Of a stretch of 64,000 bases of DNA, positions 1-64,000 are shown one piece after another. Source of the stretch: Rhodoferax ferrireducens T118. GTDB taxonomy: Bacteria > Pseudomonadota > Gammaproteobacteria > Burkholderiales > Burkholderiaceae_C. How positions within the stretch are numbered: the first letter of the stretch is position 1; each line of letters starts with the position of its first letter. The stretch covers positions 3,968,001 through 4,032,000 of the forward strand of contig NC_007908.1 of assembly GCF_000013605.1 (NCBI RefSeq), read 5' to 3'. Made by a program: the position numbers and the translations under genes. The notes below the pieces were generated by a model. That model saw only the letters and a program-made list of their open reading frames with translations, did no database searches and had not been told where the DNA came from.

Positions 1-132
1 CTGCGCGTGCCCACGCAGGCGCAGCAGCAGCTCACCCGGTCCGCAGCCCAAGTCAAGGACGCTGGTCGCGCCGCTAGCCAGCAGTTCGCGCACCACCGTA
101 TCCAGGCGTTCATCGTGCAAGGTGCTTACCAA
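1..132 (-). CDS. SAM-dependent methyltransferase, N-terminal part (cut by window edge)
   Basis: The minus strand reads in frame from a TTG at 132 (or the TTG at 120) to the left edge. The peptide begins LHDERLDTVVRELLASGA and continues into VLDLGCGPGELL, the glycine-rich SAM-binding motif I of class I methyltransferases. The LH-x-x-RL opening just before motif I resembles the start of the methyltransferase domain in Hen1-type 3'-terminal RNA ribose methyltransferases, but about 40 residues cannot settle the substrate. An in-frame TGA at 138-136 limits the start. No ATG is available, so the initiation codon is uncertain. The rest of the gene lies outside the window. Confidence 0.6.
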   Translation of the reverse strand, partial: MVSTLHDERLDTVVRELLASGATSVLDLGCGPGELLLRLRGHAQ

Positions 133-220
133 AGCTCAGTGCCCTCGTGTGGTGACGCTCATGATCTCACCCACTCAAGCGCGGCTTGATCTTTTCAGTA
201 TTGAAAAATTGATGTGGCGA

Positions 221-1714
221 TCACTGGAACGCCACCTCGGCAAAGCTGCGCAGCTTGCGGCTGTGCAACTGGTCCACGCCCTGCTCGCGCAGCAGCTCGA
301 TGGCCCGCATGCCAATACGCAGATGCTGATCCACCCGTTCGCGGTAAAAATGGTTCGCCATGCCGGGCAGCTTGATCTCGCCGTGCAGCGGCTTGTCGCT
401 CACGCACAGCAAGGTGCCGTAGGGCACGCGGAACCTGAAACCATTGGCGGCGATGGTGGCGCTTTCCATGTCCAGCGCCACGGCGCGGCTCTGGCTGAAG
501 CGGCGTTGCGGGCCGTTGTCGGGCAGCAGTTCCCAGTTGCGGTTGTCGGTGCTGGCGACGGTGCCGGTGCGCATGATGCGTTTGAGCTCCGGGCCCTTGA
601 GCTGCGTCACCTGCGACACAGCGGCTTCCAGCGCCACCTGAATTTCGGCCAAGGCCGGAATCGGCACCCACAAGGGCAGTTCCTCGTCCAGCACATGGTC
701 TTCACGCACATAGCCGTGTGCCAGCACGTAGTCGCCCAACTGCTGCGTGTTGCGCAGGCCGGCGCAGTGCCCCAGCATGATCCAGGCATGCGGGCGCAGC
801 ACGGCGATGTGGTCGGTGATGGTCTTGGCGTTGGCCGGGCCGACGCCGATGTTGACCATGCTGATGCCGCTGCGGTCGGCGCGCACCAGGTGGTAGCCCG
901 GCATTTGCGGCAGCCGTGGCGGTACTTTCCCGAGTTCGTCATCCGCCAGCGCCGGGGTGCCAATGCGGCGCGTGACCACGTTGCCGGGCTCCACGAACGC
1001 GATGTATTTGCTCGCCGGGCTGGCCATTTCCTCTTGCCCCAAGCGCACAAATTCGTCAATGTAGAACTGGTAATTGGTGAACAGCACAAAGTTCTGGAAA
1101 TGCTCGGGCGCGGTGCCGGTGTAGTGGCGCAGGCGGTGCAGCGAATAGTCCACCCGTGGCGCGGTGAACAGCGACAAGGGTTGCGGCTCACCGGGATGCG
1201 GCTCATAAGTGCCGTTGGAAATGCTGTCATCCATGGCGGCCAGGTCGGGCAAATCGAACACGTCACGCATCAACTGGCGGCGCTGCGGGGTCAAGGTGCC
1301 TTCGATGTGGTCGTTCTCCGCGAACGAAAAATGCACCGGGATCGGCTGTGTGCTGGTGCCGACTTCCAGCTCGACCTGGTGGTTTTTCAGCAGCAGCGTG
1401 AATTGCTCCAGGTAGTAGTCGGCGTACAGATCGGGGCGGCTCAAAGTGGTCTCAAAGCGGCCCGGACCGGCCACAAAACCAAAACTCAGGCGTGCACTCT
1501 CGGGCGAGTGCAGGCGCGACACGGTGTCGGTCTGGACCCGCACAAACGGGTAGCAGGCGCGCACATGGCCGGGCAAGTCGTCACCGGCCACGAAGCGCTG
1601 CATGGCCTCACGCAAGTGGGTGATGTTGGTGTCATAAATTTCACGGACCCGGGCCAGCGCGGCGGCTGGGTCGGTGAAACTGGCAGGGGCAATGAAGGCG
1701 GGCAAATAGGACAT
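221..1714 (-). CDS. amn: AMP nucleosidase
   Basis: Amn hydrolyses AMP to adenine and ribose 5-phosphate in purine salvage and adenylate balancing. The 497-residue product (E. coli Amn is 484) has the family's N-terminal domain (about 1-190), including the RACYPFVRVQTDT segment, and a C-terminal nucleoside-phosphorylase fold. Seen there are GVGPANAKTI, LGHCAGLR and ALDMESATIAANGF, whose MES motif contacts ribose in this superfamily, followed by LLCVSDKPLHGEIKLPG. I start at the ATG giving MSYLPAF. The open frame runs further upstream, but only antisense to the divergent hydrolase gene. The two divergent genes share a 67-bp promoter region. Confidence 0.93.
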   Translation of the reverse strand: MSYLPAFIAPASFTDPAAALARVREIYDTNITHLREAMQRFVAGDDLPGHVRACYPFVRVQTDTVSRLHSPESARLSFGFVAGPGRFETTLSRPDLYADYYLEQFTLLLKNHQVELEVGTSTQPIPVHFSFAENDHIEGTLTPQRRQLMRDVFDLPDLAAMDDSISNGTYEPHPGEPQPLSLFTAPRVDYSLHRLRHYTGTAPEHFQNFVLFTNYQFYIDEFVRLGQEEMASPASKYIAFVEPGNVVTRRIGTPALADDELGKVPPRLPQMPGYHLVRADRSGISMVNIGVGPANAKTITDHIAVLRPHAWIMLGHCAGLRNTQQLGDYVLAHGYVREDHVLDEELPLWVPIPALAEIQVALEAAVSQVTQLKGPELKRIMRTGTVASTDNRNWELLPDNGPQRRFSQSRAVALDMESATIAANGFRFRVPYGTLLCVSDKPLHGEIKLPGMANHFYRERVDQHLRIGMRAIELLREQGVDQLHSRKLRSFAEVAFQ

Positions 1715-1781
1715 GAGGCTATTGTCCACGGTCTGGCGCTTCGGGTAGAGTGAGAGCATTTCGGGGCCAACAGGAACTCTT

Positions 1782-3221
1782 ATGGCGCAAGCATCGGGCT
1801 GGATCAAACGCGGTTTGCAGATAGGCTCAGGCCTGCTGCTTGCCTTGATGACGCTTGCCATCGTGGCCCTGCTGTACCTGGGCATCCCGCAAAACGCGGC
1901 CGGCATGGCCGCCAAGGGTGTCTGCTCCGCCGCCTTTGTGGCCGGACGCCCGTGGCAAAAGATGCTGGCCGATGATGTGCTGCCCGCCAGCCCGGTACTC
2001 AGCCTGATCAGCATCGCGGTCGATGAAAATGCCCGCAGCGTGACCGCCAGGTTCGCCGGTCTGTTTGCCCGCCAGGCCGTGCTGATGCCGCACCGGGGTT
2101 GCGTGCTGAATGTGACGCCGACCAGCGCCTCCAGAGCGGCGGCAAAGTCCGCCAAGCCGGATGCCGACAAACCGTGGCCACAGGGAGAGGCGGCGCTGCC
2201 CGTTGCGCAATGGAGCCCGGGCGTCGATGCGCTCGCGCTACAGAAGACAGTTGACGAAGCCTTTGCCGGCGCAGGCGATCCAAACGCTGCCAATGCCCGC
2301 GGTGTGGCGATTATTCACAAGGGGCGCCTGCTCGTGCTGCGCACCGCGCCGGGCTTCTCCAGCCAGACGCCCTTGCATGGCTGGTCGATGACCAAGACGG
2401 TCACCGGCATGCTGATGCACAAGCTCGCCGCCGACACGCATCTGTCGCTGGACTCGCCGGTGGTGGACGCCTTCCCGCCAGCGCGCGAGCCGACCTGGGT
2501 CGCCCCCTGGCGCACGGATGGCCGCAAGCGCATCAAGGTATCGGACCTGCTGTATATGCGCGACGGTCTGGCCAGCACGGAAGACTACCAACCCTGGGGT
2601 TCGGTGCCCCATATGTTGTGGGGACAACCCAACAACGTGGCCGCGTTTGCTGCCGCGTCTGCGGCACAAGCGCCGCCCGGCGCGCGCTGGCGTTACCTGA
2701 GTGCCACGGCCAATCTGCTGTCTGGCGTGGCGCGGGGACGCTTCACCCGCGACGCCGACTATTGGGCCTACCCGGCTCACGCCCTGTTTGAACCGATTGG
2801 TGCCACCAGCGCCGTGCTGGAAACCGATACTGACGGCAATTGGGTCGGCTCGTCTTACCTGTGGGCCAGTGCGGGCGACTGGGGCCGCCTGGGCCAACTG
2901 ATGCTCAACGATGGCCGCTGGGGCGACACCCAGGTACTGCCACCGGGCTGGCTCCAACGCGCCGCCAGGCAGTCAACTGCGCAAGGCGAAGGCCGAGGCT
3001 ACAGCGCACAAACCTGGCGCATTGGCGACCCAGTGGCGGGCGAATGCCGGGGGCGTGGCCTGCCGGCCGACACCCTGTCCATGAGCGGCCACTGGGGCCA
3101 GGTGGTCGCCATGGTGCCCTCACGCGCGGCGGTCATCGTGCGTTTGGGCTGGACCTTCAAGCGAGGCCAGTTTGACGCCTGCGCGTTTATTGCGGACATA
3201 CTCAAGACCTTGCCGAAGTGA
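1782..3221 (+). CDS. Membrane-anchored serine hydrolase, beta-lactamase/class C family
   Basis: 479 residues. An N-terminal hydrophobic helix (about 11-34) probably anchors the protein in the inner membrane with the catalytic domain in the periplasm. The S-x-x-K nucleophile motif is SMTK at 202-205, preceded by LHGW. A downstream YLSATANLLSG region fits the Y-x-S/N element, and GHWGQ near the C terminus fits the third box. This fold covers class C beta-lactamases, DD-peptidases and esterases, and the sequence does not single out a substrate. The gene is divergent from amn and followed by gshA after 103 bp, with no sign of coupling. Confidence 0.8.
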   Translation: MAQASGWIKRGLQIGSGLLLALMTLAIVALLYLGIPQNAAGMAAKGVCSAAFVAGRPWQKMLADDVLPASPVLSLISIAVDENARSVTARFAGLFARQAVLMPHRGCVLNVTPTSASRAAAKSAKPDADKPWPQGEAALPVAQWSPGVDALALQKTVDEAFAGAGDPNAANARGVAIIHKGRLLVLRTAPGFSSQTPLHGWSMTKTVTGMLMHKLAADTHLSLDSPVVDAFPPAREPTWVAPWRTDGRKRIKVSDLLYMRDGLASTEDYQPWGSVPHMLWGQPNNVAAFAAASAAQAPPGARWRYLSATANLLSGVARGRFTRDADYWAYPAHALFEPIGATSAVLETDTDGNWVGSSYLWASAGDWGRLGQLMLNDGRWGDTQVLPPGWLQRAARQSTAQGEGRGYSAQTWRIGDPVAGECRGRGLPADTLSMSGHWGQVVAMVPSRAAVIVRLGWTFKRGQFDACAFIADILKTLPK

Positions 3222-3324
3222 GCCCTGGCGCGCGCACTGCCCGCAGGTTCTCGGCAGGTTTGCAGGCAGTGATTCAAAAAAAACTGCCATACTGCCTGCC
3301 GTTTTATAGAGGAAACCAGAGTCC

Positions 3325-4881
3325 ATGTTGAAGTTCACCTGCTGCGATGCAGTCAAGCAATTTTCTGAGCACGCTGCCGCGCCGCTGCTGCGCGGCATCA
3401 CGCGCGGCTACGAGCGTGAGTGCCTGCGCGTTGACCGCAGCGGCACGCTGGCCCAAACCCCGCATCCACTCACGCTCGGCTCCAAGCTGACGCACCCCTG
3501 GATCACGACCGATTATTCCGAGGCGTTGCTCGAATTCATCACGCCACCGTCGCAAGACCCGGCGTTTCCACTGCAGTTCCTGCGCGACATCCATCGCTAC
3601 AGCGCGCAGCAGTTGCAAGGCGAATACCTGTGGGCGGGCTCCATGCCCTGTGTGTTGAGTACGGATCAGGCCATCCCGATTGCCGACTATGGCCCGTCCA
3701 ATGCCGCCCGCTTCAAATACGTCTACCGCGAGGGGCTGGGCCTGCGCTACGGCCGCCAGATGCAGACCATTGCCGGTGCCCATTACAACTGGTCCCTGCC
3801 GGCTGATTTCTGGCTGGCGCTGCAAGACTGCTGCTGCGCCAAGAACGTCGGCCAGGCGTTTGTCAGCGAGCGTTATTTCGGCCTGATCCGCAATTTTCTG
3901 CGTTTTGGCTGGCTGATTCCCTACCTGTTTGGCGCCTCCCCCGCCATCTGCGAATCGTTTCTGCGAGGACACCCTTCGGATTTGCCGGAACTGGTGCCGG
4001 GCACCCGCTACGGCCCCTATGCCACCAGCTTGCGCATGAGCGATCTGGGCTACCAGAACCGGGCCCAGGCCAACCTGCACATCAGCGTCAATTCACTGGC
4101 CGAGTACACGCAGGCACTCGAAGCCGCCATTCGCACGCCCGACCCCTACTATGAACAGCTCGGCGTGCGCGACGGCGACCACTGGAAGCAACTCAACGCC
4201 AATCTGCTGCAAACCGAAAGCGAGTACTACGCTGGCATCCGGCCCAAGCGCGTGGGCCATGATCGCCCGGCCAAGGCCTTGCAACGGGACGGCGTTGAGT
4301 ACATCGAGATGCGCCTGTTCGACCTCAATCCGTTTATCGACATCGGCATCGCCCCGGAGCAAAGCACCTTTGCCGACGTGCTGCTGCTGATGTGTCTGTT
4401 TCGCGACAGCCCGCCCATCACCAGCCGCGAGCAAAGCGAAAACGACGAGAACAAGCACCGCATCGTCAACTACGGCCGTCAACCCGGTCTGCAGCTGCTG
4501 GTGCACAACCGCGAACAGCCGTTTCGCTCGCTGGCGCACGAACTGTTTGACGACATGCAGCCTTTTGCCGACATGCTGGACGCGGCCTACGGTGGCCAGC
4601 GCTACAGCAGCACCATGCAGGGTTTGCGCACGCGCATTGACCAGCCCGACAGCACACCATCGGCGCAGGTGCTGGAAGCCGCCCGGACACAAGGGGGATT
4701 TTTCAACTTTGGCATGCAAATGGCCCGGCAACACACCCAAGCCTTGCAAGCCCAGGCGCTGGATGCGGCCACCACGGCCAAGTTTGTCGCCAGTGTGAAA
4801 GACTCGCTGCAAGCGCAGCAAAAGATCGATGCCGCCGAGCAAGGCAGTTTTGAAGCGTTTGTGGCGCAGTACTTCGCCTGA
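3325..4881 (+). CDS. gshA: Glutamate-cysteine ligase
   Basis: GshA joins L-glutamate and L-cysteine with ATP to form gamma-glutamylcysteine, the first and rate-limiting step of glutathione synthesis, in the cytoplasm. The 518-residue product matches the length of E. coli GshA. Family segments seen include GITRGYERECLRV near the N terminus (the ATP/glutamate site), DYSEALLEFITPP, AGAHYNWSLP and EYIEMRLFDLNPF. The ATG at 3325 follows GAGGAAACC. No gshB lies in the window, so the second enzyme must be encoded elsewhere. Confidence 0.95.
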   Translation: MLKFTCCDAVKQFSEHAAAPLLRGITRGYERECLRVDRSGTLAQTPHPLTLGSKLTHPWITTDYSEALLEFITPPSQDPAFPLQFLRDIHRYSAQQLQGEYLWAGSMPCVLSTDQAIPIADYGPSNAARFKYVYREGLGLRYGRQMQTIAGAHYNWSLPADFWLALQDCCCAKNVGQAFVSERYFGLIRNFLRFGWLIPYLFGASPAICESFLRGHPSDLPELVPGTRYGPYATSLRMSDLGYQNRAQANLHISVNSLAEYTQALEAAIRTPDPYYEQLGVRDGDHWKQLNANLLQTESEYYAGIRPKRVGHDRPAKALQRDGVEYIEMRLFDLNPFIDIGIAPEQSTFADVLLLMCLFRDSPPITSREQSENDENKHRIVNYGRQPGLQLLVHNREQPFRSLAHELFDDMQPFADMLDAAYGGQRYSSTMQGLRTRIDQPDSTPSAQVLEAARTQGGFFNFGMQMARQHTQALQAQALDAATTAKFVASVKDSLQAQQKIDAAEQGSFEAFVAQYFA

Positions 4882-4887
4882 TGGCGC

Positions 4888-6864
4888 TTAGCGCCCGCTC
4901 AGGAATAATTTCTCAAATTCTGCGGCGGGCACGGGGCGGCTGGTCAGATAACCCTGGAACTGGTCGCAGCCCTGGGTTTGCAAATAGGCCAGCTGCTCTT
5001 TGTTTTCCACCCCCTCGGCCAGCACTTTCAGGCGCAAGCTGTGCGCCATGGCAATGATGGCCGTGACAATTTCCATGTCGTCGCGGTGCGCCGGAATATC
5101 GTCAATAAAGCGCTTGTCGATTTTCAGCACATCCAGGGGAAACAGCTTGAGATAAGCCAGTGACGAGTAGCCGGTGCCAAAGTCGTCAATCGCCAGGCGC
5201 ACACCGAGAGCTTTGAGCCGGTCGAGCATCTGGATGGCCTGGGCTTCACGCTGCATCAGGGCGCTTTCGGTCAACTCCAGTTCCAAAAACGCCGCCGGAT
5301 ATCCGGTATCACGCAGCACCTGGGCCACGGTCTGGCTGATGTCACCCTGCAAAAACTGGTAGGCCGAGAGATTGACCGCCAGGGTGAGCGTGGGCAGGCC
5401 CGCCGCGCGCCAGCGCTGACCTTGCTGACAGGTTTCTCGCAACACCCAGTCATCGATTTCGCCGATCAAACCGGTCGCCTCTGCGATGGTGATGAAGCGC
5501 GCCGGCGGTACCAGGCCTTCGATCGGGCACTGCCAGCGCACCAAGGCTTCGGCACCGACGATGCGCCCGCTGGGGATGTCCACTTGCGGCTGGTAATACA
5601 CGCGCAGCTCGCCCTGCGTGATGGCGCGGCGCAAACGCACTTCAATGTCGATGCGCGCACGCGCGGCTTGGGTCAGGCTCTCGGAAAAATACGCAAACCG
5701 GCCGCGCCCTTCGATTTTGGCCTGGTACAACGCGCTGTCGGCCTGTTGCAGCATCAACTCGGGCGTGAGGCCGTTGTCCGGATAAATACTGATGCCCACA
5801 CTCGCCCCAATGCGCACTTCAACGCCGCTGGACAAGCCATAGGGCTCGCTCAAGACACGGATGATGTCATTGGCCACCCGCGCCGCCTGTTCGGCCCCGG
5901 CCACGTCTTCCATCAACACGGAAAATTCGTCGCCACCAAAGCGGCCGACCGTGTCGATGGTGCGCACCTGCTTGACCAGCCGGGTGGCCACCAGCTGCAA
6001 TAACTCATCACCCACCAGATGACCAAAACTGTCGTTGATGTCCTTGAAACGATCCAGATCAAGCATCAGCAGCGCCAGATGCGTGCCGTCCCGCTGCGCC
6101 AGCTCAATGCCGTGCTGCAACCGTGACAGCAGCAACAAGCGGTTCGGCAAGCGTGTCAAGGGGTCGTGGTGGGCCAGGAAATCGAGCTCCAGCTGCGAAC
6201 TGCGCAGTTTGGACAGGTCGGTCAACACCGCCACGTAATTGCAGACCCTGCCGGTGTGGTCCCTGATCACGTCGATGCTGATCAATTGCGGATAAATCTC
6301 GCTGTTTTTGCGGCGATTCCAGACTTCACCCTGCCAATGCCCGCTGACGTTGATGCTGTCCCACATCGCCGCGTAAAACGCGCTGTCATGCCGACCCGAG
6401 CGCAGCAGCGCCGGCGTTTGGTCAAGAACGTCAGCCGCGCTGTACCCGGTGATCTCGGAGAACGCGGGGTTGATGCGCACGATGCGCTGCGCGCTATCGG
6501 TCACCATCAGCCCTTCGCGGGTGCTGTCAAACACCGTGTCGGCCAGATGCAATCCAAGGTCCGACGTCTTGCGCTCGGTGATGTCGCGCACACAAATCAC
6601 GAAAGCCGGTTGTTTGTCCCAGGTGATGGGGGCCGAGCGCAACTCGGCCCAGCCAATGCCGCTGGGGCGAATCAGGTTGATGTCTTGACGGGTTTCGCCG
6701 GAGTGGATCGGCACGGCCAGATCTTTACCCACCAGCTCGCCACGCTCGAACAGGCGCTCGGCGCTTTCATTGGCATAAAGCACCACGCCACGCTGATCCA
6801 CCACCACGATGCCATCGCTGATGGTGGTGAGAATCAATTGAAAATTGATCAGATTTTCTGTCAT
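4888..6864 (-). CDS. PAS-PAS-GGDEF-EAL cyclic-di-GMP enzyme
   Basis: 658 residues without membrane helices. Two PAS sensor domains (about 1-100 and 105-220) precede a GGDEF domain with an intact GGDEF at 310-314 and an RxxD inhibitory site (R301-D304) exactly five residues before it. An EAL domain follows, with EALVRW at 439-444 and the DDFGTGYSSL loop typical of active phosphodiesterases. Both synthesis and breakdown of c-di-GMP are therefore possible. It is the last gene of a minus-strand operon, 42 bp after the REC-KaiB gene, which suggests that it is the output of that kinase/regulator pair. The second PAS closely resembles one in the trp-operon cyclase (shared [14 protein letters not shown]). 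Confidence 0.9.
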   Translation of the reverse strand: MTENLINFQLILTTISDGIVVVDQRGVVLYANESAERLFERGELVGKDLAVPIHSGETRQDINLIRPSGIGWAELRSAPITWDKQPAFVICVRDITERKTSDLGLHLADTVFDSTREGLMVTDSAQRIVRINPAFSEITGYSAADVLDQTPALLRSGRHDSAFYAAMWDSINVSGHWQGEVWNRRKNSEIYPQLISIDVIRDHTGRVCNYVAVLTDLSKLRSSQLELDFLAHHDPLTRLPNRLLLLSRLQHGIELAQRDGTHLALLMLDLDRFKDINDSFGHLVGDELLQLVATRLVKQVRTIDTVGRFGGDEFSVLMEDVAGAEQAARVANDIIRVLSEPYGLSSGVEVRIGASVGISIYPDNGLTPELMLQQADSALYQAKIEGRGRFAYFSESLTQAARARIDIEVRLRRAITQGELRVYYQPQVDIPSGRIVGAEALVRWQCPIEGLVPPARFITIAEATGLIGEIDDWVLRETCQQGQRWRAAGLPTLTLAVNLSAYQFLQGDISQTVAQVLRDTGYPAAFLELELTESALMQREAQAIQMLDRLKALGVRLAIDDFGTGYSSLAYLKLFPLDVLKIDKRFIDDIPAHRDDMEIVTAIIAMAHSLRLKVLAEGVENKEQLAYLQTQGCDQFQGYLTSRPVPAAEFEKLFLSGR

Positions 6865-6906
6865 GGCAACGCTTCTGGCTGCGCCAGTGAACCGGGCGCT
6901 TGCCCC

Positions 6907-7596
6907 TTACAAGACGACGGTGCCCGCGCCGTGCCCGTTTTCGGCCGTGATGGCCGACAGCACCGAATGCATGCGCGACAGATCGCCCAGCAGTTTGAGC
7001 ACCGGCTCCGGCACTTCGCGCACCAGCATCGGGGTGGCGAAAACATCTTTTTCCAGGGCCTTCTCGGGCATGCCCAGCACCTCGACCACGTTGAGCACCC
7101 AAAAGCCCGCCCGGTACGTGGCGGCCAACACGTTGCTGAGCTGATCGACGACTTTTTGAATCTCGGGGTTGACCGACACCACATACAGGGTCAGCGAGAT
7201 CCTGTGGTTGTCTTTGCTCACATTGCTGAGGCTGCGCACCGAGCGTGCAATGTGCCGTATCTGGGTGGATGACAGCGGCTTGTTGGCCAACTGAAAGGTC
7301 ATGCCTTCGGCTTGTGCCTGCTTTAAATCGTCAAGATACTCCTGCGAGAAGGCGGTGACGATGTAGATGTTGAATGTGGGGTCCATGGCCAGCAGACGGC
7401 GCATGGTCTCAACCCCATCAATCCCGGGCATTTTCAGGTCCAGAAAGATCAAATCCGGGCGTTCTTCTCTGGCCATGGCGATGCCTTGCAGGCCGTCTTC
7501 GGCCACGCGCACCACGCAGCCGATCTCGCCGAGCACCAGCTGGAACGAGCCGCGCACGGCCGCGTCATCGTCAATTACCAGGATAGTTTGTGTCAT
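6907..7596 (-). CDS. Response regulator fused to a C-terminal KaiB-like domain
   Basis: 229 residues in two parts. Residues 1-118 form a receiver domain with acidic D9-D11, phospho-acceptor D53 in FLDLKMPG, T81 and K106 in the KPL motif, so it should accept phosphate. After a short linker, residues about 133-214 read like KaiB: LTLYVV, VLNVVEVLGMPEKA, then FATPMLV-x-EVP-x-PV and LLGDLS, matching the KaiB signature (ATPTL, PVR, IGDLS). KaiB is the thioredoxin-like partner of the clock ATPase KaiC and also forms the sensor domain of the kinase SasA. There is no DNA-binding domain. The gene sits 24 bp after a histidine kinase and before a GGDEF-EAL gene. A role through protein contacts is inferred. 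No kaiC is visible in the window. Confidence 0.85.
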   Translation of the reverse strand: MTQTILVIDDDAAVRGSFQLVLGEIGCVVRVAEDGLQGIAMAREERPDLIFLDLKMPGIDGVETMRRLLAMDPTFNIYIVTAFSQEYLDDLKQAQAEGMTFQLANKPLSSTQIRHIARSVRSLSNVSKDNHRISLTLYVVSVNPEIQKVVDQLSNVLAATYRAGFWVLNVVEVLGMPEKALEKDVFATPMLVREVPEPVLKLLGDLSRMHSVLSAITAENGHGAGTVVL

Positions 7597-7620
7597 TGCG
7601 CTTGTCTCATTCCAACGTGT

Positions 7621-8649
7621 TTATTTTGGGTTGAATGTTAGCCGGAAACAGCAGCCTGACTCCGGCAAGTTGTCGGTACTGATGCTCCCGCCCACCTCCT
7701 GCATCAGATGCCTGGATACCGACAGACCCAGACCCGTGCCTTTGCCAACCGGCTTGGTGGTAAAGAAGGGGTCAAAGATTTTTTCGCGAATTTCCTCCGG
7801 GATGCCGGGCCCGTTGTCACAGACGAACAGAATGACCTGGCCACCTTCAAGCCGGGCGCTGATGGTGATGCGCTGCTGGGTCTGTCCGGCCATCGCATCG
7901 CGGGCGTTGAGCAGCAAATTCACCAACACTTGTTGCAGGCTGCCCGCGCTGCATTGGATGGGCGGCAGGTCTGGCGGCAAATCGATCCGAACCTGCACGG
8001 CATTTTTGGTCAGCTCACTTTGGAGCAAGTCAACGGTCTTGTTAACCGTTGGCGGCAGGTCACAGCGCTCTTGCTGGCCTGCGTCAGGCCGAACGAAGAT
8101 CAGCATGTTGGATACGATCTTCTTGATCCGGTCAATTTCGTGCAGCGCCTTGTTCAGCACCTCTTTCGAACTGGCGTCGGTCGCTTTGTCTCTGGCGTGT
8201 TCAACGTAATTCATGACACCCATCAAGGGATTGTTGATCTCATGGGCCACACCACCCACCATGGTGCCCAGGGCCGACAGCCTTTCGATCTGGATCATGT
8301 GCTCGCGATTTTCCAGCTCCTGGCGTGCCCGCTCCAGTCGCAGTGCATCTTCCTGGCGCAACAGGACCAGGGCCCGCTGCTGGTCGTTGTTGTGCTGCGC
8401 CAGCGCGGTTTGTTGATCCTGCAAGGGAAGAAACACCAACAGGTACAGAGCGGGGACTTTGATCAGAATCAAAGCCATGACGGCGACCACCGCCCACAAG
8501 GAATCGCTTGCCTTGCTGCCCGGCACCGACTCCAAGACAACGTTCATGCCCAGATGGATGAACACCTCAGCCGCGATGACCACCAGCACCAGCCGGATGA
8601 CCACGCCAAGCGGGCTCAGACCGGTCTTTTCGAGAATAATTTTGCCCAT
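7621..8649 (-). CDS. Membrane sensor histidine kinase, first gene of the REC-KaiB operon
   Basis: 342 residues. Two hydrophobic helices (about 14-36 and 52-75) flank a short periplasmic loop too small for a classical sensor domain. A coiled coil (about 78-120) leads into the H box GGVAHEINNPLMG with the phospho-accepting H136. The ATPase domain shows NARDAM (N box), DNGPGIPEEI (G1), a DPFFTTKP segment and GTGLGLSV (G2), so all catalytic boxes are present. The next gene downstream is the REC-KaiB regulator, its probable phosphotransfer partner. The signal sensed is unknown. Confidence 0.9.
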   Translation of the reverse strand: MGKIILEKTGLSPLGVVIRLVLVVIAAEVFIHLGMNVVLESVPGSKASDSLWAVVAVMALILIKVPALYLLVFLPLQDQQTALAQHNNDQQRALVLLRQEDALRLERARQELENREHMIQIERLSALGTMVGGVAHEINNPLMGVMNYVEHARDKATDASSKEVLNKALHEIDRIKKIVSNMLIFVRPDAGQQERCDLPPTVNKTVDLLQSELTKNAVQVRIDLPPDLPPIQCSAGSLQQVLVNLLLNARDAMAGQTQQRITISARLEGGQVILFVCDNGPGIPEEIREKIFDPFFTTKPVGKGTGLGLSVSRHLMQEVGGSISTDNLPESGCCFRLTFNPK

Positions 8650-8689
8650 CAGCGGCTCCGGATGATTGCTCGAAAGTTTATATTGAAAA

Positions 8690-8750
8690 TAGCCATAACC
8701 CCCGTCAGATAAGGCTGATAGGCTACTAATTCTATAGCTGTTTAGGGTGG
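8690..8750 (-). repeat. Copy of dispersed repeat family A (about 55 bp)
   Basis: On the minus strand this reads AGCTATAGAATTAGTAGCC, the right half of a family whose other copies lie near 15640, 18513, 46078, 47295, 56784, 59800 and 61912. It lies upstream of the kinase gene in the 175-bp gap before the carboxypeptidase gene, where nothing else stands out. Weak copy. Confidence 0.5.
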
Positions 8751-8824
8751 CTCCGGGGCTGCCGGTGCGGCACCATGGACCTGTCTCCCGTCAAGACAAG
8801 GCGCCCGGCGAAGCCGGTCAAAAA

Positions 8825-9976
8825 TCAGCGCAATTGATCGACCACAGCCAGCAGCGGCAGCAGCACGCTGGCGCCCAGCTTTTTGGAGCGTTCGCCATTC
8901 CAGCCGACCCGCACATCGGGCAGATTGGCGTTGTCCTTGAACGGCATCTCGATGGTGAGAGCCAGGCAATCAAAGTTCTGCCCGACCCAGTTCGTCGCCA
9001 GTGTCGGGTTGGCCTGCCCGAGCGGCGTTTGGCCGTAGCCTTGCGCGGTCTGGAAATCGGGGCAGGTGGCGAGCCACGCCGCTTTGAAGCTGTTTTCCAG
9101 GGCTTCAAGTCGGGGCGTGTAACCAGGGTTGCCTTCGCAGCCGGCCACAAAGTTGTAAGGCAAAGCCTCGTCACCATGGGCATCCAGACACAGATCGACG
9201 CCCACCTGTTGCATCTTCTGGCGCACCAGAAACACTTCAGGCGACTTTTCCAGACTGGGCGCTGCCCACTCACGGTTCAGGTTGGCGCCCGCCGCATTGG
9301 TGCGCAAATTGCCACGCACGGCGCCATCGGGGTTCATGTTCGGCACCACGTGAAAGACACACTTGTCGAGCAGCACGCGCGCCACCGGATCAGCAGGGTC
9401 GAGCAAACGCTGCAGAAAGCCCTCGATAAACCACTCGGCCATGGCTTCACCGGGATGCTGGCGCGCAATCAGCCAGACTTTCTTTTTTTGCGCCAGCGAC
9501 GTTGCAGCGGTGGCGTCGGTGATGCGCAGCAGCGTCATGTCGCGACCGTCCAGCGTGCCGCCCAGTCGTTCTTGCGTGACGTGCCCACAGCGCGCCACCG
9601 AGGCGATCAAATCCAGATGACGCTCATAGGAATAGGGTTCAAAGTAAGCAAAATAAATACATTGCGTCTCGGGCGTGAAGTCAAATGACAGGACCTGCCC
9701 GTCAAATTGCGTGTCGATGCGAAACCAGCGCTGGCGGTCATAACTGGCCACCGCGCGGTAGCCCGCCCAGCCCTTGGGATAGGCCGATTGACCGGCGTTG
9801 AGAAAACGCACGCTCAAAGCCACCCCGGCTGCGCCCTGCAATGAAAAATGAAACCACTGCGCAAAGTCACTGGCGTTGTCGCGGCGGATATTGAGTTGAA
9901 TATCTTGCGGGTCGGCCAGACTCAGCACCTCGATGGCGCCGGCGTCAAACTGCGTTGAAATGTGAAGTGGAGTCAT
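8825..9976 (-). CDS. M14-family zinc carboxypeptidase, cytosolic carboxypeptidase type
   Basis: 383 residues, no signal peptide. An N-terminal beta-sandwich domain (about 1-125) precedes the peptidase domain, as in bacterial cytosolic-carboxypeptidase-like M14 enzymes. Zinc ligands are visible as RQHPGE (H and E), and a later DAHGDE supplies the third histidine. NMNPDGAVRGN and GANLNREW are the substrate-binding stretches, and the catalytic glutamate is in LTIEMPFKDN. It should remove C-terminal residues from peptides or proteins in the cytoplasm; the bacterial substrates are not known. It is a single gene between the kinase operon and the dicarboxylate transporter gene, all on the minus strand. 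Confidence 0.88.
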   Translation of the reverse strand: MTPLHISTQFDAGAIEVLSLADPQDIQLNIRRDNASDFAQWFHFSLQGAAGVALSVRFLNAGQSAYPKGWAGYRAVASYDRQRWFRIDTQFDGQVLSFDFTPETQCIYFAYFEPYSYERHLDLIASVARCGHVTQERLGGTLDGRDMTLLRITDATAATSLAQKKKVWLIARQHPGEAMAEWFIEGFLQRLLDPADPVARVLLDKCVFHVVPNMNPDGAVRGNLRTNAAGANLNREWAAPSLEKSPEVFLVRQKMQQVGVDLCLDAHGDEALPYNFVAGCEGNPGYTPRLEALENSFKAAWLATCPDFQTAQGYGQTPLGQANPTLATNWVGQNFDCLALTIEMPFKDNANLPDVRVGWNGERSKKLGASVLLPLLAVVDQLR

Positions 9977-10011
9977 CGTCCCGGTCTGCTGCGTTAGGTT
10001 GACTGATTCTC

Positions 10012-11352
10012 TCAGATCAACCCATAGGCAGAGGCCAGCAAATAGCCCACCAGGCAGGAGGTGGATACACCGATCAGTCCGGGCAAGATGAAGCTGTGGT
10101 TGATCACATATTTGCCGATGCGGGTGGTGCCTGAGCGGTCAAACTGGATCGCGGCCAGATCACTCGGGTAGGTCGGCAAGATGTAGTAACCATAGGAGGC
10201 CGCGGCAAAAGCGACGATGTAGCCCGGTGGTACGCCAATGGCGAGCCCGACCGGCACCATGGCGCTGATGGCAGCGGCTTGCGAGTTGACCAATTTGGAC
10301 ACCAGCAGCAAAGCGATGGCGTAAGTCCAGGGTTTCGTTTTAACCAGCTCGGTCAGCACGACCTTGAGTTCTGCCAGATGCGCGTCAAATACGGTGTCGG
10401 CCATCCAGGCGATACCAAACACGGCCACCACGGCAATCATGCCGGCGCGAAACACTTCGGTCTTGCCAATGGTGGAGGGGTCGGTCTTGGTAAAGACAAT
10501 CATCAAGGCACCGGCCAACAGCATGAACATCTGAATGGTGAGCACCATCGACAGCGGCTTGCCGTCTACCAGCGGTCGCACGGATGGAAAGGCGCCCAGA
10601 CAGGCCACGATGACAATGGCGCCCAGGAAAATCCACATGGCGGTCCACTGGTCCCTGGAGAGGGTTTTGCCCATCAAGGTGGCGCTTTCGCCATAGATGA
10701 TCTCGCGCTGCTCGGGGTCGGCAATGCGCTTTTGGAATTCCGGGTCATCGTCCAGGTCCTTGCCGCGGAACCAGCTGAAGATGCCGATCAACAACACGCC
10801 GGCCAGCGTGGAGGGAATGGTGATGGACAGCACCTGGACGAAGTCAATGACATGCCCATCCACCGGCACTTTGGCCAGAAAGGCCACCAAGGCCACCACC
10901 GCCACCGAGACCGGGCTGGCCAGGATACCCATCTGGCTGGAGATGGATGATGCTGCCATCGGGCGCTCGGGCCGTATGTTGTTCTTGATGGCAATGTCGT
11001 AAATGATGGGCAGCATGGTGTAGACCACGTGGCCGGTACCGCACAGAATAGTCAAAAAGCAGGTGGTGAACGGTGCCAGGATCGAGACGTATTTGGGATT
11101 GCGGCGCAGCATTTTTTCAGCACCCTTGAGCAGCACTTCCAGCCCGCCCGAGGCTTGCAGCGTGGCCGAGGCGGCCACCACGGCGATGATGGTCAGCATC
11201 ACGTCCACCGGCGGCTTGCCGGGCTTGAGCCCGAACACAAAGGTCATGATGACGATGCCGATACCGCCGAGCAGACCGAGCGCGACGCCACCCTTACGCG
11301 CGCCATAGAACAGGCATATAAGAATGACTGCGACTTGCAGCAGAATGTCCAT
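10012..11352 (-). CDS. dcuB: Anaerobic C4-dicarboxylate transporter, DcuA/DcuB family
   Basis: 446 residues, almost entirely hydrophobic with 10 or more membrane segments. The N terminus ([24 protein letters not shown]), the [17 protein letters not shown] segment and [18 protein letters not shown] are typical of Dcu antiporters, which exchange fumarate, malate or aspartate for succinate during fumarate respiration. The length equals E. coli DcuB (446), but DcuA is close, so the symbol is tentative. A TTGAT-N4-like box sits about 80 bp upstream and could bind an FNR/Crp-type regulator, in line with anaerobic induction. The C-terminal [13 protein letters not shown] is typical of the family. Confidence 0.88.
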
Positions 11353-11428
11353 GGTGATGTTCTCGAGTTACTGAAAATGAAAATGTAATTCATATTGTGG
11401 TAAACCCTAACACCTGATTTGAGATTTG

Positions 11429-11442
11429 TTGATACAGGTCAT
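11429..11442 (-). promoter_or_regulatory. Possible FNR-type site upstream of dcuB
   Basis: The minus strand reads ATGACCTGTATCAA, matching the FNR consensus TTGAT-N4-ATCAA at 8 of 10 positions. It lies in the divergent gap between dcuB and the dbpA-like gene, about 80 bp from the dcuB start codon. No clear -10/-35 pair anchors its distance to a transcription start. The link to dcuB is inferred from the known anaerobic control of dcu genes. Confidence 0.35.
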
Positions 11443-11492
11443 CTGATCGGACGATTCCGGAGCCAATCAGCCGGACTACTGATAATCCAGCC

Positions 11493-12914
<1,422 letters not shown>

Positions 12915-13059
12915 CGATCACCGGGGCTGTCATCGTGTAAGGCAAATACCGACACGCTTTACAGTCGCTTGCTGACTTCAGTGAATCAAGTGGGCGACTA
13001 CAGTTGTCTCAAGCGTCAGGACCATCCCGATGGCGCTCTGAACCCACCGGAGCCTCCTG

Positions 13060-13296
13060 ATGAGCACCATTGCACTTGAACTCAATCCCTTTAGCCTGAT
13101 GATGGAGCCTGAACGCGTGTTGCAAACCATGGAGCGTTCGCAACAACTGCGCGGCCTGCGCCGTCACAAATTACACCCGCTGGACAAACCGCTGATACCC
13201 TACACCAGTGAGGCGCTGGCCAGCCGCGCCGCGTATGACGAAGAGATTGATGCGCAAGACCGCAAAGCCCAGGCCAGCGCTTTCTTGCTGAACTGA
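13060..13296 (+). CDS. Small hypothetical protein, 78 residues
   Basis: I do not recognise a family. The ATG follows CCGGAGCCTCCTG, which holds an acceptable ribosome binding site. The peptide is soluble and charged: an N-terminal hydrophobic stretch (MSTIALELNPFSLMMEP) is followed by basic RSQQLRGLRRHKLHPLDKP, and it ends with an acidic/alanine helix, LASRAAYDEEIDAQDRKA. It lies 145 bp after dbpA and meets the rhlE-like gene tail to tail with 8 bp between the stops. Codon use fits the neighbours, which favours a real gene. Confidence 0.65.
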   Translation: MSTIALELNPFSLMMEPERVLQTMERSQQLRGLRRHKLHPLDKPLIPYTSEALASRAAYDEEIDAQDRKAQASAFLLN

Positions 13297-13304
13297 GCCG
13301 GGTT

Positions 13305-14570
13305 TTATTTTTCCGCTGCGATGCGCGCGGCGGCGGCGCGTAATTTGTCTTTTTTGCTCGGGCGTTGGCCCTTGATGCCGCCGGTAGCGGGCAGATCGGC
13401 GGTGGCGTCACTGTCAGTTGCAGGGCTAACCGCCGTTGGTTCAAACCCCGGCACCTGTTCGCGCGGCAGGCTCAAACCCTGACGCTTTTCAATCAAACGC
13501 CAATGGGCATCGGTGGCAGCGCTGACAAAGCTCAGCGCCACGCCCTTTTCGCCCGCGCGGCCGGTGCGGCCGATGCGGTGGATATAGTCCAGCGCCGAGC
13601 GCGGTAAATCAAAATTCACCACCACCGGCAGTTGCGCGATGTCCAGGCCGCGCGCCGCCACATCGGTGGCCACCACCACCTTCAGGCGTGACGCCTTGAA
13701 ATCAGCCAGCACTTGTGTGCGCTTGCCCTGGCTCAATTCGCCGTGAAACGGTTCGGCGTTGATGCGGGCCTTGCGCAGCTTGTCGGCCACCATCTCGGCG
13801 GCGTGTTTGGTGGCGACAAACACCAGCACCCGGCTCCAGTGGTGTTGCGCCATCAGATGGCGCAACAACTGAGTGCGCTGGGCGGCATCCACTTCAATCA
13901 CGCGCTGCTCAATATCGGGCTGGGTTTGCGGTTCGGGCGCGACCTCGATGCGCACCGGGTCCCGCAGCAGCACTTGCGCCAGCGTCTGCACCGCGGGCGG
14001 AAAAGTCGCCGAGAAAAACAGGTTCTGCCGCTGCACGGGCAGCAAGGCCAGGATGCGGTTCAACTCTTCGGCAAAGCCCAGATCGAGCAAACGGTCGGCT
14101 TCATCAAGCACCAGCGTGGCAACACCGCTTAAGCTGAGCGCATTGTGATCAATCAGATCCAGCAAACGCCCCGGCGTCGCGACCACGATGTCGGCACCGC
14201 CGCGCAAGCGCAGCATCTGCGGATTGATCGAAACGCCGCCAAAGACGATGGACACCTTCAACGCGCGTGGCAGGTGCTGCCCAAGGAAGCGAATCTCCTC
14301 CCCGACCTGGGTGCTGAGCTCGCGCGTGGGCACCAGAATCAGGGCGCGCAGTCGCCGCGGGCTCTGTGGCACCGCGGCTTCGAATTGTTGCAACAGGGGC
14401 AAGGCGAACGCCGCCGTCTTGCCCGAGCCGGTTTGCGCCGATGCCAGCAAGTCACGACCTTGCAGCGCGGGCCCCATGGCCACCGCCTGGATCGGCGTCG
14501 GCGCAGACCAGGCCTGGTCGCTGATGGCGCGCAACAACGCAGGAGACAAACCGAGTGAAGAAAATGGCAT
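13305..14570 (-). CDS. rhlE: DEAD-box RNA helicase, RhlE type
   Basis: 421 residues from the ATG giving MPFSSLGLSPALLRAI, the usual RhlE opening. AQTGSGKT, PTRELS, DEAD, FSAT and HRIGRTGRAG are present. The C terminus is a short basic and low-complexity tail (GGIKGQRPSKKDKLRAAAARIAAEK) rather than a folded RNA-binding domain, which is how RhlE differs from DbpA. RhlE proteins remodel RNA in ribosome maturation and RNA decay. The open frame continues upstream to 15113 without helicase homology, overlapping the divergent MBL gene, so I reject the longer start. Confidence 0.9.
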   Translation of the reverse strand: MPFSSLGLSPALLRAISDQAWSAPTPIQAVAMGPALQGRDLLASAQTGSGKTAAFALPLLQQFEAAVPQSPRRLRALILVPTRELSTQVGEEIRFLGQHLPRALKVSIVFGGVSINPQMLRLRGGADIVVATPGRLLDLIDHNALSLSGVATLVLDEADRLLDLGFAEELNRILALLPVQRQNLFFSATFPPAVQTLAQVLLRDPVRIEVAPEPQTQPDIEQRVIEVDAAQRTQLLRHLMAQHHWSRVLVFVATKHAAEMVADKLRKARINAEPFHGELSQGKRTQVLADFKASRLKVVVATDVAARGLDIAQLPVVVNFDLPRSALDYIHRIGRTGRAGEKGVALSFVSAATDAHWRLIEKRQGLSLPREQVPGFEPTAVSPATDSDATADLPATGGIKGQRPSKKDKLRAAAARIAAEK

Positions 14571-14672
14571 GAGCAGGTGCTGGTTAAATTGAAGGGCGGA
14601 CCGGGTCGAAGGGTCCAGTTTAAGCGGCAACGCCGCAGGCCGCATAATTGAAACGAAAGCGACCGAACCCTT

Positions 14673-15599
14673 ATGCCACAACCACCCACACTGCCCGAGC
14701 ACATCACCATTTTCGAGCGCGGCTGGCTCTCGTCCAACAACATTTTGCTGCTTGGCGGCGACACCTGCGCGCTGATTGACAGCGGTTATGTCACCCATGC
14801 GCCGCAAACACTCGCGCTGGTGCAGGCGGCGCTGAAAGGTCGAGCGCTCGACGTGCTGGTCAACACCCACCTGCACAGCGACCACTGCGGCGGCAACGCA
14901 GCGCTGCAGAGCGCTTACCCGGCGCTCATGACCCATATCCCGCCCGGACAGGCCCGCTTCGTCAGCCACTGGGACCCGCACGCGCTCACCTACACGCCCA
15001 CCGGGCAGAGTTGCCCACAGTTCCGCTTCGATGCGCTGCTGCTGCCGGGCAGCGAGCTCAGGCTCGGCGACCAGCTGTGGCAGGTGCACGCCGCACCGGG
15101 GCACGACCCGCACTCGGTGATTTTGTTTGAACCGGCCTCCCGGACCCTGATTTCAGCCGATGCCTTGTGGGAACGCGGCTTTGGCGTGGTGTTCCCGGAA
15201 CTCGAAGGACTGGATGCGTTTGACGCCGTCGGCAAAACCATCGATCTGATTGAGTCGCTGGCGCCAAAATGGGTGATTCCGGGGCATGGCAGCGCCTTTG
15301 ACGGTGTCGAACAATCCATTGCCGTGGCGCGCGCCCGCCTGCACAGCTTTGTCACGCAGCCGGCCAAACACATCAGCTACGCCGCCAAAGTGTTGCTGAA
15401 GTTCAAGCTGCTCGAAGTGCAAGCCATCGCGTTGGACGATTTCATCGCCTGGGCCTGCGCCACCCCCTATTTCGCAACGATCTTCAGGCAGCATTTCCCG
15501 GAGCTGGATTTCGCGCACGGGATCGAGCAACTGATTGGGGACTTGGTCAAGTCAGGCGCCGCATCGCGGAACGGCGTGATGGTTCGCAACGCCGGATGA
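14673..15599 (+). CDS. MBL-fold metal-dependent hydrolase
   Basis: 308 residues with the metallo-beta-lactamase signature THLHSDHCGG (H66, H68, D70, H71), a further histidine in APGHDPHS and another in VIPGHG, enough ligands for a di-metal site. LISADALWERGFGVVFPEL resembles bacterial MBL proteins related to glyoxalase II, with a helical C-terminal domain (about 230-300) that may contact the substrate. It lacks a signal peptide, so it is cytoplasmic. The substrate cannot be named from sequence. It is divergent from rhlE, with 102 bp between the start codons. Confidence 0.82.
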   Translation: MPQPPTLPEHITIFERGWLSSNNILLLGGDTCALIDSGYVTHAPQTLALVQAALKGRALDVLVNTHLHSDHCGGNAALQSAYPALMTHIPPGQARFVSHWDPHALTYTPTGQSCPQFRFDALLLPGSELRLGDQLWQVHAAPGHDPHSVILFEPASRTLISADALWERGFGVVFPELEGLDAFDAVGKTIDLIESLAPKWVIPGHGSAFDGVEQSIAVARARLHSFVTQPAKHISYAAKVLLKFKLLEVQAIALDDFIAWACATPYFATIFRQHFPELDFAHGIEQLIGDLVKSGAASRNGVMVRNAG

Positions 15600-15623
15600 A
15601 AAAACGGCACCCGAAGGTGCCGT
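15598..15623 (-). terminator. Rho-independent terminator for glcB
   Basis: ACGGCACC (15604-15611), a CGAA loop and GGTGCCGT (15616-15623) form a perfect 8-bp stem. On the minus strand it is followed by six T, so it ends transcription coming from malate synthase. On the plus strand it lies just after the MBL stop codon but has only a weak T tract. Confidence 0.75.
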
Positions 15624-15639
15624 TCCGGCGGGATCAGCA

Positions 15640-15705
15640 AACTTAGAGGCCAAATAGGCCTCTAGCCACCGTCCCTATTGCGTAAGCAGCTATCTATTTG
15701 ATATA
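15640..15705 (+). repeat. Copy of dispersed repeat family A
   Basis: The sequence contains AAATAGGCCTCTAGCC, then GCGTAAGCAGCTATCTATTT, the best preserved copy of the family in this window. It lies between the malate synthase stop codon (15710) and that gene's terminator, so it is transcribed as 3' untranslated RNA. Confidence 0.7.
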
Positions 15706-15709
15706 GACC

Positions 15710-17968
15710 TTAGACCGCCACAGCCTTGGCCGCGGCCTTCACCTTCAAGCGCCAGCCATGCAGCAGCGGCTCGGTGTAGCCACTCGGTTGGCTCAAGCCC
15801 TTGAACACCAGATCGCAGGCGGCCATGTAGGCCATGCTGGTGTCAAAGTGCCCGGCCATGTTCTTGTACAGCGGGTCGCCTGCGTTTTGCTGGTCCACCA
15901 CCGCCGCCATGCGCTCGAACGTTTCCTTGATCTGCGCCGCGCTCGCCACCCCATGGTGCAGCCAGTTGGCCATGTGCTGGCTGCTGATGCGCAGCGTGGC
16001 GCGGTCTTCCATCAAGGCGACGTTGTGGATGTCGGGCACCTTGGAGCAGCCCACGCCCTGGTCGATCCAGCGCACCACGTAGCCCAGGATGCCTTGGGCG
16101 TTGTTGTCGAGCTCCTGCTGGATCTCGGCGGCGCTCCAGTTTTTACTGGCCGCCACCGGCACTTGCAGCAGGCCGGTCAGCAGGTTGTCGCGCTGTTTGT
16201 CGGCGTTGATCTTTTCCATTTCTTTTTGCACCTCGCTCACCAGCACCTGGTGGTAGTGCAGCGCGTGCAGCGTGGCGCCGGTCGGGCTGGGCACCCAGGC
16301 GGTGTTGGCACCGGCGAGCGGGTGAGCGATCTTTTGCTTGAGCATGTCTTTCATCAGGTCCGGCATGGCCCACATGCCTTTGCCGATCTGCGCCTTGCCG
16401 CGCAGGCCGCAGGCCAGGCCGACCAGCACGTTGTTGCGCTCGTAAGCCTGAATCCAGGCGCTGGTTTTCATGTCGCCCTTGCGGATCATGGCGCCGCCTT
16501 GCATGGCGCTGTGCATCTCGTCGCCGGTGCGGTCCAGGAAGCCGGTGTTGATGAAGGCGACGCGGCTGGCGGCAGCGCCAATGCAGGCTTTCAGGTTGAC
16601 GCTGGTGCGGCGCTCTTCGTCCATGATGCCGAGCTTGACGGTGCTGTCTCTCAAGCCGAGCATTTTTTCGACCCGGCCAAACAGCTCGTTGGCAAACGCG
16701 ACTTCCACCGGGCCGTGCATCTTGGGCTTGACGATGTAAACCGAGCCCTTGCGTGAGTTGCGGATGCCATCCTTGGCCGTGCGCTTCAGGTCATGCATGG
16801 CGATGGTGGTGGTGACCACGGCGTCCAGAATGCCTTCGGGGATTTCACGTGTAACGCCTGCCTTGTCGGTGTACAGAATGGCCGGGTTGGTCATCAGGTG
16901 GCCGACGTTGCGCACAAACATGAGCGAGCGGCCGTGCAACACGACTGGTTTTCCCTTGCCCGCGGGCGGGGTGTAGAGACGGTCGGCATTGAGGCCGCGG
17001 GTAAAGGTCTTGCTGCCTTTGGTCACGCTCTCGGTCAACGTGCCTTGCAGGATGCCCAGCCAGTTGCTGTAGGCCAGCACTTTGTCGTCCGCGTCGACGG
17101 CGGCGATCGAGTCTTCCAGGTCCAGAATGGTCGAGAGCGCAGCTTCCAACACCAGGTCGCAGACACCGGCGGGGTCGCTGGCACCAATCGGGGTGCTGCG
17201 GTTGATGATGATATCCAGGTGCAGGCCGTTGTGCTGCAGCAGCACCGAGCTCGGCGCCTTGGCGTCGCCCTGGTAGCCGACCAATTGCGCCGGGGTTTGC
17301 AGGCTGGTGTTGCTGCCATCAAGCAGCTTGACGGCCAGCTTGCCGTCCTTGATGCGGTAGCCGACCGAATCGACATGCGAGCCCTTGCGCAGCGGCGCGG
17401 TGCGGTCGAGCACATGGCGCGCGTAGGCAATCACTTTGGCGCCGCGCTTGGGGTTGTAGCCGCCTTTCTTGCCGACTTTTTCACAGCCCTTGGCTTCGTC
17501 AATCACGTCCGTGCCATACAGCGCGTCGTACAAACTGCCCCAGCGCGAGTTGGCGGCGTTCAGCGCGTAGCGGGCGTTCAGGATCGGCACCACCAGCTGC
17601 GGCCCGGCCTGGATGGCCAGCTCGGCATCGACCTGGGTGGTGGTGATGCGGGCTTTCTTGGGCGCCGGCACCAGGTAGCCGATCTGCTCCAGAAAGGCGC
17701 GGTAGGCGCTCATGCTGTTCGGCGCGGCCGTGTCACTCATATTGATGGGGCCGGGGTGGGCCGCGTGCCAGCTATCGAGCTCGGTTTGCAGGCGCTCACG
17801 CTCGGCCAGCAAGGCGATGTTCTTCGGCGCCAGATCAGCCACGATGGCGTCAACACCTTTCCAGAATTTGGCCGGGGCGACGCCGGTGCCGGGCAGCACT
17901 TGGGTGTCGATGAACTGCTGCAAAACAGTGGCAATTTGCAGGCGGTGCCTGGTGGTACGTTCGGTCAT
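15710..17968 (-). CDS. glcB: Malate synthase G
   Basis: It condenses glyoxylate with acetyl-CoA to malate, for growth on glycolate or C2 compounds. 752 residues, slightly longer than E. coli GlcB (723). Family segments seen are [35 protein letters not shown] (Mg-binding acidic region), [34 protein letters not shown] and [20 protein letters not shown] start at the ATG of [11 protein letters not shown]; the frame extends 14 codons upstream without homology. It is monocistronic, with a terminator at 15598-15623. No isocitrate lyase gene is in the window. Confidence 0.95.
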
Positions 17969-18050
17969 GGTGGGGTGAGTTCTCAAAAAAAGTTGCTGAA
18001 TAGTGAACACGTCGACAAGCTGTCAGGGGGGCAATGATACAAAACCGGAC

Positions 18051-18818
18051 TTACGCGGGAAAAAATTCCAGCACCGCACGCAGGCTGCCGCCCACACGCG
18101 TGGGCTGTGTGCCGAGCTCTTCAAACGGCAGTTGGTAGCGGTTGACCCACAGGGTCTGGTAGCCGTACCAGGTGGCGCCCAGCGCATCCCAGGCATTGCT
18201 GCTGACAAAGACGATTTGTTCGGCTTTGAATCCGGTGGCCTGCTCACCCAGCGCATAGGCTTGCGGGTCAGTTTTGTAGAGACGGATCGGGTCGACACTG
18301 ATGACGTGATCCAGCAGGCCCGCAAAGCCGGCCGACTGCACCGCAGCGTGCAGCATGGGGGCGTCACCGTTGCTCAGGATGCCGGTCGGGATGCCGCGGC
18401 CTTTGAGCTCGCGCAACACCGCCAGGTTCTCCGGGAAGGCGCTTAAATGCTGGTACTGCGCCAGCAGTCGCTCGACTTGCTCTCCATGGCGGGCCTTGAA
18501 ATCCGCCTCCAGATTTATATCAAATTGGCCTGTAGCCGCTGTCGAATAAGCGCCAGTAGATATCTTTTTTATAGCGTAAACAAGGGCCGCACGGGTCAAG
18601 GCGCTAAATGGCTGGTAGTGTGCCCCGTGGTTGCTGGTGGTCACGAGCCGGGTGTATTCAATCTGTTTGTCGCGCCACAGCACGCTCAGGGCCAGGCCAT
18701 GGCCGGGAAATAATTCCTCCGCCAACTGGCCCACGCTGTACACATCAAACAAGGTGCCGTAGGCGTCAAAAAGTACGGCGCGGGGCACGGCGGCAATGGA
18801 TGAACTGCTATTTGTCAT
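18051..18818 (-). CDS. HAD-superfamily haloacid dehalogenase type II, with repeat-encoded insert
   Basis: 255 residues. HAD motif I is FDAYGTLFD (nucleophile D18), motif II is ILSNGD, motif III is the lysine in LYKTDPQAY, and motif IV is VSSNAWDALGA. The last agrees with the SSN-x-WD pattern of L-2-haloacid dehalogenases, which release halide from 2-haloalkanoates, though many relatives act on other small acids. Residues about 82-102 (AIKKISTGAY, STAATGQFDI) in the helical cap are encoded by a copy of repeat family A and look like an in-frame insertion. Activity with the insert is likely but not proven. Confidence 0.85.
   Translation of the reverse strand: MTNSSSSIAAVPRAVLFDAYGTLFDVYSVGQLAEELFPGHGLALSVLWRDKQIEYTRLVTTSNHGAHYQPFSALTRAALVYAIKKISTGAYSTAATGQFDINLEADFKARHGEQVERLLAQYQHLSAFPENLAVLRELKGRGIPTGILSNGDAPMLHAAVQSAGFAGLLDHVISVDPIRLYKTDPQAYALGEQATGFKAEQIVFVSSNAWDALGATWYGYQTLWVNRYQLPFEELGTQPTRVGGSLRAVLEFFPA
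18513..18575 (+). repeat. Repeat family A copy inside a HAD dehalogenase gene
   Basis: CAAATTGGCCTGTAGCC followed by AAGCGCCAGTAGATATC matches the family in plus orientation, antisense to the host gene. It keeps the reading frame and encodes about 21 residues of the cap domain. Confidence 0.7.
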
Positions 18819-18997
18819 GCGTCACTTTATTCCAGTTCAGAAAACGAGCAAAAAATGGCGCTCGTTAACGCCGATCGATTCTTGACTAGATGCTGCAGAG
18901 TTGCTGGCCGAACTCGGATACAGTGCGGGGCAAATGGCGGCGTTGCGCGTCAGTCACGCCGTGACATAAAAGACAATCAATCCTGCGGAAAGCCTGT

Positions 18998-20518
18998 TTG
19001 AAACATAAAAAAAAGATCGTGGGGATCGCCTTGCTGTGCCTGACGCTGGGCAGTGAGGCCCTCACGCTGGGACGCATTCGCGGCGCCGTGCTGATTGGCA
19101 AGCCGCTGGATGTGGCAGTTCAGGTGCAGATGGCTGCGGGCGAAGACATGACTTCCTTGTGTTTTGACGCCGACGTGTTTCACGCCGACACGCGGCAGGA
19201 GGCCAGTCGCGTGCGGGTGCTGGTCGACGCCTCGACGCAATCCCAAACCGCCAACGTGCGGATATTGTCTTCGGCGCTGGTGAACGAACCGGTCGTTACC
19301 GTCTATTTGCGCAGCGGCTGCAGCCAGAAATCAAGCCGGCGCTACGTCTTGCTGGCCGACTTTCCCAGCGAGCTGGCAGCACCGCTGCCCGCCTTGTTGG
19401 ACGCCCCGTCAGCAACACCTTCGGCACCACCCCCTGTGGCCAGGCGCGTCGTCCCGGCTGAAGCACCCGAACCAGCGGCGCGAACGGAGAACCCCACCCA
19501 TCGCCCGGCAAAAGAAACCTCCGAGGCCAGCCCCATGGGCGTGACGGCCGGCGCGACGCGCAGGGCCGCGCGAGCGGCGACCCAACCGCGCTTGAGACTC
19601 AACTTGCTCGAGCTGATGGAGGCGCGCGAACCAACGCTCAATTTCTCGACTGAACTGTTGACCCAGCCCAGCGGCAACCCGCAGCGTCGATCCGAAGCGG
19701 CGGCCCTGTGGCTGGCCTTGAATGCCTCGCCTGAAGAAACCTTGCGTCAGCACGCTCGATCGCTCGCCCTGGAGGCGGACGTTAATGCCTTGAAGGCATT
19801 GACCACCAGGAATCAGCGCGATTTGACCGACCTGAGCGCACGCTTGGCGCAGGCGGAGTCGGGGCGTTTTTCCGCCTGGGTTGTTGACGGACTTGTGGCC
19901 GGTCTGCTGCTCAGCCTGGCTGCGCTGGCTTTTCTTTGGAATCGCCGTCGCCGTGTTCAGGCCCATGACAACGACTGGTGGAACGGCGCCGTCACTTTGC
20001 AGCCACCGGCGACCGAGCCCGGGCCGGCGCCTGACACAAGCCCCATCCCGCGGGCACCAGATCAGTCACCCGGACTGGCCAAGACGTTGGCGCCGGCAGC
20101 AGCCGGGTTATGGAAGTCTTCTGCAGTTGCGTCCGACATGGACCTCAGCATGGTCGAGGTAAGTCATTCGGTGACTCATTCGATTTTTGATGATCTCATG
20201 CAGTCAGAAGTCGGCCGTGCAACAGCGCCCAACGAGCCCCAGAGACCGGTAGCCGCGGTTGCGGCGCAGGCGGTGAGCAAGGAGGCCGATCAGTCATCCC
20301 TGCCCAATCCACCTGCTTTGGACATGCTGGATCTGGACTTGTCTGAGTTGGACATGGGACCTCTTGTCTTCGGACCAGAGGCCATAACAGATGTCGACAT
20401 TCCGCTCTCGATACCCGATGAGCCGGCTGTGCACCTGACGCAGCCGCGCGAGCAAAAGAATTTGATTGATTTTGATCCGCCGCAAGAGCCGAAACCACGT
20501 GGGCCGCGCAGCCACTAG
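18998..20518 (+). CDS. FimV/HubP-like membrane protein (TTG start)
   Basis: 506 residues. A TTG with GGAAAG 7 bp upstream is the only useful start, since the next in-frame ATG lies past the signal peptide. The N terminus (KHKKKIVGIALLCLTLGSEA) is a signal sequence; LTLGRIRGAVLIGKPLDVAVQV resembles the opening of the FimV N-terminal domain, which follows the signal peptide in pole-marking and type IV pilus factors. Residues about 130-190 are Pro/Ala-rich. A central helix (about 290-312, VVDGLVAGLLLSLAALAFLW) followed by RRRR spans the membrane. The cytoplasmic part is acidic (LDMLDLDLSELDMG). It lacks the long TPR-rich tail of full FimV, so it may be a short relative. It stands alone. Confidence 0.65.
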   Translation: MKHKKKIVGIALLCLTLGSEALTLGRIRGAVLIGKPLDVAVQVQMAAGEDMTSLCFDADVFHADTRQEASRVRVLVDASTQSQTANVRILSSALVNEPVVTVYLRSGCSQKSSRRYVLLADFPSELAAPLPALLDAPSATPSAPPPVARRVVPAEAPEPAARTENPTHRPAKETSEASPMGVTAGATRRAARAATQPRLRLNLLELMEAREPTLNFSTELLTQPSGNPQRRSEAAALWLALNASPEETLRQHARSLALEADVNALKALTTRNQRDLTDLSARLAQAESGRFSAWVVDGLVAGLLLSLAALAFLWNRRRRVQAHDNDWWNGAVTLQPPATEPGPAPDTSPIPRAPDQSPGLAKTLAPAAAGLWKSSAVASDMDLSMVEVSHSVTHSIFDDLMQSEVGRATAPNEPQRPVAAVAAQAVSKEADQSSLPNPPALDMLDLDLSELDMGPLVFGPEAITDVDIPLSIPDEPAVHLTQPREQKNLIDFDPPQEPKPRGPRSH

Positions 20519-20603
20519 CCGGCACGGCTTGCCAAATCAGCGGGCGAGTTCGTTCCAGTAGAAAAGAGTGGCCCTGGCGCACCCCGGAATCTGGCCGGAG
20601 GCT

Positions 20604-21431
20604 CTAGATATCAGTCGCCGCGTCAAGCATACGCACGCGCGCTTTCTCGACATGGCTGCGCATGGCGCGGCGCGCACCGTCAGCATCATGGCGCTTGATC
20701 AGCTCGAAAATCGCGCGGTGCTCATCGAGTGCATCCTGCGTGCGTTGCCACGGCTTCATTTGGGCCATGTGGCGCCACAGGTTGACCGCGTGGCTGACGT
20801 CGTACTCCAGTGACTTGAGCACCTTGACCAGGCGGGGATTGGCCGTGGCCTGGGCAATGGTTTCATGAAAGCCGTAATCAAAGTGGTGGGCCACGTCGCC
20901 GCGTGCGGTGGCCTTTTCGAAGCCTTCCAGCATTTCCTCCATCCGGGCGAGGTCGGCCGGCTTGCGGCGCAGCGCCGCCAGATGCGCACATTCAGGTTCG
21001 ATCACCAGCCGCAGCTCCAGCCCGTGAATGATGTGGCTCATGTCCGTCGCGTACCGGCTGGCCGGAATCGCGGGGTCGGGCAGCGTCCCGCAGGCGCGTA
21101 CATAAGTGCCGGAACCGCGTATGGGCTCCACCAGCCTGTCTTGTCGCAGCCGGTCCAGCGCCTGCCTGACGACGGGCCTGGACACCTGGAAAAAGTGCGC
21201 CAGTTGCACTTCCGGCGGCAGGCGCGTGTCCGGTGCGAGCTTGCCCGTCATGATCGAATGAAACAGGCTGTCATACACCCGCTCCGCAAAACGTTCATGG
21301 CGCACAGGCTCCAGGCCCAGGCCGGGCATGGCGGACGCGTTTTTGGCCTGGCTTGGCCCCGATGACCCGGCGGCGGCGTCGGCTTTTGACTGTTTCGGCA
21401 TACGGCGGATTATCGGACGTGGCTTATCCAT
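20604..21431 (-). CDS. GntR-family transcriptional regulator, FadR (FCD) subfamily
   Basis: 275 residues from the ATG at 21431; a TTG at 21461 is possible. After a disordered N terminus of about 50 residues comes a GntR winged helix (about 55-120: RVYDSLFHSIMTGKLAPDTRLPPEVQLA, SRPVVRQALDRLRQD, GSGTYV). The C-terminal FCD domain (about 135-260) carries the metal/ligand histidines in FDYGFHETIAQA and MRSHVEKA. Such proteins usually repress the neighbouring catabolic genes until their acid substrate binds. It is divergent from the ALDH-SDR pair across a 186-bp gap, so those are the expected targets. Confidence 0.9.
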   Translation of the reverse strand: MDKPRPIIRRMPKQSKADAAAGSSGPSQAKNASAMPGLGLEPVRHERFAERVYDSLFHSIMTGKLAPDTRLPPEVQLAHFFQVSRPVVRQALDRLRQDRLVEPIRGSGTYVRACGTLPDPAIPASRYATDMSHIIHGLELRLVIEPECAHLAALRRKPADLARMEEMLEGFEKATARGDVAHHFDYGFHETIAQATANPRLVKVLKSLEYDVSHAVNLWRHMAQMKPWQRTQDALDEHRAIFELIKRHDADGARRAMRSHVEKARVRMLDAATDI

Positions 21432-21617
21432 GACACATCGGTCTTTGAATAAGTAATTCAAATTTACATGTTAATTGGCCTGCCTGGTTGGAAATGAAGC
21501 ATTGCAAGTCTCCTATTTGTAAATAGAATGGACAACTTCAGTTCCAAACCTGCCAGTTCCATCAGAGTGCCAGCCCTGCCGCTGGTTTGACGCAACCCAC
21601 AAGAGGCACAGACAAGC

Positions 21618-23051
21618 ATGAAGCAGCATTTCATCAACAACCGTTGGGCGTCCCCGGCATCGGGCGAATCCATTCCCGTCGTTGACCCGTCTGACGGCCA
21701 GGTTTTTGAGGCCATTGCGCGCGGCAACACGGCTGACATCGACCAGGCCGTGAGCGCGGCCCGTGCAGCGTATGAAGGTGACTGGGGTCGATTGAGCGCC
21801 ATGGAGCGCGGGCGGCTGATGCAAAAGCTGGCGCAGAAAATGAGCGACCAGGCGGAAGAACTGGCACAGATCGAGGCGCGAGACTGCGGCAAGCCGGTCA
21901 AGCAGGCGCGCGCGGATGCGGCGGCGGTGGCCCGTTATTTCGAGTTTTATGCCGGTGCGGCCGACAAGTTGCTTGGCTACACCATTCCCTACCAGAACGG
22001 CTACACCGTGCTCGCCCTCCGCGAGCCGCATGGGGTGACGGGCCACATCATTCCGTGGAACTACCCGATGCAGATTTTCGGCCGCAGCGTCGGCGGGGCC
22101 CTCGCTGCCGGCAATGCCTGCGTCGTCAAGCCCGCCGAGGACGCCTGCCTGTCGCTGCTGCGCATTGCGGAGCTTGCCGCTGAAGTGGGCTTTCCTGCGG
22201 GCGCGCTCAATATCGTCACCGGCTATGGCCACGAGGTGGGTGATGCACTGGTCAAGCATCCTGGCATTGACCACGTGTCGTTCACCGGCTCGCCCGCCAT
22301 CGGCAAGGTCGTCGTGCGTGCCGCGGCTGAAAACCACACCCCCGTCACGCTGGAACTGGGCGGCAAGTCGCCGCAAATCGTTTTTGCCGATACCGACTTC
22401 GACGCCATGCTGCCGGTGGTGGTCAATGCCATCGTGCAGAACGCCGGCCAGACCTGCTCGGCAGGCAGTCGCCTGCTGGTCGAGCGCAAGGCCTATGAAG
22501 AAGTGCTGGCCCGGCTGTCCAAGGCCTTTTCGCAATTGCAGGTCGGCCCCTCGAGCATGGACCTCGATTGCGGGCCCTTGATTCGCCAGACCCAGTTGCA
22601 GCGTGTCGCCGGCTTCCTCGAAGAAGCCGGGCGCGATGGTCTCGCCATTGCGGGCCAGGGACGGATCGTGGCTGATGCGCCGTCCACCGGTTTTTACCAG
22701 GCGCCCACGCTGGTGCGTGACGTGCCGCCAGCGCACCGCCTGGCGCAGGAAGAAGTGTTTGGCCCGGTTATTGCCGCCATGCCTTTTGACGATGAAGCCG
22801 GTGCCGTGAAGCTGGCCAACGGCACCGCCTATGGCCTGGTGTCGAGCATCTGGACGCGCGATGGCGCACGGCAGATGCGGCTGGCGCGCAAGGTGCGCTC
22901 CGGCCAGGTGTTCATCAACAACTACGGCGCCGGTGGCGGTGTCGAGCTTCCCTTCGGCGGCGTCAAGGCCAGCGGCTATGGCCGCGAGAAAGGCTTTGAG
23001 GCGCTCTACGGCTTCACCGTTCTCAAGACGATTGCCATCAAGCACGACTGA
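21618..23051 (+). CDS. NAD(P)-dependent aldehyde dehydrogenase
   Basis: 477 residues of the ALDH superfamily. Seen are IIPWNYPMQ (cofactor-binding), FTGSPAIGK, the general base Glu in LELGGKSPQ, the nucleophile Cys in NAGQTCSAGSR and EEVFGPV. It oxidises an aldehyde to an acid; GGVELPFGGVKASGYGREKG is as in broad ALDHs of the betaine/aminoaldehyde or aromatic aldehyde type, so the substrate is open. It is the first gene of an operon with an SDR 75 bp downstream, divergent from the GntR regulator. Confidence 0.92.
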   Translation: MKQHFINNRWASPASGESIPVVDPSDGQVFEAIARGNTADIDQAVSAARAAYEGDWGRLSAMERGRLMQKLAQKMSDQAEELAQIEARDCGKPVKQARADAAAVARYFEFYAGAADKLLGYTIPYQNGYTVLALREPHGVTGHIIPWNYPMQIFGRSVGGALAAGNACVVKPAEDACLSLLRIAELAAEVGFPAGALNIVTGYGHEVGDALVKHPGIDHVSFTGSPAIGKVVVRAAAENHTPVTLELGGKSPQIVFADTDFDAMLPVVVNAIVQNAGQTCSAGSRLLVERKAYEEVLARLSKAFSQLQVGPSSMDLDCGPLIRQTQLQRVAGFLEEAGRDGLAIAGQGRIVADAPSTGFYQAPTLVRDVPPAHRLAQEEVFGPVIAAMPFDDEAGAVKLANGTAYGLVSSIWTRDGARQMRLARKVRSGQVFINNYGAGGGVELPFGGVKASGYGREKGFEALYGFTVLKTIAIKHD

Positions 23052-23126
23052 ACGACGCTTTGACGCTGCCGCCGCAAGCGGTGGCAGCGATGCCCGAATT
23101 TCCATTTATTGATCAGGAGACATTTC

Positions 23127-23888
23127 ATGCGTGTTAACAACAAAGTCATCATCGTCACGGGCGCCGGCGGCGGCATTGGCGAGGGTATTGCCAAGCGGCT
23201 GGCAGCCGAAGGTGCCAAGGTCGTTGTCAACGACATCAACCGCACGGCGGGCGAAAAGGTCGTGGGCGACATCACCCAAGCCGGCGGCGCAGCCGCTTTC
23301 TTCGCAGCCGACGTGACCCAATCGCTCGACATGAAAGCGCTGGTGGAGTTCGCCATGCAGTGTTACGGCAGGCTGGACGTGATGGTCAACAACGCCGGCT
23401 GGACGCACCGCAACCGTCCCGCACTGGAAGTCAGCGAAGACGAGTTCGACAAATGCTTCGCGGTGAACATGAAGAGCATCTACCTGTCCACCATTCACGC
23501 GGTGCCGGTGTTCCGCGCCAATGGCGGCGGCAGCTTCATCAACATTGCCTCGACGGCGGGCGTGCGTCCGCGCCCGGGACTGACTTGGTACAACGGCTCC
23601 AAGGGCGCGGTGATCACCACGTCGAAGTCACTCGCCGCAGAGCTGGGCCCGGACAACATTCGGGTGAACTGCATCAATCCGGTGTTCAACCCCGACACCG
23701 GCCTGGCCACCGAGTTTGCCGGCGGTCCGCTGGACGATGCGCGCCGAAACAAATTCCTGGCCACGATTCCGCTGGGCCGCTTTTCCACCGCGCTTGACGT
23801 CGCCAATGCCGCGCTGTACCTGTCCAGCGACGAAGCCACCTTTATCTCGGGCGTGTGTATTGAAGTTGACGGCGCGCGCTGCGTTTAA
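23127..23888 (+). CDS. Short-chain dehydrogenase/reductase (SDR)
   Basis: 253 residues. The Rossmann motif TGAGGGIGEG near residue 12, NNAG, the catalytic serine in NIAST and WYNGSKG (Tyr and Lys of YxxxK) define a classical SDR. The ATG at 23127 follows AGGAGA. GRFSTALDVANAALYLSSDEATFISG and VDGA complete the family pattern. It probably forms the aldehyde or keto substrate handled with the upstream ALDH. It lies between that gene and a dehydrogenase remnant. Confidence 0.92.
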   Translation: MRVNNKVIIVTGAGGGIGEGIAKRLAAEGAKVVVNDINRTAGEKVVGDITQAGGAAAFFAADVTQSLDMKALVEFAMQCYGRLDVMVNNAGWTHRNRPALEVSEDEFDKCFAVNMKSIYLSTIHAVPVFRANGGGSFINIASTAGVRPRPGLTWYNGSKGAVITTSKSLAAELGPDNIRVNCINPVFNPDTGLATEFAGGPLDDARRNKFLATIPLGRFSTALDVANAALYLSSDEATFISGVCIEVDGARCV

Positions 23889-23948
23889 GGGCCATTCAAG
23901 AGCGCCTGTCGCATCGCCATCATCCCGGGCGACGGCATCGGCCTGAAG
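23889..23948 (+). pseudogene. Remnant of a beta-decarboxylating dehydrogenase gene (isopropylmalate/tartrate DH family)
   Basis: In the SDR frame, directly after its stop codon, the sequence translates to CRIAIIPGDGIGLK, the conserved N terminus of isopropylmalate, isocitrate and tartrate dehydrogenases. It has no start codon and homology stops at about 23948, a few tens of bases before the tRNA-Phe terminator. This looks like the stump of a third catabolic gene lost by a deletion that ended at the tRNA locus. The stump is very short, but the motif is distinctive. Confidence 0.55.
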
Positions 23949-23977
23949 CTTGACCACTCTGATTTCGCTTCGTCAGA

Positions 23978-24015
23978 AAAACAAAAAAGCGGCCTTTTTG
24001 AGGGGCCGCTTTTCG
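23978..24015 (-). terminator. Rho-independent terminator of tRNA-Phe
   Basis: AAAAGCGGCC and GGCCGCTTTT flank a short loop, giving a 10-bp stem. On the minus strand it is followed by TTTTTTGTTTTT, placed about 45 bases beyond the 3' end of tRNA-Phe. Confidence 0.8.
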
Positions 24016-24056
24016 CGAATTACCTTGCCAACCGGTTGACTGACAAGGGAATATTT

Positions 24057-24132
24057 TGGTGGCCCGGGGCGGAATCGAACCACCGACACAAGGATTTTCA
24101 ATCCTCTGCTCTACCGACTGAGCTACCAGGCC
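24057..24132 (-). tRNA. tRNA-Phe (GAA)
   Basis: 76 nt with encoded CCA. The 5' GGCCTGG pairs with CCGGGCC before ACCA; the D-arm holds AGCTCAGTCGGTAGAGC, the anticodon stem AGGATTGAAAATCCT has anticodon GAA, and the T-arm is GGTTCGATTCC. It is a single gene between a catabolic cluster and ntrX. Confidence 0.97.
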
Positions 24133-24141
24133 AAGCCGCAA

Positions 24142-24170
24142 ATTATAGCAGCATCTCCGCCCTCATCGAG
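24142..24170 (-). promoter_or_regulatory. Promoter of tRNA-Phe
   Basis: A perfect TATAAT box lies at 24147-24142 on the minus strand, placing the start of transcription a few bases before the tRNA. The -35 region is poor (TCGATG, 16-bp spacer). It lies between the ntrX stop and the tRNA, so the tRNA can be expressed apart from the ntr operon. Confidence 0.6.
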
Positions 24171-24180
24171 ACCCCACAGG

Positions 24181-24858
24181 TCAGGCGCCGTTGCGTTTTC
24201 CACGCGTCAAATCAACGCCTAATTGTTTCAGCTTGCGATAAAGGTGGGTTCTTTCAAGGCCGGTCTTTTCTGCCACCCGAGTCATGGAGCCGTTTTCTTT
24301 GCCCAGGTGGTATTCAAAGTACGCTTTTTCAAATTCGTCGCGCGACTCACGCAAAGGCTTGTCGAGCATGAAGGTTTGCTGCGACGGCGGCAACACATCT
24401 GCCGCGACAAGGCCCGATGGCGCGGCCGTGGCACCTACATCTGCCAGCGGCAAGTCAGGCAATGCCATGAGAGGCGCCACCAACTTGCGAATCGCACCAC
24501 GCGCCAATCCCTGTTCGACCGCCTTGAGCAGCTTCTGCAGGGTAATCGGTTTTTCCAGAAATGCCAGCGCACCGATCTTGGTAGCCTCCACGGCCGTGTC
24601 AATGGTGGCGTGTCCGCTCATCATGATGACAGGCATGGTCAAAACACCGGTGGCTGACCACTCCTTGAGCAGCGTCACCCCATCGGTGTCGGGCATCCAG
24701 ATATCGAGCAGCACCAGATCGGGCCGCTCACGCAAACGGGCAGCACGGGCTTGCGCCGCGTTTTCAGCCACTTCGACGCTATGCCCCTCGTCGTTCAGAA
24801 TTTCCCATAACAGGTCGCGGATGCCGAGCTCGTCGTCAACCACCAGAATGTTTGCCAT
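24181..24858 (-). CDS. ntrX: NtrX-like response regulator without AAA+ domain
   Basis: 225 residues. The receiver domain (about 1-120) has acidic DDE near residue 7, the phospho-acceptor Asp in LVLLDIWMPDTDG and the EKP lysine motif. The C-terminal 45 residues (FEKAYFEYHLGKENGSMTRVAEKTGLERTHLYRKLKQLG, here described by its ends) form a Fis-type helix-turn-helix as in NtrC/NtrX. The sigma-54-interacting AAA+ domain is absent; a linker of about 50 residues takes its place, so it cannot activate sigma-54 as NtrX does. The start MANILVV is 2 bp after the ntrY stop, which points to translational coupling. The symbol is by analogy. Confidence 0.85.
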   Translation of the reverse strand: MANILVVDDELGIRDLLWEILNDEGHSVEVAENAAQARAARLRERPDLVLLDIWMPDTDGVTLLKEWSATGVLTMPVIMMSGHATIDTAVEATKIGALAFLEKPITLQKLLKAVEQGLARGAIRKLVAPLMALPDLPLADVGATAAPSGLVAADVLPPSQQTFMLDKPLRESRDEFEKAYFEYHLGKENGSMTRVAEKTGLERTHLYRKLKQLGVDLTRGKRNGA

Positions 24859-24860
24859 GA

Positions 24861-27188
24861 TTACGCGCGTTCCTTGGGTATGCAAGAGTCGCCCGGCTCG
24901 CCCGGCGCGACATTCTCTGTGGCGAATGATAACGACACTTGCGCACCCAGCGTTTGGCCGTCCGCGACCCGGTTGGCGATATCCACGCGGGCACCATGTT
25001 CATCCGCAATTTTTTTGACGACCGCCAGGCCCAGACCAGTGCCCTTGGGCTTGGTCGTGACGTAGGGCTCAAACGCGCGTTTAAGAATACTGTCTGGAAA
25101 TCCTGTGCCGCAGTCAAGCACGCTCAGGCGAGCCAGGCCGGCGTTCTCAAGCCACTGGGTTCTGATAATCACCGGATGCTCGGCGTCGGTGTTGCCAGCC
25201 GATTCCGAGGCATCCTGTGCGTTCTGCAGCAGGTTGTGCATCACTTGACGCAGCTGCTGTGCATCGCCCATGATGGTTGGAACGGATGGATCAAGCTCCA
25301 TCTGTACGGGCACCGGCGAAGTCTCGCTGGCATACAGCTGCAACACGTCGGTCACCAGCGCATTCAAATCGACCGGCCTGAGTTCTGCCGCTGGGAGCCG
25401 TGCATAGTCGCGGAATTCGTTGACCAGACGCTTCATGGCGTCCACCTGCGTAACGATGGTTTTGACTGACTTGGTCAGCAGCGCCTGCTCAGGTGGCGCG
25501 ATCTTGCCGGTCAGCTTCATCTCCAGCCGTTCGGCTGACAACTGGATCGGGGTCAGTGGGTTTTTGATCTCATGCGCCAATCGGCGGGCCACTTCACCCC
25601 ACGCCTGGGCCCGTTGGGCGGACACGATTTCAGAGATGTCATCAAAGACCAGGAGCCGTGTGGCCCCCGGCAGCGAGGCGCCACGCGCTACCAAAACAAG
25701 AGCGTTGCTGGGCTGCCGTCCGGCCAGGTTGGTCACACCATTGCCAAGTTCGAAGGACTGCTGCCAATGGTCGAACCTGTGTTGGTCGTTGGATGCCAGA
25801 AACGAATCAAACTGCGCCTGAACGCTGGCGGCAAAGGTTTGCAGACCCTCAATGTCGCTCAAGCGCTGACCCTCGTAGGCCGCCAGCGGCACCCGGAGAA
25901 TACGTGTGGCACCCGGATTGGAGGACACAATAACGCCTTGTGCATCGAGCACGATCACGCCAGCCGTGAGGTTGTCGAGAATGGTTTGCAAATTGGCGCG
26001 CGCGGAGTTCACCTGCTGCATGCTGGCCTGCACCGCCTGCCGAGCGTCTGAAAGCTGTTGTGTCATGTCGGCAAAGGAACGGGTCAAACCATCGAGTTCG
26101 TCGCGCCCCTGCAGCGACGCCTTGGGCGTCAAATCTCCCGCAGCCACCTGGCTCACGCCGTCGGCCAGCAAGAGCAGCGGGCGTGCAATCTGATTGCCCA
26201 GCACAACGGCTAGCAGGACCGCGCCAAATACGGCCAGAAACAGACTCAGCGTCAAGGTGCCGATGTACATGCGACGCAGCCCCTCACGCGCCAGCGCCCG
26301 TTCCTGATACTCTTGGTTGGCTTGCGTGACCGCCAGCGCATTGGCTACCAAAGTGGAAGGCAATGTTTGGGACACCAGGAGAAAACGCGGCTGTTCCAGC
26401 AAACCCAGGCTGTTGCTCGACACCAGAACCAAGGCCTTGATCCGGGCATTCACCACCACGCCCGGCACCCAATCATCGAGCCCCTCAATCCAGGTGATGA
26501 ACTTTTGAGCACGCGCGCTGCGAAACTGCTGCTGGCTGGGTCGCTCCGGATTGAGTTGATAACGGGACTGGCCGGCGGCGGCAATCAGCTGTCCGGCAGC
26601 GCTCCACAGCAACACATCACTCTCACCCAACTGTTCGCGCACACGCTCCAGCGGCAAGGCGGCACTGACATCGGGCGTATTGGCCAGTTGTGAGGCGGCA
26701 CCACGGGCTTTGCTGGCCAGGTCACTGGACAGTGCCTCCAGCGTGGCACGGCCGAGATTGAGACCTGCGTCCAGCGCCCCTTCCACCTTGACGTCGAACC
26801 AGCTTTCAATCGAGCGCGACACAAACTGATAGGAAACCACATAAATCAGAACGCCCGGGGCAAACCCCGCCAGCGCAAAAATCGCGGCCAGTTTGACCAG
26901 CAAGCGGCTGCCAAATTTACCCTGCCGCAAGCGCTTGACCAATCGGTAGGCGATCCAGACGATGACCATCAGCAACAGACTGGCCACCACCACGTTCAGA
27001 ACGAAAAGTCGCGCGTAATTGCGCTCGTACATGTCACGATTGGTCGTCGCTTGCGTCAGCAGAAACAGCAGCACCAACCCAACAACCACCATGACGACCA
27101 GACCAACGCCCACAGTCCAGCGCAGCGTGCGCGAATTCCTCAGGGAGAATCGACCAGCAGGTTCAATGCTGGGGCCAACATGGCTCAC
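24861..27188 (-). CDS. ntrY: NtrY-like membrane sensor histidine kinase
   Basis: About 775 residues from a GTG whose last two bases begin the TGA of the DUF4390 gene (GTGA overlap); an ATG at 27239 is an alternative. Membrane helices occur near the N terminus (VGVGLVVMVVVGLVLLFLL, LFVLNVVVASLLLMVIVWIA, LAAIFALAGFAPGVLIYVV) and again near residue 315, followed by HAMP (QIARPLLLLADGV). Next are a PAS domain (LQTILDNLTAGVIVLD), an H box LAHEIKNPLTPIQLSAERL, an N box LLQNAQDAS and GTGLGLAVVKKI. It is the partner of the adjacent regulator. NtrY kinases respond to nitrogen or redox state in other proteobacteria. Confidence 0.9.
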   Translation of the reverse strand: MSHVGPSIEPAGRFSLRNSRTLRWTVGVGLVVMVVVGLVLLFLLTQATTNRDMYERNYARLFVLNVVVASLLLMVIVWIAYRLVKRLRQGKFGSRLLVKLAAIFALAGFAPGVLIYVVSYQFVSRSIESWFDVKVEGALDAGLNLGRATLEALSSDLASKARGAASQLANTPDVSAALPLERVREQLGESDVLLWSAAGQLIAAAGQSRYQLNPERPSQQQFRSARAQKFITWIEGLDDWVPGVVVNARIKALVLVSSNSLGLLEQPRFLLVSQTLPSTLVANALAVTQANQEYQERALAREGLRRMYIGTLTLSLFLAVFGAVLLAVVLGNQIARPLLLLADGVSQVAAGDLTPKASLQGRDELDGLTRSFADMTQQLSDARQAVQASMQQVNSARANLQTILDNLTAGVIVLDAQGVIVSSNPGATRILRVPLAAYEGQRLSDIEGLQTFAASVQAQFDSFLASNDQHRFDHWQQSFELGNGVTNLAGRQPSNALVLVARGASLPGATRLLVFDDISEIVSAQRAQAWGEVARRLAHEIKNPLTPIQLSAERLEMKLTGKIAPPEQALLTKSVKTIVTQVDAMKRLVNEFRDYARLPAAELRPVDLNALVTDVLQLYASETSPVPVQMELDPSVPTIMGDAQQLRQVMHNLLQNAQDASESAGNTDAEHPVIIRTQWLENAGLARLSVLDCGTGFPDSILKRAFEPYVTTKPKGTGLGLAVVKKIADEHGARVDIANRVADGQTLGAQVSLSFATENVAPGEPGDSCIPKERA

Positions 27189-27826
27189 GGAGCCGTCTCC
27201 AGCGTCAAGGCTCGACGTGAAAAGACCGAGATATCCCAATCGGTCTGACCCAAGGTGCCAATCTGCAACGGACGCGGCAGTTGGAACACATCCAGGCCGA
27301 AACGAAATTCGACCAGGTGGTGTTGCTCCGGGTCAATGTCAGAGACCTCGGCAATTTTCCAGCGCGACAAGCGTTGCACGGCCGCCAAGGCGTCGGGCAA
27401 GGTATCGAAGTTCTGATTCAGCGCGAGGCCCAACCCGGCATTGGTAATTTGACCGGAGGCCACGTTGAGGCGCCAGCGTCGGGTCAGCGGCTGATAGGCC
27501 AGGCGCATATGACGCTCAGCATGCACCACTTTTTTGTTCGTCCAATACCAGCGTTCGCGCAAGATATCCGCCTCGGCCACGAAAATCATGGCCACCCCTT
27601 TGAGCAGTGCGTCTTCAACCGCTGCAGACAGCTCGAATTGAACGCCGGCAGAAAGAACAATAGCGTCGCCCGCTCGCTCCACCTTGATGCTGGAAATTTC
27701 AGCCGGCCGCGTTTGCGCCCGAGCGGGGCCCACCGAACCCCACACCAAGCAGGTACAGGCCAGCAGCCCGATCAGGTCAAGCCGCGCGTTTCTCAAGCAG
27801 TGCGTAATAAAAGCCGTCATGGTCAC
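27185..27826 (-). CDS. DUF4390 domain protein, secreted or periplasmic
   Basis: 213 residues. An N-terminal hydrophobic segment ending in GPARAQ looks like a Sec signal peptide cleaved near residue 38. The body matches the DUF4390 family regularly found between rsmB and ntrY in betaproteobacteria (SAGVQFELSAAVEDALLKGV, FVAEADILRERWYWTNK, LTRRWRLN). Function is unknown; the linkage to ntrY suggests a periplasmic accessory to the kinase, which is inference. Its 5' end overlaps the rsmB 3' end by 50 bp and its stop overlaps the ntrY start. Confidence 0.85.
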   Translation of the reverse strand: MTMTAFITHCLRNARLDLIGLLACTCLVWGSVGPARAQTRPAEISSIKVERAGDAIVLSAGVQFELSAAVEDALLKGVAMIFVAEADILRERWYWTNKKVVHAERHMRLAYQPLTRRWRLNVASGQITNAGLGLALNQNFDTLPDALAAVQRLSRWKIAEVSDIDPEQHHLVEFRFGLDVFQLPRPLQIGTLGQTDWDISVFSRRALTLETAP

Positions 27827-29141
27827 CGATTGGATTGTCCGGGACGGCGTCGCCAGTCACCCGGTTAACTGGCAATAAATGCCCCGGCGAAGGCAGTAAA
27901 CTGGCTTCGGTGTTGTGTGCAAGAAACGTTTGTATCTGATTCCCGCCCTCCGCTCTGAAAACGGAACAGGTGCAATACAAGAGCCGGCCACCCGGCTTGA
28001 GCACTTGCCACAGGGCTTTGAGCAGCCTGGCCTGCGTTGCGACCAGTTGGGCGATGTCCGACTCGCGCCGTAACCAGCGCACGTCGGGGTGCCGTCGCAC
28101 AATGCCAGACGCAGTACAGGGCGCATCCAGCAAAATGGCGTCAAAAAGCTGACCATCCCACCAGGCTGAAACGTTGGCCGCGTCAGCCACCAGCACCCGT
28201 GCCTCTAGTCCCAGGCGTTGCAGCGTTTGATGAATTCGCTCGCAGCGCGCGGGATCAACATCCAGCGCCGTGACCTTGCCCTCGGTTATCTCCAGCAGGT
28301 GCGCGGTTTTCCCGCCTGGGGCGGCACAGGCATCCAGTATCTGCGGCGATCCAGCCGCCGCCAAGCCCGACAGGAGCAGCGGTGCAGCCAACTGCGCGGC
28401 AGCGTCCTGTACCGAAAACAGGCCCTCGGCAAAGCCGGGTAAGGCCTGCACTGGCTTGGCTTGTTCAAGCGTCACACCCGAGCTTCCCGCAGCGCTGGCA
28501 TTCAAGCCGGCATCTTTGAGCAACTGCAAGTAGGGCAACACGGCGGACCGTCTCAGGTTCATCCGCAGGGTCATGGGTGCGTGACGGTTATTGGCCGCAA
28601 GAATGCTTTGCCACTGGTCCGGCCAGTCCTTCTGGAGCCGTTTGATCCACCACAGGGGGTGATTCCACAACGCCACCGGATTTTGATCGGTGAGTTGCAC
28701 CAAGGTGTCACGCTCACGCAAGAATCGACGCAAGCAGGCATTGATAAAACGGGCCTGGGGCTGGGTTGCCGGACTTCTTTTGGCGGCTTCCACCGTCTGA
28801 TTGACCAGGGTAAACACCTCATACGGCGCATCCTGCTCACGCCACGCCAGCGCCAACGCAGTGCAGAGTAACGCGTCGGCGGGCGGCGGCGGACTACGGG
28901 GCGCAAGCAACTGGCGCAGAGCTTCAGCGCGCCCGAGTGAGCGCAGCGCATGGAAAACCAGTGACTGCACGCCTGGCCGCAAATCGGCCGTCACCCCTTC
29001 CAGCGCAGCCGTTGCAGACATGCCGGCGCGTACGCCCAGCAAAACAGCGGCTACCGCCTGCAGCTGTCGCCACAAAGGAATTTTTTGTTCACTTGCATTC
29101 GTTGTCAAAGTTGCACCTGCTGCGTCAGCACGAGACCACAT
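27777..29141 (-). CDS. rsmB: 16S rRNA (cytosine-967 C5) methyltransferase
   Basis: 454 residues. An N-terminal NusB-like RNA-binding domain (about 20-160) precedes the SAM-binding domain, with motif I at DACAAPGGKTAHLLE, the motif IV cysteine in DAPCTASGIVRRHPD and the motif VI cysteine in LLYCTCSVF, which together carry out C5 methylation. It is the first gene of rsmB-DUF4390-ntrY-ntrX, with overlaps suggesting one transcript. The 29141 start lies just past the rpoC terminator. The first 18 residues are weakly supported, and initiation could be somewhat later. Confidence 0.92.
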   Translation of the reverse strand: MWSRADAAGATLTTNASEQKIPLWRQLQAVAAVLLGVRAGMSATAALEGVTADLRPGVQSLVFHALRSLGRAEALRQLLAPRSPPPPADALLCTALALAWREQDAPYEVFTLVNQTVEAAKRSPATQPQARFINACLRRFLRERDTLVQLTDQNPVALWNHPLWWIKRLQKDWPDQWQSILAANNRHAPMTLRMNLRRSAVLPYLQLLKDAGLNASAAGSSGVTLEQAKPVQALPGFAEGLFSVQDAAAQLAAPLLLSGLAAAGSPQILDACAAPGGKTAHLLEITEGKVTALDVDPARCERIHQTLQRLGLEARVLVADAANVSAWWDGQLFDAILLDAPCTASGIVRRHPDVRWLRRESDIAQLVATQARLLKALWQVLKPGGRLLYCTCSVFRAEGGNQIQTFLAHNTEASLLPSPGHLLPVNRVTGDAVPDNPIGDHDGFYYALLEKRAA

Positions 29142-29181
29142 GCCCCGGTCCGGTGGGCACCGTCAAGATTTGCAAAAAAAA

Positions 29182-29216
29182 CGCCTCAAGCCCGCACCAA
29201 ACGGGCTTGAGGCGCT
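29182..29216 (-). terminator. Terminator of the rpoBC operon
   Basis: A 12-bp stem of GCCTCAAGCCCG with CGGGCTTGAGGC around a short loop is followed on the minus strand by a run of eight T. It lies 24 bases after the rpoC stop and just upstream of rsmB. Confidence 0.9.
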
Positions 29217-29239
29217 ATGTTTAACATAGCAATCCGATC

Positions 29240-33457
<4,218 letters not shown>

Positions 33458-33470
33458 GACGCTAATTCCT

Positions 33471-33533
33471 TTTTAATCGGTTGAGGACAGAGCAGACTGC
33501 TGCGCAATCCTGGTCTGTCCCGCAAAACATCAG
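33471..33533 (-). repeat. Hairpin repeat family B, copy 1 (rpoB/rpoC gap)
   Basis: GGTTGAGGACAGAGC...TGGTCTGTCCCGC on the plus strand. GGACAGA (33485-33491) and TCTGTCC (33514-33520) pair. It fills nearly all of the gap between the rpoB stop and the rpoC start, where the ribosome binding site of rpoC abuts it. Confidence 0.8.
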
Positions 33534-33535
33534 GC

Positions 33536-36500
33536 CTAGCCGCGTTCCAGCTCGATATCAATACCGAGTGAGCGAATTTCCTTGACCAGCACATTGAACG
33601 ACTCCGGCATGCCGGCTTCGATCGAATGCTCACCCTTGACAATGCTCTCGTACACCTTGGTACGGCCCTGCACGTCATCTGATTTGACTGTGAGCATTTC
33701 CTGCAACGTGTAGGCAGCCCCGTACGCTTCGAGCGCCCAGACCTCCATCTCACCGAAGCGCTGACCACCAAACTGAGCCTTGCCCCCCAACGGTTGCTGC
33801 GTGACGAGACTGTACGGGCCAGTGGAACGGGCATGCATTTTGTCGTCCACCAAATGGTGCAGCTTCAAATAGTGCATGTAACCAATCGTCGTGGGCCGCT
33901 CAAACGGGTCGCCGGTGCGGCCGTCGTACAGGTAAGCTTGGGTGCGCGCCGGGGTGAGCCCCTTTTGCCTGATCGCATCCTCAGGGTAAGCGAGCTTGAG
34001 CATGGCCCCGATGTCAGCCTCCGATGCGCCGTCAAACACGGGCGTGGCGAACGGCACACCCGACGTCAGATTACCAGCCATTTCCAGCACTTCGTCGTCA
34101 CTCAGTTGAGCCAGGTCTTCCTTGCGACCGGTACCGTTGTAGAGCTCGTCCAGGAACTTGCGCAATTCGGCCACCTTGGCTTCAGCCTGCAACATGTCAC
34201 CAATGCGCTGTCCAATACCTTTTGCAGCCCATCCCAGATGGACTTCGAGCACCTGGCCGATATTCATCCGTGACGGCACACCCAGGGGATTGAGCACAAT
34301 ATCGCAAGGCGTGCCATCCGCCATGAACGGCATGTCTTCAACCGGGACGATCTTGGACACCACGCCCTTGTTGCCGTGGCGGCCGGCCATTTTGTCGCCC
34401 GGTTGCAGATGGCGTTTGACAGCCAGATAAACCTTGACCATCTTCAAGACACCAGCAGGCAACTCGTCGCCTTGGGTCAACTTCTTGCGTTTTTCTTCAA
34501 AGGCGAGATCGAAGCTGTGCCGGGTCTGCTCCATCGAGTTCTTGATGCTCTCCAATTGAGCTGCGACATCGTCTTCAGCCGGACGAATATCAAACCAGTG
34601 GTGTTTTTCAACCGAAGTCAAATACGCCTTGTCAATGGTCGTGCCTTTGGCAAGTTTTTGCGGACCCCCATTGGCCACTTTGCCAACCAGTAACTTCTCG
34701 ATCCGGTCAAATGAATCGGCTTCCACGAGACGCAGTTGGTCATTCAAGTCAAGCCGGAAACGCTTGAGTTCGTCATCAATGATTTGTTGTGCCCGGCGGT
34801 CGCGCACGATGCCTTCGCGGGTAAAGACCTGCACGTCGATCACGGTCCCCTGGGAGCCCTGGTCCACACGCAATGACGTGTCTTTCACGTCACTGGCTTT
34901 TTCACCGAAGATGGCACGCAGCAGCTTCTCTTCCGGTGTCAGTGTGGTCTCGCCCTTGGGGGTAACTTTGCCCACCAGCGTGTCACCCGGCTGAACTTCG
35001 GCGCCAACGTAAATGATGCCGGACTCATCCAGACGATTAAGCTGTTGTTCGCTCAAGTTCGGAATGTCACGGGTGATTTCTTCACAACCAAGTTTGGTAT
35101 CACGCGCCATCACGACCAACTCCTCAATATGAATCGAGGTATAGCGATCGTCTGCCACCACGCGTTCGCTGATCAAAATTGAATCTTCGAAGTTGTAGCC
35201 GTTCCAGGTCATGAAGCCAATGAGCATGTTCTGGCCCAAAGCCAGTTCACCCAGATCGGTGGAAGCACCGTCAGCAATGACGTCTCCCTTGGCCAGCATG
35301 TCGCCCTTTTTGACAATGGGCCGCTGATGGATATTGGTATTTTGATTGGAGCGCTGGTATTTGATGAGGTTGTAAATATCAACACCCACTTCACCGGCTT
35401 GTGCCTCGTCGTCATTGACGCGAATCACAACCCGGGTTGCATCCACGTAATCCACCATGCCGCCCCGCGTTGCAGTCACGACAGTGCCGGAGTCAATCGC
35501 CGCAACGCGCTCAATGCCTGTGCCAACCATTGGCTTTTCCGGGCGCAGAATCGGCACGGCCTGACGCGACATATTTGCACCCATCAAGGCGCGGTTCGCA
35601 TCATCGTGCTCCAGAAACGGCACCAAGGAGGCAGCCACTGACACGATCTGTGCTGGCGACACGTCCATGTATTGCACACGCTCGGGCCCGGCAAAAATCG
35701 TTTCACCTGCTTCACGCGCAGAGATCATCTCGCCCGTGAGCTTGCCGTCCTTATCCAGTACCGCATTGGCCTGCGCGATGACGAATTTACCTTCTTCAAT
35801 CGCCGACAAATAGTCAATCTCCATCGTGACCTTGCCATCAACCACGCGACGATAGGGCGTTTCAATGAAACCGTAATCGTTGAGGCGGGCATACAGCGCC
35901 AGCGAATTGATCAGGCCGATGTTCGGACCTTCTGGCGTTTCAATCGGGCACACGCGACCGTAATGGGTCACGTGCACGTCACGCACTTCAAAGCCGGCGC
36001 GCTCGCGCGTCAAACCACCTGGGCCAAGGGCCGATACGCGGCGCTTGTGGGTGATCTCCGACAACGGGTTGGTCTGATCCATGAACTGGGACAACTGCGA
36101 AGCGCCGAAGAACTCTTTCAGTGCCGCCGAAATGGGCTTGCTGTTGATCAGGTCATGCGGCATGAGTGGCTCCTGCTCGGCCTGACCCAGACGCTCCTTG
36201 ACCGCTTTTTCAATCCGCGCCAGACCGGTCCGGTACTGGTTTTCGGCCAGCTCACCCACGCAACGCACACGCCGGTTGCCAAGGTGGTCAATGTCGTCCA
36301 CGTCGCCGCGACCATTGCGCAAGTCCACCAGAATCTTGACGACTGCCAGGATATCCTCGTTGGTCAGAACCATGGGGCCAGTCGATTCCGGTCGGCCCAT
36401 CTTGGCGTTGAACTTCATCCGGCCGACACGCGACAGATCGTAGGTGTCAGGGTTGTAGAACAAGCGCTGGAACAGCGCCTGCACCGCGTCCTCGGTCGGC

Positions 36501-37648
36501 GGCTCACCCGGGCGCATCATGCGGTAGATGGCCACACGGGCTGCAAATTCGTCCACCGTTTCGTCACTGCGCAAGGTTTGCGAAATGTACGCACCCTGAT
36601 CGAGTTCATTGGTGTAAATACACGGCAGATCCTGCACGCCAGCCAAACGTAGCTTCTTGATCAGTGCTTCCGTGAGTTCCTCATTGGCCTTGGCCAGAAT
36701 TTCACCCGTATCGGTGTCAACGATATTGCGCGCCACCACACGACCCAGCAAGAAATCCTCGGGCACGCTGATGTGCGTGGTGCCAGACTGTTCCAGTTCG
36801 CGGGTGTGGCGGGCCGTCACTCGCTTCTCTTTGGCAACAATCACTTTGCCACTCTTGTCGGTGATATCGAAACGGGCCACTTCACCGCGCAGGCGCTCTG
36901 CCACAAACTCCATTTGGGCACCACTGTCCATCAGACGGAAATTGTCATTGACGAAGAAGTTCGCCAGGATGGACTCATGGTTCAAACCAATGGCCTTGAG
37001 CAGAATCGTGACCGGCATTTTGCGCCGACGATCCACACGGAAGTACAGAAAGTCCTTGGGGTCGAATTCAAAATCGAGCCAGGAACCGCGATATGGAATG
37101 ATTCGGGCCGAGAACAGCAACTTGCCCGAACTGTGAGTTTTGCCCTTGTCGTGTTCAAAGAACACACCGGGGGAACGGTGCAACTGGGAGACGATCACGC
37201 GCTCCGTGCCGTTGATAATAAATGAGCCCTTGGTGGTCATCAGGGGCACTTCGCCCATGTAGACCTCTTGCTCTTTGACCTCTTTGATCACTTTATTTTG
37301 CGAGGTCGACGATTCACGGTCATAAATGAACAGCTGAACCTTGGCGCGCACTGCCGAGGCGAAAGTCAGACCACGGGTCTGGCACTCACGCACGTCGAAA
37401 GCGGGCTTGGCCAGGTTGTACTCGAGATATTTCATCTCGACAAAGCCATTGTGTGAAATGATCGGGAAAGCCGCTTCAAAAGCGGCTTGAAGCCCTTCTG
37501 CTGTTCGCTTTTTGGGGTGAACATCAGCCTGCAGGAACGCGGTGTAGGCATCCTTTTGCATTTGCAACAGGTAAGGAATTTCCAGCACGCTGTCGCGACT
37601 GCCAAAATTTTTGCGAATACGCTTGCGTTCGGTGTATGAGTAAGCCAT
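33536..37648 (-). CDS. rpoB: DNA-directed RNA polymerase subunit beta
   Basis: 1370 residues from the ATG of [16 protein letters not shown], the canonical opening; the frame extends 5 codons upstream without support. The rifampicin-pocket region is wild-type in appearance ([30 protein letters not shown]). GRHGNKGV and the C-terminal [15 protein letters not shown] are also present. It is cotranscribed with rplL upstream and rpoC downstream. Confidence 0.99.
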
Positions 37649-37818
37649 GAGATCTCCGGGCAAAGACTAAGGAATCCTGGGGGTCCTAGGCGACTGTTAA
37701 ATTGAGTCCCCAATGTCTCAATATTTTTCTTGGTGATTGGCCACTACCAATCATTGGCGGACGGTCATGCATTGCGCATGACCCGAACCAAGGCATCTTC
37801 TGCAGTCGGGATCAGAAG

Positions 37819-37905
37819 ACACTGAAAAACAGACCTTGAGTCTGTTTTTCAGTGCTCTCTCATAAGCAGCAAAGGCTGGGGCCCTTTTGGAGCACCCAGC
37901 CTCTC
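37819..37905 (-). promoter_or_regulatory. Tandem hairpins between rplL and rpoB
   Basis: ACTGAAAAACAGAC (37821-37834) and its exact complement (37840-37853) give a 14-bp stem with a 5-base loop. A second hairpin, GGCTGGG with CCCAGCC, lies between it and the rplL stop. In E. coli the rplL-rpoB gap carries a partial terminator and an RNase III site that lower rpoBC expression relative to rplJL; the same role is inferred here. No T tract of terminator strength follows the long stem. Confidence 0.6.
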
Positions 37906-37917
37906 TTGAGAGCTCAA

Positions 37918-38289
37918 TTACTTGAGTTCGGCCTTGGCGCCAGCGTCCAGCAACTTCTTCAAGGCGGCTTCAGCATCAACCTTGGAAACGCCTTCCTTGA
38001 CGTTCTTCGGAGCACCATCCACCATGTCTTTGGCTTCCTTCAGGCCCAGGCCCGTAATTTCGCGCACAGCCTTGATGACTGACACCTTGGCGGCACCAGC
38101 TTCCAGCAACACGACGTTGAATTCGGTCTTCTCTTCAGCCACAGCGGCAACAGCGCCACCGGCAGCGGGTGCCGACATAGCTGCGGCGCTCACGCCAAAT
38201 TTCTCTTCGATGGCTTTCACCAGGTCGTTGAGTTCCATGACCGTCATGCTGTCCAGCGCGGTCAAAAATGCGTCTTTATCGAATGCCAT
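37918..38289 (-). CDS. rplL: 50S ribosomal protein L7/L12
   Basis: 123 residues. The N-terminal dimerisation helix region ([27 protein letters not shown], given by its ends), an Ala/Gly-rich hinge ([13 protein letters not shown]) and the C-terminal domain with EKTEFNVVL and [15 protein letters not shown] are all standard. It forms the flexible stalk that recruits translation GTPases. It follows rplJ by 42 bp in the same transcript. Confidence 0.98.
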
Positions 38290-38331
38290 TTTTATTTCCT
38301 AACAATATTGGTTACTACGCGTTGCCCGCAA

Positions 38332-38883
38332 TCAAGCTGCAACTGCCTCTGCGGCGGCTTCTACCGGTGCGTCTGCCACACCAGCGCCTTTTTTCTCCGC
38401 GATCGCTGCCAGCACACGTGCTGTACGCGAAATTGGAGACTGCATCAAGCCCAGCAACTGTGCCAACAACACTTCCTTGGAGGGAATGCTTGCCAGTTGC
38501 TTTACGCCGTTCACGTCCAGTGCTTTTCCGCCGTATGCGCCCCCACGAATCACCAACTTGACGTTGGTCTTCGCGAAGTCAGCCACCACTCGCGCGGCAG
38601 CCACTGCATCTTCAGAGAAGCCATAGATCAGCGGACCGGTCATCAGGTCGGACACAATTTCAAATCCGCTACCCGTGACAGCACGGCGAGCCAAGGTGTT
38701 CTTCAACACACTCAGACTCACGCCATTGCTGCGCGCGGTGGAGCGCAATTTGGTCATGTCAGCGACCGTGATGCCACGGTATTCCGCCATCACGAGCGTT
38801 TGAGCTTTTGCGGCGAGGCCAGTCACATCACTGATGACCGCTTCTTTCTCACTGCGATTAAGACTCAAGATCAACTCCTTCAA
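38332..38883 (-). CDS. rplJ: 50S ribosomal protein L10
   Basis: 183 residues, somewhat longer than E. coli (165) because of an alanine-rich C-terminal tail. The [16 protein letters not shown] start appears after a short MKELIL prefix; translation may begin at 38883 or a few codons later. [17 protein letters not shown] and [15 protein letters not shown] are diagnostic. L10 anchors the L7/L12 stalk and, with it, binds its own mRNA leader to repress translation in other bacteria. Confidence 0.96.
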
Positions 38884-39136
38884 AATGTGCTTGTCGGCAA
38901 ATTGCCTTCAAACACGCCACATTGCAGCGACCAACTGTTTCGGAAACATGTTCCATCTGCAGCGGGATCGCCATCTGCGTTGGCTCAAGCCCTGGCTAAC
39001 CCAGGGCCCATTGATTAAGTGCTTGTCCGTACCGGCACGGCCTGCACACCAACGGTCTCGGATGACCTGCTCATACCAATCAGCATGAACAGCCCACCAC
39101 ATCAGGCCACCTTTTAAAGTGGCCGGAATCTCTTAA
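38884..39136 (-). promoter_or_regulatory. rplA-rplJ gap with probable L10 leader
   Basis: These 253 bases between rplA and rplJ hold no gene. A stem of GGCCAC with GTGGCC (around 39104-39127) follows the rplA stop. The rest is expected to hold the rplJL promoter and the structured L10 leader known from proteobacteria. I infer the leader from its position; I did not derive its fold. Confidence 0.4.
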
Positions 39137-39832
39137 CTACGCGGCGATGCTTTGCAGGTCCACACGGATACCCACACCCATCGTGCTTGAAACCGCCACT
39201 TTTTTCAGATAAACACCCTTGCTCGTAGCTGGCTTGGCCTTGGTCAAAGCGTCTACCAGCGCGGCCAGATTGCCCTGCAGCTTGTCTGTGTCGAACGAGC
39301 GACGGCCAATCGTGGAGTGCACGATACCGGCTTTGTCGACGCGGAACTGCACTTGACCGGCCTTGGCGTTCTTGACAGCCGTTGCCACGTCCGGCGTCAC
39401 GGTACCCACCTTGGGGTTAGGCATCAATCCGCGTGGACCGAGAATCTGACCCAAGGTGCCCACAACGCGCATCGCATCAGGCGCTGCAATCACAATATCA
39501 AACGGCATATCGCCGGCTTTGATCATGGCGGCCAAATCGTCCATACCCACGATGTCAGCGCCCGCCGCCTTGGCTTCTTCAGCCTTGGCACCCTGAGCAA
39601 ACACCGCAACGCGCTTGGTCTTGCCAGTGCCATTGGGCAGCACGACAGCGCCGCGCACCACTTGGTCCGACTTTTTGGCATCAATGCCGAGCTGAACCGC
39701 CACGTCGATAGATTCATCGAACTTGGCTGTTGCACACTCTTTCACGAGACCCAATGCGTCTGCCAGGGGATACAGCTTGTTGCTGTCAACTTTTCCCTGG
39801 AAGGATTTTTGTTTTTTGGTGAGCTGGGTCAT
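39137..39832 (-). CDS. rplA: 50S ribosomal protein L1
   Basis: 231 residues with the L1 segments [20 protein letters not shown] (N-terminal RNA-binding face) and [20 protein letters not shown]1 forms the mobile stalk near the E site and represses translation of its own operon in other bacteria. The rplK stop and rplA start are adjacent (39833/39832), consistent with coupled translation. Confidence 0.99.
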
Positions 39833-40264
39833 TTAAACACCCTCCACATTCACGCCCATCGAACGGGCAGAACCGGCAATGGTACGAACTGCGGCATCCA
39901 TATCGGCAGCAGTCAAATCTTTCATCTTTGTTTTGGCGATCTCTTCAAGCTGGGCGCGTGTGATCTTGCCAACCTTGACAGACTGTGGCGTGGCCGAGCC
40001 TTTGGTCACTCCGACTGCCTTTTTGATCAGGATCGACGACGGCGGCGACTTGATGACAAAAGTAAAGCTTTTGTCTGCAAAAGCGGTGATAACCACCGGC
40101 AGCGGCAGACCGGGCTCAATGCCCTGGGTCTGCGCGTTGAACGCCTTGCAGAATTCCATAATATTCAAGCCACGCTGACCCAAAGCTGGGCCAATGGGTG
40201 GTGACGGATTGGCTTTGCCTGCTGGTACTTGCAGTTTGACAAAACCGACGATTTTTTTCGCCAT
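39833..40264 (-). CDS. rplK: 50S ribosomal protein L11
   Basis: 143 residues. The N-terminal [20 protein letters not shown] and [19 protein letters not shown], and the C-terminal rRNA-binding domain ([31 protein letters not shown]), are canonical. L11 binds the GTPase-associated centre of 23S rRNA. The upstream gap to nusG (186 bases) holds a copy of hairpin repeat B beside the nusG stop. Confidence 0.99.
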
Positions 40265-40390
40265 GCTTTTCTCCTTGCGGGTAATGACGCCCGGCCCCTG
40301 CTTTAGATTTGCGGGCCCTGGCTCCCCGGGGTTAACGACTCTCTACATTTCAATACCTGGCACCGAGTCGGGAAGCGCCAAGCAAACGAT

Positions 40391-40450
40391 CAGTTGAGGA
40401 CAGAGCTGGCTCGCCATGCGTAGCTACAGCCTGTCCCACGAGGTCTCAGC
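40391..40450 (-). repeat. Hairpin repeat family B, copy 2 (after nusG)
   Basis: CAGTTGAGGACAGAGC...CCTGTCCCACGAGGTCTCAG. One stem position differs from the other copies (CCTGTCC for TCTGTCC). It ends one base before the nusG stop codon and is read in the nusG-rplK transcript. Confidence 0.75.
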
Positions 40451-41059
40451 TTATGTTTTCTCAATCTGAGAAAAATCAAGTTCCACTGGCGTGGCGCGGC
40501 CAAAGATTGTAACCGCGACGCGAACTTTGCTCTTTTCGTAGTTGACGTCTTCCACCGAGCCATTGAAATCGGTAAAAGGTCCATCCTTGACGCGCACAAA
40601 CTCACCCACCTCAAATTCAACTTTGTGACGCGGCTTCTCGGTGCCTTCCTGCATCTGGTTGACGATCTTCAAGACTTCCGCCTCCGAGATCGGCGCCGGG
40701 CGGGTCTTCAGACCGCCGACAAAACCAGTGACCTTGTTGGTGTGCTTGACCAGGTGCCAGGTATCGTCGTCCATCACCATTTCAACCAGCACATAGCCTG
40801 GGAAAAACTTGCGTTCAGTCGTTTTTTTCTGACCATTCTTGATCTCGACCACTTCCTCCATGGGAACCAGAATGCGGCCAAATTTATGCTGCATACCAGA
40901 GCGATTGATGCGCTCCGTGATGTTGCGCTCAACCGCTTTTTCCATGCCTGAATAAGCATGAACAACGTACCAACGCAAATCGGGATTGGTCGGCGCCGTT
41001 GCCAGAACCTGCGCTGCCGCAGGCGTTTCAGTTGCCGGGGTTTCTACAGCGTCATTCAT
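40451..41059 (-). CDS. nusG: Transcription termination/antitermination factor NusG
   Basis: 202 residues. After a low-complexity N-terminal extension of about 25 residues comes the NGN domain ([29 protein letters not shown]) and then the KOW domain ([22 protein letters not shown], given by its ends). It binds RNA polymerase beta' and couples to Rho or ribosomal S10. The ATG shares one base with the secE TAA (TAATG), so the two are translationally coupled. Confidence 0.98.
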
Positions 41060-41442
41060 TATTTTTTCCACCCCAGAATCAAGTCATAAAACAGCCACTC
41101 AAGCGTCTTGTCCGTCAGCCAGAGAAATAAAGCCATCAGCAGCACAAAGCCAAACACATAAGCTGTCATTTGAATGGCTTCTTTGCGCGCGGGCCAAACG
41201 ACTTTTTTAACCTCTCGCCAGGCGTCTTGACCGAAGGCGTACAGGGCTTTGCCCGGCTCGGATGTAAAAAAAACAACCACGGCGGCCGCCAAACCCAGCA
41301 GCAAAGCACCCCATTGAACCAGTTGCCCTTGCTTGCCGAACAAATAAAAGGCTGCAAGCGCGGCCACAACCAACACGGCGGCTGTCGCAAGTTTGGCCTT
41401 ATCGGCGCCGGTACTGACAGTTTCAACTTGTGTGGTGGCCAT
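41059..41442 (-). CDS. secE: Preprotein translocase subunit SecE
   Basis: 127 residues with three predicted membrane helices, the long proteobacterial form. The amphipathic [19 protein letters not shown] segment before the last helix is the conserved SecE signature. It clamps SecY in the inner membrane. It starts at the ATG of MATTQVET and runs into nusG by one base. Confidence 0.97.
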
Positions 41443-41553
41443 TTTTCTCAATCTCGTACTTTTGCTGCATCAAATCAAATTCAGCCGTCTTGAGACGCTG
41501 AAGCCCGCTATTCGCATAGCGGGCCGGGAATCCACCTCATCGTGCGAATCTGG

Positions 41554-41629
41554 TGGCAGGGGCGGAAGGAATCGAACCATCAACCTTCGGTTTTGGAGAC
41601 CGACGCTCTGCCAATTGAGCTACGCCCCT
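41554..41629 (-). tRNA. tRNA-Trp (CCA)
   Basis: 76 nt with encoded CCA. The 5' AGGGGCG pairs with CGCCCCT; the anticodon arm GGTCTCCAAAACC gives CCA. It lies between tuf and secE, the usual place in this operon. Confidence 0.97.
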
Positions 41630-41643
41630 ACAAATAAAATCTT

Positions 41644-42834
41644 CTATGCGATGATCTTCGCAACCACACCGGCACCGACCGTCTTGCCACCTTCGCGGAT
41701 GGCGAAACGCAGGCCTTCTTCCATGGCGATCGGGTTGATCAGCTTGACGATGATCGACACGTTGTCGCCCGGCATCACCATTTCTTTGCCTTCCGGCAAC
41801 TCGATCGCACCGGTCACGTCCGTGGTACGGAAGTAGAACTGGGGACGGTAGTTGTTGAAGAACGGGGTGTGCCGGCCACCTTCGTCTTTGGACAAGACAT
41901 AGATCTCGCCCGTGAAGTGGGTGTGCGGTTTGATCGAACCGGGCTTGCACAGCACTTGGCCGCGCTGCACGTCTTCACGCTTGGTGCCGCGCAGCAAGAT
42001 GCCGACGTTGTCACCCGCTTGACCTTGGTCGAGCAGTTTGCGGAACATTTCGACGCCCGTGCAGGTGGTCTTTTGGGTGTCGTGGATGCCGACGATTTCG
42101 ATTTCTTCGCCGACTTTGATGATGCCGCGTTCAACGCGGCCGGTCACCACGGTGCCACGACCGGAGATCGAGAACACGTCTTCGACGGGCATCAGGAAGG
42201 CGCCATCAATGGCACGTTCCGGCAGGGGAATGTAGCTGTCCAGCGCATCAGCGAGTTTCATGATGGCTTGTTCGCCCATGGGGCCTTTGTCGCCTTCCAT
42301 GGCGAGTTTGGCCGAGCCATGGATGATGGGGGTGGTGTCGCCCGGGAACTCGTACTTGTCGAGCAGTTCACGCACTTCCATTTCAACGAGTTCGAGCAGT
42401 TCGGCGTCGTCGACCATGTCGCATTTGTTCAGGAACACGATGATGTAAGGCACGCCGACCTGGCGCGCCAGCAGGATGTGTTCGCGGGTTTGCGGCATGG
42501 GGCCGTCAGCGGCGGACACGACCAGAATGGCGCCGTCCATTTGCGCCGCGCCGGTGATCATGTTCTTCACATAGTCAGCGTGGCCGGGGCAATCGACGTG
42601 GGCGTAATGGCGATTGGCGGTCTCGTACTCGACGTGGGCCGTGTTGATGGTGATGCCGCGCGCTTTTTCTTCGGGCGCTGCATCGATCTGGTCGTAGGCC
42701 TTGGCGGTGCCGCCAAATTTGGCCGCCAGCACGCTGGTGATAGCCGCTGTCAGGGTGGTCTTGCCGTGATCGACGTGGCCAATGGTGCCGACGTTGACGT
42801 GCGGCTTGCTACGCGAAAATTTTTCTTTTCCCAT
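41644..42834 (-). CDS. tuf: Elongation factor Tu
   Basis: 396 residues. GHVDHGKT (P loop), DCPGHADYV (G3), NKCDMVDD (G4) and GSAKLA (G5) define the GTPase, followed by beta-barrel domains 2 and 3. EF-Tu delivers aminoacyl-tRNA to the ribosome. Proteobacteria often carry a second copy near the str operon, which is outside this window. It is flanked by tRNA-Thr and tRNA-Trp in the same direction. Confidence 0.99.
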
Positions 42835-42876
42835 TTTCAGACTCCGAAAAGTGAAGGACTGTCAAATCAAAAATCA

Positions 42877-42951
42877 TGGTGCCCATTCCGGGAATCGGAC
42901 CCGGGACCTCTCCCTTACCAAGGGAGTGCTCTGCCACTGAGCCAAATGGGC
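42877..42951 (-). tRNA. tRNA-Thr (GGT)
   Basis: 75 nt with encoded CCA. The acceptor is GCCCATT with AATGGGC, the anticodon arm CCCTTGGTAAGGG holds GGT, and the T-arm is GGGTCCGATTCCC. It lies directly upstream of tuf. Confidence 0.97.
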
Positions 42952-43012
42952 CTGTGCGACCCGTCAAATACAGGTCACCAAAAACTACATAACCATCCCA
43001 GCACATCAAATA

Positions 43013-43086
43013 TGGAGCGGGGTAGGAGAATCGAACTCCTCGCTTTAGCTTGGAAGGCTAAGGTATTACCACTATACGAACCCCGC
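43013..43086 (-). tRNA. tRNA-Gly (TCC)
   Basis: 74 nt with encoded CCA. The acceptor is GCGGGGT with ACCCCGC, the anticodon arm AGCCTTCCAAGCT holds TCC, and the D-arm lacks extra bases, as usual for Gly. Confidence 0.97.
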
Positions 43087-43174
43087 ACAAGCTTGCAAAA
43101 CAAGCAGCCGCTGCGGCGTCCCCGCATACACATGAACACGCGCTCCGACGGCGAACCAACATTCAATTCATCAC

Positions 43175-43260
43175 TGGTGGAGAGGGATGGATTCGAACCA
43201 TCGTACTCGTAAGAGGGCAGATTTACAGTCTGCTGCCATTAACCACTCGGCCACCTCTCC
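43175..43260 (-). tRNA. tRNA-Tyr (GTA)
   Basis: 86 nt with a long variable arm and encoded CCA. The acceptor is GGAGAGG with CCTCTCC, and the anticodon arm AGACTGTAAATCT holds GTA. It is the first gene of the tRNA-tuf-secE-nusG block. Confidence 0.97.
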
Positions 43261-43274
43261 TTGGTGAACCGTGG

Positions 43275-43303
43275 ATTATGCCACGAAAAAACGGCATGGA
43301 CAC
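43275..43303 (-). promoter_or_regulatory. Possible promoter of the tRNA-Tyr/tuf operon
   Basis: On the minus strand a CATAAT -10 box lies 14 bases before the 5' end of tRNA-Tyr, with TGTCCA 16 bases further up as a poor -35. It is the only good -10 in the gap to ung. Confidence 0.4.
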
Positions 43304-43326
43304 GAGCTCAAATGAAGAACTTTCGC

Positions 43327-44079
43327 TTACCAGGCAATCGGCGCGCAGCCATGCTGCAGCAGATAAGCGTTTGCCAGACCAAAATGCCCGCAACCCAGAA
43401 ATGGCAAGGGCGGGCGGCGGGCGGACAGGGGCGATGGGTGGTTGGCCGTGAGCACCAGATGGTCGGCCGCGGCACGACCGCCCTGCCTGGCAGTCGCCGC
43501 GATCAGACGCTGTTTAGCCTGCGCGTGGGCACCCCACAACAGGAACACCACCGGATTATCGATTGATGCAACCGCCTTGACCACCTCATCGGTCAACGCC
43601 TCCCAGCCCCGCCCGGCATGGCTGGCGGGCTGGCCCTCCTCGACGGTGAGGCAGCTGTTGAGCAGCAAGACACCCTGGCGCGCCCAGGCGACCAGTGAGC
43701 CGTCGCCGTGTGGGATCAAGTTGCCTGGGCTCAGCAAGGGGTCCCGGGCAATTTCCCTGAATATATTGCACAGTGAAGGCGGCGGTCTGACACCAGGCGC
43801 CACCGAAAACGCCAGACCCTCGGCCTGACCGGGCCCGTGATAGGGGTCCTGGCCCAAAATAACAACTTTGACCTGTGCCAGCGGCGTCAGCGCCAGCGCG
43901 CGCAAGGGCTGCTGCGGGTAGATGACGGCGCCACCGGCCAGCCGCGCTCGCACGAAGCGCTCCAAGGCCCGACCCGTCTCACTGGTCAAAAACCGGTCCA
44001 CCACAGGCCGCCAGTCGGCCGCCACCGGCCAGCGCTCAGGCGCCCACCCGGTCAAACGGGGCACGTCACTGGCGAACAT
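43327..44079 (-). CDS. ung: Uracil-DNA glycosylase
   Basis: 250 residues from the ATG of [30 protein letters not shown] holds the catalytic Asp (D78), and HPSPLS holds the catalytic His. The C-terminal [12 protein letters not shown] is typical. Ung removes uracil from DNA to start base excision repair. The start is 2 bp from the trpC stop, so it is cotranscribed with trp genes, a common Comamonadaceae arrangement. The frame extends to 44217 over trpC without homology. Confidence 0.95.
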
Positions 44080-44080
44080 G

Positions 44081-44875
44081 TCAGGCCGTGGCAAACAGCT
44101 CCGCCAAAGCCAGACCCGGGTCGGGAGCGCGCATGAAAGCCTCACCCACCAGGAACGCGTTGACACCGGCCGCCCCCATGCGCAGCACGTCGTCGCGGGT
44201 GTGGATGCCACTCTCACACACCAGCAAACGGTCGGCAGGCAATTCGCGCATGAGCGTCAAGGTGGTGTCCAGCGAGACCTCAAAAGTTTTGAGATTGCGG
44301 TTGTTGATGCCGATCAGCGGCGTTTTGAGCTGCAACGCACGCGCCAGCTCGGGCGCATCGTGCACCTCCACCAGCACCGCCATGTCCAGGCTGCGCGCAA
44401 TCGCTTCAAGGTCTTTCATTTGCGCATCATCCAGAATGGCCGCAATCAGCAATACGGCATCGGCCCCGCAAGCGCGCGATTCATAAATTTGATAGGCGTC
44501 CAGCATGAAGTCCTTGCGCAGCACCGGCAACGGGCAGGAGGCGCGGGCCTGCTTGAGGTAATCAATACAACCCCGGAAAAACTGCAGGTCGGTGAGTACC
44601 GACAAACAGGCGGCCCCATGCTCCGCATAGCTTTGCGCTATATCGGCGGGAATGAAATCCTCGCGCAGCACACCCTTGGATGGGCTGGATTTTTTGATCT
44701 CGGCAATCACGGCGGGCTGCCCGGCGGCGATCTTGCCGCGCAGGGCGGCGACAAAATCCCGTGTCAACACACGCGACTCGGCATCGGCACGCATCGCGGT
44801 CAAGGGTTTGCGGGCAATCGCAGCTGCGATTTCCTGGCGTTTGACGGCCACAATTTTTTCCAGAATGTCGGTCAC
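44081..44875 (-). CDS. trpC: Indole-3-glycerol phosphate synthase
   Basis: 264 residues, a stand-alone TrpC without fused TrpF. Phosphate and catalytic elements include [38 protein letters not shown] and [13 protein letters not shown], with LLVCESGI and FLVGEAFMR at the end. It closes the indole ring from carboxyphenylaminodeoxyribulose phosphate. Its ATG overlaps the trpD stop by 4 bp (ATGA), so the two are coupled. Confidence 0.97.
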
Positions 44876-45924
44876 TTCGCTGCGCCTTTCAGTTGTTGGG
44901 ACATGGAAACCAGTTGCGCCAGCTTGGCTCTGGCCGCGCCTGATTCAATGGCCACTCGTGCTTTGTCAATGCCAGCGCTCATCGTCGGCACGACGTTGGC
45001 AGCGTACAGCGCCACACCGGCATTGAGAATCACGATGTCTTTGGGCGCCCCCGCCGCGTTGTCCAGCACCCCCTGCAGCATGGTTTTGGACTGCTCCGGC
45101 GTTTCCACCTTGAGCGCGCGGTTGCTGGCCATGACCATGCCGAAGTCTTCCGGGTGAATCTCATACTCGGTGATTTCACCGTGTTTGAGCTCTCCGACCA
45201 ACGTGGTCGCGCCCAGTGACACCTCATCCATACCGTCTTTGCCATACACCACGACCGCGTGCTCGGCGCCCAGCCGCTGCAGCGCGCGCACCTGAATACC
45301 CACCAGGTCCGGGTGAAACACACCCATCAGGATATTGGGGGCTCCCGCCGGGTTGGTCAGCGGCCCGAGCAGATTGAAGATGGTCTTGATGCCCAGCTCC
45401 TTGCGCACCGGCGCCACGTTCTTCATGGCCGGGTGGTGATTGGGCGCAAACATAAAGCCGACCCCCACCTGTTCAATACACTGGGCAATGGCCTCGGGCG
45501 ACAGGTTGATGTTGACGCCCAGCGACTCCATCACGTCGGCGCTGCCGCTCTTGCTGCTGACGCTGCGGCCACCGTGCTTGCTGACCCGGGCGCCGGCAGC
45601 GGCGGCCACAAACATGGCGCAAGTTGAAATGTTGAAAGTGTGCGAGCCGTCACCGCCGGTGCCCACAATGTCCACCAGATGGCTTGTGTCGGCGACGTTG
45701 ACCTTGGTGGAGAACTCGCGCATCACCTGCGCGGCGGCCGTGATTTCGCCGATGGTTTCCTTTTTGACGCGCAGGCCGGTGATCAGGGCCGCCATCATGA
45801 CCGGCGACCACTCGCCCGTCATGATGCCGCGCATGATGTGCAGCATCTCGTCGTGAAAAATCTCGCGGTGCTCAATGGTGCGCAAGAGCGCTTCTTGCGG
45901 GGTGATTTTGTGGGTGTTCGGCAT
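44872..45924 (-). CDS. trpD: Anthranilate phosphoribosyltransferase
   Basis: 350 residues from the ATG of [13 protein letters not shown]. The PRPP site is [17 protein letters not shown], followed by [21 protein letters not shown], with [15 protein letters not shown] in the C-terminal domain. The frame continues 10 codons upstream ([10 protein letters not shown]), but these are encoded by a decayed copy of hairpin repeat B, so I prefer the inner ATG. It is coupled to trpC. Confidence 0.96.
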
Positions 45925-45930
45925 GGTCTT

Positions 45931-45986
45931 AAGTTGAGGAAAGCGTTGGCTCACGTGGCTTCAGTTTGTCGCGCTGGGTTTCAGGA
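45931..45986 (-). repeat. Hairpin repeat family B, decayed copy (upstream of trpD)
   Basis: AAGTTGAGGAAAGCGTTGGC...GTTTGTCGCGCTGGGTTTCAGG aligns along its length with the intact copies, but the stem has lost pairing (GGAAAGC for GGACAGA). Same orientation relative to the gene as all other copies. Confidence 0.55.
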
Positions 45987-46227
45987 AGGTGGATTGTCCG
46001 TCAAGGCCAGTTAAAAACAAGGCCACCTTGGGGTTCAAGGCATTGGTCCAGAATCCTTTGACAAACACATTGTTCAAATCATTTTGGCCTGTAGCCACCG
46101 TGGATACTGGGTCAAATGCTATTGAATCAGGAGTATTTTTCCTGCCTCCCGAGATCAGCATGGTCCAGCCCACGTAGACCAGATAGGCCGCCCCCACAAA
46201 GTTGGGTCGGCCAAGCCAGCGGCTCAC
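45961..46227 (-). pseudogene. Remnant of a LysE/RhtB-family amino-acid exporter gene
   Basis: The 88-residue frame holds only the middle of a LysE protein: FVGAAYLVYVGWTMLISGG (a membrane helix) and VFVKGFWTNALNPKVALFLTGL, the family's NPK motif. The N-terminal helices and C-terminal part are missing. Between the two pieces lies a translated copy of repeat family A. It overlaps the ltaE stop by 4 bp and ends in front of trpD. A lysE gene between trpG and trpD is, as I recall, usual in comamonads, so this is probably its decayed descendant. Confidence 0.75.
46078..46138 (+). repeat. Repeat family A copy inside the lysE remnant
   Basis: TTTTGGCCTGTAGCCACCGT, then GCTATTGAATCAGGAG. Antisense to the remnant, where it encodes SIAFDPVSTVATGQND; the HAD dehalogenase copy encodes the similar STAATGQFD. 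Confidence 0.75.
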
Positions 46228-47291
46228 GGCCTGCCCATTAAAAAATCGCGCATCGCCGCCACGGTGTGGTCAATACCCGCCGCATCGACATCCAGATGCG
46301 CCACAAAACGCAGGCGGTACAAGCCGGTGATCAGAATGCCACGCGCCGCCAGGTAGGGGATCAACTCCGCTGCGCGCGCTTTGGCCTCACCCACCAGATC
46401 GACAAACAAGATATTGGTCTGCGCCGGCTCCACCACCAGGCCTGCCAGCTTGCTCAGGCCCTCAGCCAGCCGCCTGATGAGCGCGTGGTCGTCGGCAAGC
46501 CTGGCAACGTGATGGTCCAGCGCGTACGTGCCCGCCGCTGCCAGCAGACCTGACTGGCGCATGCCGCCGCCCGCCATTTTGCGGATGCGGTGTGCGCGGG
46601 CGATGAAGTCCTGGCGGCCGCACAAGACCGAACCGACCGGCGCGCCCAGGCCCTTGCTCAGGCAGACCGAAACGCTGTCAAAACACTGGGCGATGCGACG
46701 CGCCTCAAGCAGCGCGTCAGTGCCGTGGGCGGCCGCCTGCGCAACCGCCGCGTTGAACAAGCGGGCGCCGTCCAGATGACGGCTCAGGCCTCTGGACCTG
46801 GCCAGCTCAGTGGCCTGCTGCACGTAATCAAACGGCAACAGCTTGCCGCCCCACGTGTTTTCCAGCGCCAGCAGCCGGGTGCGGGCGAAGTGCTCGTCAT
46901 CGGGTTTGATGGCCGCTTCAATATCCGCCAGCAGCAAAGTGCCATCAGGCTGGTGGTTCAAAGGCTGCGGCTGCACGCTGCCAAACACCGCCGCGCCGCC
47001 GCCTTCCCAGCGATAGCAATGCGCGTATTGGCCCACGATGTATTCGTCGCCGCGCTGGCAATGGGCCAGGATGGCGCACAAATTGCTCTGCGTGCCGGTG
47101 GGCACAAACAGCGCCGCCTCAAAACCCAGCAGCGCCGCCAGTTTGTCCTGCAAGGCGTTGACGCTGGGGTCGTCGCCAAACACGTCGTCGCCCAGCGGGG
47201 CCGCCAGCATGGCCGCGCGCATGGCAGGGGTCGGCTGCGTCACGGTGTCGCTGCGCAGGTCAACTTTGATAGTTTGTGTTTTATGAGTCAT
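46224..47291 (-). CDS. ltaE: Low-specificity L-threonine aldolase
   Basis: 355 residues, PLP-dependent fold type I. It opens with DLRSDTVTQPTPAM; GDDVFGDDPSVNALQ and PTGTQSN contact the cofactor, and the Schiff-base lysine is K213 in SVCLSKGLGAPVGS. It cleaves threonine or allo-threonine to glycine and acetaldehyde. It lies inside the trp region between trpG and the lysE remnant, separated from trpG by 101 bp that carry both repeat families. It may be an insertion into the ancestral operon. Confidence 0.92.
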   Translation of the reverse strand: MTHKTQTIKVDLRSDTVTQPTPAMRAAMLAAPLGDDVFGDDPSVNALQDKLAALLGFEAALFVPTGTQSNLCAILAHCQRGDEYIVGQYAHCYRWEGGGAAVFGSVQPQPLNHQPDGTLLLADIEAAIKPDDEHFARTRLLALENTWGGKLLPFDYVQQATELARSRGLSRHLDGARLFNAAVAQAAAHGTDALLEARRIAQCFDSVSVCLSKGLGAPVGSVLCGRQDFIARAHRIRKMAGGGMRQSGLLAAAGTYALDHHVARLADDHALIRRLAEGLSKLAGLVVEPAQTNILFVDLVGEAKARAAELIPYLAARGILITGLYRLRFVAHLDVDAAGIDHTVAAMRDFLMGRP

Positions 47292-47294
47292 TTT

Positions 47295-47350
47295 GGTCTC
47301 TAGCCTCTGTCAATATTACGTATAAAGCTACATTATCAATAGCAAATAAA
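47295..47350 (+). repeat. Repeat family A copy upstream of ltaE
   Basis: GTCTCTAGCCTCTGTC, followed by AAAGCTACATTATCAATAGC. It fills the space upstream of the ltaE start codon. Confidence 0.6.
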
Positions 47351-47392
47351 GTGATGCCCAATTCCTGATCAGTCGATGGCAAAGCTTCCCAA

Positions 47393-48019
47393 TCAGTTGG
47401 GGACAGAGCTTGTGCGCTTCGCGTCACTGCGGTCTGTCCCGCGAGGTTTCAGGAAGTTCTTCAGCATGGCATGCCCGTGCTCGGTCAGGATGCTCTCGGG
47501 GTGAAACTGCACACCTTCAATGTCCAGGCTGGTGTGTTTGATGCCCATGATCTCGCCGTCATCGGTCCAGGCGGTGATTTTCAGGCAAGGCGGGCAAGTG
47601 GCGCGCTCAATGGAGAGTGAGTGGTAGCGGTTGACGGTGAACTGCGCCGGCAGCCCGGCAAACACGCCCTCTTGGGTGGTGGTGATCAAGCTGGTCTTGC
47701 CGTGCATGAGCTGCTGGGCTCGAATAATCTTGCCGCCAAAGGCCGCGCCAATCGCTTGATGGCCCAGGCAGACGCCCAAAATCGGCAGCCGACCCGCAAA
47801 GTGCTGGATGGCCGCCACCGAAATACCGGCCTCCGTCGGTGAACAGGGGCCGGGCGAGATCACCAGCCGGTCCAGCGCGCCAGCGCTCAAGCGTGCCTCG
47901 ATCTCTTCGAGTGTGATTTCATCATTGCGCGCCACCGTCACATCCGCACCCAGCTCGCCCAGGTACTGCACGATGTTGTAGGTGAAGCTGTCGTAGTTAT
48001 CGATCATCAAGAGTTTCAT
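47393..48019 (-). CDS. trpG: Anthranilate synthase glutamine amidotransferase subunit
   Basis: 208 residues. The class I amidotransferase triad is visible: C84 in [11 protein letters not shown], and His and Glu in [13 protein letters not shown]. It supplies ammonia to TrpE. The normal end is near HAMLKNFLK; the final 17 residues ([17 protein letters not shown]) are encoded by hairpin repeat B, which replaced or overran the original stop codon. ATG choice: [15 protein letters not shown]. Upstream neighbour: the trp-operon diguanylate cyclase, 25 bp away. Confidence 0.96.
47394..47455 (-). repeat. Hairpin repeat family B, copy 3 (3' end of trpG)
   Basis: CAGTTGGGGACAGAGC...CGGTCTGTCCCGCGAGGTTTCAGG with an inner stem GTGCGCTTCGCGTCAC. 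It includes the trpG stop codon, so its minus strand is translated as the TrpG tail. Confidence 0.8.
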
Positions 48020-48044
48020 GTGTCGCTCCGGCGAATGGTTAGGG

Positions 48045-50314
48045 TTATCCAATGGTAGGGGCCGTACCGCCACTGTCGGCGGGGGTCAGCAAAGTTGCCG
48101 GTTCAGAGGCCGGCGCAAACAGGACGAACCGGTCGCGCCCGGCCGCCTTGGCCTGGTACATGGCCTCATCGGCATGGCGCATCAGCGCCTTCTCATCGCT
48201 GGCGTGCTCCGGGTAGACGGCAATGCCGGTGCTGAACGACATGGTGGCGTTGCGCCCTGCTGACAGGGTGAACGGCCTGCCGAACGCCTGATGAATTTTC
48301 TCGGCGACCGCCATGGCATCCTGCGCGGCCTCGATGCTGGGCAGCAGCAGCACAAATTCATCGCCGCCCAGGCGTGCCACGGTGTCTGACTCGCGCACGC
48401 AGGCCTGCAGCCGCTGCGCCACGGCCTGCAACAATTCGTCACCCGCCTGGTGGCCAAAATCATCGTTGACGGGCTTGAACTTGTCCAGATCAAGGAACAG
48501 CAGCGCCAGGCGGCCGCGCTCGCGTCTGGCCTGGCTCATCGCCTGATGCAGCCGGTCTTGCAGCAAGCGCCGATTCGGCAGGCCGGTCAGCGGGTCGTAA
48601 AAGGCCAGTTGCCTGATATCGTCTTCAGCCGCCTTGCGCAGCGTGATGTCGGTGTGGGTGGCCACGTAATGACTAACGCCACCGTCGTCGCCACAGACCA
48701 CCGTGATGCTGAGCCAAACCGGGAAGCACTCCCCGTTTTTGCGCCGGTCCCAGATTTCACCTTGCCAGGCACCGCCGCGTGTGATGCCATCCCACATGGC
48801 GGCGTAAAACGCCGGGTCATGCCGGCCTGATTGCAAAACCCGCGGTGTCGCGCCAAGAACGTCTTGCGCCGTGTAGCCAAACAGCTCGGTAAATGCGCGG
48901 TTGACGCGCAGAATCAGCTGGTTCGCATCGGTGACCATGATGGATTCCTGGCATTCAAAGGCGGTGGCGGCAACGCGCAGATCGGCTTCCCGCAGCTTGC
49001 GTTCGGTGACATCCTCAGTCGTTCCGATCAGGCGACTGGCCGCGTGAGAGCCGTCGTTATAGAGCACCGCCCGATTGCGCATAAAGCGCACCTGCCCATC
49101 CTGGCGCCGAATCTGGAATGTCAAGTCAAACGCCTGGCCTTGTTTGATCGTGACACGGGTTGCGTCCTTCATGCGCAGCAGTTCCCCTGGCAAGAGGAGC
49201 TGCTGCCAGTCGTTATTGAGTGCATTGACCGTCTGGGGGTTCAAGCCAAACAAACCAAACATCGCCAGGTCCCAGTGGTAGCGCCGTGTTTTCAGATCGA
49301 ACTCCCAAATGCCGACACCGGTGGCCTCCGTTGCCAGCTTGAGCCGCTGATTGATCATGCGCTGCTGTACCCGTTGCCGCTGATAAATGATGAGGCCCGC
49401 CATGCACAGCAACCCGAAGAGTGCGTACACCAGAAGCTGGCTCCTGACATCGCGCTGCCAAGGGGCAAACATGGCATCCCAGCCCCGGCTGACCGACACG
49501 ACCAGCGGTTTATCCATGGTCAGGTCGGCCGGCTGGATGGTTCGCAGCACAGGCAGTCGCTTGTCTCCCGTGGTGATGGCCTTGCCCTCGAAATAGCTGA
49601 CCGGGCGTTTGCTCTCCAGATGCTGTCTGAAAAAGGAGCCCGCAACAGACAAATTTTTGCCGACTACATCGACCAACGCGGGCTGGCTGACAAATATCGT
49701 TCCGTCACCGTGCACCAGCATCGACCGCATGTCATCGGCATAGCGCACCGAATTCAGCAATATCTGCATGTCAACCGGGTCCACTGACGCCGACACCAGA
49801 CCAGCAAACTGCCCTTGCGGCCCGGTAATGACGCGAGCAACACTGATGACAAATGTGTCCAGTACCGTTTTGAACGGCGCACTGACGTAGAGGGTCTTGG
49901 TACTCGGCGCCCGCAGCGCTGTCTGAAAATAGTCCCGGTCGTGAAAATTGCGCCCCAGCAGTTCTTCACGGTTCGACGCCGTGACCGTTCCTTTCTCATC
50001 CAGCACAGCGAAGGTGCGTACCGAAGGCATTGATACTTCCATGCTCTTGAGGCGACGGCTGACAAGTTCCCGGCCATCGGGCCGGCCCGCCCAATCGGGC
50101 AATTCGACCATGATCGATTCGAGCGCGAGGTTGATGGCGACCAGCTGACGCGAGAGGTTGTCTTCAATCACCTTCGACTGTGTCGCCAGGCGCTCGCGTT
50201 CCGTCGCCTCAACGCGCTCATGCTCACCATGAAGGTTGTAGGCGAGGTACGCGCCCAGAGCGCCCAGGCAGACAACCAGCAGCAGCCAATGTCGCGCATG
50301 ACGCAGAAAACGTT

Positions 50315-50318
<4 letters not shown>
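48045..50318 (-). CDS. Membrane diguanylate cyclase (Cache-PAS-PAS-GGDEF) within the trp operon
   Basis: 757 residues from a GTG overlapping the trpE stop (GTGA). A first membrane helix (about 9-27) and a second (about 295-315, [18 protein letters not shown]) bound a periplasmic Cache-type sensor with RNF-x-DRDYF-like features ([24 protein letters not shown]). Two PAS domains and a GGDEF domain follow, with RxxD (RESD) five residues before an intact GGDEF; there is no EAL domain. It should make c-di-GMP in response to a periplasmic ligand. Location between trpE and trpG on the same strand, 25 bp before trpG, means shared transcription is likely. Confidence 0.92.
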
Positions 50319-51826
<1,508 letters not shown>

Positions 51827-52205
51827 GGACAGATTCTTTCAGTTCAAAGCCAGCCTATGGGCACGCGGCTGGAACAGGTGGCTGCCAACACGCGGTAGGA
51901 CCAGCGGGCAGCACGACGTGCTGCGGTTCATTCAGACCAAGGGGGGAGAAAAGTCAGGCGCGAGCCGACGTGTCTGGTAGCGGGCGCCAGAGCCAGGCTC
52001 CCCGGTCGCTACAACCTGTGATGCTGATGCGGTGAATGAACATGCGCGCCAGTGTAGCAAACCCTGGCCCACCGACAGATTGACCGTCACATTCGGGACC
52101 TGTCATCGCAAACCCTAAGCGAAAACCCTCTTGCGCCGCACTGCCAATCACCCCCAGAATCGCGCCACCCACTAATTAGCACGGTCGTTCTATTAAAGGA
52201 AACTC
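51827..52205 (-). promoter_or_regulatory. 379-base divergent gap: trpE leader and promoters
   Basis: No protein family is recognised here. It holds the candidate leader peptide described separately, a stem GCAGCA/TGCTGC near 51908-51925, and the promoter of the divergent gene at 52206. I did not find a clear terminator with a T tract in front of trpE, so attenuation is not established. Confidence 0.4.
51954..52043 (-). CDS. trpL: Candidate trp leader peptide, 29 residues
   Basis: An ATG at 52043 opens a short frame, MFIHRISITGCSDRGAWLWR then PLPDTSARA, ending 127 bases before trpE. It has two Trp codons separated by one (W-L-W), as a ribosome-sensing leader would. Its start at MFIH is in the same frame as an upstream extension to 52172, which I think is not used. 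Stems around GAGCCTGGCTC overlap the Trp codons. The match to attenuation is by analogy only. Confidence 0.35.
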   Translation of the reverse strand: MFIHRISITGCSDRGAWLWRPLPDTSARA

Positions 52206-52790
52206 ATGAAGCTTGTTCAACATCTGGTGCTGGCACTGGGCGCCGCCCTGTTCGCCTTCAGCGCCCTGGCCGCCCCAGTCGAAATCCATGGCGTCAAACT
52301 GGAAGACACGACGCAAGTCCATGGAACTCAACTGCAACTCAATGGCGCCGGCACCCGCTACAAGTTCGTCGTCAAAGTCTATGTGGCGGGCTTGTATCTG
52401 GCCAAGAAGGTGAACACGCCCGATGAGGTCATCAACCAGCCCGGCCCGAAGCGCCTGATAGTCACCATGCTCAGAACCATTGATTCCAAGGAACTGGGCA
52501 AGCTGTTGACCCGCGGCGTGGAGGACAACACGGGCAAGGCGGCCATCTCCAAACTGATCCCGGGCCTGATCCGCATGGGTGAGATTTTTGCCGCGCAAAA
52601 AAACCTGGTGGCGGGCGACCAGTTCATGATCGATTGGGTGCCTGGCACTGGCACCGTCATCACCGTCAAGGACGTGGTGCAGGGCGAGCCGTTTCAGGAG
52701 CCGGAATTTTTCAAGGCGCTGATGATGATCTGGCTGGGCTCCTCACCGGCTGATTACAAACTCAAGGAGGCCTTGCTGGGCGGGAAGTGA
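52206..52790 (+). CDS. Chalcone-isomerase-like secreted protein
   Basis: 194 residues. A signal peptide with a hydrophobic core (LVLALGAALFAFSALAA) precedes the mature domain, which shows chalcone isomerase-like features: GAGTRYKFVVKVYVAGLYL, LIVTMLRTIDSKELGKLL and DWVPGTGTVITV. Bacterial members are periplasmic and of unknown activity; no flavonoid role is implied. The ATG at 52206 follows AAAGGAAACTC. The next gene is a chemoreceptor with no obvious link. Confidence 0.85.
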   Translation: MKLVQHLVLALGAALFAFSALAAPVEIHGVKLEDTTQVHGTQLQLNGAGTRYKFVVKVYVAGLYLAKKVNTPDEVINQPGPKRLIVTMLRTIDSKELGKLLTRGVEDNTGKAAISKLIPGLIRMGEIFAAQKNLVAGDQFMIDWVPGTGTVITVKDVVQGEPFQEPEFFKALMMIWLGSSPADYKLKEALLGGK

Positions 52791-52873
52791 CCAGTCCACG
52801 AGACAGTGCGTCGGGGCCTGCAGCGGCTTTATGATGACAGATTTGATCGACACGGGCCGCATGGAGCAAACGC

Positions 52874-54664
52874 ATGAATAGACTAAAGATTTCCACCCGA
52901 CTCGCCCTTCTGATCGGCGTGCTGGCCATGTTGCTGGTGCTGACTGGCAGCATTGGCTTGTATGGCATGGGCAAAAGTGACGAGGCGATGGATATCGCCT
53001 ACAAGGACTCCACCGTCCAAATTGCCAACATCGGCAACATCAAGTACCTGATGTTGCGCAACCGCCTGATGATTGCAAACGCCGTCATTGAGCAAACCCC
53101 CGAGAGCATCAAGCGGGCGGGTGACGAGGTCGAAGCCGATATCGCCAAAATCAGCAAGATCTGGGACGTCTACTTGGTCGGGCCCAAATCCTCTGAAGAG
53201 GCGCAGCTGGCCAAGGCCTACGCCGACAAGCGCGCCCAGTATGTGCAAGAGGGCCTGCGGCCTGCCGTCGCTGCCTTGCAGGCCAACGAGCTGCCCACCA
53301 CACGGCAGCTCGTGGTGGAAAAAATCCGCCCCGCGTTTGACGCCGCGCGGGACGCGGCTGACGCCCTGCAAAAATTCCAGCTGGACGAAGCCAAAAAAGG
53401 TTTTGAGGCCAACAGCGACCGCTACCACACCATCCGCGCCGTGTGTATTGCCGCCATCGCCTTGGGCCTGCTGTTTGCCGCCTGGTTTGGCTGGATGTTG
53501 GCGCGCGGCATTGCCAACCCCTTGGCACGGGCGGTCAAGATCTCTGAAGCAGTGGCGCAGGGCGATTTGAGCCAAACCATCAGAGTCACCAACGGCACCG
53601 ACGAAATATCGGCGCTGATGCGTGGCTTTGCCCACATGCAAACCAGCCTGGCCAGCGTCGTCACCAACGTGCGCCGAGGCTCCGAAGGCGTAGCCACGGC
53701 CAGCGCCGAAATTGCGCAAGGCAACAGCGACCTCTCAAGCCGCACCGAGAGTCAAGCCAGCGCGCTGGAAGAAACCGCCGCGTCCATGGAACAACTCAGC
53801 TCCACCGTCAAAGCCAACGCCGACAACGCGCGCCAGGCCAATCAACTGGCCCTGAGCGCCAGCACGGTCGCCGTGCAGGGCGGCGAAGTGGTGGCGCAGG
53901 TGGTGGACACCATGAAAGGCATCAACGACGCCTCGCGCAAGATCAGCGACATCATCAGCGTCATTGACGGCATCGCCTTCCAGACCAACATCCTGGCGCT
54001 CAACGCGGCCGTGGAAGCGGCGCGCGCCGGGGAGCAAGGCCGCGGTTTTGCCGTGGTGGCTTCTGAAGTGCGCTCGCTGGCCGGACGCTCGGCCGAGGCG
54101 GCCAAGGAAATCAAGAGCCTGATCAACGCCAACGTGGAACACGTTGAGCAGGGTACGCTGCTGGTGGACAAGGCGGGCAGCACCATGACCGAGGTGGTCA
54201 GCGCGATCAAGCGCGTGACGGACATCATGGGGGAGATCAGTGCCGCCAGCAACGAGCAAAGCCTGGGTGTGACACAAGTCGGCGAAGCGGTCACGCAAAT
54301 GGACCAGGTCACCCAGCAAAACGCGGCGCTGGTCGAAGAAATGGCAGCAGCAGCCAGCAGCCTGAAAGTGCAGGCGCAGGAGCTGGTGCAAGTGGTGGCG
54401 GTGTTCAAGCTCAGCGCCAATGACGCCCAACAGGGTATGGCCACCATGGCTGCGGTGCGCTCGCACAAGCCGGGGGCGGTGCCGTTCAAGGGCGAGGAGC
54501 GGCGCGGCGCGGGCATCCCCAAGGGTGCAGCGGCCCGATCACGGACCAGCAGCCCTGCCAGCCAGGCCCCGAGCACAACGCCGACATTGTTAAGCGCGCG
54601 CGCCGCGCCCCCCAAAGCGGCACCGGCAGCGGCTGGCGCCGAGGGTGACTGGGAAACTTTCTGA
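52874..54664 (+). CDS. Methyl-accepting chemotaxis protein with C-terminal pentapeptide
   Basis: 596 residues. Membrane helix 1 (about 11-31), a periplasmic four-helix-bundle ligand domain, helix 2 (about 192-215), HAMP, and the cytoplasmic signalling domain with its hairpin tip [20 protein letters not shown] and [15 protein letters not shown]. The C terminus is a long Pro/Ala-rich linker ending GDWETF, matching the NWETF-type tether for CheR and CheB, so this receptor can recruit the adaptation enzymes. Close paralogue of the next gene. Confidence 0.93.
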
Positions 54665-54750
54665 GTCTGTCTGGAGGGCTTGAAGCGGCCTGTGCGCCAA
54701 CGCCAACCCGGCACTGGAGATTGATCTGTTTTTTTTATAGGATGCGCTTC

Positions 54751-56301
54751 GTGAACATTAATGACATGAAAATTTCCAGCCGCTTGACGTTGGGCTTTGG
54801 CGTGCTTGGACTGCTGATTGCACTCATGGGTGGCGTGTCGCTGCTCAAGGTGGGCGTCATGAGCAAGATGTTCAACCAGGTGATTGACGAGCGCATGCCG
54901 CTCATCGCCGCGACCAACGAGGTCAAGGGCGACCTCAACGCGATCTCCATTGCGCTTCGCAACACCATGATGATGCGAGACGCAGACGGCATCAAAAAAG
55001 AGGTTGAGCGCGTGGAGTCGGCGCGCGTGCGCATCAACGCCAGTCTGGCCAGGCTCGGCGAGCAGACGACGTCTGACACGGGTCAGGCCATTCTGGCCAA
55101 GGTGGCCAAGGCGCGCAGCCAATACGACCCCATGCAGGCAGAGGTCATGGGCTTGGTGAACGCCGGTTCTTTCTTTGAGGCCAGGACGCTGCTCATGGAC
55201 AAAGTGGCGCCGGCCCAGGAGGCTTATTTCGACACGCTCAATGGCCTGCTCACGCACCTCGACAGCCAGCTGAACCAATCCACCAGCGCCACCCAGGACG
55301 CCGCCACCAGCATGAAGGTTGTCGTCGTGGCCACACTCGCCATTGCCCTGGTACTGGCCGTGCTGATGGCGGCCTGGATCATTCGCTCCATCACCGGCCC
55401 GCTCAACCAGGCCGTGGCCGTGTCGCGCGCTGTGGCCGCCGGTGACCTGAGCCAGCAGTTCGAGGCCAGCGGCAAGAGCGAAACCGCCCTGCTGCTGCTG
55501 GCGCTCAAGGACATGCAGGCGCACCTGAGCACCGTGGTCTCCGAGGTCCGCGACGACGCCGAGAGCGTGGCCACGGCCAGCGCCGAGATTGCCCAGGGCG
55601 ATCTGGACCTGTCGGCCCGAACCGAGAGTCAGGCCAGCTCACTGGAACAAACCTCAGCGTCCATGGAGTTGCTCAGCGCCAACGTCAAGCAAAACGCCGA
55701 CAACGCCCGCAAGGCCAATGAGCTGGCCCTGAATGCCAGCAGCGTGGCGGCGCGGGGCGGTGACGTGGTGAGCCAGGTGGTGGACACCATGAAAGGCATC
55801 AACGACGCGTCGCGCAGAATCTCCGACATCATCAGTGTGATTGATGGCATTGCCTTTCAGACCAATATTCTGGCGCTCAACGCGGCCGTGGAAGCGGCCC
55901 GGGCCGGCGAGCAGGGTCGCGGTTTTGCCGTGGTGGCCAGCGAGGTACGCTCGCTCGCCGGGCGCTCGGCCGAGGCGGCCCGGGAAATCAAGTCATTGAT
56001 CAATGCCAGTGTGGAGCGCGTGGAACAAGGCAGCGCGCTGGTGGACCGGGCCGGCGCCACCATGAGCGAGGTGGTCAATAGCATTCGCCATGTGACCGAC
56101 ATCATGGCCGAGATCAGTATTGCGAGCACCGACCAGAGTGACGGCGTTTCCCAGGTCGGCGAGGCGATTGCCCAAATGGATCAGGCAACGCAGCAAAACG
56201 CGGCGCTGGTCGAAGAGATGGCCGCCTCCGCCGGCAGTCTGAAATCACGCGCCCAGGCACTGGTACAAACCGTGGCGGTGTTCAAACTGGAAGCCGCCTA
56301 G
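54751..56301 (+). CDS. Methyl-accepting chemotaxis protein without pentapeptide
   Basis: 516 residues from a GTG giving [17 protein letters not shown], the usual Tar-like opening, with AGGA 8 bp upstream; ATG codons at 54742 and 54766 are alternatives. The arrangement is helix, four-helix-bundle periplasmic domain with a MMMRD-like helix 2 ([14 protein letters not shown]), helix, HAMP and signalling domain with the same tip ([20 protein letters not shown]). It ends [11 protein letters not shown] without a linker or pentapeptide, unlike the upstream receptor, on which it may depend for methylation. Confidence 0.93.
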
Positions 56302-57113
56302 GCAGGTATCAAGCGCTGCAAGGAGTCGATGTAGCCATCGGCCTGCACGTCGCGAATCGGCTGACCATGGTTGTAGCCGTAGGTCACCAGCAGCACCGGG
56401 CAGCCAGCGGCACGCGCCGCCTGGGCGTCGTTGCTGGAGTCGCCAATCATCAAGGTGCGCCGCGGCACTGAGCCCAACGCGGCACAGGTGGCGAGCAGCG
56501 GCAGCGGATCGGGCTTTTTACGCGCAAAGGCGTCGCCGCCAAACGTGAGATCAAAGAAACCGTCCAGGCCCTTGGCCTGCAGCAGCGCGCGGGCGAACGC
56601 CGTCGGTTTGTTGGTCAGGCAGGCCAGCTTCAGGCCGCGGGCTTTCAGGTAGACCAGCCCCGCCTCAACACCGGGAAAAACACGGGCGTATTGGCCATTA
56701 ACCGCGCGGTAATGGCGCTGGTAACTGGCCCAGGCCTGCGGGTAGAGACGGTCCGGCAAGTCGGCCTCGTTGCCTGCAGTCGATCCGTCATATGCTTCTG
56801 AATCAATAGCTAATGAAGCATTGCTGACGAGGGTCAGCACGCTTTTCAGCAAATGCTCTGAGCCTTTGCCGACCAGCTGCGCAACCGTTGCGCGGTCGAC
56901 CTGATGGGAGGCAAAAGGCGCAGGCAAGTCGCCCAGCATCCGGTTGAGCGCAACACAAAAATCGTCCAATGTGTCAATCATGGTGCCATCAAGGTCAACG
57001 ATGACGGCACTGACGTCAAACTGGTTCAAGTCAATAGAGTTCAAGGTTTTAATTGGTTGAGGACAGAGCAAGCTCACAACGCGCAAGCCTTGGTCTGTCC
57101 CGCAAAGTTTCAC
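56298..57113 (-). CDS. gph: Phosphoglycolate phosphatase (HAD family), with repeat-encoded segments
   Basis: HAD motif I is [10 protein letters not shown], motif II LTNKP, motif III the lysine in [11 protein letters not shown] and motif [18 protein letters not shown], as in Gph, which dephosphorylates 2-phosphoglycolate. Homology begins near [15 protein letters not shown]. No ATG fits; a GTG at 57113 overlaps the icmF stop (GTGA) and has AAGGA 4 bases before it, so translation probably starts there and reads through hairpin repeat B, giving about 22 extra N-terminal residues. A TTG at 57044 is the alternative. Residues about 95-110 of the cap ([16 protein letters not shown]) are encoded by repeat family A. 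The stop overlaps the MCP gene stop by 4 bp (convergent). Confidence 0.85.
56784..56831 (-). repeat. Repeat family A copy inside gph
   Basis: On the minus strand it reads TTCATTAGCTATTGATTCAG then AAGCAT, matching the right half of the family in the sense orientation. It keeps frame within the cap domain. Confidence 0.6.
57054..57113 (-). repeat. Hairpin repeat family B, copy 4 (icmF/gph junction)
   Basis: GGTTGAGGACAGAGC...TTGGTCTGTCCCGCAAAGTTTCAC. GGACAGA pairs with TCTGTCC. It fills the space between the icmF stop and the homologous part of gph, and shares the upstream AATTGGTTGAGG context with the rpoB/rpoC copy. Confidence 0.8.
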
Positions 57114-60100
57114 ATATTCCTTCTGTACTGCCCGCCAACCTCAAACAGCGCATTGGTGATCTGGCCCAGGGAACAGCAGCGCACGGCGTCCATCAGCACT
57201 TCAAACACGTTCTTGTTGTCGATCACGGCTTTTTGCAGGCGTTTGAGCATCGCGGGCGCCTCCTTGGCGTGCAGCGCGTGGAAGTCGGCCAGGCGCTTGA
57301 GCTGGCTTTGTTTTTCTTCCTCCGTTGAGCGGGCCAGCTCCAGCGTGTCGTGCACGGCGTCGCCGTGCGGGTTGCGAAAGGTGTTGACGCCGATGATGGG
57401 CAGCTCGCCGGTGTGCTTGAGCATTTCGTAGTGCATCGATTCGTCCTGAATCTTGCCGCGCTGGTAGCCGGTTTCCATGGCCCCGAGCACACCGCCGCGC
57501 TCGGAAATGCGCTCAAATTCGAGCAGCACCGCTTCTTCCACCAACTCGGTCAGGTCCTCGATGATGAAGGCGCCTTGCGACGGGTTTTCGTTCTTGGCCA
57601 AACCCCATTCGCGGTTGATGATGAGCTGGATCGCCATGGCGCGGCGCACCGAGTCTTCGGTCGGCGTGGTGATGGCTTCGTCGAAAGCGTTGGTGTGCAG
57701 GCTGTTGCAGTTGTCGTAAATGGCGATCAAGGCCTGCAGCGTGGTGCGGATGTCGTTGAACTGGATCTCCTGTGCGTGCAGGCTGCGCCCGCTGGTCTGG
57801 ATGTGGTATTTGAGCTTTTGGCTGCGCTCGTTGGCGCCGTATCTTTCTTTCATGGCAACGGCCCAGATGCGGCGCGCGACGCGACCCATCACGGTGTATT
57901 CAGGGTCCATGCCGTTGCTGAAGAAGAAGCTCAAGTTGGGCGCAAAGTCGTCAATGTGCATGCCCCGCGCCAGGTAGGCCTCGACAAAGGTGAAGCCGTT
58001 GGACAAGGTGAATGCCAGTTGCGAAATCGGGTTGGCCCCGGCTTCGGCAATGTGGTAGCCGCTGATCGACACGCTGTAAAAATTGCGCACCCGGTTGTGC
58101 ACAAAATATTCGGCGATGTCGCCCATCACCTTCAGTGAAAATTCGGTACTGAAAATGCAGGTGTTCTGCCCCTGGTCTTCTTTCAGGATGTCGGCCTGCA
58201 CCGTGCCGCGCACGTTCTCCTGCACCCATTCCTTGATCTTCTCCGTCTCGGTGTCGGTCGGCTCGCGGCCATTATCAAGCTTGAATTTGTCGATATTCTG
58301 GTCAATCGCGGTGTTCATGAACATCGCCAGGATGCTGGGCGCCGGGCCGTTGATGGTCATGCTGACGCTGGTGGACGGGCTGCACAAGTCAAAGCCGCTG
58401 TAGAGCACCTTGAGGTCGTCGAGCGTCGCGATGCTGACGCCCGAGTTGCCGACCTTGCCGTAGATATCGGGACGCGGATCGGGGTCGTTGCCATACAGCG
58501 TGACCGAATCAAACGCAGTGCTCAAACGCTTGGCCGCCATGCCCGAGCTGAGCAATTTGAAACGCGTGTTGGTGCGAAACGCGTCGCCTTCACCGGCAAA
58601 CATGCGGGTCGGGTCCTCGCCTTCGCGCTTGAAAGCGAAGGTGCCGGCGGTGTAGGGGTAGCTGCCGGGCACGTTATCCAACATCAACCATTTCAGGATT
58701 TCGCCATGGTCTTCGTATTGCGGCAGGCACACTTTGCGGATGGTGGTGCCGCTCAAGGATTTGCTGGTGAGCGCGGTGCGGATTTCCTTGTCGCGGATTT
58801 TGACCACGTACTCATCACCCGCATAGGCTGTTTGCATGGTGGGCCACTGCGCCAGCAGCTTGGCGCAAGCTGCGTCCTGCAGCTCGGCACGCTCCTTGGC
58901 CAGGTCAAGCACGGTTCCGTAAGCGCCGGGTTTGTTTGATCCATCCTTGCACGGGTCGTGTGCCAGCAACATTTGCGCCGTGGCCTTGAGCTGCTGCACT
59001 TCACGCGCCAATTTGGCCTGGCTGCGCGCGCGCTTTTTGTAGGCGCGCACGGTGTCGCTGATTTCTGCCAGGTAGCGGGTGCGCGCGGCCGGCAGCACCG
59101 GGGTCTGGTTGGTGCTGTGGCGCACCGCCACCGGCGGCAGATGCGACTCGCCCAGTGGCAAGCCGAGTTCACCCAGGCGCGCTCTGAGCGCCTGGTACAG
59201 CGCGGTGACGCCGTCGTCGTTGAAGCGCGCCGCCATGGTGCCAAACACCGGCATTTGCTCCAGCGGCGTACCGAAAGCTTCCTTGTTGCGCTGCACCTGC
59301 TTGGCGACATCGCGCAAGGCATCGAGCGCGCCCCTGCGGTCGAACTTGTTGATGGCGACAAACTCGGCGAAGTCGAGCATGTCGATTTTTTCCAGCTGGC
59401 TGGCGGCGCCAAACTCGGGCGTCATCACATACAGGGGCACATCCACATGCGGCACGATCGCCGCGTCACCCTGGCCAATGCCCGAGGTCTCGACCACGAT
59501 CAGGTCAAAGCCCGCCACCTTGCAAGCGGCAATCACGTCGGGCAGCGCCGCGCTGATTTCTGAGCCAAAGTCACGCGTGGCGAGCGAACGCATGAACACA
59601 CGCGGCCCCTGACTCCAGGGACTGATCGCATTCATGCGGATGCGGTCGCCCAGCAGCGCACCGCCGCTCTTGCGCCGTGACGGGTCGATGCTGATCATGG
59701 CCACGCGCAAGCTGTCGTTCTGATCGAGCCGCAGACGACGAATCAGCTCGTCGGTGAGCGACGACTTGCCCGCGCCGCCGGTGCCGGTGATACCCAGAAC
59801 CGGTATCTTTTTGGTAGCAGCTTGCGCCCGTATTTCCTTGGCTAGCGCCATTAATGGTTTGGAAAGTTTGCCTTTGGCCTGGCCCGCTGCGTTTTCGTTT
59901 TCCAGCGCCGTGATGAGCTGCGCCAGGGCGCGCCAGCTCATCTCGGTGTGGCCCTGAATGGCGTCGATGCTCTTGGGCGCCAGGCCCGTGAGGTCCTGGT
60001 CGCAGCGCATCACCATCTCGCCAATCATGCCGGCCAGGCCCATGCGCTGGCCGTCTTCCGGGCTGAAGATGCGCGCCACGCCATAGGCCTGCAACTCGCG

Positions 60101-60451
60101 GATTTCCGGCGGCACGATGACGCCACCGCCGCCGCCAAAGACCTGGATGTGCGCGCCGCCCCGGCTTTTGAGCAGGTCCACCATGTACTTGAAGTACTCG
60201 ACATGCCCGCCTTGGTAGGAGCTGATGGCAATACCCTGCGCATCTTCCTGCAGGGCGGCGGTCACCACCTCTTCGACGCTGCGGTTGTGCCCGAGGTGAA
60301 TCACCTCGGCGCCCATGCTTTGCAGGATGCGGCGCATGATGTTGATAGCCGCATCATGGCCATCGAACAAGCTGGCGGCGGTCACGAAGCGCACCTTGTG
60401 GGTGGGGCGGTATTGGGCCAGGGCCTTGAAATCAGCGGACAGGTCGGTCAT
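57110..60451 (-). CDS. icmF: Fused isobutyryl-CoA mutase (B12-dependent, with G-protein chaperone domain)
   Basis: 1113 residues in the IcmF order. The N-terminal cobalamin-binding domain (about 20-150) has FDGHDAAIN with the cobalt-ligand His H32. The G domain (about 215-430) has the P loop GTGGAGKS at 223-230. The C-terminal substrate-binding domain contains LPQYEDHG and [19 protein letters not shown]. It interconverts isobutyryl-CoA and n-butyryl-CoA; the fused GTPase loads and protects AdoCbl. Residues about 199-217, just before the P loop, are encoded by a repeat A copy. A perfect 22-bp palindrome lies about 70 bp upstream. Confidence 0.93.
59800..59865 (-). repeat. Repeat family A copy inside icmF
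   Basis: On the minus strand: ATGGCGCTAGCC, then GGGCGCAAGCTGCTACCAAA and AAGATACC, matching the family core GGCCTCTAGCC...GCGCAAGCAGCTATCAAA. It encodes the linker between the B12 and G domains in frame. Confidence 0.6.
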
Positions 60452-60519
60452 GTGCTTGTCTCCATGCGGTTGCGGTGAAATTCTGGGGTGAGGCGACGAT
60501 CAGACCAGCATTCGCTGAC

Positions 60520-60541
60520 TTGACGTTTACGTAAACGTCAA
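60520..60541. promoter_or_regulatory. Perfect 22-bp palindrome upstream of icmF (operator)
   Basis: TTGACGTTTAC is followed at once by its exact reverse complement. It lies 69 bp before the icmF ATG and 105 bp before the divergent rhodanese gene, where a repressor or activator dimer would control icmF. From memory it resembles sites of LiuR-type MerR regulators of branched-chain acyl-CoA breakdown, which would fit an isobutyryl-CoA enzyme. Confidence 0.7.
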
Positions 60542-60645
60542 TCTTAGCGGTTTTCCACAACATCGGACTTCAAAAATCCATTAGAGTCCACATTCTGCTT
60601 TGTCAACGCTTGTTTTAGACCCTCCACTTCTGCGGCGACCGAACC

Positions 60646-61128
60646 ATGACATCCACCCCGACCGGCAAGCCCGCCTCGAGCCCCCCCGTGCCCGCCCCGG
60701 CAAGCGCTGACCCCGCCGTGGCGCAGGTTCACCCGGCCCAAGGCTATGCCGGTGATATCTCTCCCCAACTCGCCTGCCAATGGTGGCAGTCCGGCGACGC
60801 GGTGCTGGTCGATGTGCGCAGCGACGCCGAACGGGCCTGGGTTGGTTTTGTACCGGGCGCATTGGCGCTGGCCTGGAAGCAGTGGCCGGGCATGACCCTG
60901 AACCCCGACTTTGACGCGCAATTGCTGGCCGCGGTGCCAGCGGGCAAAAAAGTCGTCATGCTGTGCCGCAGTGGCATACGCTCGGTGGCAACGGCGCAGC
61001 GCGCCACCGAACTCGGGCTGCAGGCCTACAACATCCTCGAAGGCTTCGAAGGCGACCCGGATGCGCAGGGGCAGCGCGGTCACAGCGGGGGTTGGCGCTT
61101 TCACGGTCTGCCCTGGCGCCAGGGTTGA
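60646..61128 (+). CDS. Rhodanese-like domain protein
   Basis: 160 residues. A Pro/Ala-rich N terminus (about 1-35) precedes one rhodanese domain: [21 protein letters not shown], then the active-site loop with C107 in MLCRSGIRS and a C-terminal [13 protein letters not shown] single catalytic rhodanese domain transfers sulfane sulfur; the acceptor is unknown. coaX starts 14 bp downstream. It is divergent from icmF. Confidence 0.88.
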
Positions 61129-61141
61129 CGATAATCGCGCC

Positions 61142-61909
61142 ATGACATTTCTGGCCATCGACGTTGGCAACACGCGCCTGAAGTGGGCGCTGTACACCCA
61201 CCCCCACCGCGATGCGCCCCTGCTGGCGCAAGGCGCCGAGTTTCTTGACAACATTGACAAACTGGCCGATGGCGCCTGGGCGACGCTGACGCCGCCGACG
61301 CACATGCTGGGTTGCATCGTGGCCGGGGATGCGGTGCGACGCCGCGTCGAGGCCCAAATGGAACTCTGGGATGTCGCGCCGCAATGGGTCGTGGCCAGCG
61401 CGGGCGAAGCGGGCTTGACCAATGGCTACGACTACCCGGCGCGTCTGGGCGCCGACCGATGGGTGGCCATGATCGGGGCCTGGCACCACGCGTTCAGCAC
61501 CGGTCCGGCGCGCCCCCTGGTGGTGGTCATGGTCGGCACCGCCGTCACGGTGGATGCGATTGACGCCAGCGGCAAGTTTTTGGGTGGTTTGATTTTGCCC
61601 GGCCACGGCATCATGCTGCGCGCCCTCGAATCGGGCACGGCCGGGCTGCATGTACCCACCGGCGAGGTGCGCGAGTTTCCCACCAACACCAGCGACGCCC
61701 TCACCAGTGGCGGCACCTTTGCCATTGCCGGCGCCGTGAATTGCATGGTGCAGCACCTGCGGGACCACTGCGGCACCGAGCCCAAGTGCATCATGGCGGG
61801 CGGCGCCGGCTGGAAGATGGCGCCCAGCATGTCGGTGCAGTTTGAGCTGGTGGACAACCTGATATTTGACGGCCTGCTGGAGATGGCGGCCCGGCGGTTT
61901 ATTGATTAA
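61142..61909 (+). CDS. coaX: Type III pantothenate kinase
   Basis: 255 residues from the ATG of [17 protein letters not shown], where DVGNT is the phosphate-binding motif of the family. [26 protein letters not shown] and [11 protein letters not shown] follow, and the C terminus [13 protein letters not shown] is typical. It phosphorylates pantothenate in CoA synthesis. It is cotranscribed with the rhodanese gene, and together with icmF forms an acyl-CoA-related neighbourhood, which may be coincidence. Confidence 0.94.
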
Positions 61910-61911
61910 AT

Positions 61912-61970
61912 CGGGCTGTAGCCACCGTATAATAAGCTTATATTGCTATTAATTAAATAGCAAACAAGGC
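61912..61970 (+). repeat. Repeat family A copy between coaX and the M20 gene
   Basis: CGGGCTGTAGCCACCGT, then TTGCTATTAATTAAATAGC. It fills the space between two convergent stop codons. Confidence 0.7.
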
Positions 61971-61974
61971 ACCC

Positions 61975-63168
61975 TCAGGCACCAGTTTTGAGCCACGCCT
62001 GCACCAGCCGCACCCAGTAGGTGGCACCCAGCGGGATCAATTCATCGTTGAAATCGTAACTGGCGTTGTGCAGCATGCAGGGGCCGCCGCCGTGACCCAT
62101 GTCGCGGTGCGTGCCATCACCATTGGCGATGAAAGCGTAGCAACCCGGTTTGGCTTGCAGCATGAAAGAAAAATCTTCCGCACCCATGGTCGGCTCCTGC
62201 GCCGTCACCTGGTCTGCGCCGACGATGCTCGCCATGACCCGGCGCGCAAACTCGGCCTCCGCGACGCTGTTGACGGTGGGCGGGTAGTTGCGCTTGAATT
62301 CAAAATCGCAAGTCATGGCAAAGGCGGCGCAGAGATGGTCGGTGATTTGCTTCATGCGCTGCTCAATCAGGTCCAGCACGTCCAGCGAGAACGTGCGCAC
62401 CGTGCCCTGCAGCTCGCAGGTGTTGGCGATGACATTGGTGGCCTCGCCGGCGTGGATCATGGTGACGGAAATCACCCCCGCGTCAATCGGCTTGATGTTG
62501 CGGCTGATGATGGTCTGAAACGCCTGCACCAATTGGCAGGCCACGGGCACCGGGTCGATTGCGTTGTGCGGCATGGCGCCATGCCCGCCCTTGCCGCGCA
62601 GGGTGATCTTGAACTCGTTGCTGGACGCCATCACCGCACCCGGACTGACGGCAAACTGGCCCACCTCAGCGCCCGGCCAGTTGTGCATGCCAAACACCGC
62701 GTCCATCGGAAACTGCTCAAACAAACCGTCCTTGATCATCTCGCGCGCGCCGCCACCACCTTCTTCTGCCGGCTGGAAAATCAGATAAACCGTGCCGTCA
62801 AAATGGCGATTGACGGCGAGGTGCTGTGCCGCTGCCAGCAGCATGGCGGTGTGCCCGTCATGGCCGCAGGCGTGCATCTTGCCGGGCTGCGTGCTGACGT
62901 GGGCAAAGGTGTTGAGTTCCTGCATCGGCAACGCGTCCATGTCCGCGCGCAAACCAATCGCCCGACTCGATGTGCCGTTTTTGACGATGCCGACCACGCC
63001 GGTTTGCCCCAAGCCACGGTGGATCGGAATACCCCACTCGGTGAGCTTGCTCGCCACCAGATCGGCGGTATGAACTTCCTTGAAACACAGCTCGGGGTGG
63101 GCGTGGATTTCGCGCCGAACGGCGGCCATACCGGCCGTCTGGGTCACGATGGAATCAATAAGTTTCAT
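61975..63168 (-). CDS. M20-family amidohydrolase (hippurate hydrolase type)
   Basis: 397 residues. The start MKLIDSIVTQ and IHAHPELCFKE are typical of bacterial amidohydrolases; ligands appear in LRADMDALPMQE, HACGHDGHTAMLL (zinc-binding), and FQPAEEGGGGA with the catalytic Glu. FGMHNWPG and GAEDFSFML follow. It cleaves amides of aromatic or amino acids such as hippurate or N-acyl amino acids; the substrate is not fixed by sequence. It has no signal peptide. Confidence 0.9.
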   Translation of the reverse strand: MKLIDSIVTQTAGMAAVRREIHAHPELCFKEVHTADLVASKLTEWGIPIHRGLGQTGVVGIVKNGTSSRAIGLRADMDALPMQELNTFAHVSTQPGKMHACGHDGHTAMLLAAAQHLAVNRHFDGTVYLIFQPAEEGGGGAREMIKDGLFEQFPMDAVFGMHNWPGAEVGQFAVSPGAVMASSNEFKITLRGKGGHGAMPHNAIDPVPVACQLVQAFQTIISRNIKPIDAGVISVTMIHAGEATNVIANTCELQGTVRTFSLDVLDLIEQRMKQITDHLCAAFAMTCDFEFKRNYPPTVNSVAEAEFARRVMASIVGADQVTAQEPTMGAEDFSFMLQAKPGCYAFIANGDGTHRDMGHGGGPCMLHNASYDFNDELIPLGATYWVRLVQAWLKTGA

Positions 63169-63337
63169 GGCACCTCCTTTTGCAGCAGTCTAGCGCCAAG
63201 CCGTCCCTCGCGCGCATGGCCTCGCCCTGGGCTCACACGGCATAAATCGTGACAAGAGCGCAAAATTAGCCTGTCGTCCTACAGTCGACTCGCGTCTGAG
63301 GGTGCAACATTGAAATTTTTCATTTTCTTGCCGCCTT

Positions 63338-64000
63338 ATGTCTTCGCCCGAATCCCTTAGCCAAGTCAGTGAAGCACCGACCGTTGCAGCGCCTCCCCTC
63401 GATGAAGCTGATGCGCGCGCTGCTGCCCAGGAGGCTATCGCCGAAGCGGCGTTGAGTTTTTCCATCAAGGTGCTGACGGTCAACATCCACAAAGGGTTCA
63501 CCTTCTTCAACCGCAAATTCATCCTCCACGAGTTGCGCGAAGCGGTTCGCAGCGTGGGCGCCGATGTTGTGTTCCTGCAGGAGGTGACCGGCTCCCACGC
63601 CCGCCATGAGCGCCGGGTCGCCGACTACCCGACCAACCCCCACTACGAGTTCCTGGCCGACAGCATCTGGCCGCAGTTTGCCTACGGCCGCAATGCCGTC
63701 TACCCTGGCGGCCACCACGGCAATGCCGTGTTGTCGAAGTTCCACATCGTCAGTTTCGAGAACCACGACGTGTCCATCATCGGGCCCGAACGGCGTGGAC
63801 TGTTGCACTGTGTGCTGCAGGTGCCAGGCCTTGACACGCAAGTCCACGTCATTTGCGTGCACCTCGGTCTGGCCGAGTCGCACCGCCTCCTGCAGTTGCA
63901 CATGTTGTGCGACCTGGTGCACCAGCACATACCGGCGAGCGCCCCGGTGATCGTGGCCGGCGACTTCAACGACTGGCGCCGCCGCGCCCACGCGGTGCTG
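63338..64000 (+). CDS. Endonuclease/exonuclease/phosphatase-family protein, N-terminal part
   Basis: 221 codons from the ATG of MSSPESLSQ to the right edge, which cuts the gene. After an acidic N terminus of about 40 residues come [22 protein letters not shown] (metal Glu), [11 protein letters not shown] and the C-terminal VAGDFNDWR, matching the EEP fold (exonuclease III/DNase I-like). In Burkholderiales such a gene often precedes a cardiolipin synthase gene, which may lie just outside the window. Whether it acts on DNA or on phospholipid is open. Confidence 0.85.

Follow-up and report, generated by a model that had tools for sequence, protein, structure and literature searches.

Rhodoferax ferrireducens T118 encodes a response regulator in which a receiver domain is followed by a C-terminal KaiB domain (REC-KaiB), and much of the meaning of this protein is held by the two genes that flank it. 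The explanation that we favor, with moderate confidence, is a two-component system operating without KaiC: the receiver would control the KaiB domain, which is probably fold-switched and would act on PAS1, the first PAS domain of the third gene product. Its support comes from what can be read in the sequence: the domains, the intact phosphorylation residues, the gene order, the adjacency of PAS1, and the fact that no KaiC was found.

REC-KaiB lies on the minus strand at 6907..7596 of the window (the whole 64,000-nucleotide stretch that we analyzed), and its ORF runs from ATG to stop over 229 aa. The original prediction of a receiver fused to a C-terminal KaiB domain was borne out by Pfam, by a profile search of PDB sequences, and by an alignment of relatives; that prediction had mentioned neither the strand nor the flanking genes. 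The receiver (residues 5–115; 7252..7584, minus strand) matches Response_reg (PF00072) with 77.1 bits (E = 1.5e-21) and has D53, T81, and K106 intact. The KaiB domain (residues 137–211; 6964..7188, minus strand) also matches KaiB sequences in the PDB and belongs to the KaiB family by its match to PF07689 (36.1 bits, above the curated cut-off of 27; E = 5.5e-9). With this significant profile match, the refuting check proposed for the C-terminal half left the prediction standing, and the motifs on which the prediction was built, LTLYVV (135), FATPMLV (186), EVPEPV, and LLGDLS, are all present. Searched against PDB sequences with phmmer, residues 123–229 (the C-terminal 107 aa) matched KaiB chains at 4.3e-11. 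A profile of 15 sequences, the window protein and 14 relatives, matched them at 2.7e-27 and further reached Legionella Lpp1115 (1.2e-16), 8ubh (2.6e-15), which we take to be the KaiB-TV4 structure, and SasA (1.1e-4).

In an alignment of the window protein with 15 relatives, all 16 sequences match both Response_reg and KaiB in Pfam (E ≤ 0.001). D9, D10, D53, T81, and K106, the residues expected of a response regulator, are invariant in all 16, D53 and K106 having been named as intact from the outset. Chance resemblance to KaiB is ruled out by the Pfam match, the PDB profile, and the matches across this alignment. REC-KaiB misses the NCBIfam equivalog models for circadian KaiB (TIGR02654, 42.7 vs 145.3; NF006798, 43.5 vs 110). 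Beyond Response_reg and KaiB, no Pfam domain was matched at E ≤ 0.001, and there is no KaiA-like C-terminal domain. The sequence likewise agrees that a DNA-binding domain is absent, and output by protein contact, as had been proposed, is the natural reading of such a fusion. A viral origin was rejected, as no relative of the KaiB part was present in the viral contigs searched, and the PHROGs matches, all over the receiver part, were to families without an assigned function. With the full-length protein as the tblastn query, 588 plasmid records matched, all at <60% identity; the best 20 of the 588 had 25–38% identity, and the annotated ones were mostly response regulators or other signaling proteins.

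The three genes share a strand in the order histidine kinase, REC-KaiB, PAS1-PAS2-GGDEF-EAL and are separated by 24 and 42 nt. The kinase (342 aa; 7621..8649, minus strand), 24 nt upstream of REC-KaiB, has HisKA and HATPase_c domains in Pfam, an H-box with H136, and two N-terminal hydrophobic segments. The kinase and REC-KaiB are separate genes, unlike SasA, in which a KaiB-like domain and a kinase share one chain. The PAS-PAS-GGDEF-EAL protein (658 aa; 4888..6864, minus strand), whose gene starts 42 nt downstream, was recognized by Pfam and has GGDEF, upstream RxxD, and EAL motifs. Its best NCBIfam model is phosphodiesterase DibA (724 bits vs a cut-off of 980). PAS1 corresponds to its first 105 aa (6550..6864, minus strand). 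The next gene after the cassette, in convergent orientation, encodes glutamate-cysteine ligase.

Our scan of genome contigs retained the best 80 loci, 16 of which (L037–L052) contain both REC and KaiB. These come from Comamonadaceae, Gallionella, other proteobacterial bins, Methylomonas, Methylobacter, and other Methylococcaceae, together with an anammox bin (L051) and an alphaproteobacterial bin in which REC and KaiB are two adjacent ORFs (L052). In 15 of the 16 loci, the same strand carries a kinase gene upstream, in L051 with a lone receiver in between. The gene after REC-KaiB encodes a GGDEF-EAL protein in 11 loci and a PAS-hybrid kinase in two (L039 and L050), neither type lies directly downstream in L047 and L051, and the GGDEF-EAL gene of L052 is divergent. 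The aligned kinase part of L037–L050 is 51–70% identical to the window kinase, and the kinase inputs vary among those examined (two hydrophobic segments, CHASE3, PAS, or AAA-GAF). In the Methylomonas locus (L041:1-3969), the cassette kinase is giant, its core being preceded by AAA and GAF parts and by a TPR-like match; the start of this kinase lies outside the locus, and its input side is unlike that of the window kinase.

Within its own family, REC-KaiB was recognized in 1 of 299 sampled genomes. Apart from that of T118, no core-clade REC-KaiB was found in a class sample (369 genomes) or a phylum sample (398 genomes), in which an attached receiver was checked only for matches with loci and some matches came without a locus. 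In many genomes, the class, phylum, and PAS1 searches scored only a portion of the initial candidates, and weaker PAS1-like or KaiB-like domains may therefore be missed. In the methanotroph family that includes Methylomonas (201 genomes), a KaiB match is present in 63 genomes and, as judged by score and frame length, is part of a REC-KaiB in 35, of which 33 were read as loci and two (G1096 and G1161) rest on score and frame length. In 30 loci (L184–L213; six of the genomes already among the 16 above), REC and KaiB always share one ORF, the third gene is GGDEF-EAL in 21 and a kinase in 9, and an upstream kinase is present in 29, the contig of L213 starting too close. In two other loci (L218:249-6218 and L219:387-6256), REC-KaiB follows a kinase ORF that exceeds 1,700 aa, and the 12-kb stretch gave no match to PAS1.

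PAS1 is kept across cassettes, and the output domain behind it varies. Over ~105 aa, the 29 sequences of GGDEF-EAL type and the 11 of kinase type share a mean identity of 59%. PAS1 is retained while the output behind it switches between GGDEF-EAL and hybrid kinase. The comparison covered 41 of 46 sources, several of them the same genome fetched twice: 29 GGDEF-EAL, 11 kinase, and one unclassed (L040, with a GGDEF-EAL third gene by BLAST). L047 was set aside, L206 was skipped by the pattern, and L051, L208, and L209 had no third-gene ORF by the rule used. In L201, PAS1 is the sole PAS domain ahead of the kinase.

In T118 itself, PAS1 scores 177 bits and the runner-up 27 bits. Among 262 sequences, PAS1 domains of at least 34.8 bits are confined to loci with KaiB or a KaiB remnant, and the best score elsewhere is 24.8 bits, a comparison biased by the fact that these loci were fetched for KaiB or REC. 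Many KaiB loci are without PAS1, and the kaiBC-linked kinases there score <20 bits per domain. At E ≤ 1e-15, the 201 methanotroph-family genomes gave 37 PAS1 matches in 36 genomes. Thirty-three matches are 16–664 nt from a REC-KaiB; of the other four, one (G1141) is separated by 52 nt from a stand-alone KaiB, one (G1190) follows kaiB and kaiC, and two (G1060 and G1126) adjoin a KaiB remnant. REC-KaiB is present in 35 of these genomes, PAS1 in 36, and both side by side in 33, and a Fisher value for this association overstates independence, since cassette genes co-occur anyway and the genomes are related. Some cases speak against the favored explanation: REC-KaiB is present without a PAS1 match at this threshold in G1117 and G1135, and the L051 stretch has no PAS1 match. 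In two loci, a short KaiB remnant (L216:5898-6200 and L217:6236-6538) sits directly beside an open PAS1-GGDEF-EAL gene, and neither a receiver nor a kinase was matched within the 12 kb searched. The persistence of two PAS1 genes by mere KaiB remnants means that PAS1 proteins may act without KaiB.

In the system that we favor, the neighboring histidine kinase would phosphorylate D53 of REC-KaiB, and phosphorylation would alter the accessibility, exposure, or position of the KaiB domain. The KaiB domain would then bind PAS1 of the third gene product. The result of binding would be a change in c-di-GMP turnover, or in kinase activity where PAS1 of a relative precedes a hybrid kinase; binding could be activating or inhibiting, either direction being possible.

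The regularity of the kinase could point to another target. It accompanies REC-KaiB about as consistently as the third gene does (15/16 and 29/30 loci in the two sets), and SasA sets a precedent for KaiB-like domains residing in kinases (PMC6378743). The KaiB domain might accordingly bind the upstream kinase, or dimerize, and so tune phosphotransfer, the third gene being an independent PAS sensor in the same operon. We regard this as doubtful. PAS1 persists through the exchange of outputs, and PAS1-type proteins adjoin stand-alone KaiB in loci where no kinase-REC pair was seen directly upstream on the same strand (L215, after kaiBC; L223; L224; and L257).

The fold state of the KaiB domain bears on how the receiver might control it. 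The switch positions of KaiB are K58, G89, and D91, and the double mutant G89A/D91R is mostly fold-switched (PMC8059507, PMC6378743). The same positions are numbered K57, G88, and D90 in PMC5520375, which notes that even in KaiB1 their conservation is not high. In an alignment with 5jwo, the K58, G89, and D91 positions of Thermosynechococcus KaiB correspond to D184, A215, and T217 of REC-KaiB, which is thus without the residue types of a metamorphic KaiB. Among 37 fused sequences, the K58 position is D, E, or N in 36, the G89 position is A in 29, and the D91 position is T in 35; in 94 other KaiBs, G occupies the G89 position in 60 and D the D91 position in 55.

We also modeled the structure. 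Mean pLDDT was 66.6 for the KaiB domain and 66.3 for the full-length protein, with most of the C-terminal half of KaiB below 65. Ranks 1–7 of the PDB matches to the domain model were 5jyt, 5jwr (two chains), 5n8y, 8fwj, 5jwo, and 4kun, all fold-switched or complex-bound KaiB, followed at rank 8 by 1r5p; the best E was only 0.0023, and no match reached 0.001. Entries 5jyt, 5jwr, and 5jwo are titled as fold-switch-stabilized, 5n8y and 8fwj contain KaiB with KaiC, and 4kun is Legionella KaiB (Lpp1115), crystallized in the fold-switched state (PMC10808063). We took 1r5p as a ground-state structure from a remark on earlier crystals (PMC6378743). Among the 50 Foldseek matches listed for the full-length model, only the receiver was matched. 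With a best E of 0.0023, the fold match favors, without proving, a fixed thioredoxin-like, fold-switched state of the KaiB domain, and from 15 sequences the fold state is beyond firm decision.

These data weigh on the idea that phosphorylation of the receiver drives the KaiB domain from the ground state into the fold-switched state, as a slow metamorphic switch. KaiB is a known fold switcher, and its fold-switched form binds the CikA pseudo-receiver through the β2 strand (PMC8059507, PMC6378743), so docking of receiver and KaiB within one chain is conceivable. Nevertheless, we consider such a switch unlikely: the residues at the three switch positions are changed in most of the 37 fused sequences, G89A being half of G89A/D91R, and the domain model matches fold-switched structures first, if weakly.

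The original prediction had also spoken of a clock-like domain under phosphorelay control and proposed a genome search for kaiC. That search found no KaiC partner, and no second KaiB, in the T118 genome, which is rated 100% complete, and the clock-like reading is therefore unsupported for this organism. The best TIGR02655 match, in a 475-aa frame, scored 21.3 bits. PF06745 gave five matches, four of them above the cut-off, and this model also matches in 14 of 14 control genomes. One of the frames matching PF06745 (523 aa) presumably encodes ATP synthase alpha, and the remaining ones look by size like what we take to be RadA, DnaB, and RecA. With no KaiC found in the same genome, REC-KaiB does not qualify as the KaiB of a KaiBC system.

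Counting T118, KaiC was detected in 13 of the 46 genomes with REC-KaiB or a split pair: 0 of 1 for T118, 2 of 16 relatives (G305 and G307), and 11 of 29 further methanotroph-family genomes. The threshold was E ≤ 1e-20 for the latter 29 and E ≤ 0.001 for T118 and the 16 relatives, weak matches of <30 bits not being counted. Since drafts make up many of these genomes, the absence of KaiC from any one of them is weak evidence; the overall pattern is less weak. In all 13 KaiC-bearing genomes, a KaiC adjoins a separate stand-alone KaiB. Within the 29, KaiC occurs in exactly the 11 genomes that also carry a stand-alone KaiB, and the 18 without KaiC have no second KaiB match either. G1175 also holds another KaiC match, a weaker one, with no stand-alone KaiB beside it. 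That REC-KaiB is a clock component acting on KaiC in trans is, in our judgment, very unlikely. KaiB family membership and the 13 genomes with KaiC speak for it, but no KaiC was found in the complete T118 genome or in 33 of the 46 genomes, many of them drafts, and where KaiC is present, one pairs with its own KaiB. For T118, where KaiC was not found, we reject clock function through KaiC.

Unfused and more distant arrangements bear on the history of the fusion. In the methanotroph-family locus L214, the order is kinase, REC, a receiver with a KaiB-half-like start, KaiB, and PAS1-PAS-GGDEF-EAL. The third of these ORFs (L214:5597-6106) encodes 169 aa, of which the initial ~45 look like the N-terminal half of KaiB and precede a complete receiver, perhaps the leftover of a tandem duplication. 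In L261, from the class of the anammox genome, a Cache-HAMP-PAS kinase is followed by REC, KaiB, and Cache-HAMP-PAS-PAS1-GGDEF-EAL. In L258, from the anammox genome G313, receivers are followed by KaiB, REC-KaiB, and a PAS1 hybrid kinase. G313 (L227, L243, L249, L252, and L253–L256) gave eight matches to KaiB, a receiver preceding KaiB in four of these, and none to KaiC. Stand-alone KaiB, with or without KaiC, adjoins GGDEF-type genes in other bacteria (L215, L223, L224, L225, and L226). A PAS1-like domain lies beside the stand-alone KaiB in the first four, and the order in L215 is kaiB, kaiC, PAS1-PAS-GGDEF-EAL. Receivers fused to or adjoining KaiB outside the core clade score 70–119 bits against the window receiver; the best receiver in loci without KaiB scores 60.8 bits, and other receivers inside KaiB loci reach at most 50.7.

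In a tree of 133 KaiB domains, 36 of the 37 fused sequences and the unfused KaiB of L214 form one clade (100/100) on a long stem. The KaiB of L051 groups with stand-alone KaiBs, a join flagged as two long branches. A single clade for 18 fused rows was rejected (AU test, 71 rows, p = 0.0006), and with it a single origin of all REC-KaiB fusions, on 86 columns with long branches. This suggests, short of proof, that the REC-KaiB fusion arose more than once. An accidental or decaying fusion without conserved function, which would fit its rarity in its own family (1/299 sampled genomes), has a negligible chance of being correct, being contradicted by the conservation of the fused KaiB domain (37 distinct sequences, of which 36 join L214 in the 100/100 clade), by invariant phosphorylation residues, and by conserved gene order.

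REC-KaiB has partial counterparts among known systems. With stand-alone KaiB of KaiBC and KaiABC systems, it shares the KaiB domain, for which both Pfam and the PDB profile gave significant matches; it differs in the fused receiver, the altered switch residues, its separate long-stem clade, and in that no KaiC was found. Non-cyanobacterial kaiBC clusters are described with a kinase or GGDEF/EAL gene directly downstream (PMC3164672, the Ramlibacter paper), an arrangement that L215 matches. Like REC-KaiB, SasA wires a KaiB-like, thioredoxin-like domain into a two-component system (PMC6378743), but there it is the N-terminal sensor of a kinase and reads KaiC, whereas here it is the C-terminal part of a response regulator and KaiC was not found. 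KaiA3 of Synechocystis is described as a receiver with a phosphorylation site fused to a Kai domain, in that case a KaiA-like C-terminus with KaiB3 and KaiC3 as partners, in contrast to the KaiB C-terminus of REC-KaiB (PMC11372060). Elongated cyanobacterial KaiB1 and KaiB-4 carry an N-terminal extension of ~150 aa, for which PMC5520375 reports no conserved domain and no homologs outside cyanobacteria; that of REC-KaiB is a canonical receiver. The KaiB domain of one elongated cyanobacterial KaiB is fold-switched by NMR (PMC10808063). A receiver-fold domain also contacts KaiB when the CikA pseudo-receiver binds fold-switched KaiB (PMC6378743, PMC12632262), but that contact is made in trans by a pseudo-receiver, whereas REC-KaiB joins KaiB to an intact receiver in one chain. 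In the open-licence full-text literature, which largely excludes subscription papers, we recognized no receiver-KaiB protein; domain-architecture databases may list the combination.

A broader reading, which we put forward tentatively, is that KaiB is at root a docking protein for PAS1 as its dedicated receptor domain, with KaiC and a phosphorylated receiver as exchangeable controls. The branch without KaiC would then be a signaling system in its own right, extending from proteobacteria to the anammox class, with repeated REC-KaiB fusion. If this is true, kaiB-kaiC-PAS1-effector would stand on one side and HK-REC-KaiB-PAS1-effector on the other. Reportedly, c-di-GMP has already come up in work on the cyanobacterial rhythm (PMC13001216). 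Through the cassette, a Kai-family domain gains a candidate direct connection to c-di-GMP enzymes, which goes further than the gene neighborhoods described in PMC3164672. PAS1 is a specific candidate partner of the KaiB domain, testable with purified proteins. KaiB is known mainly as the partner of KaiC, and a conserved cassette with KaiB as a phosphorelay output, present in genomes that yielded no KaiC, opens the question of what KaiB does beyond the clock.
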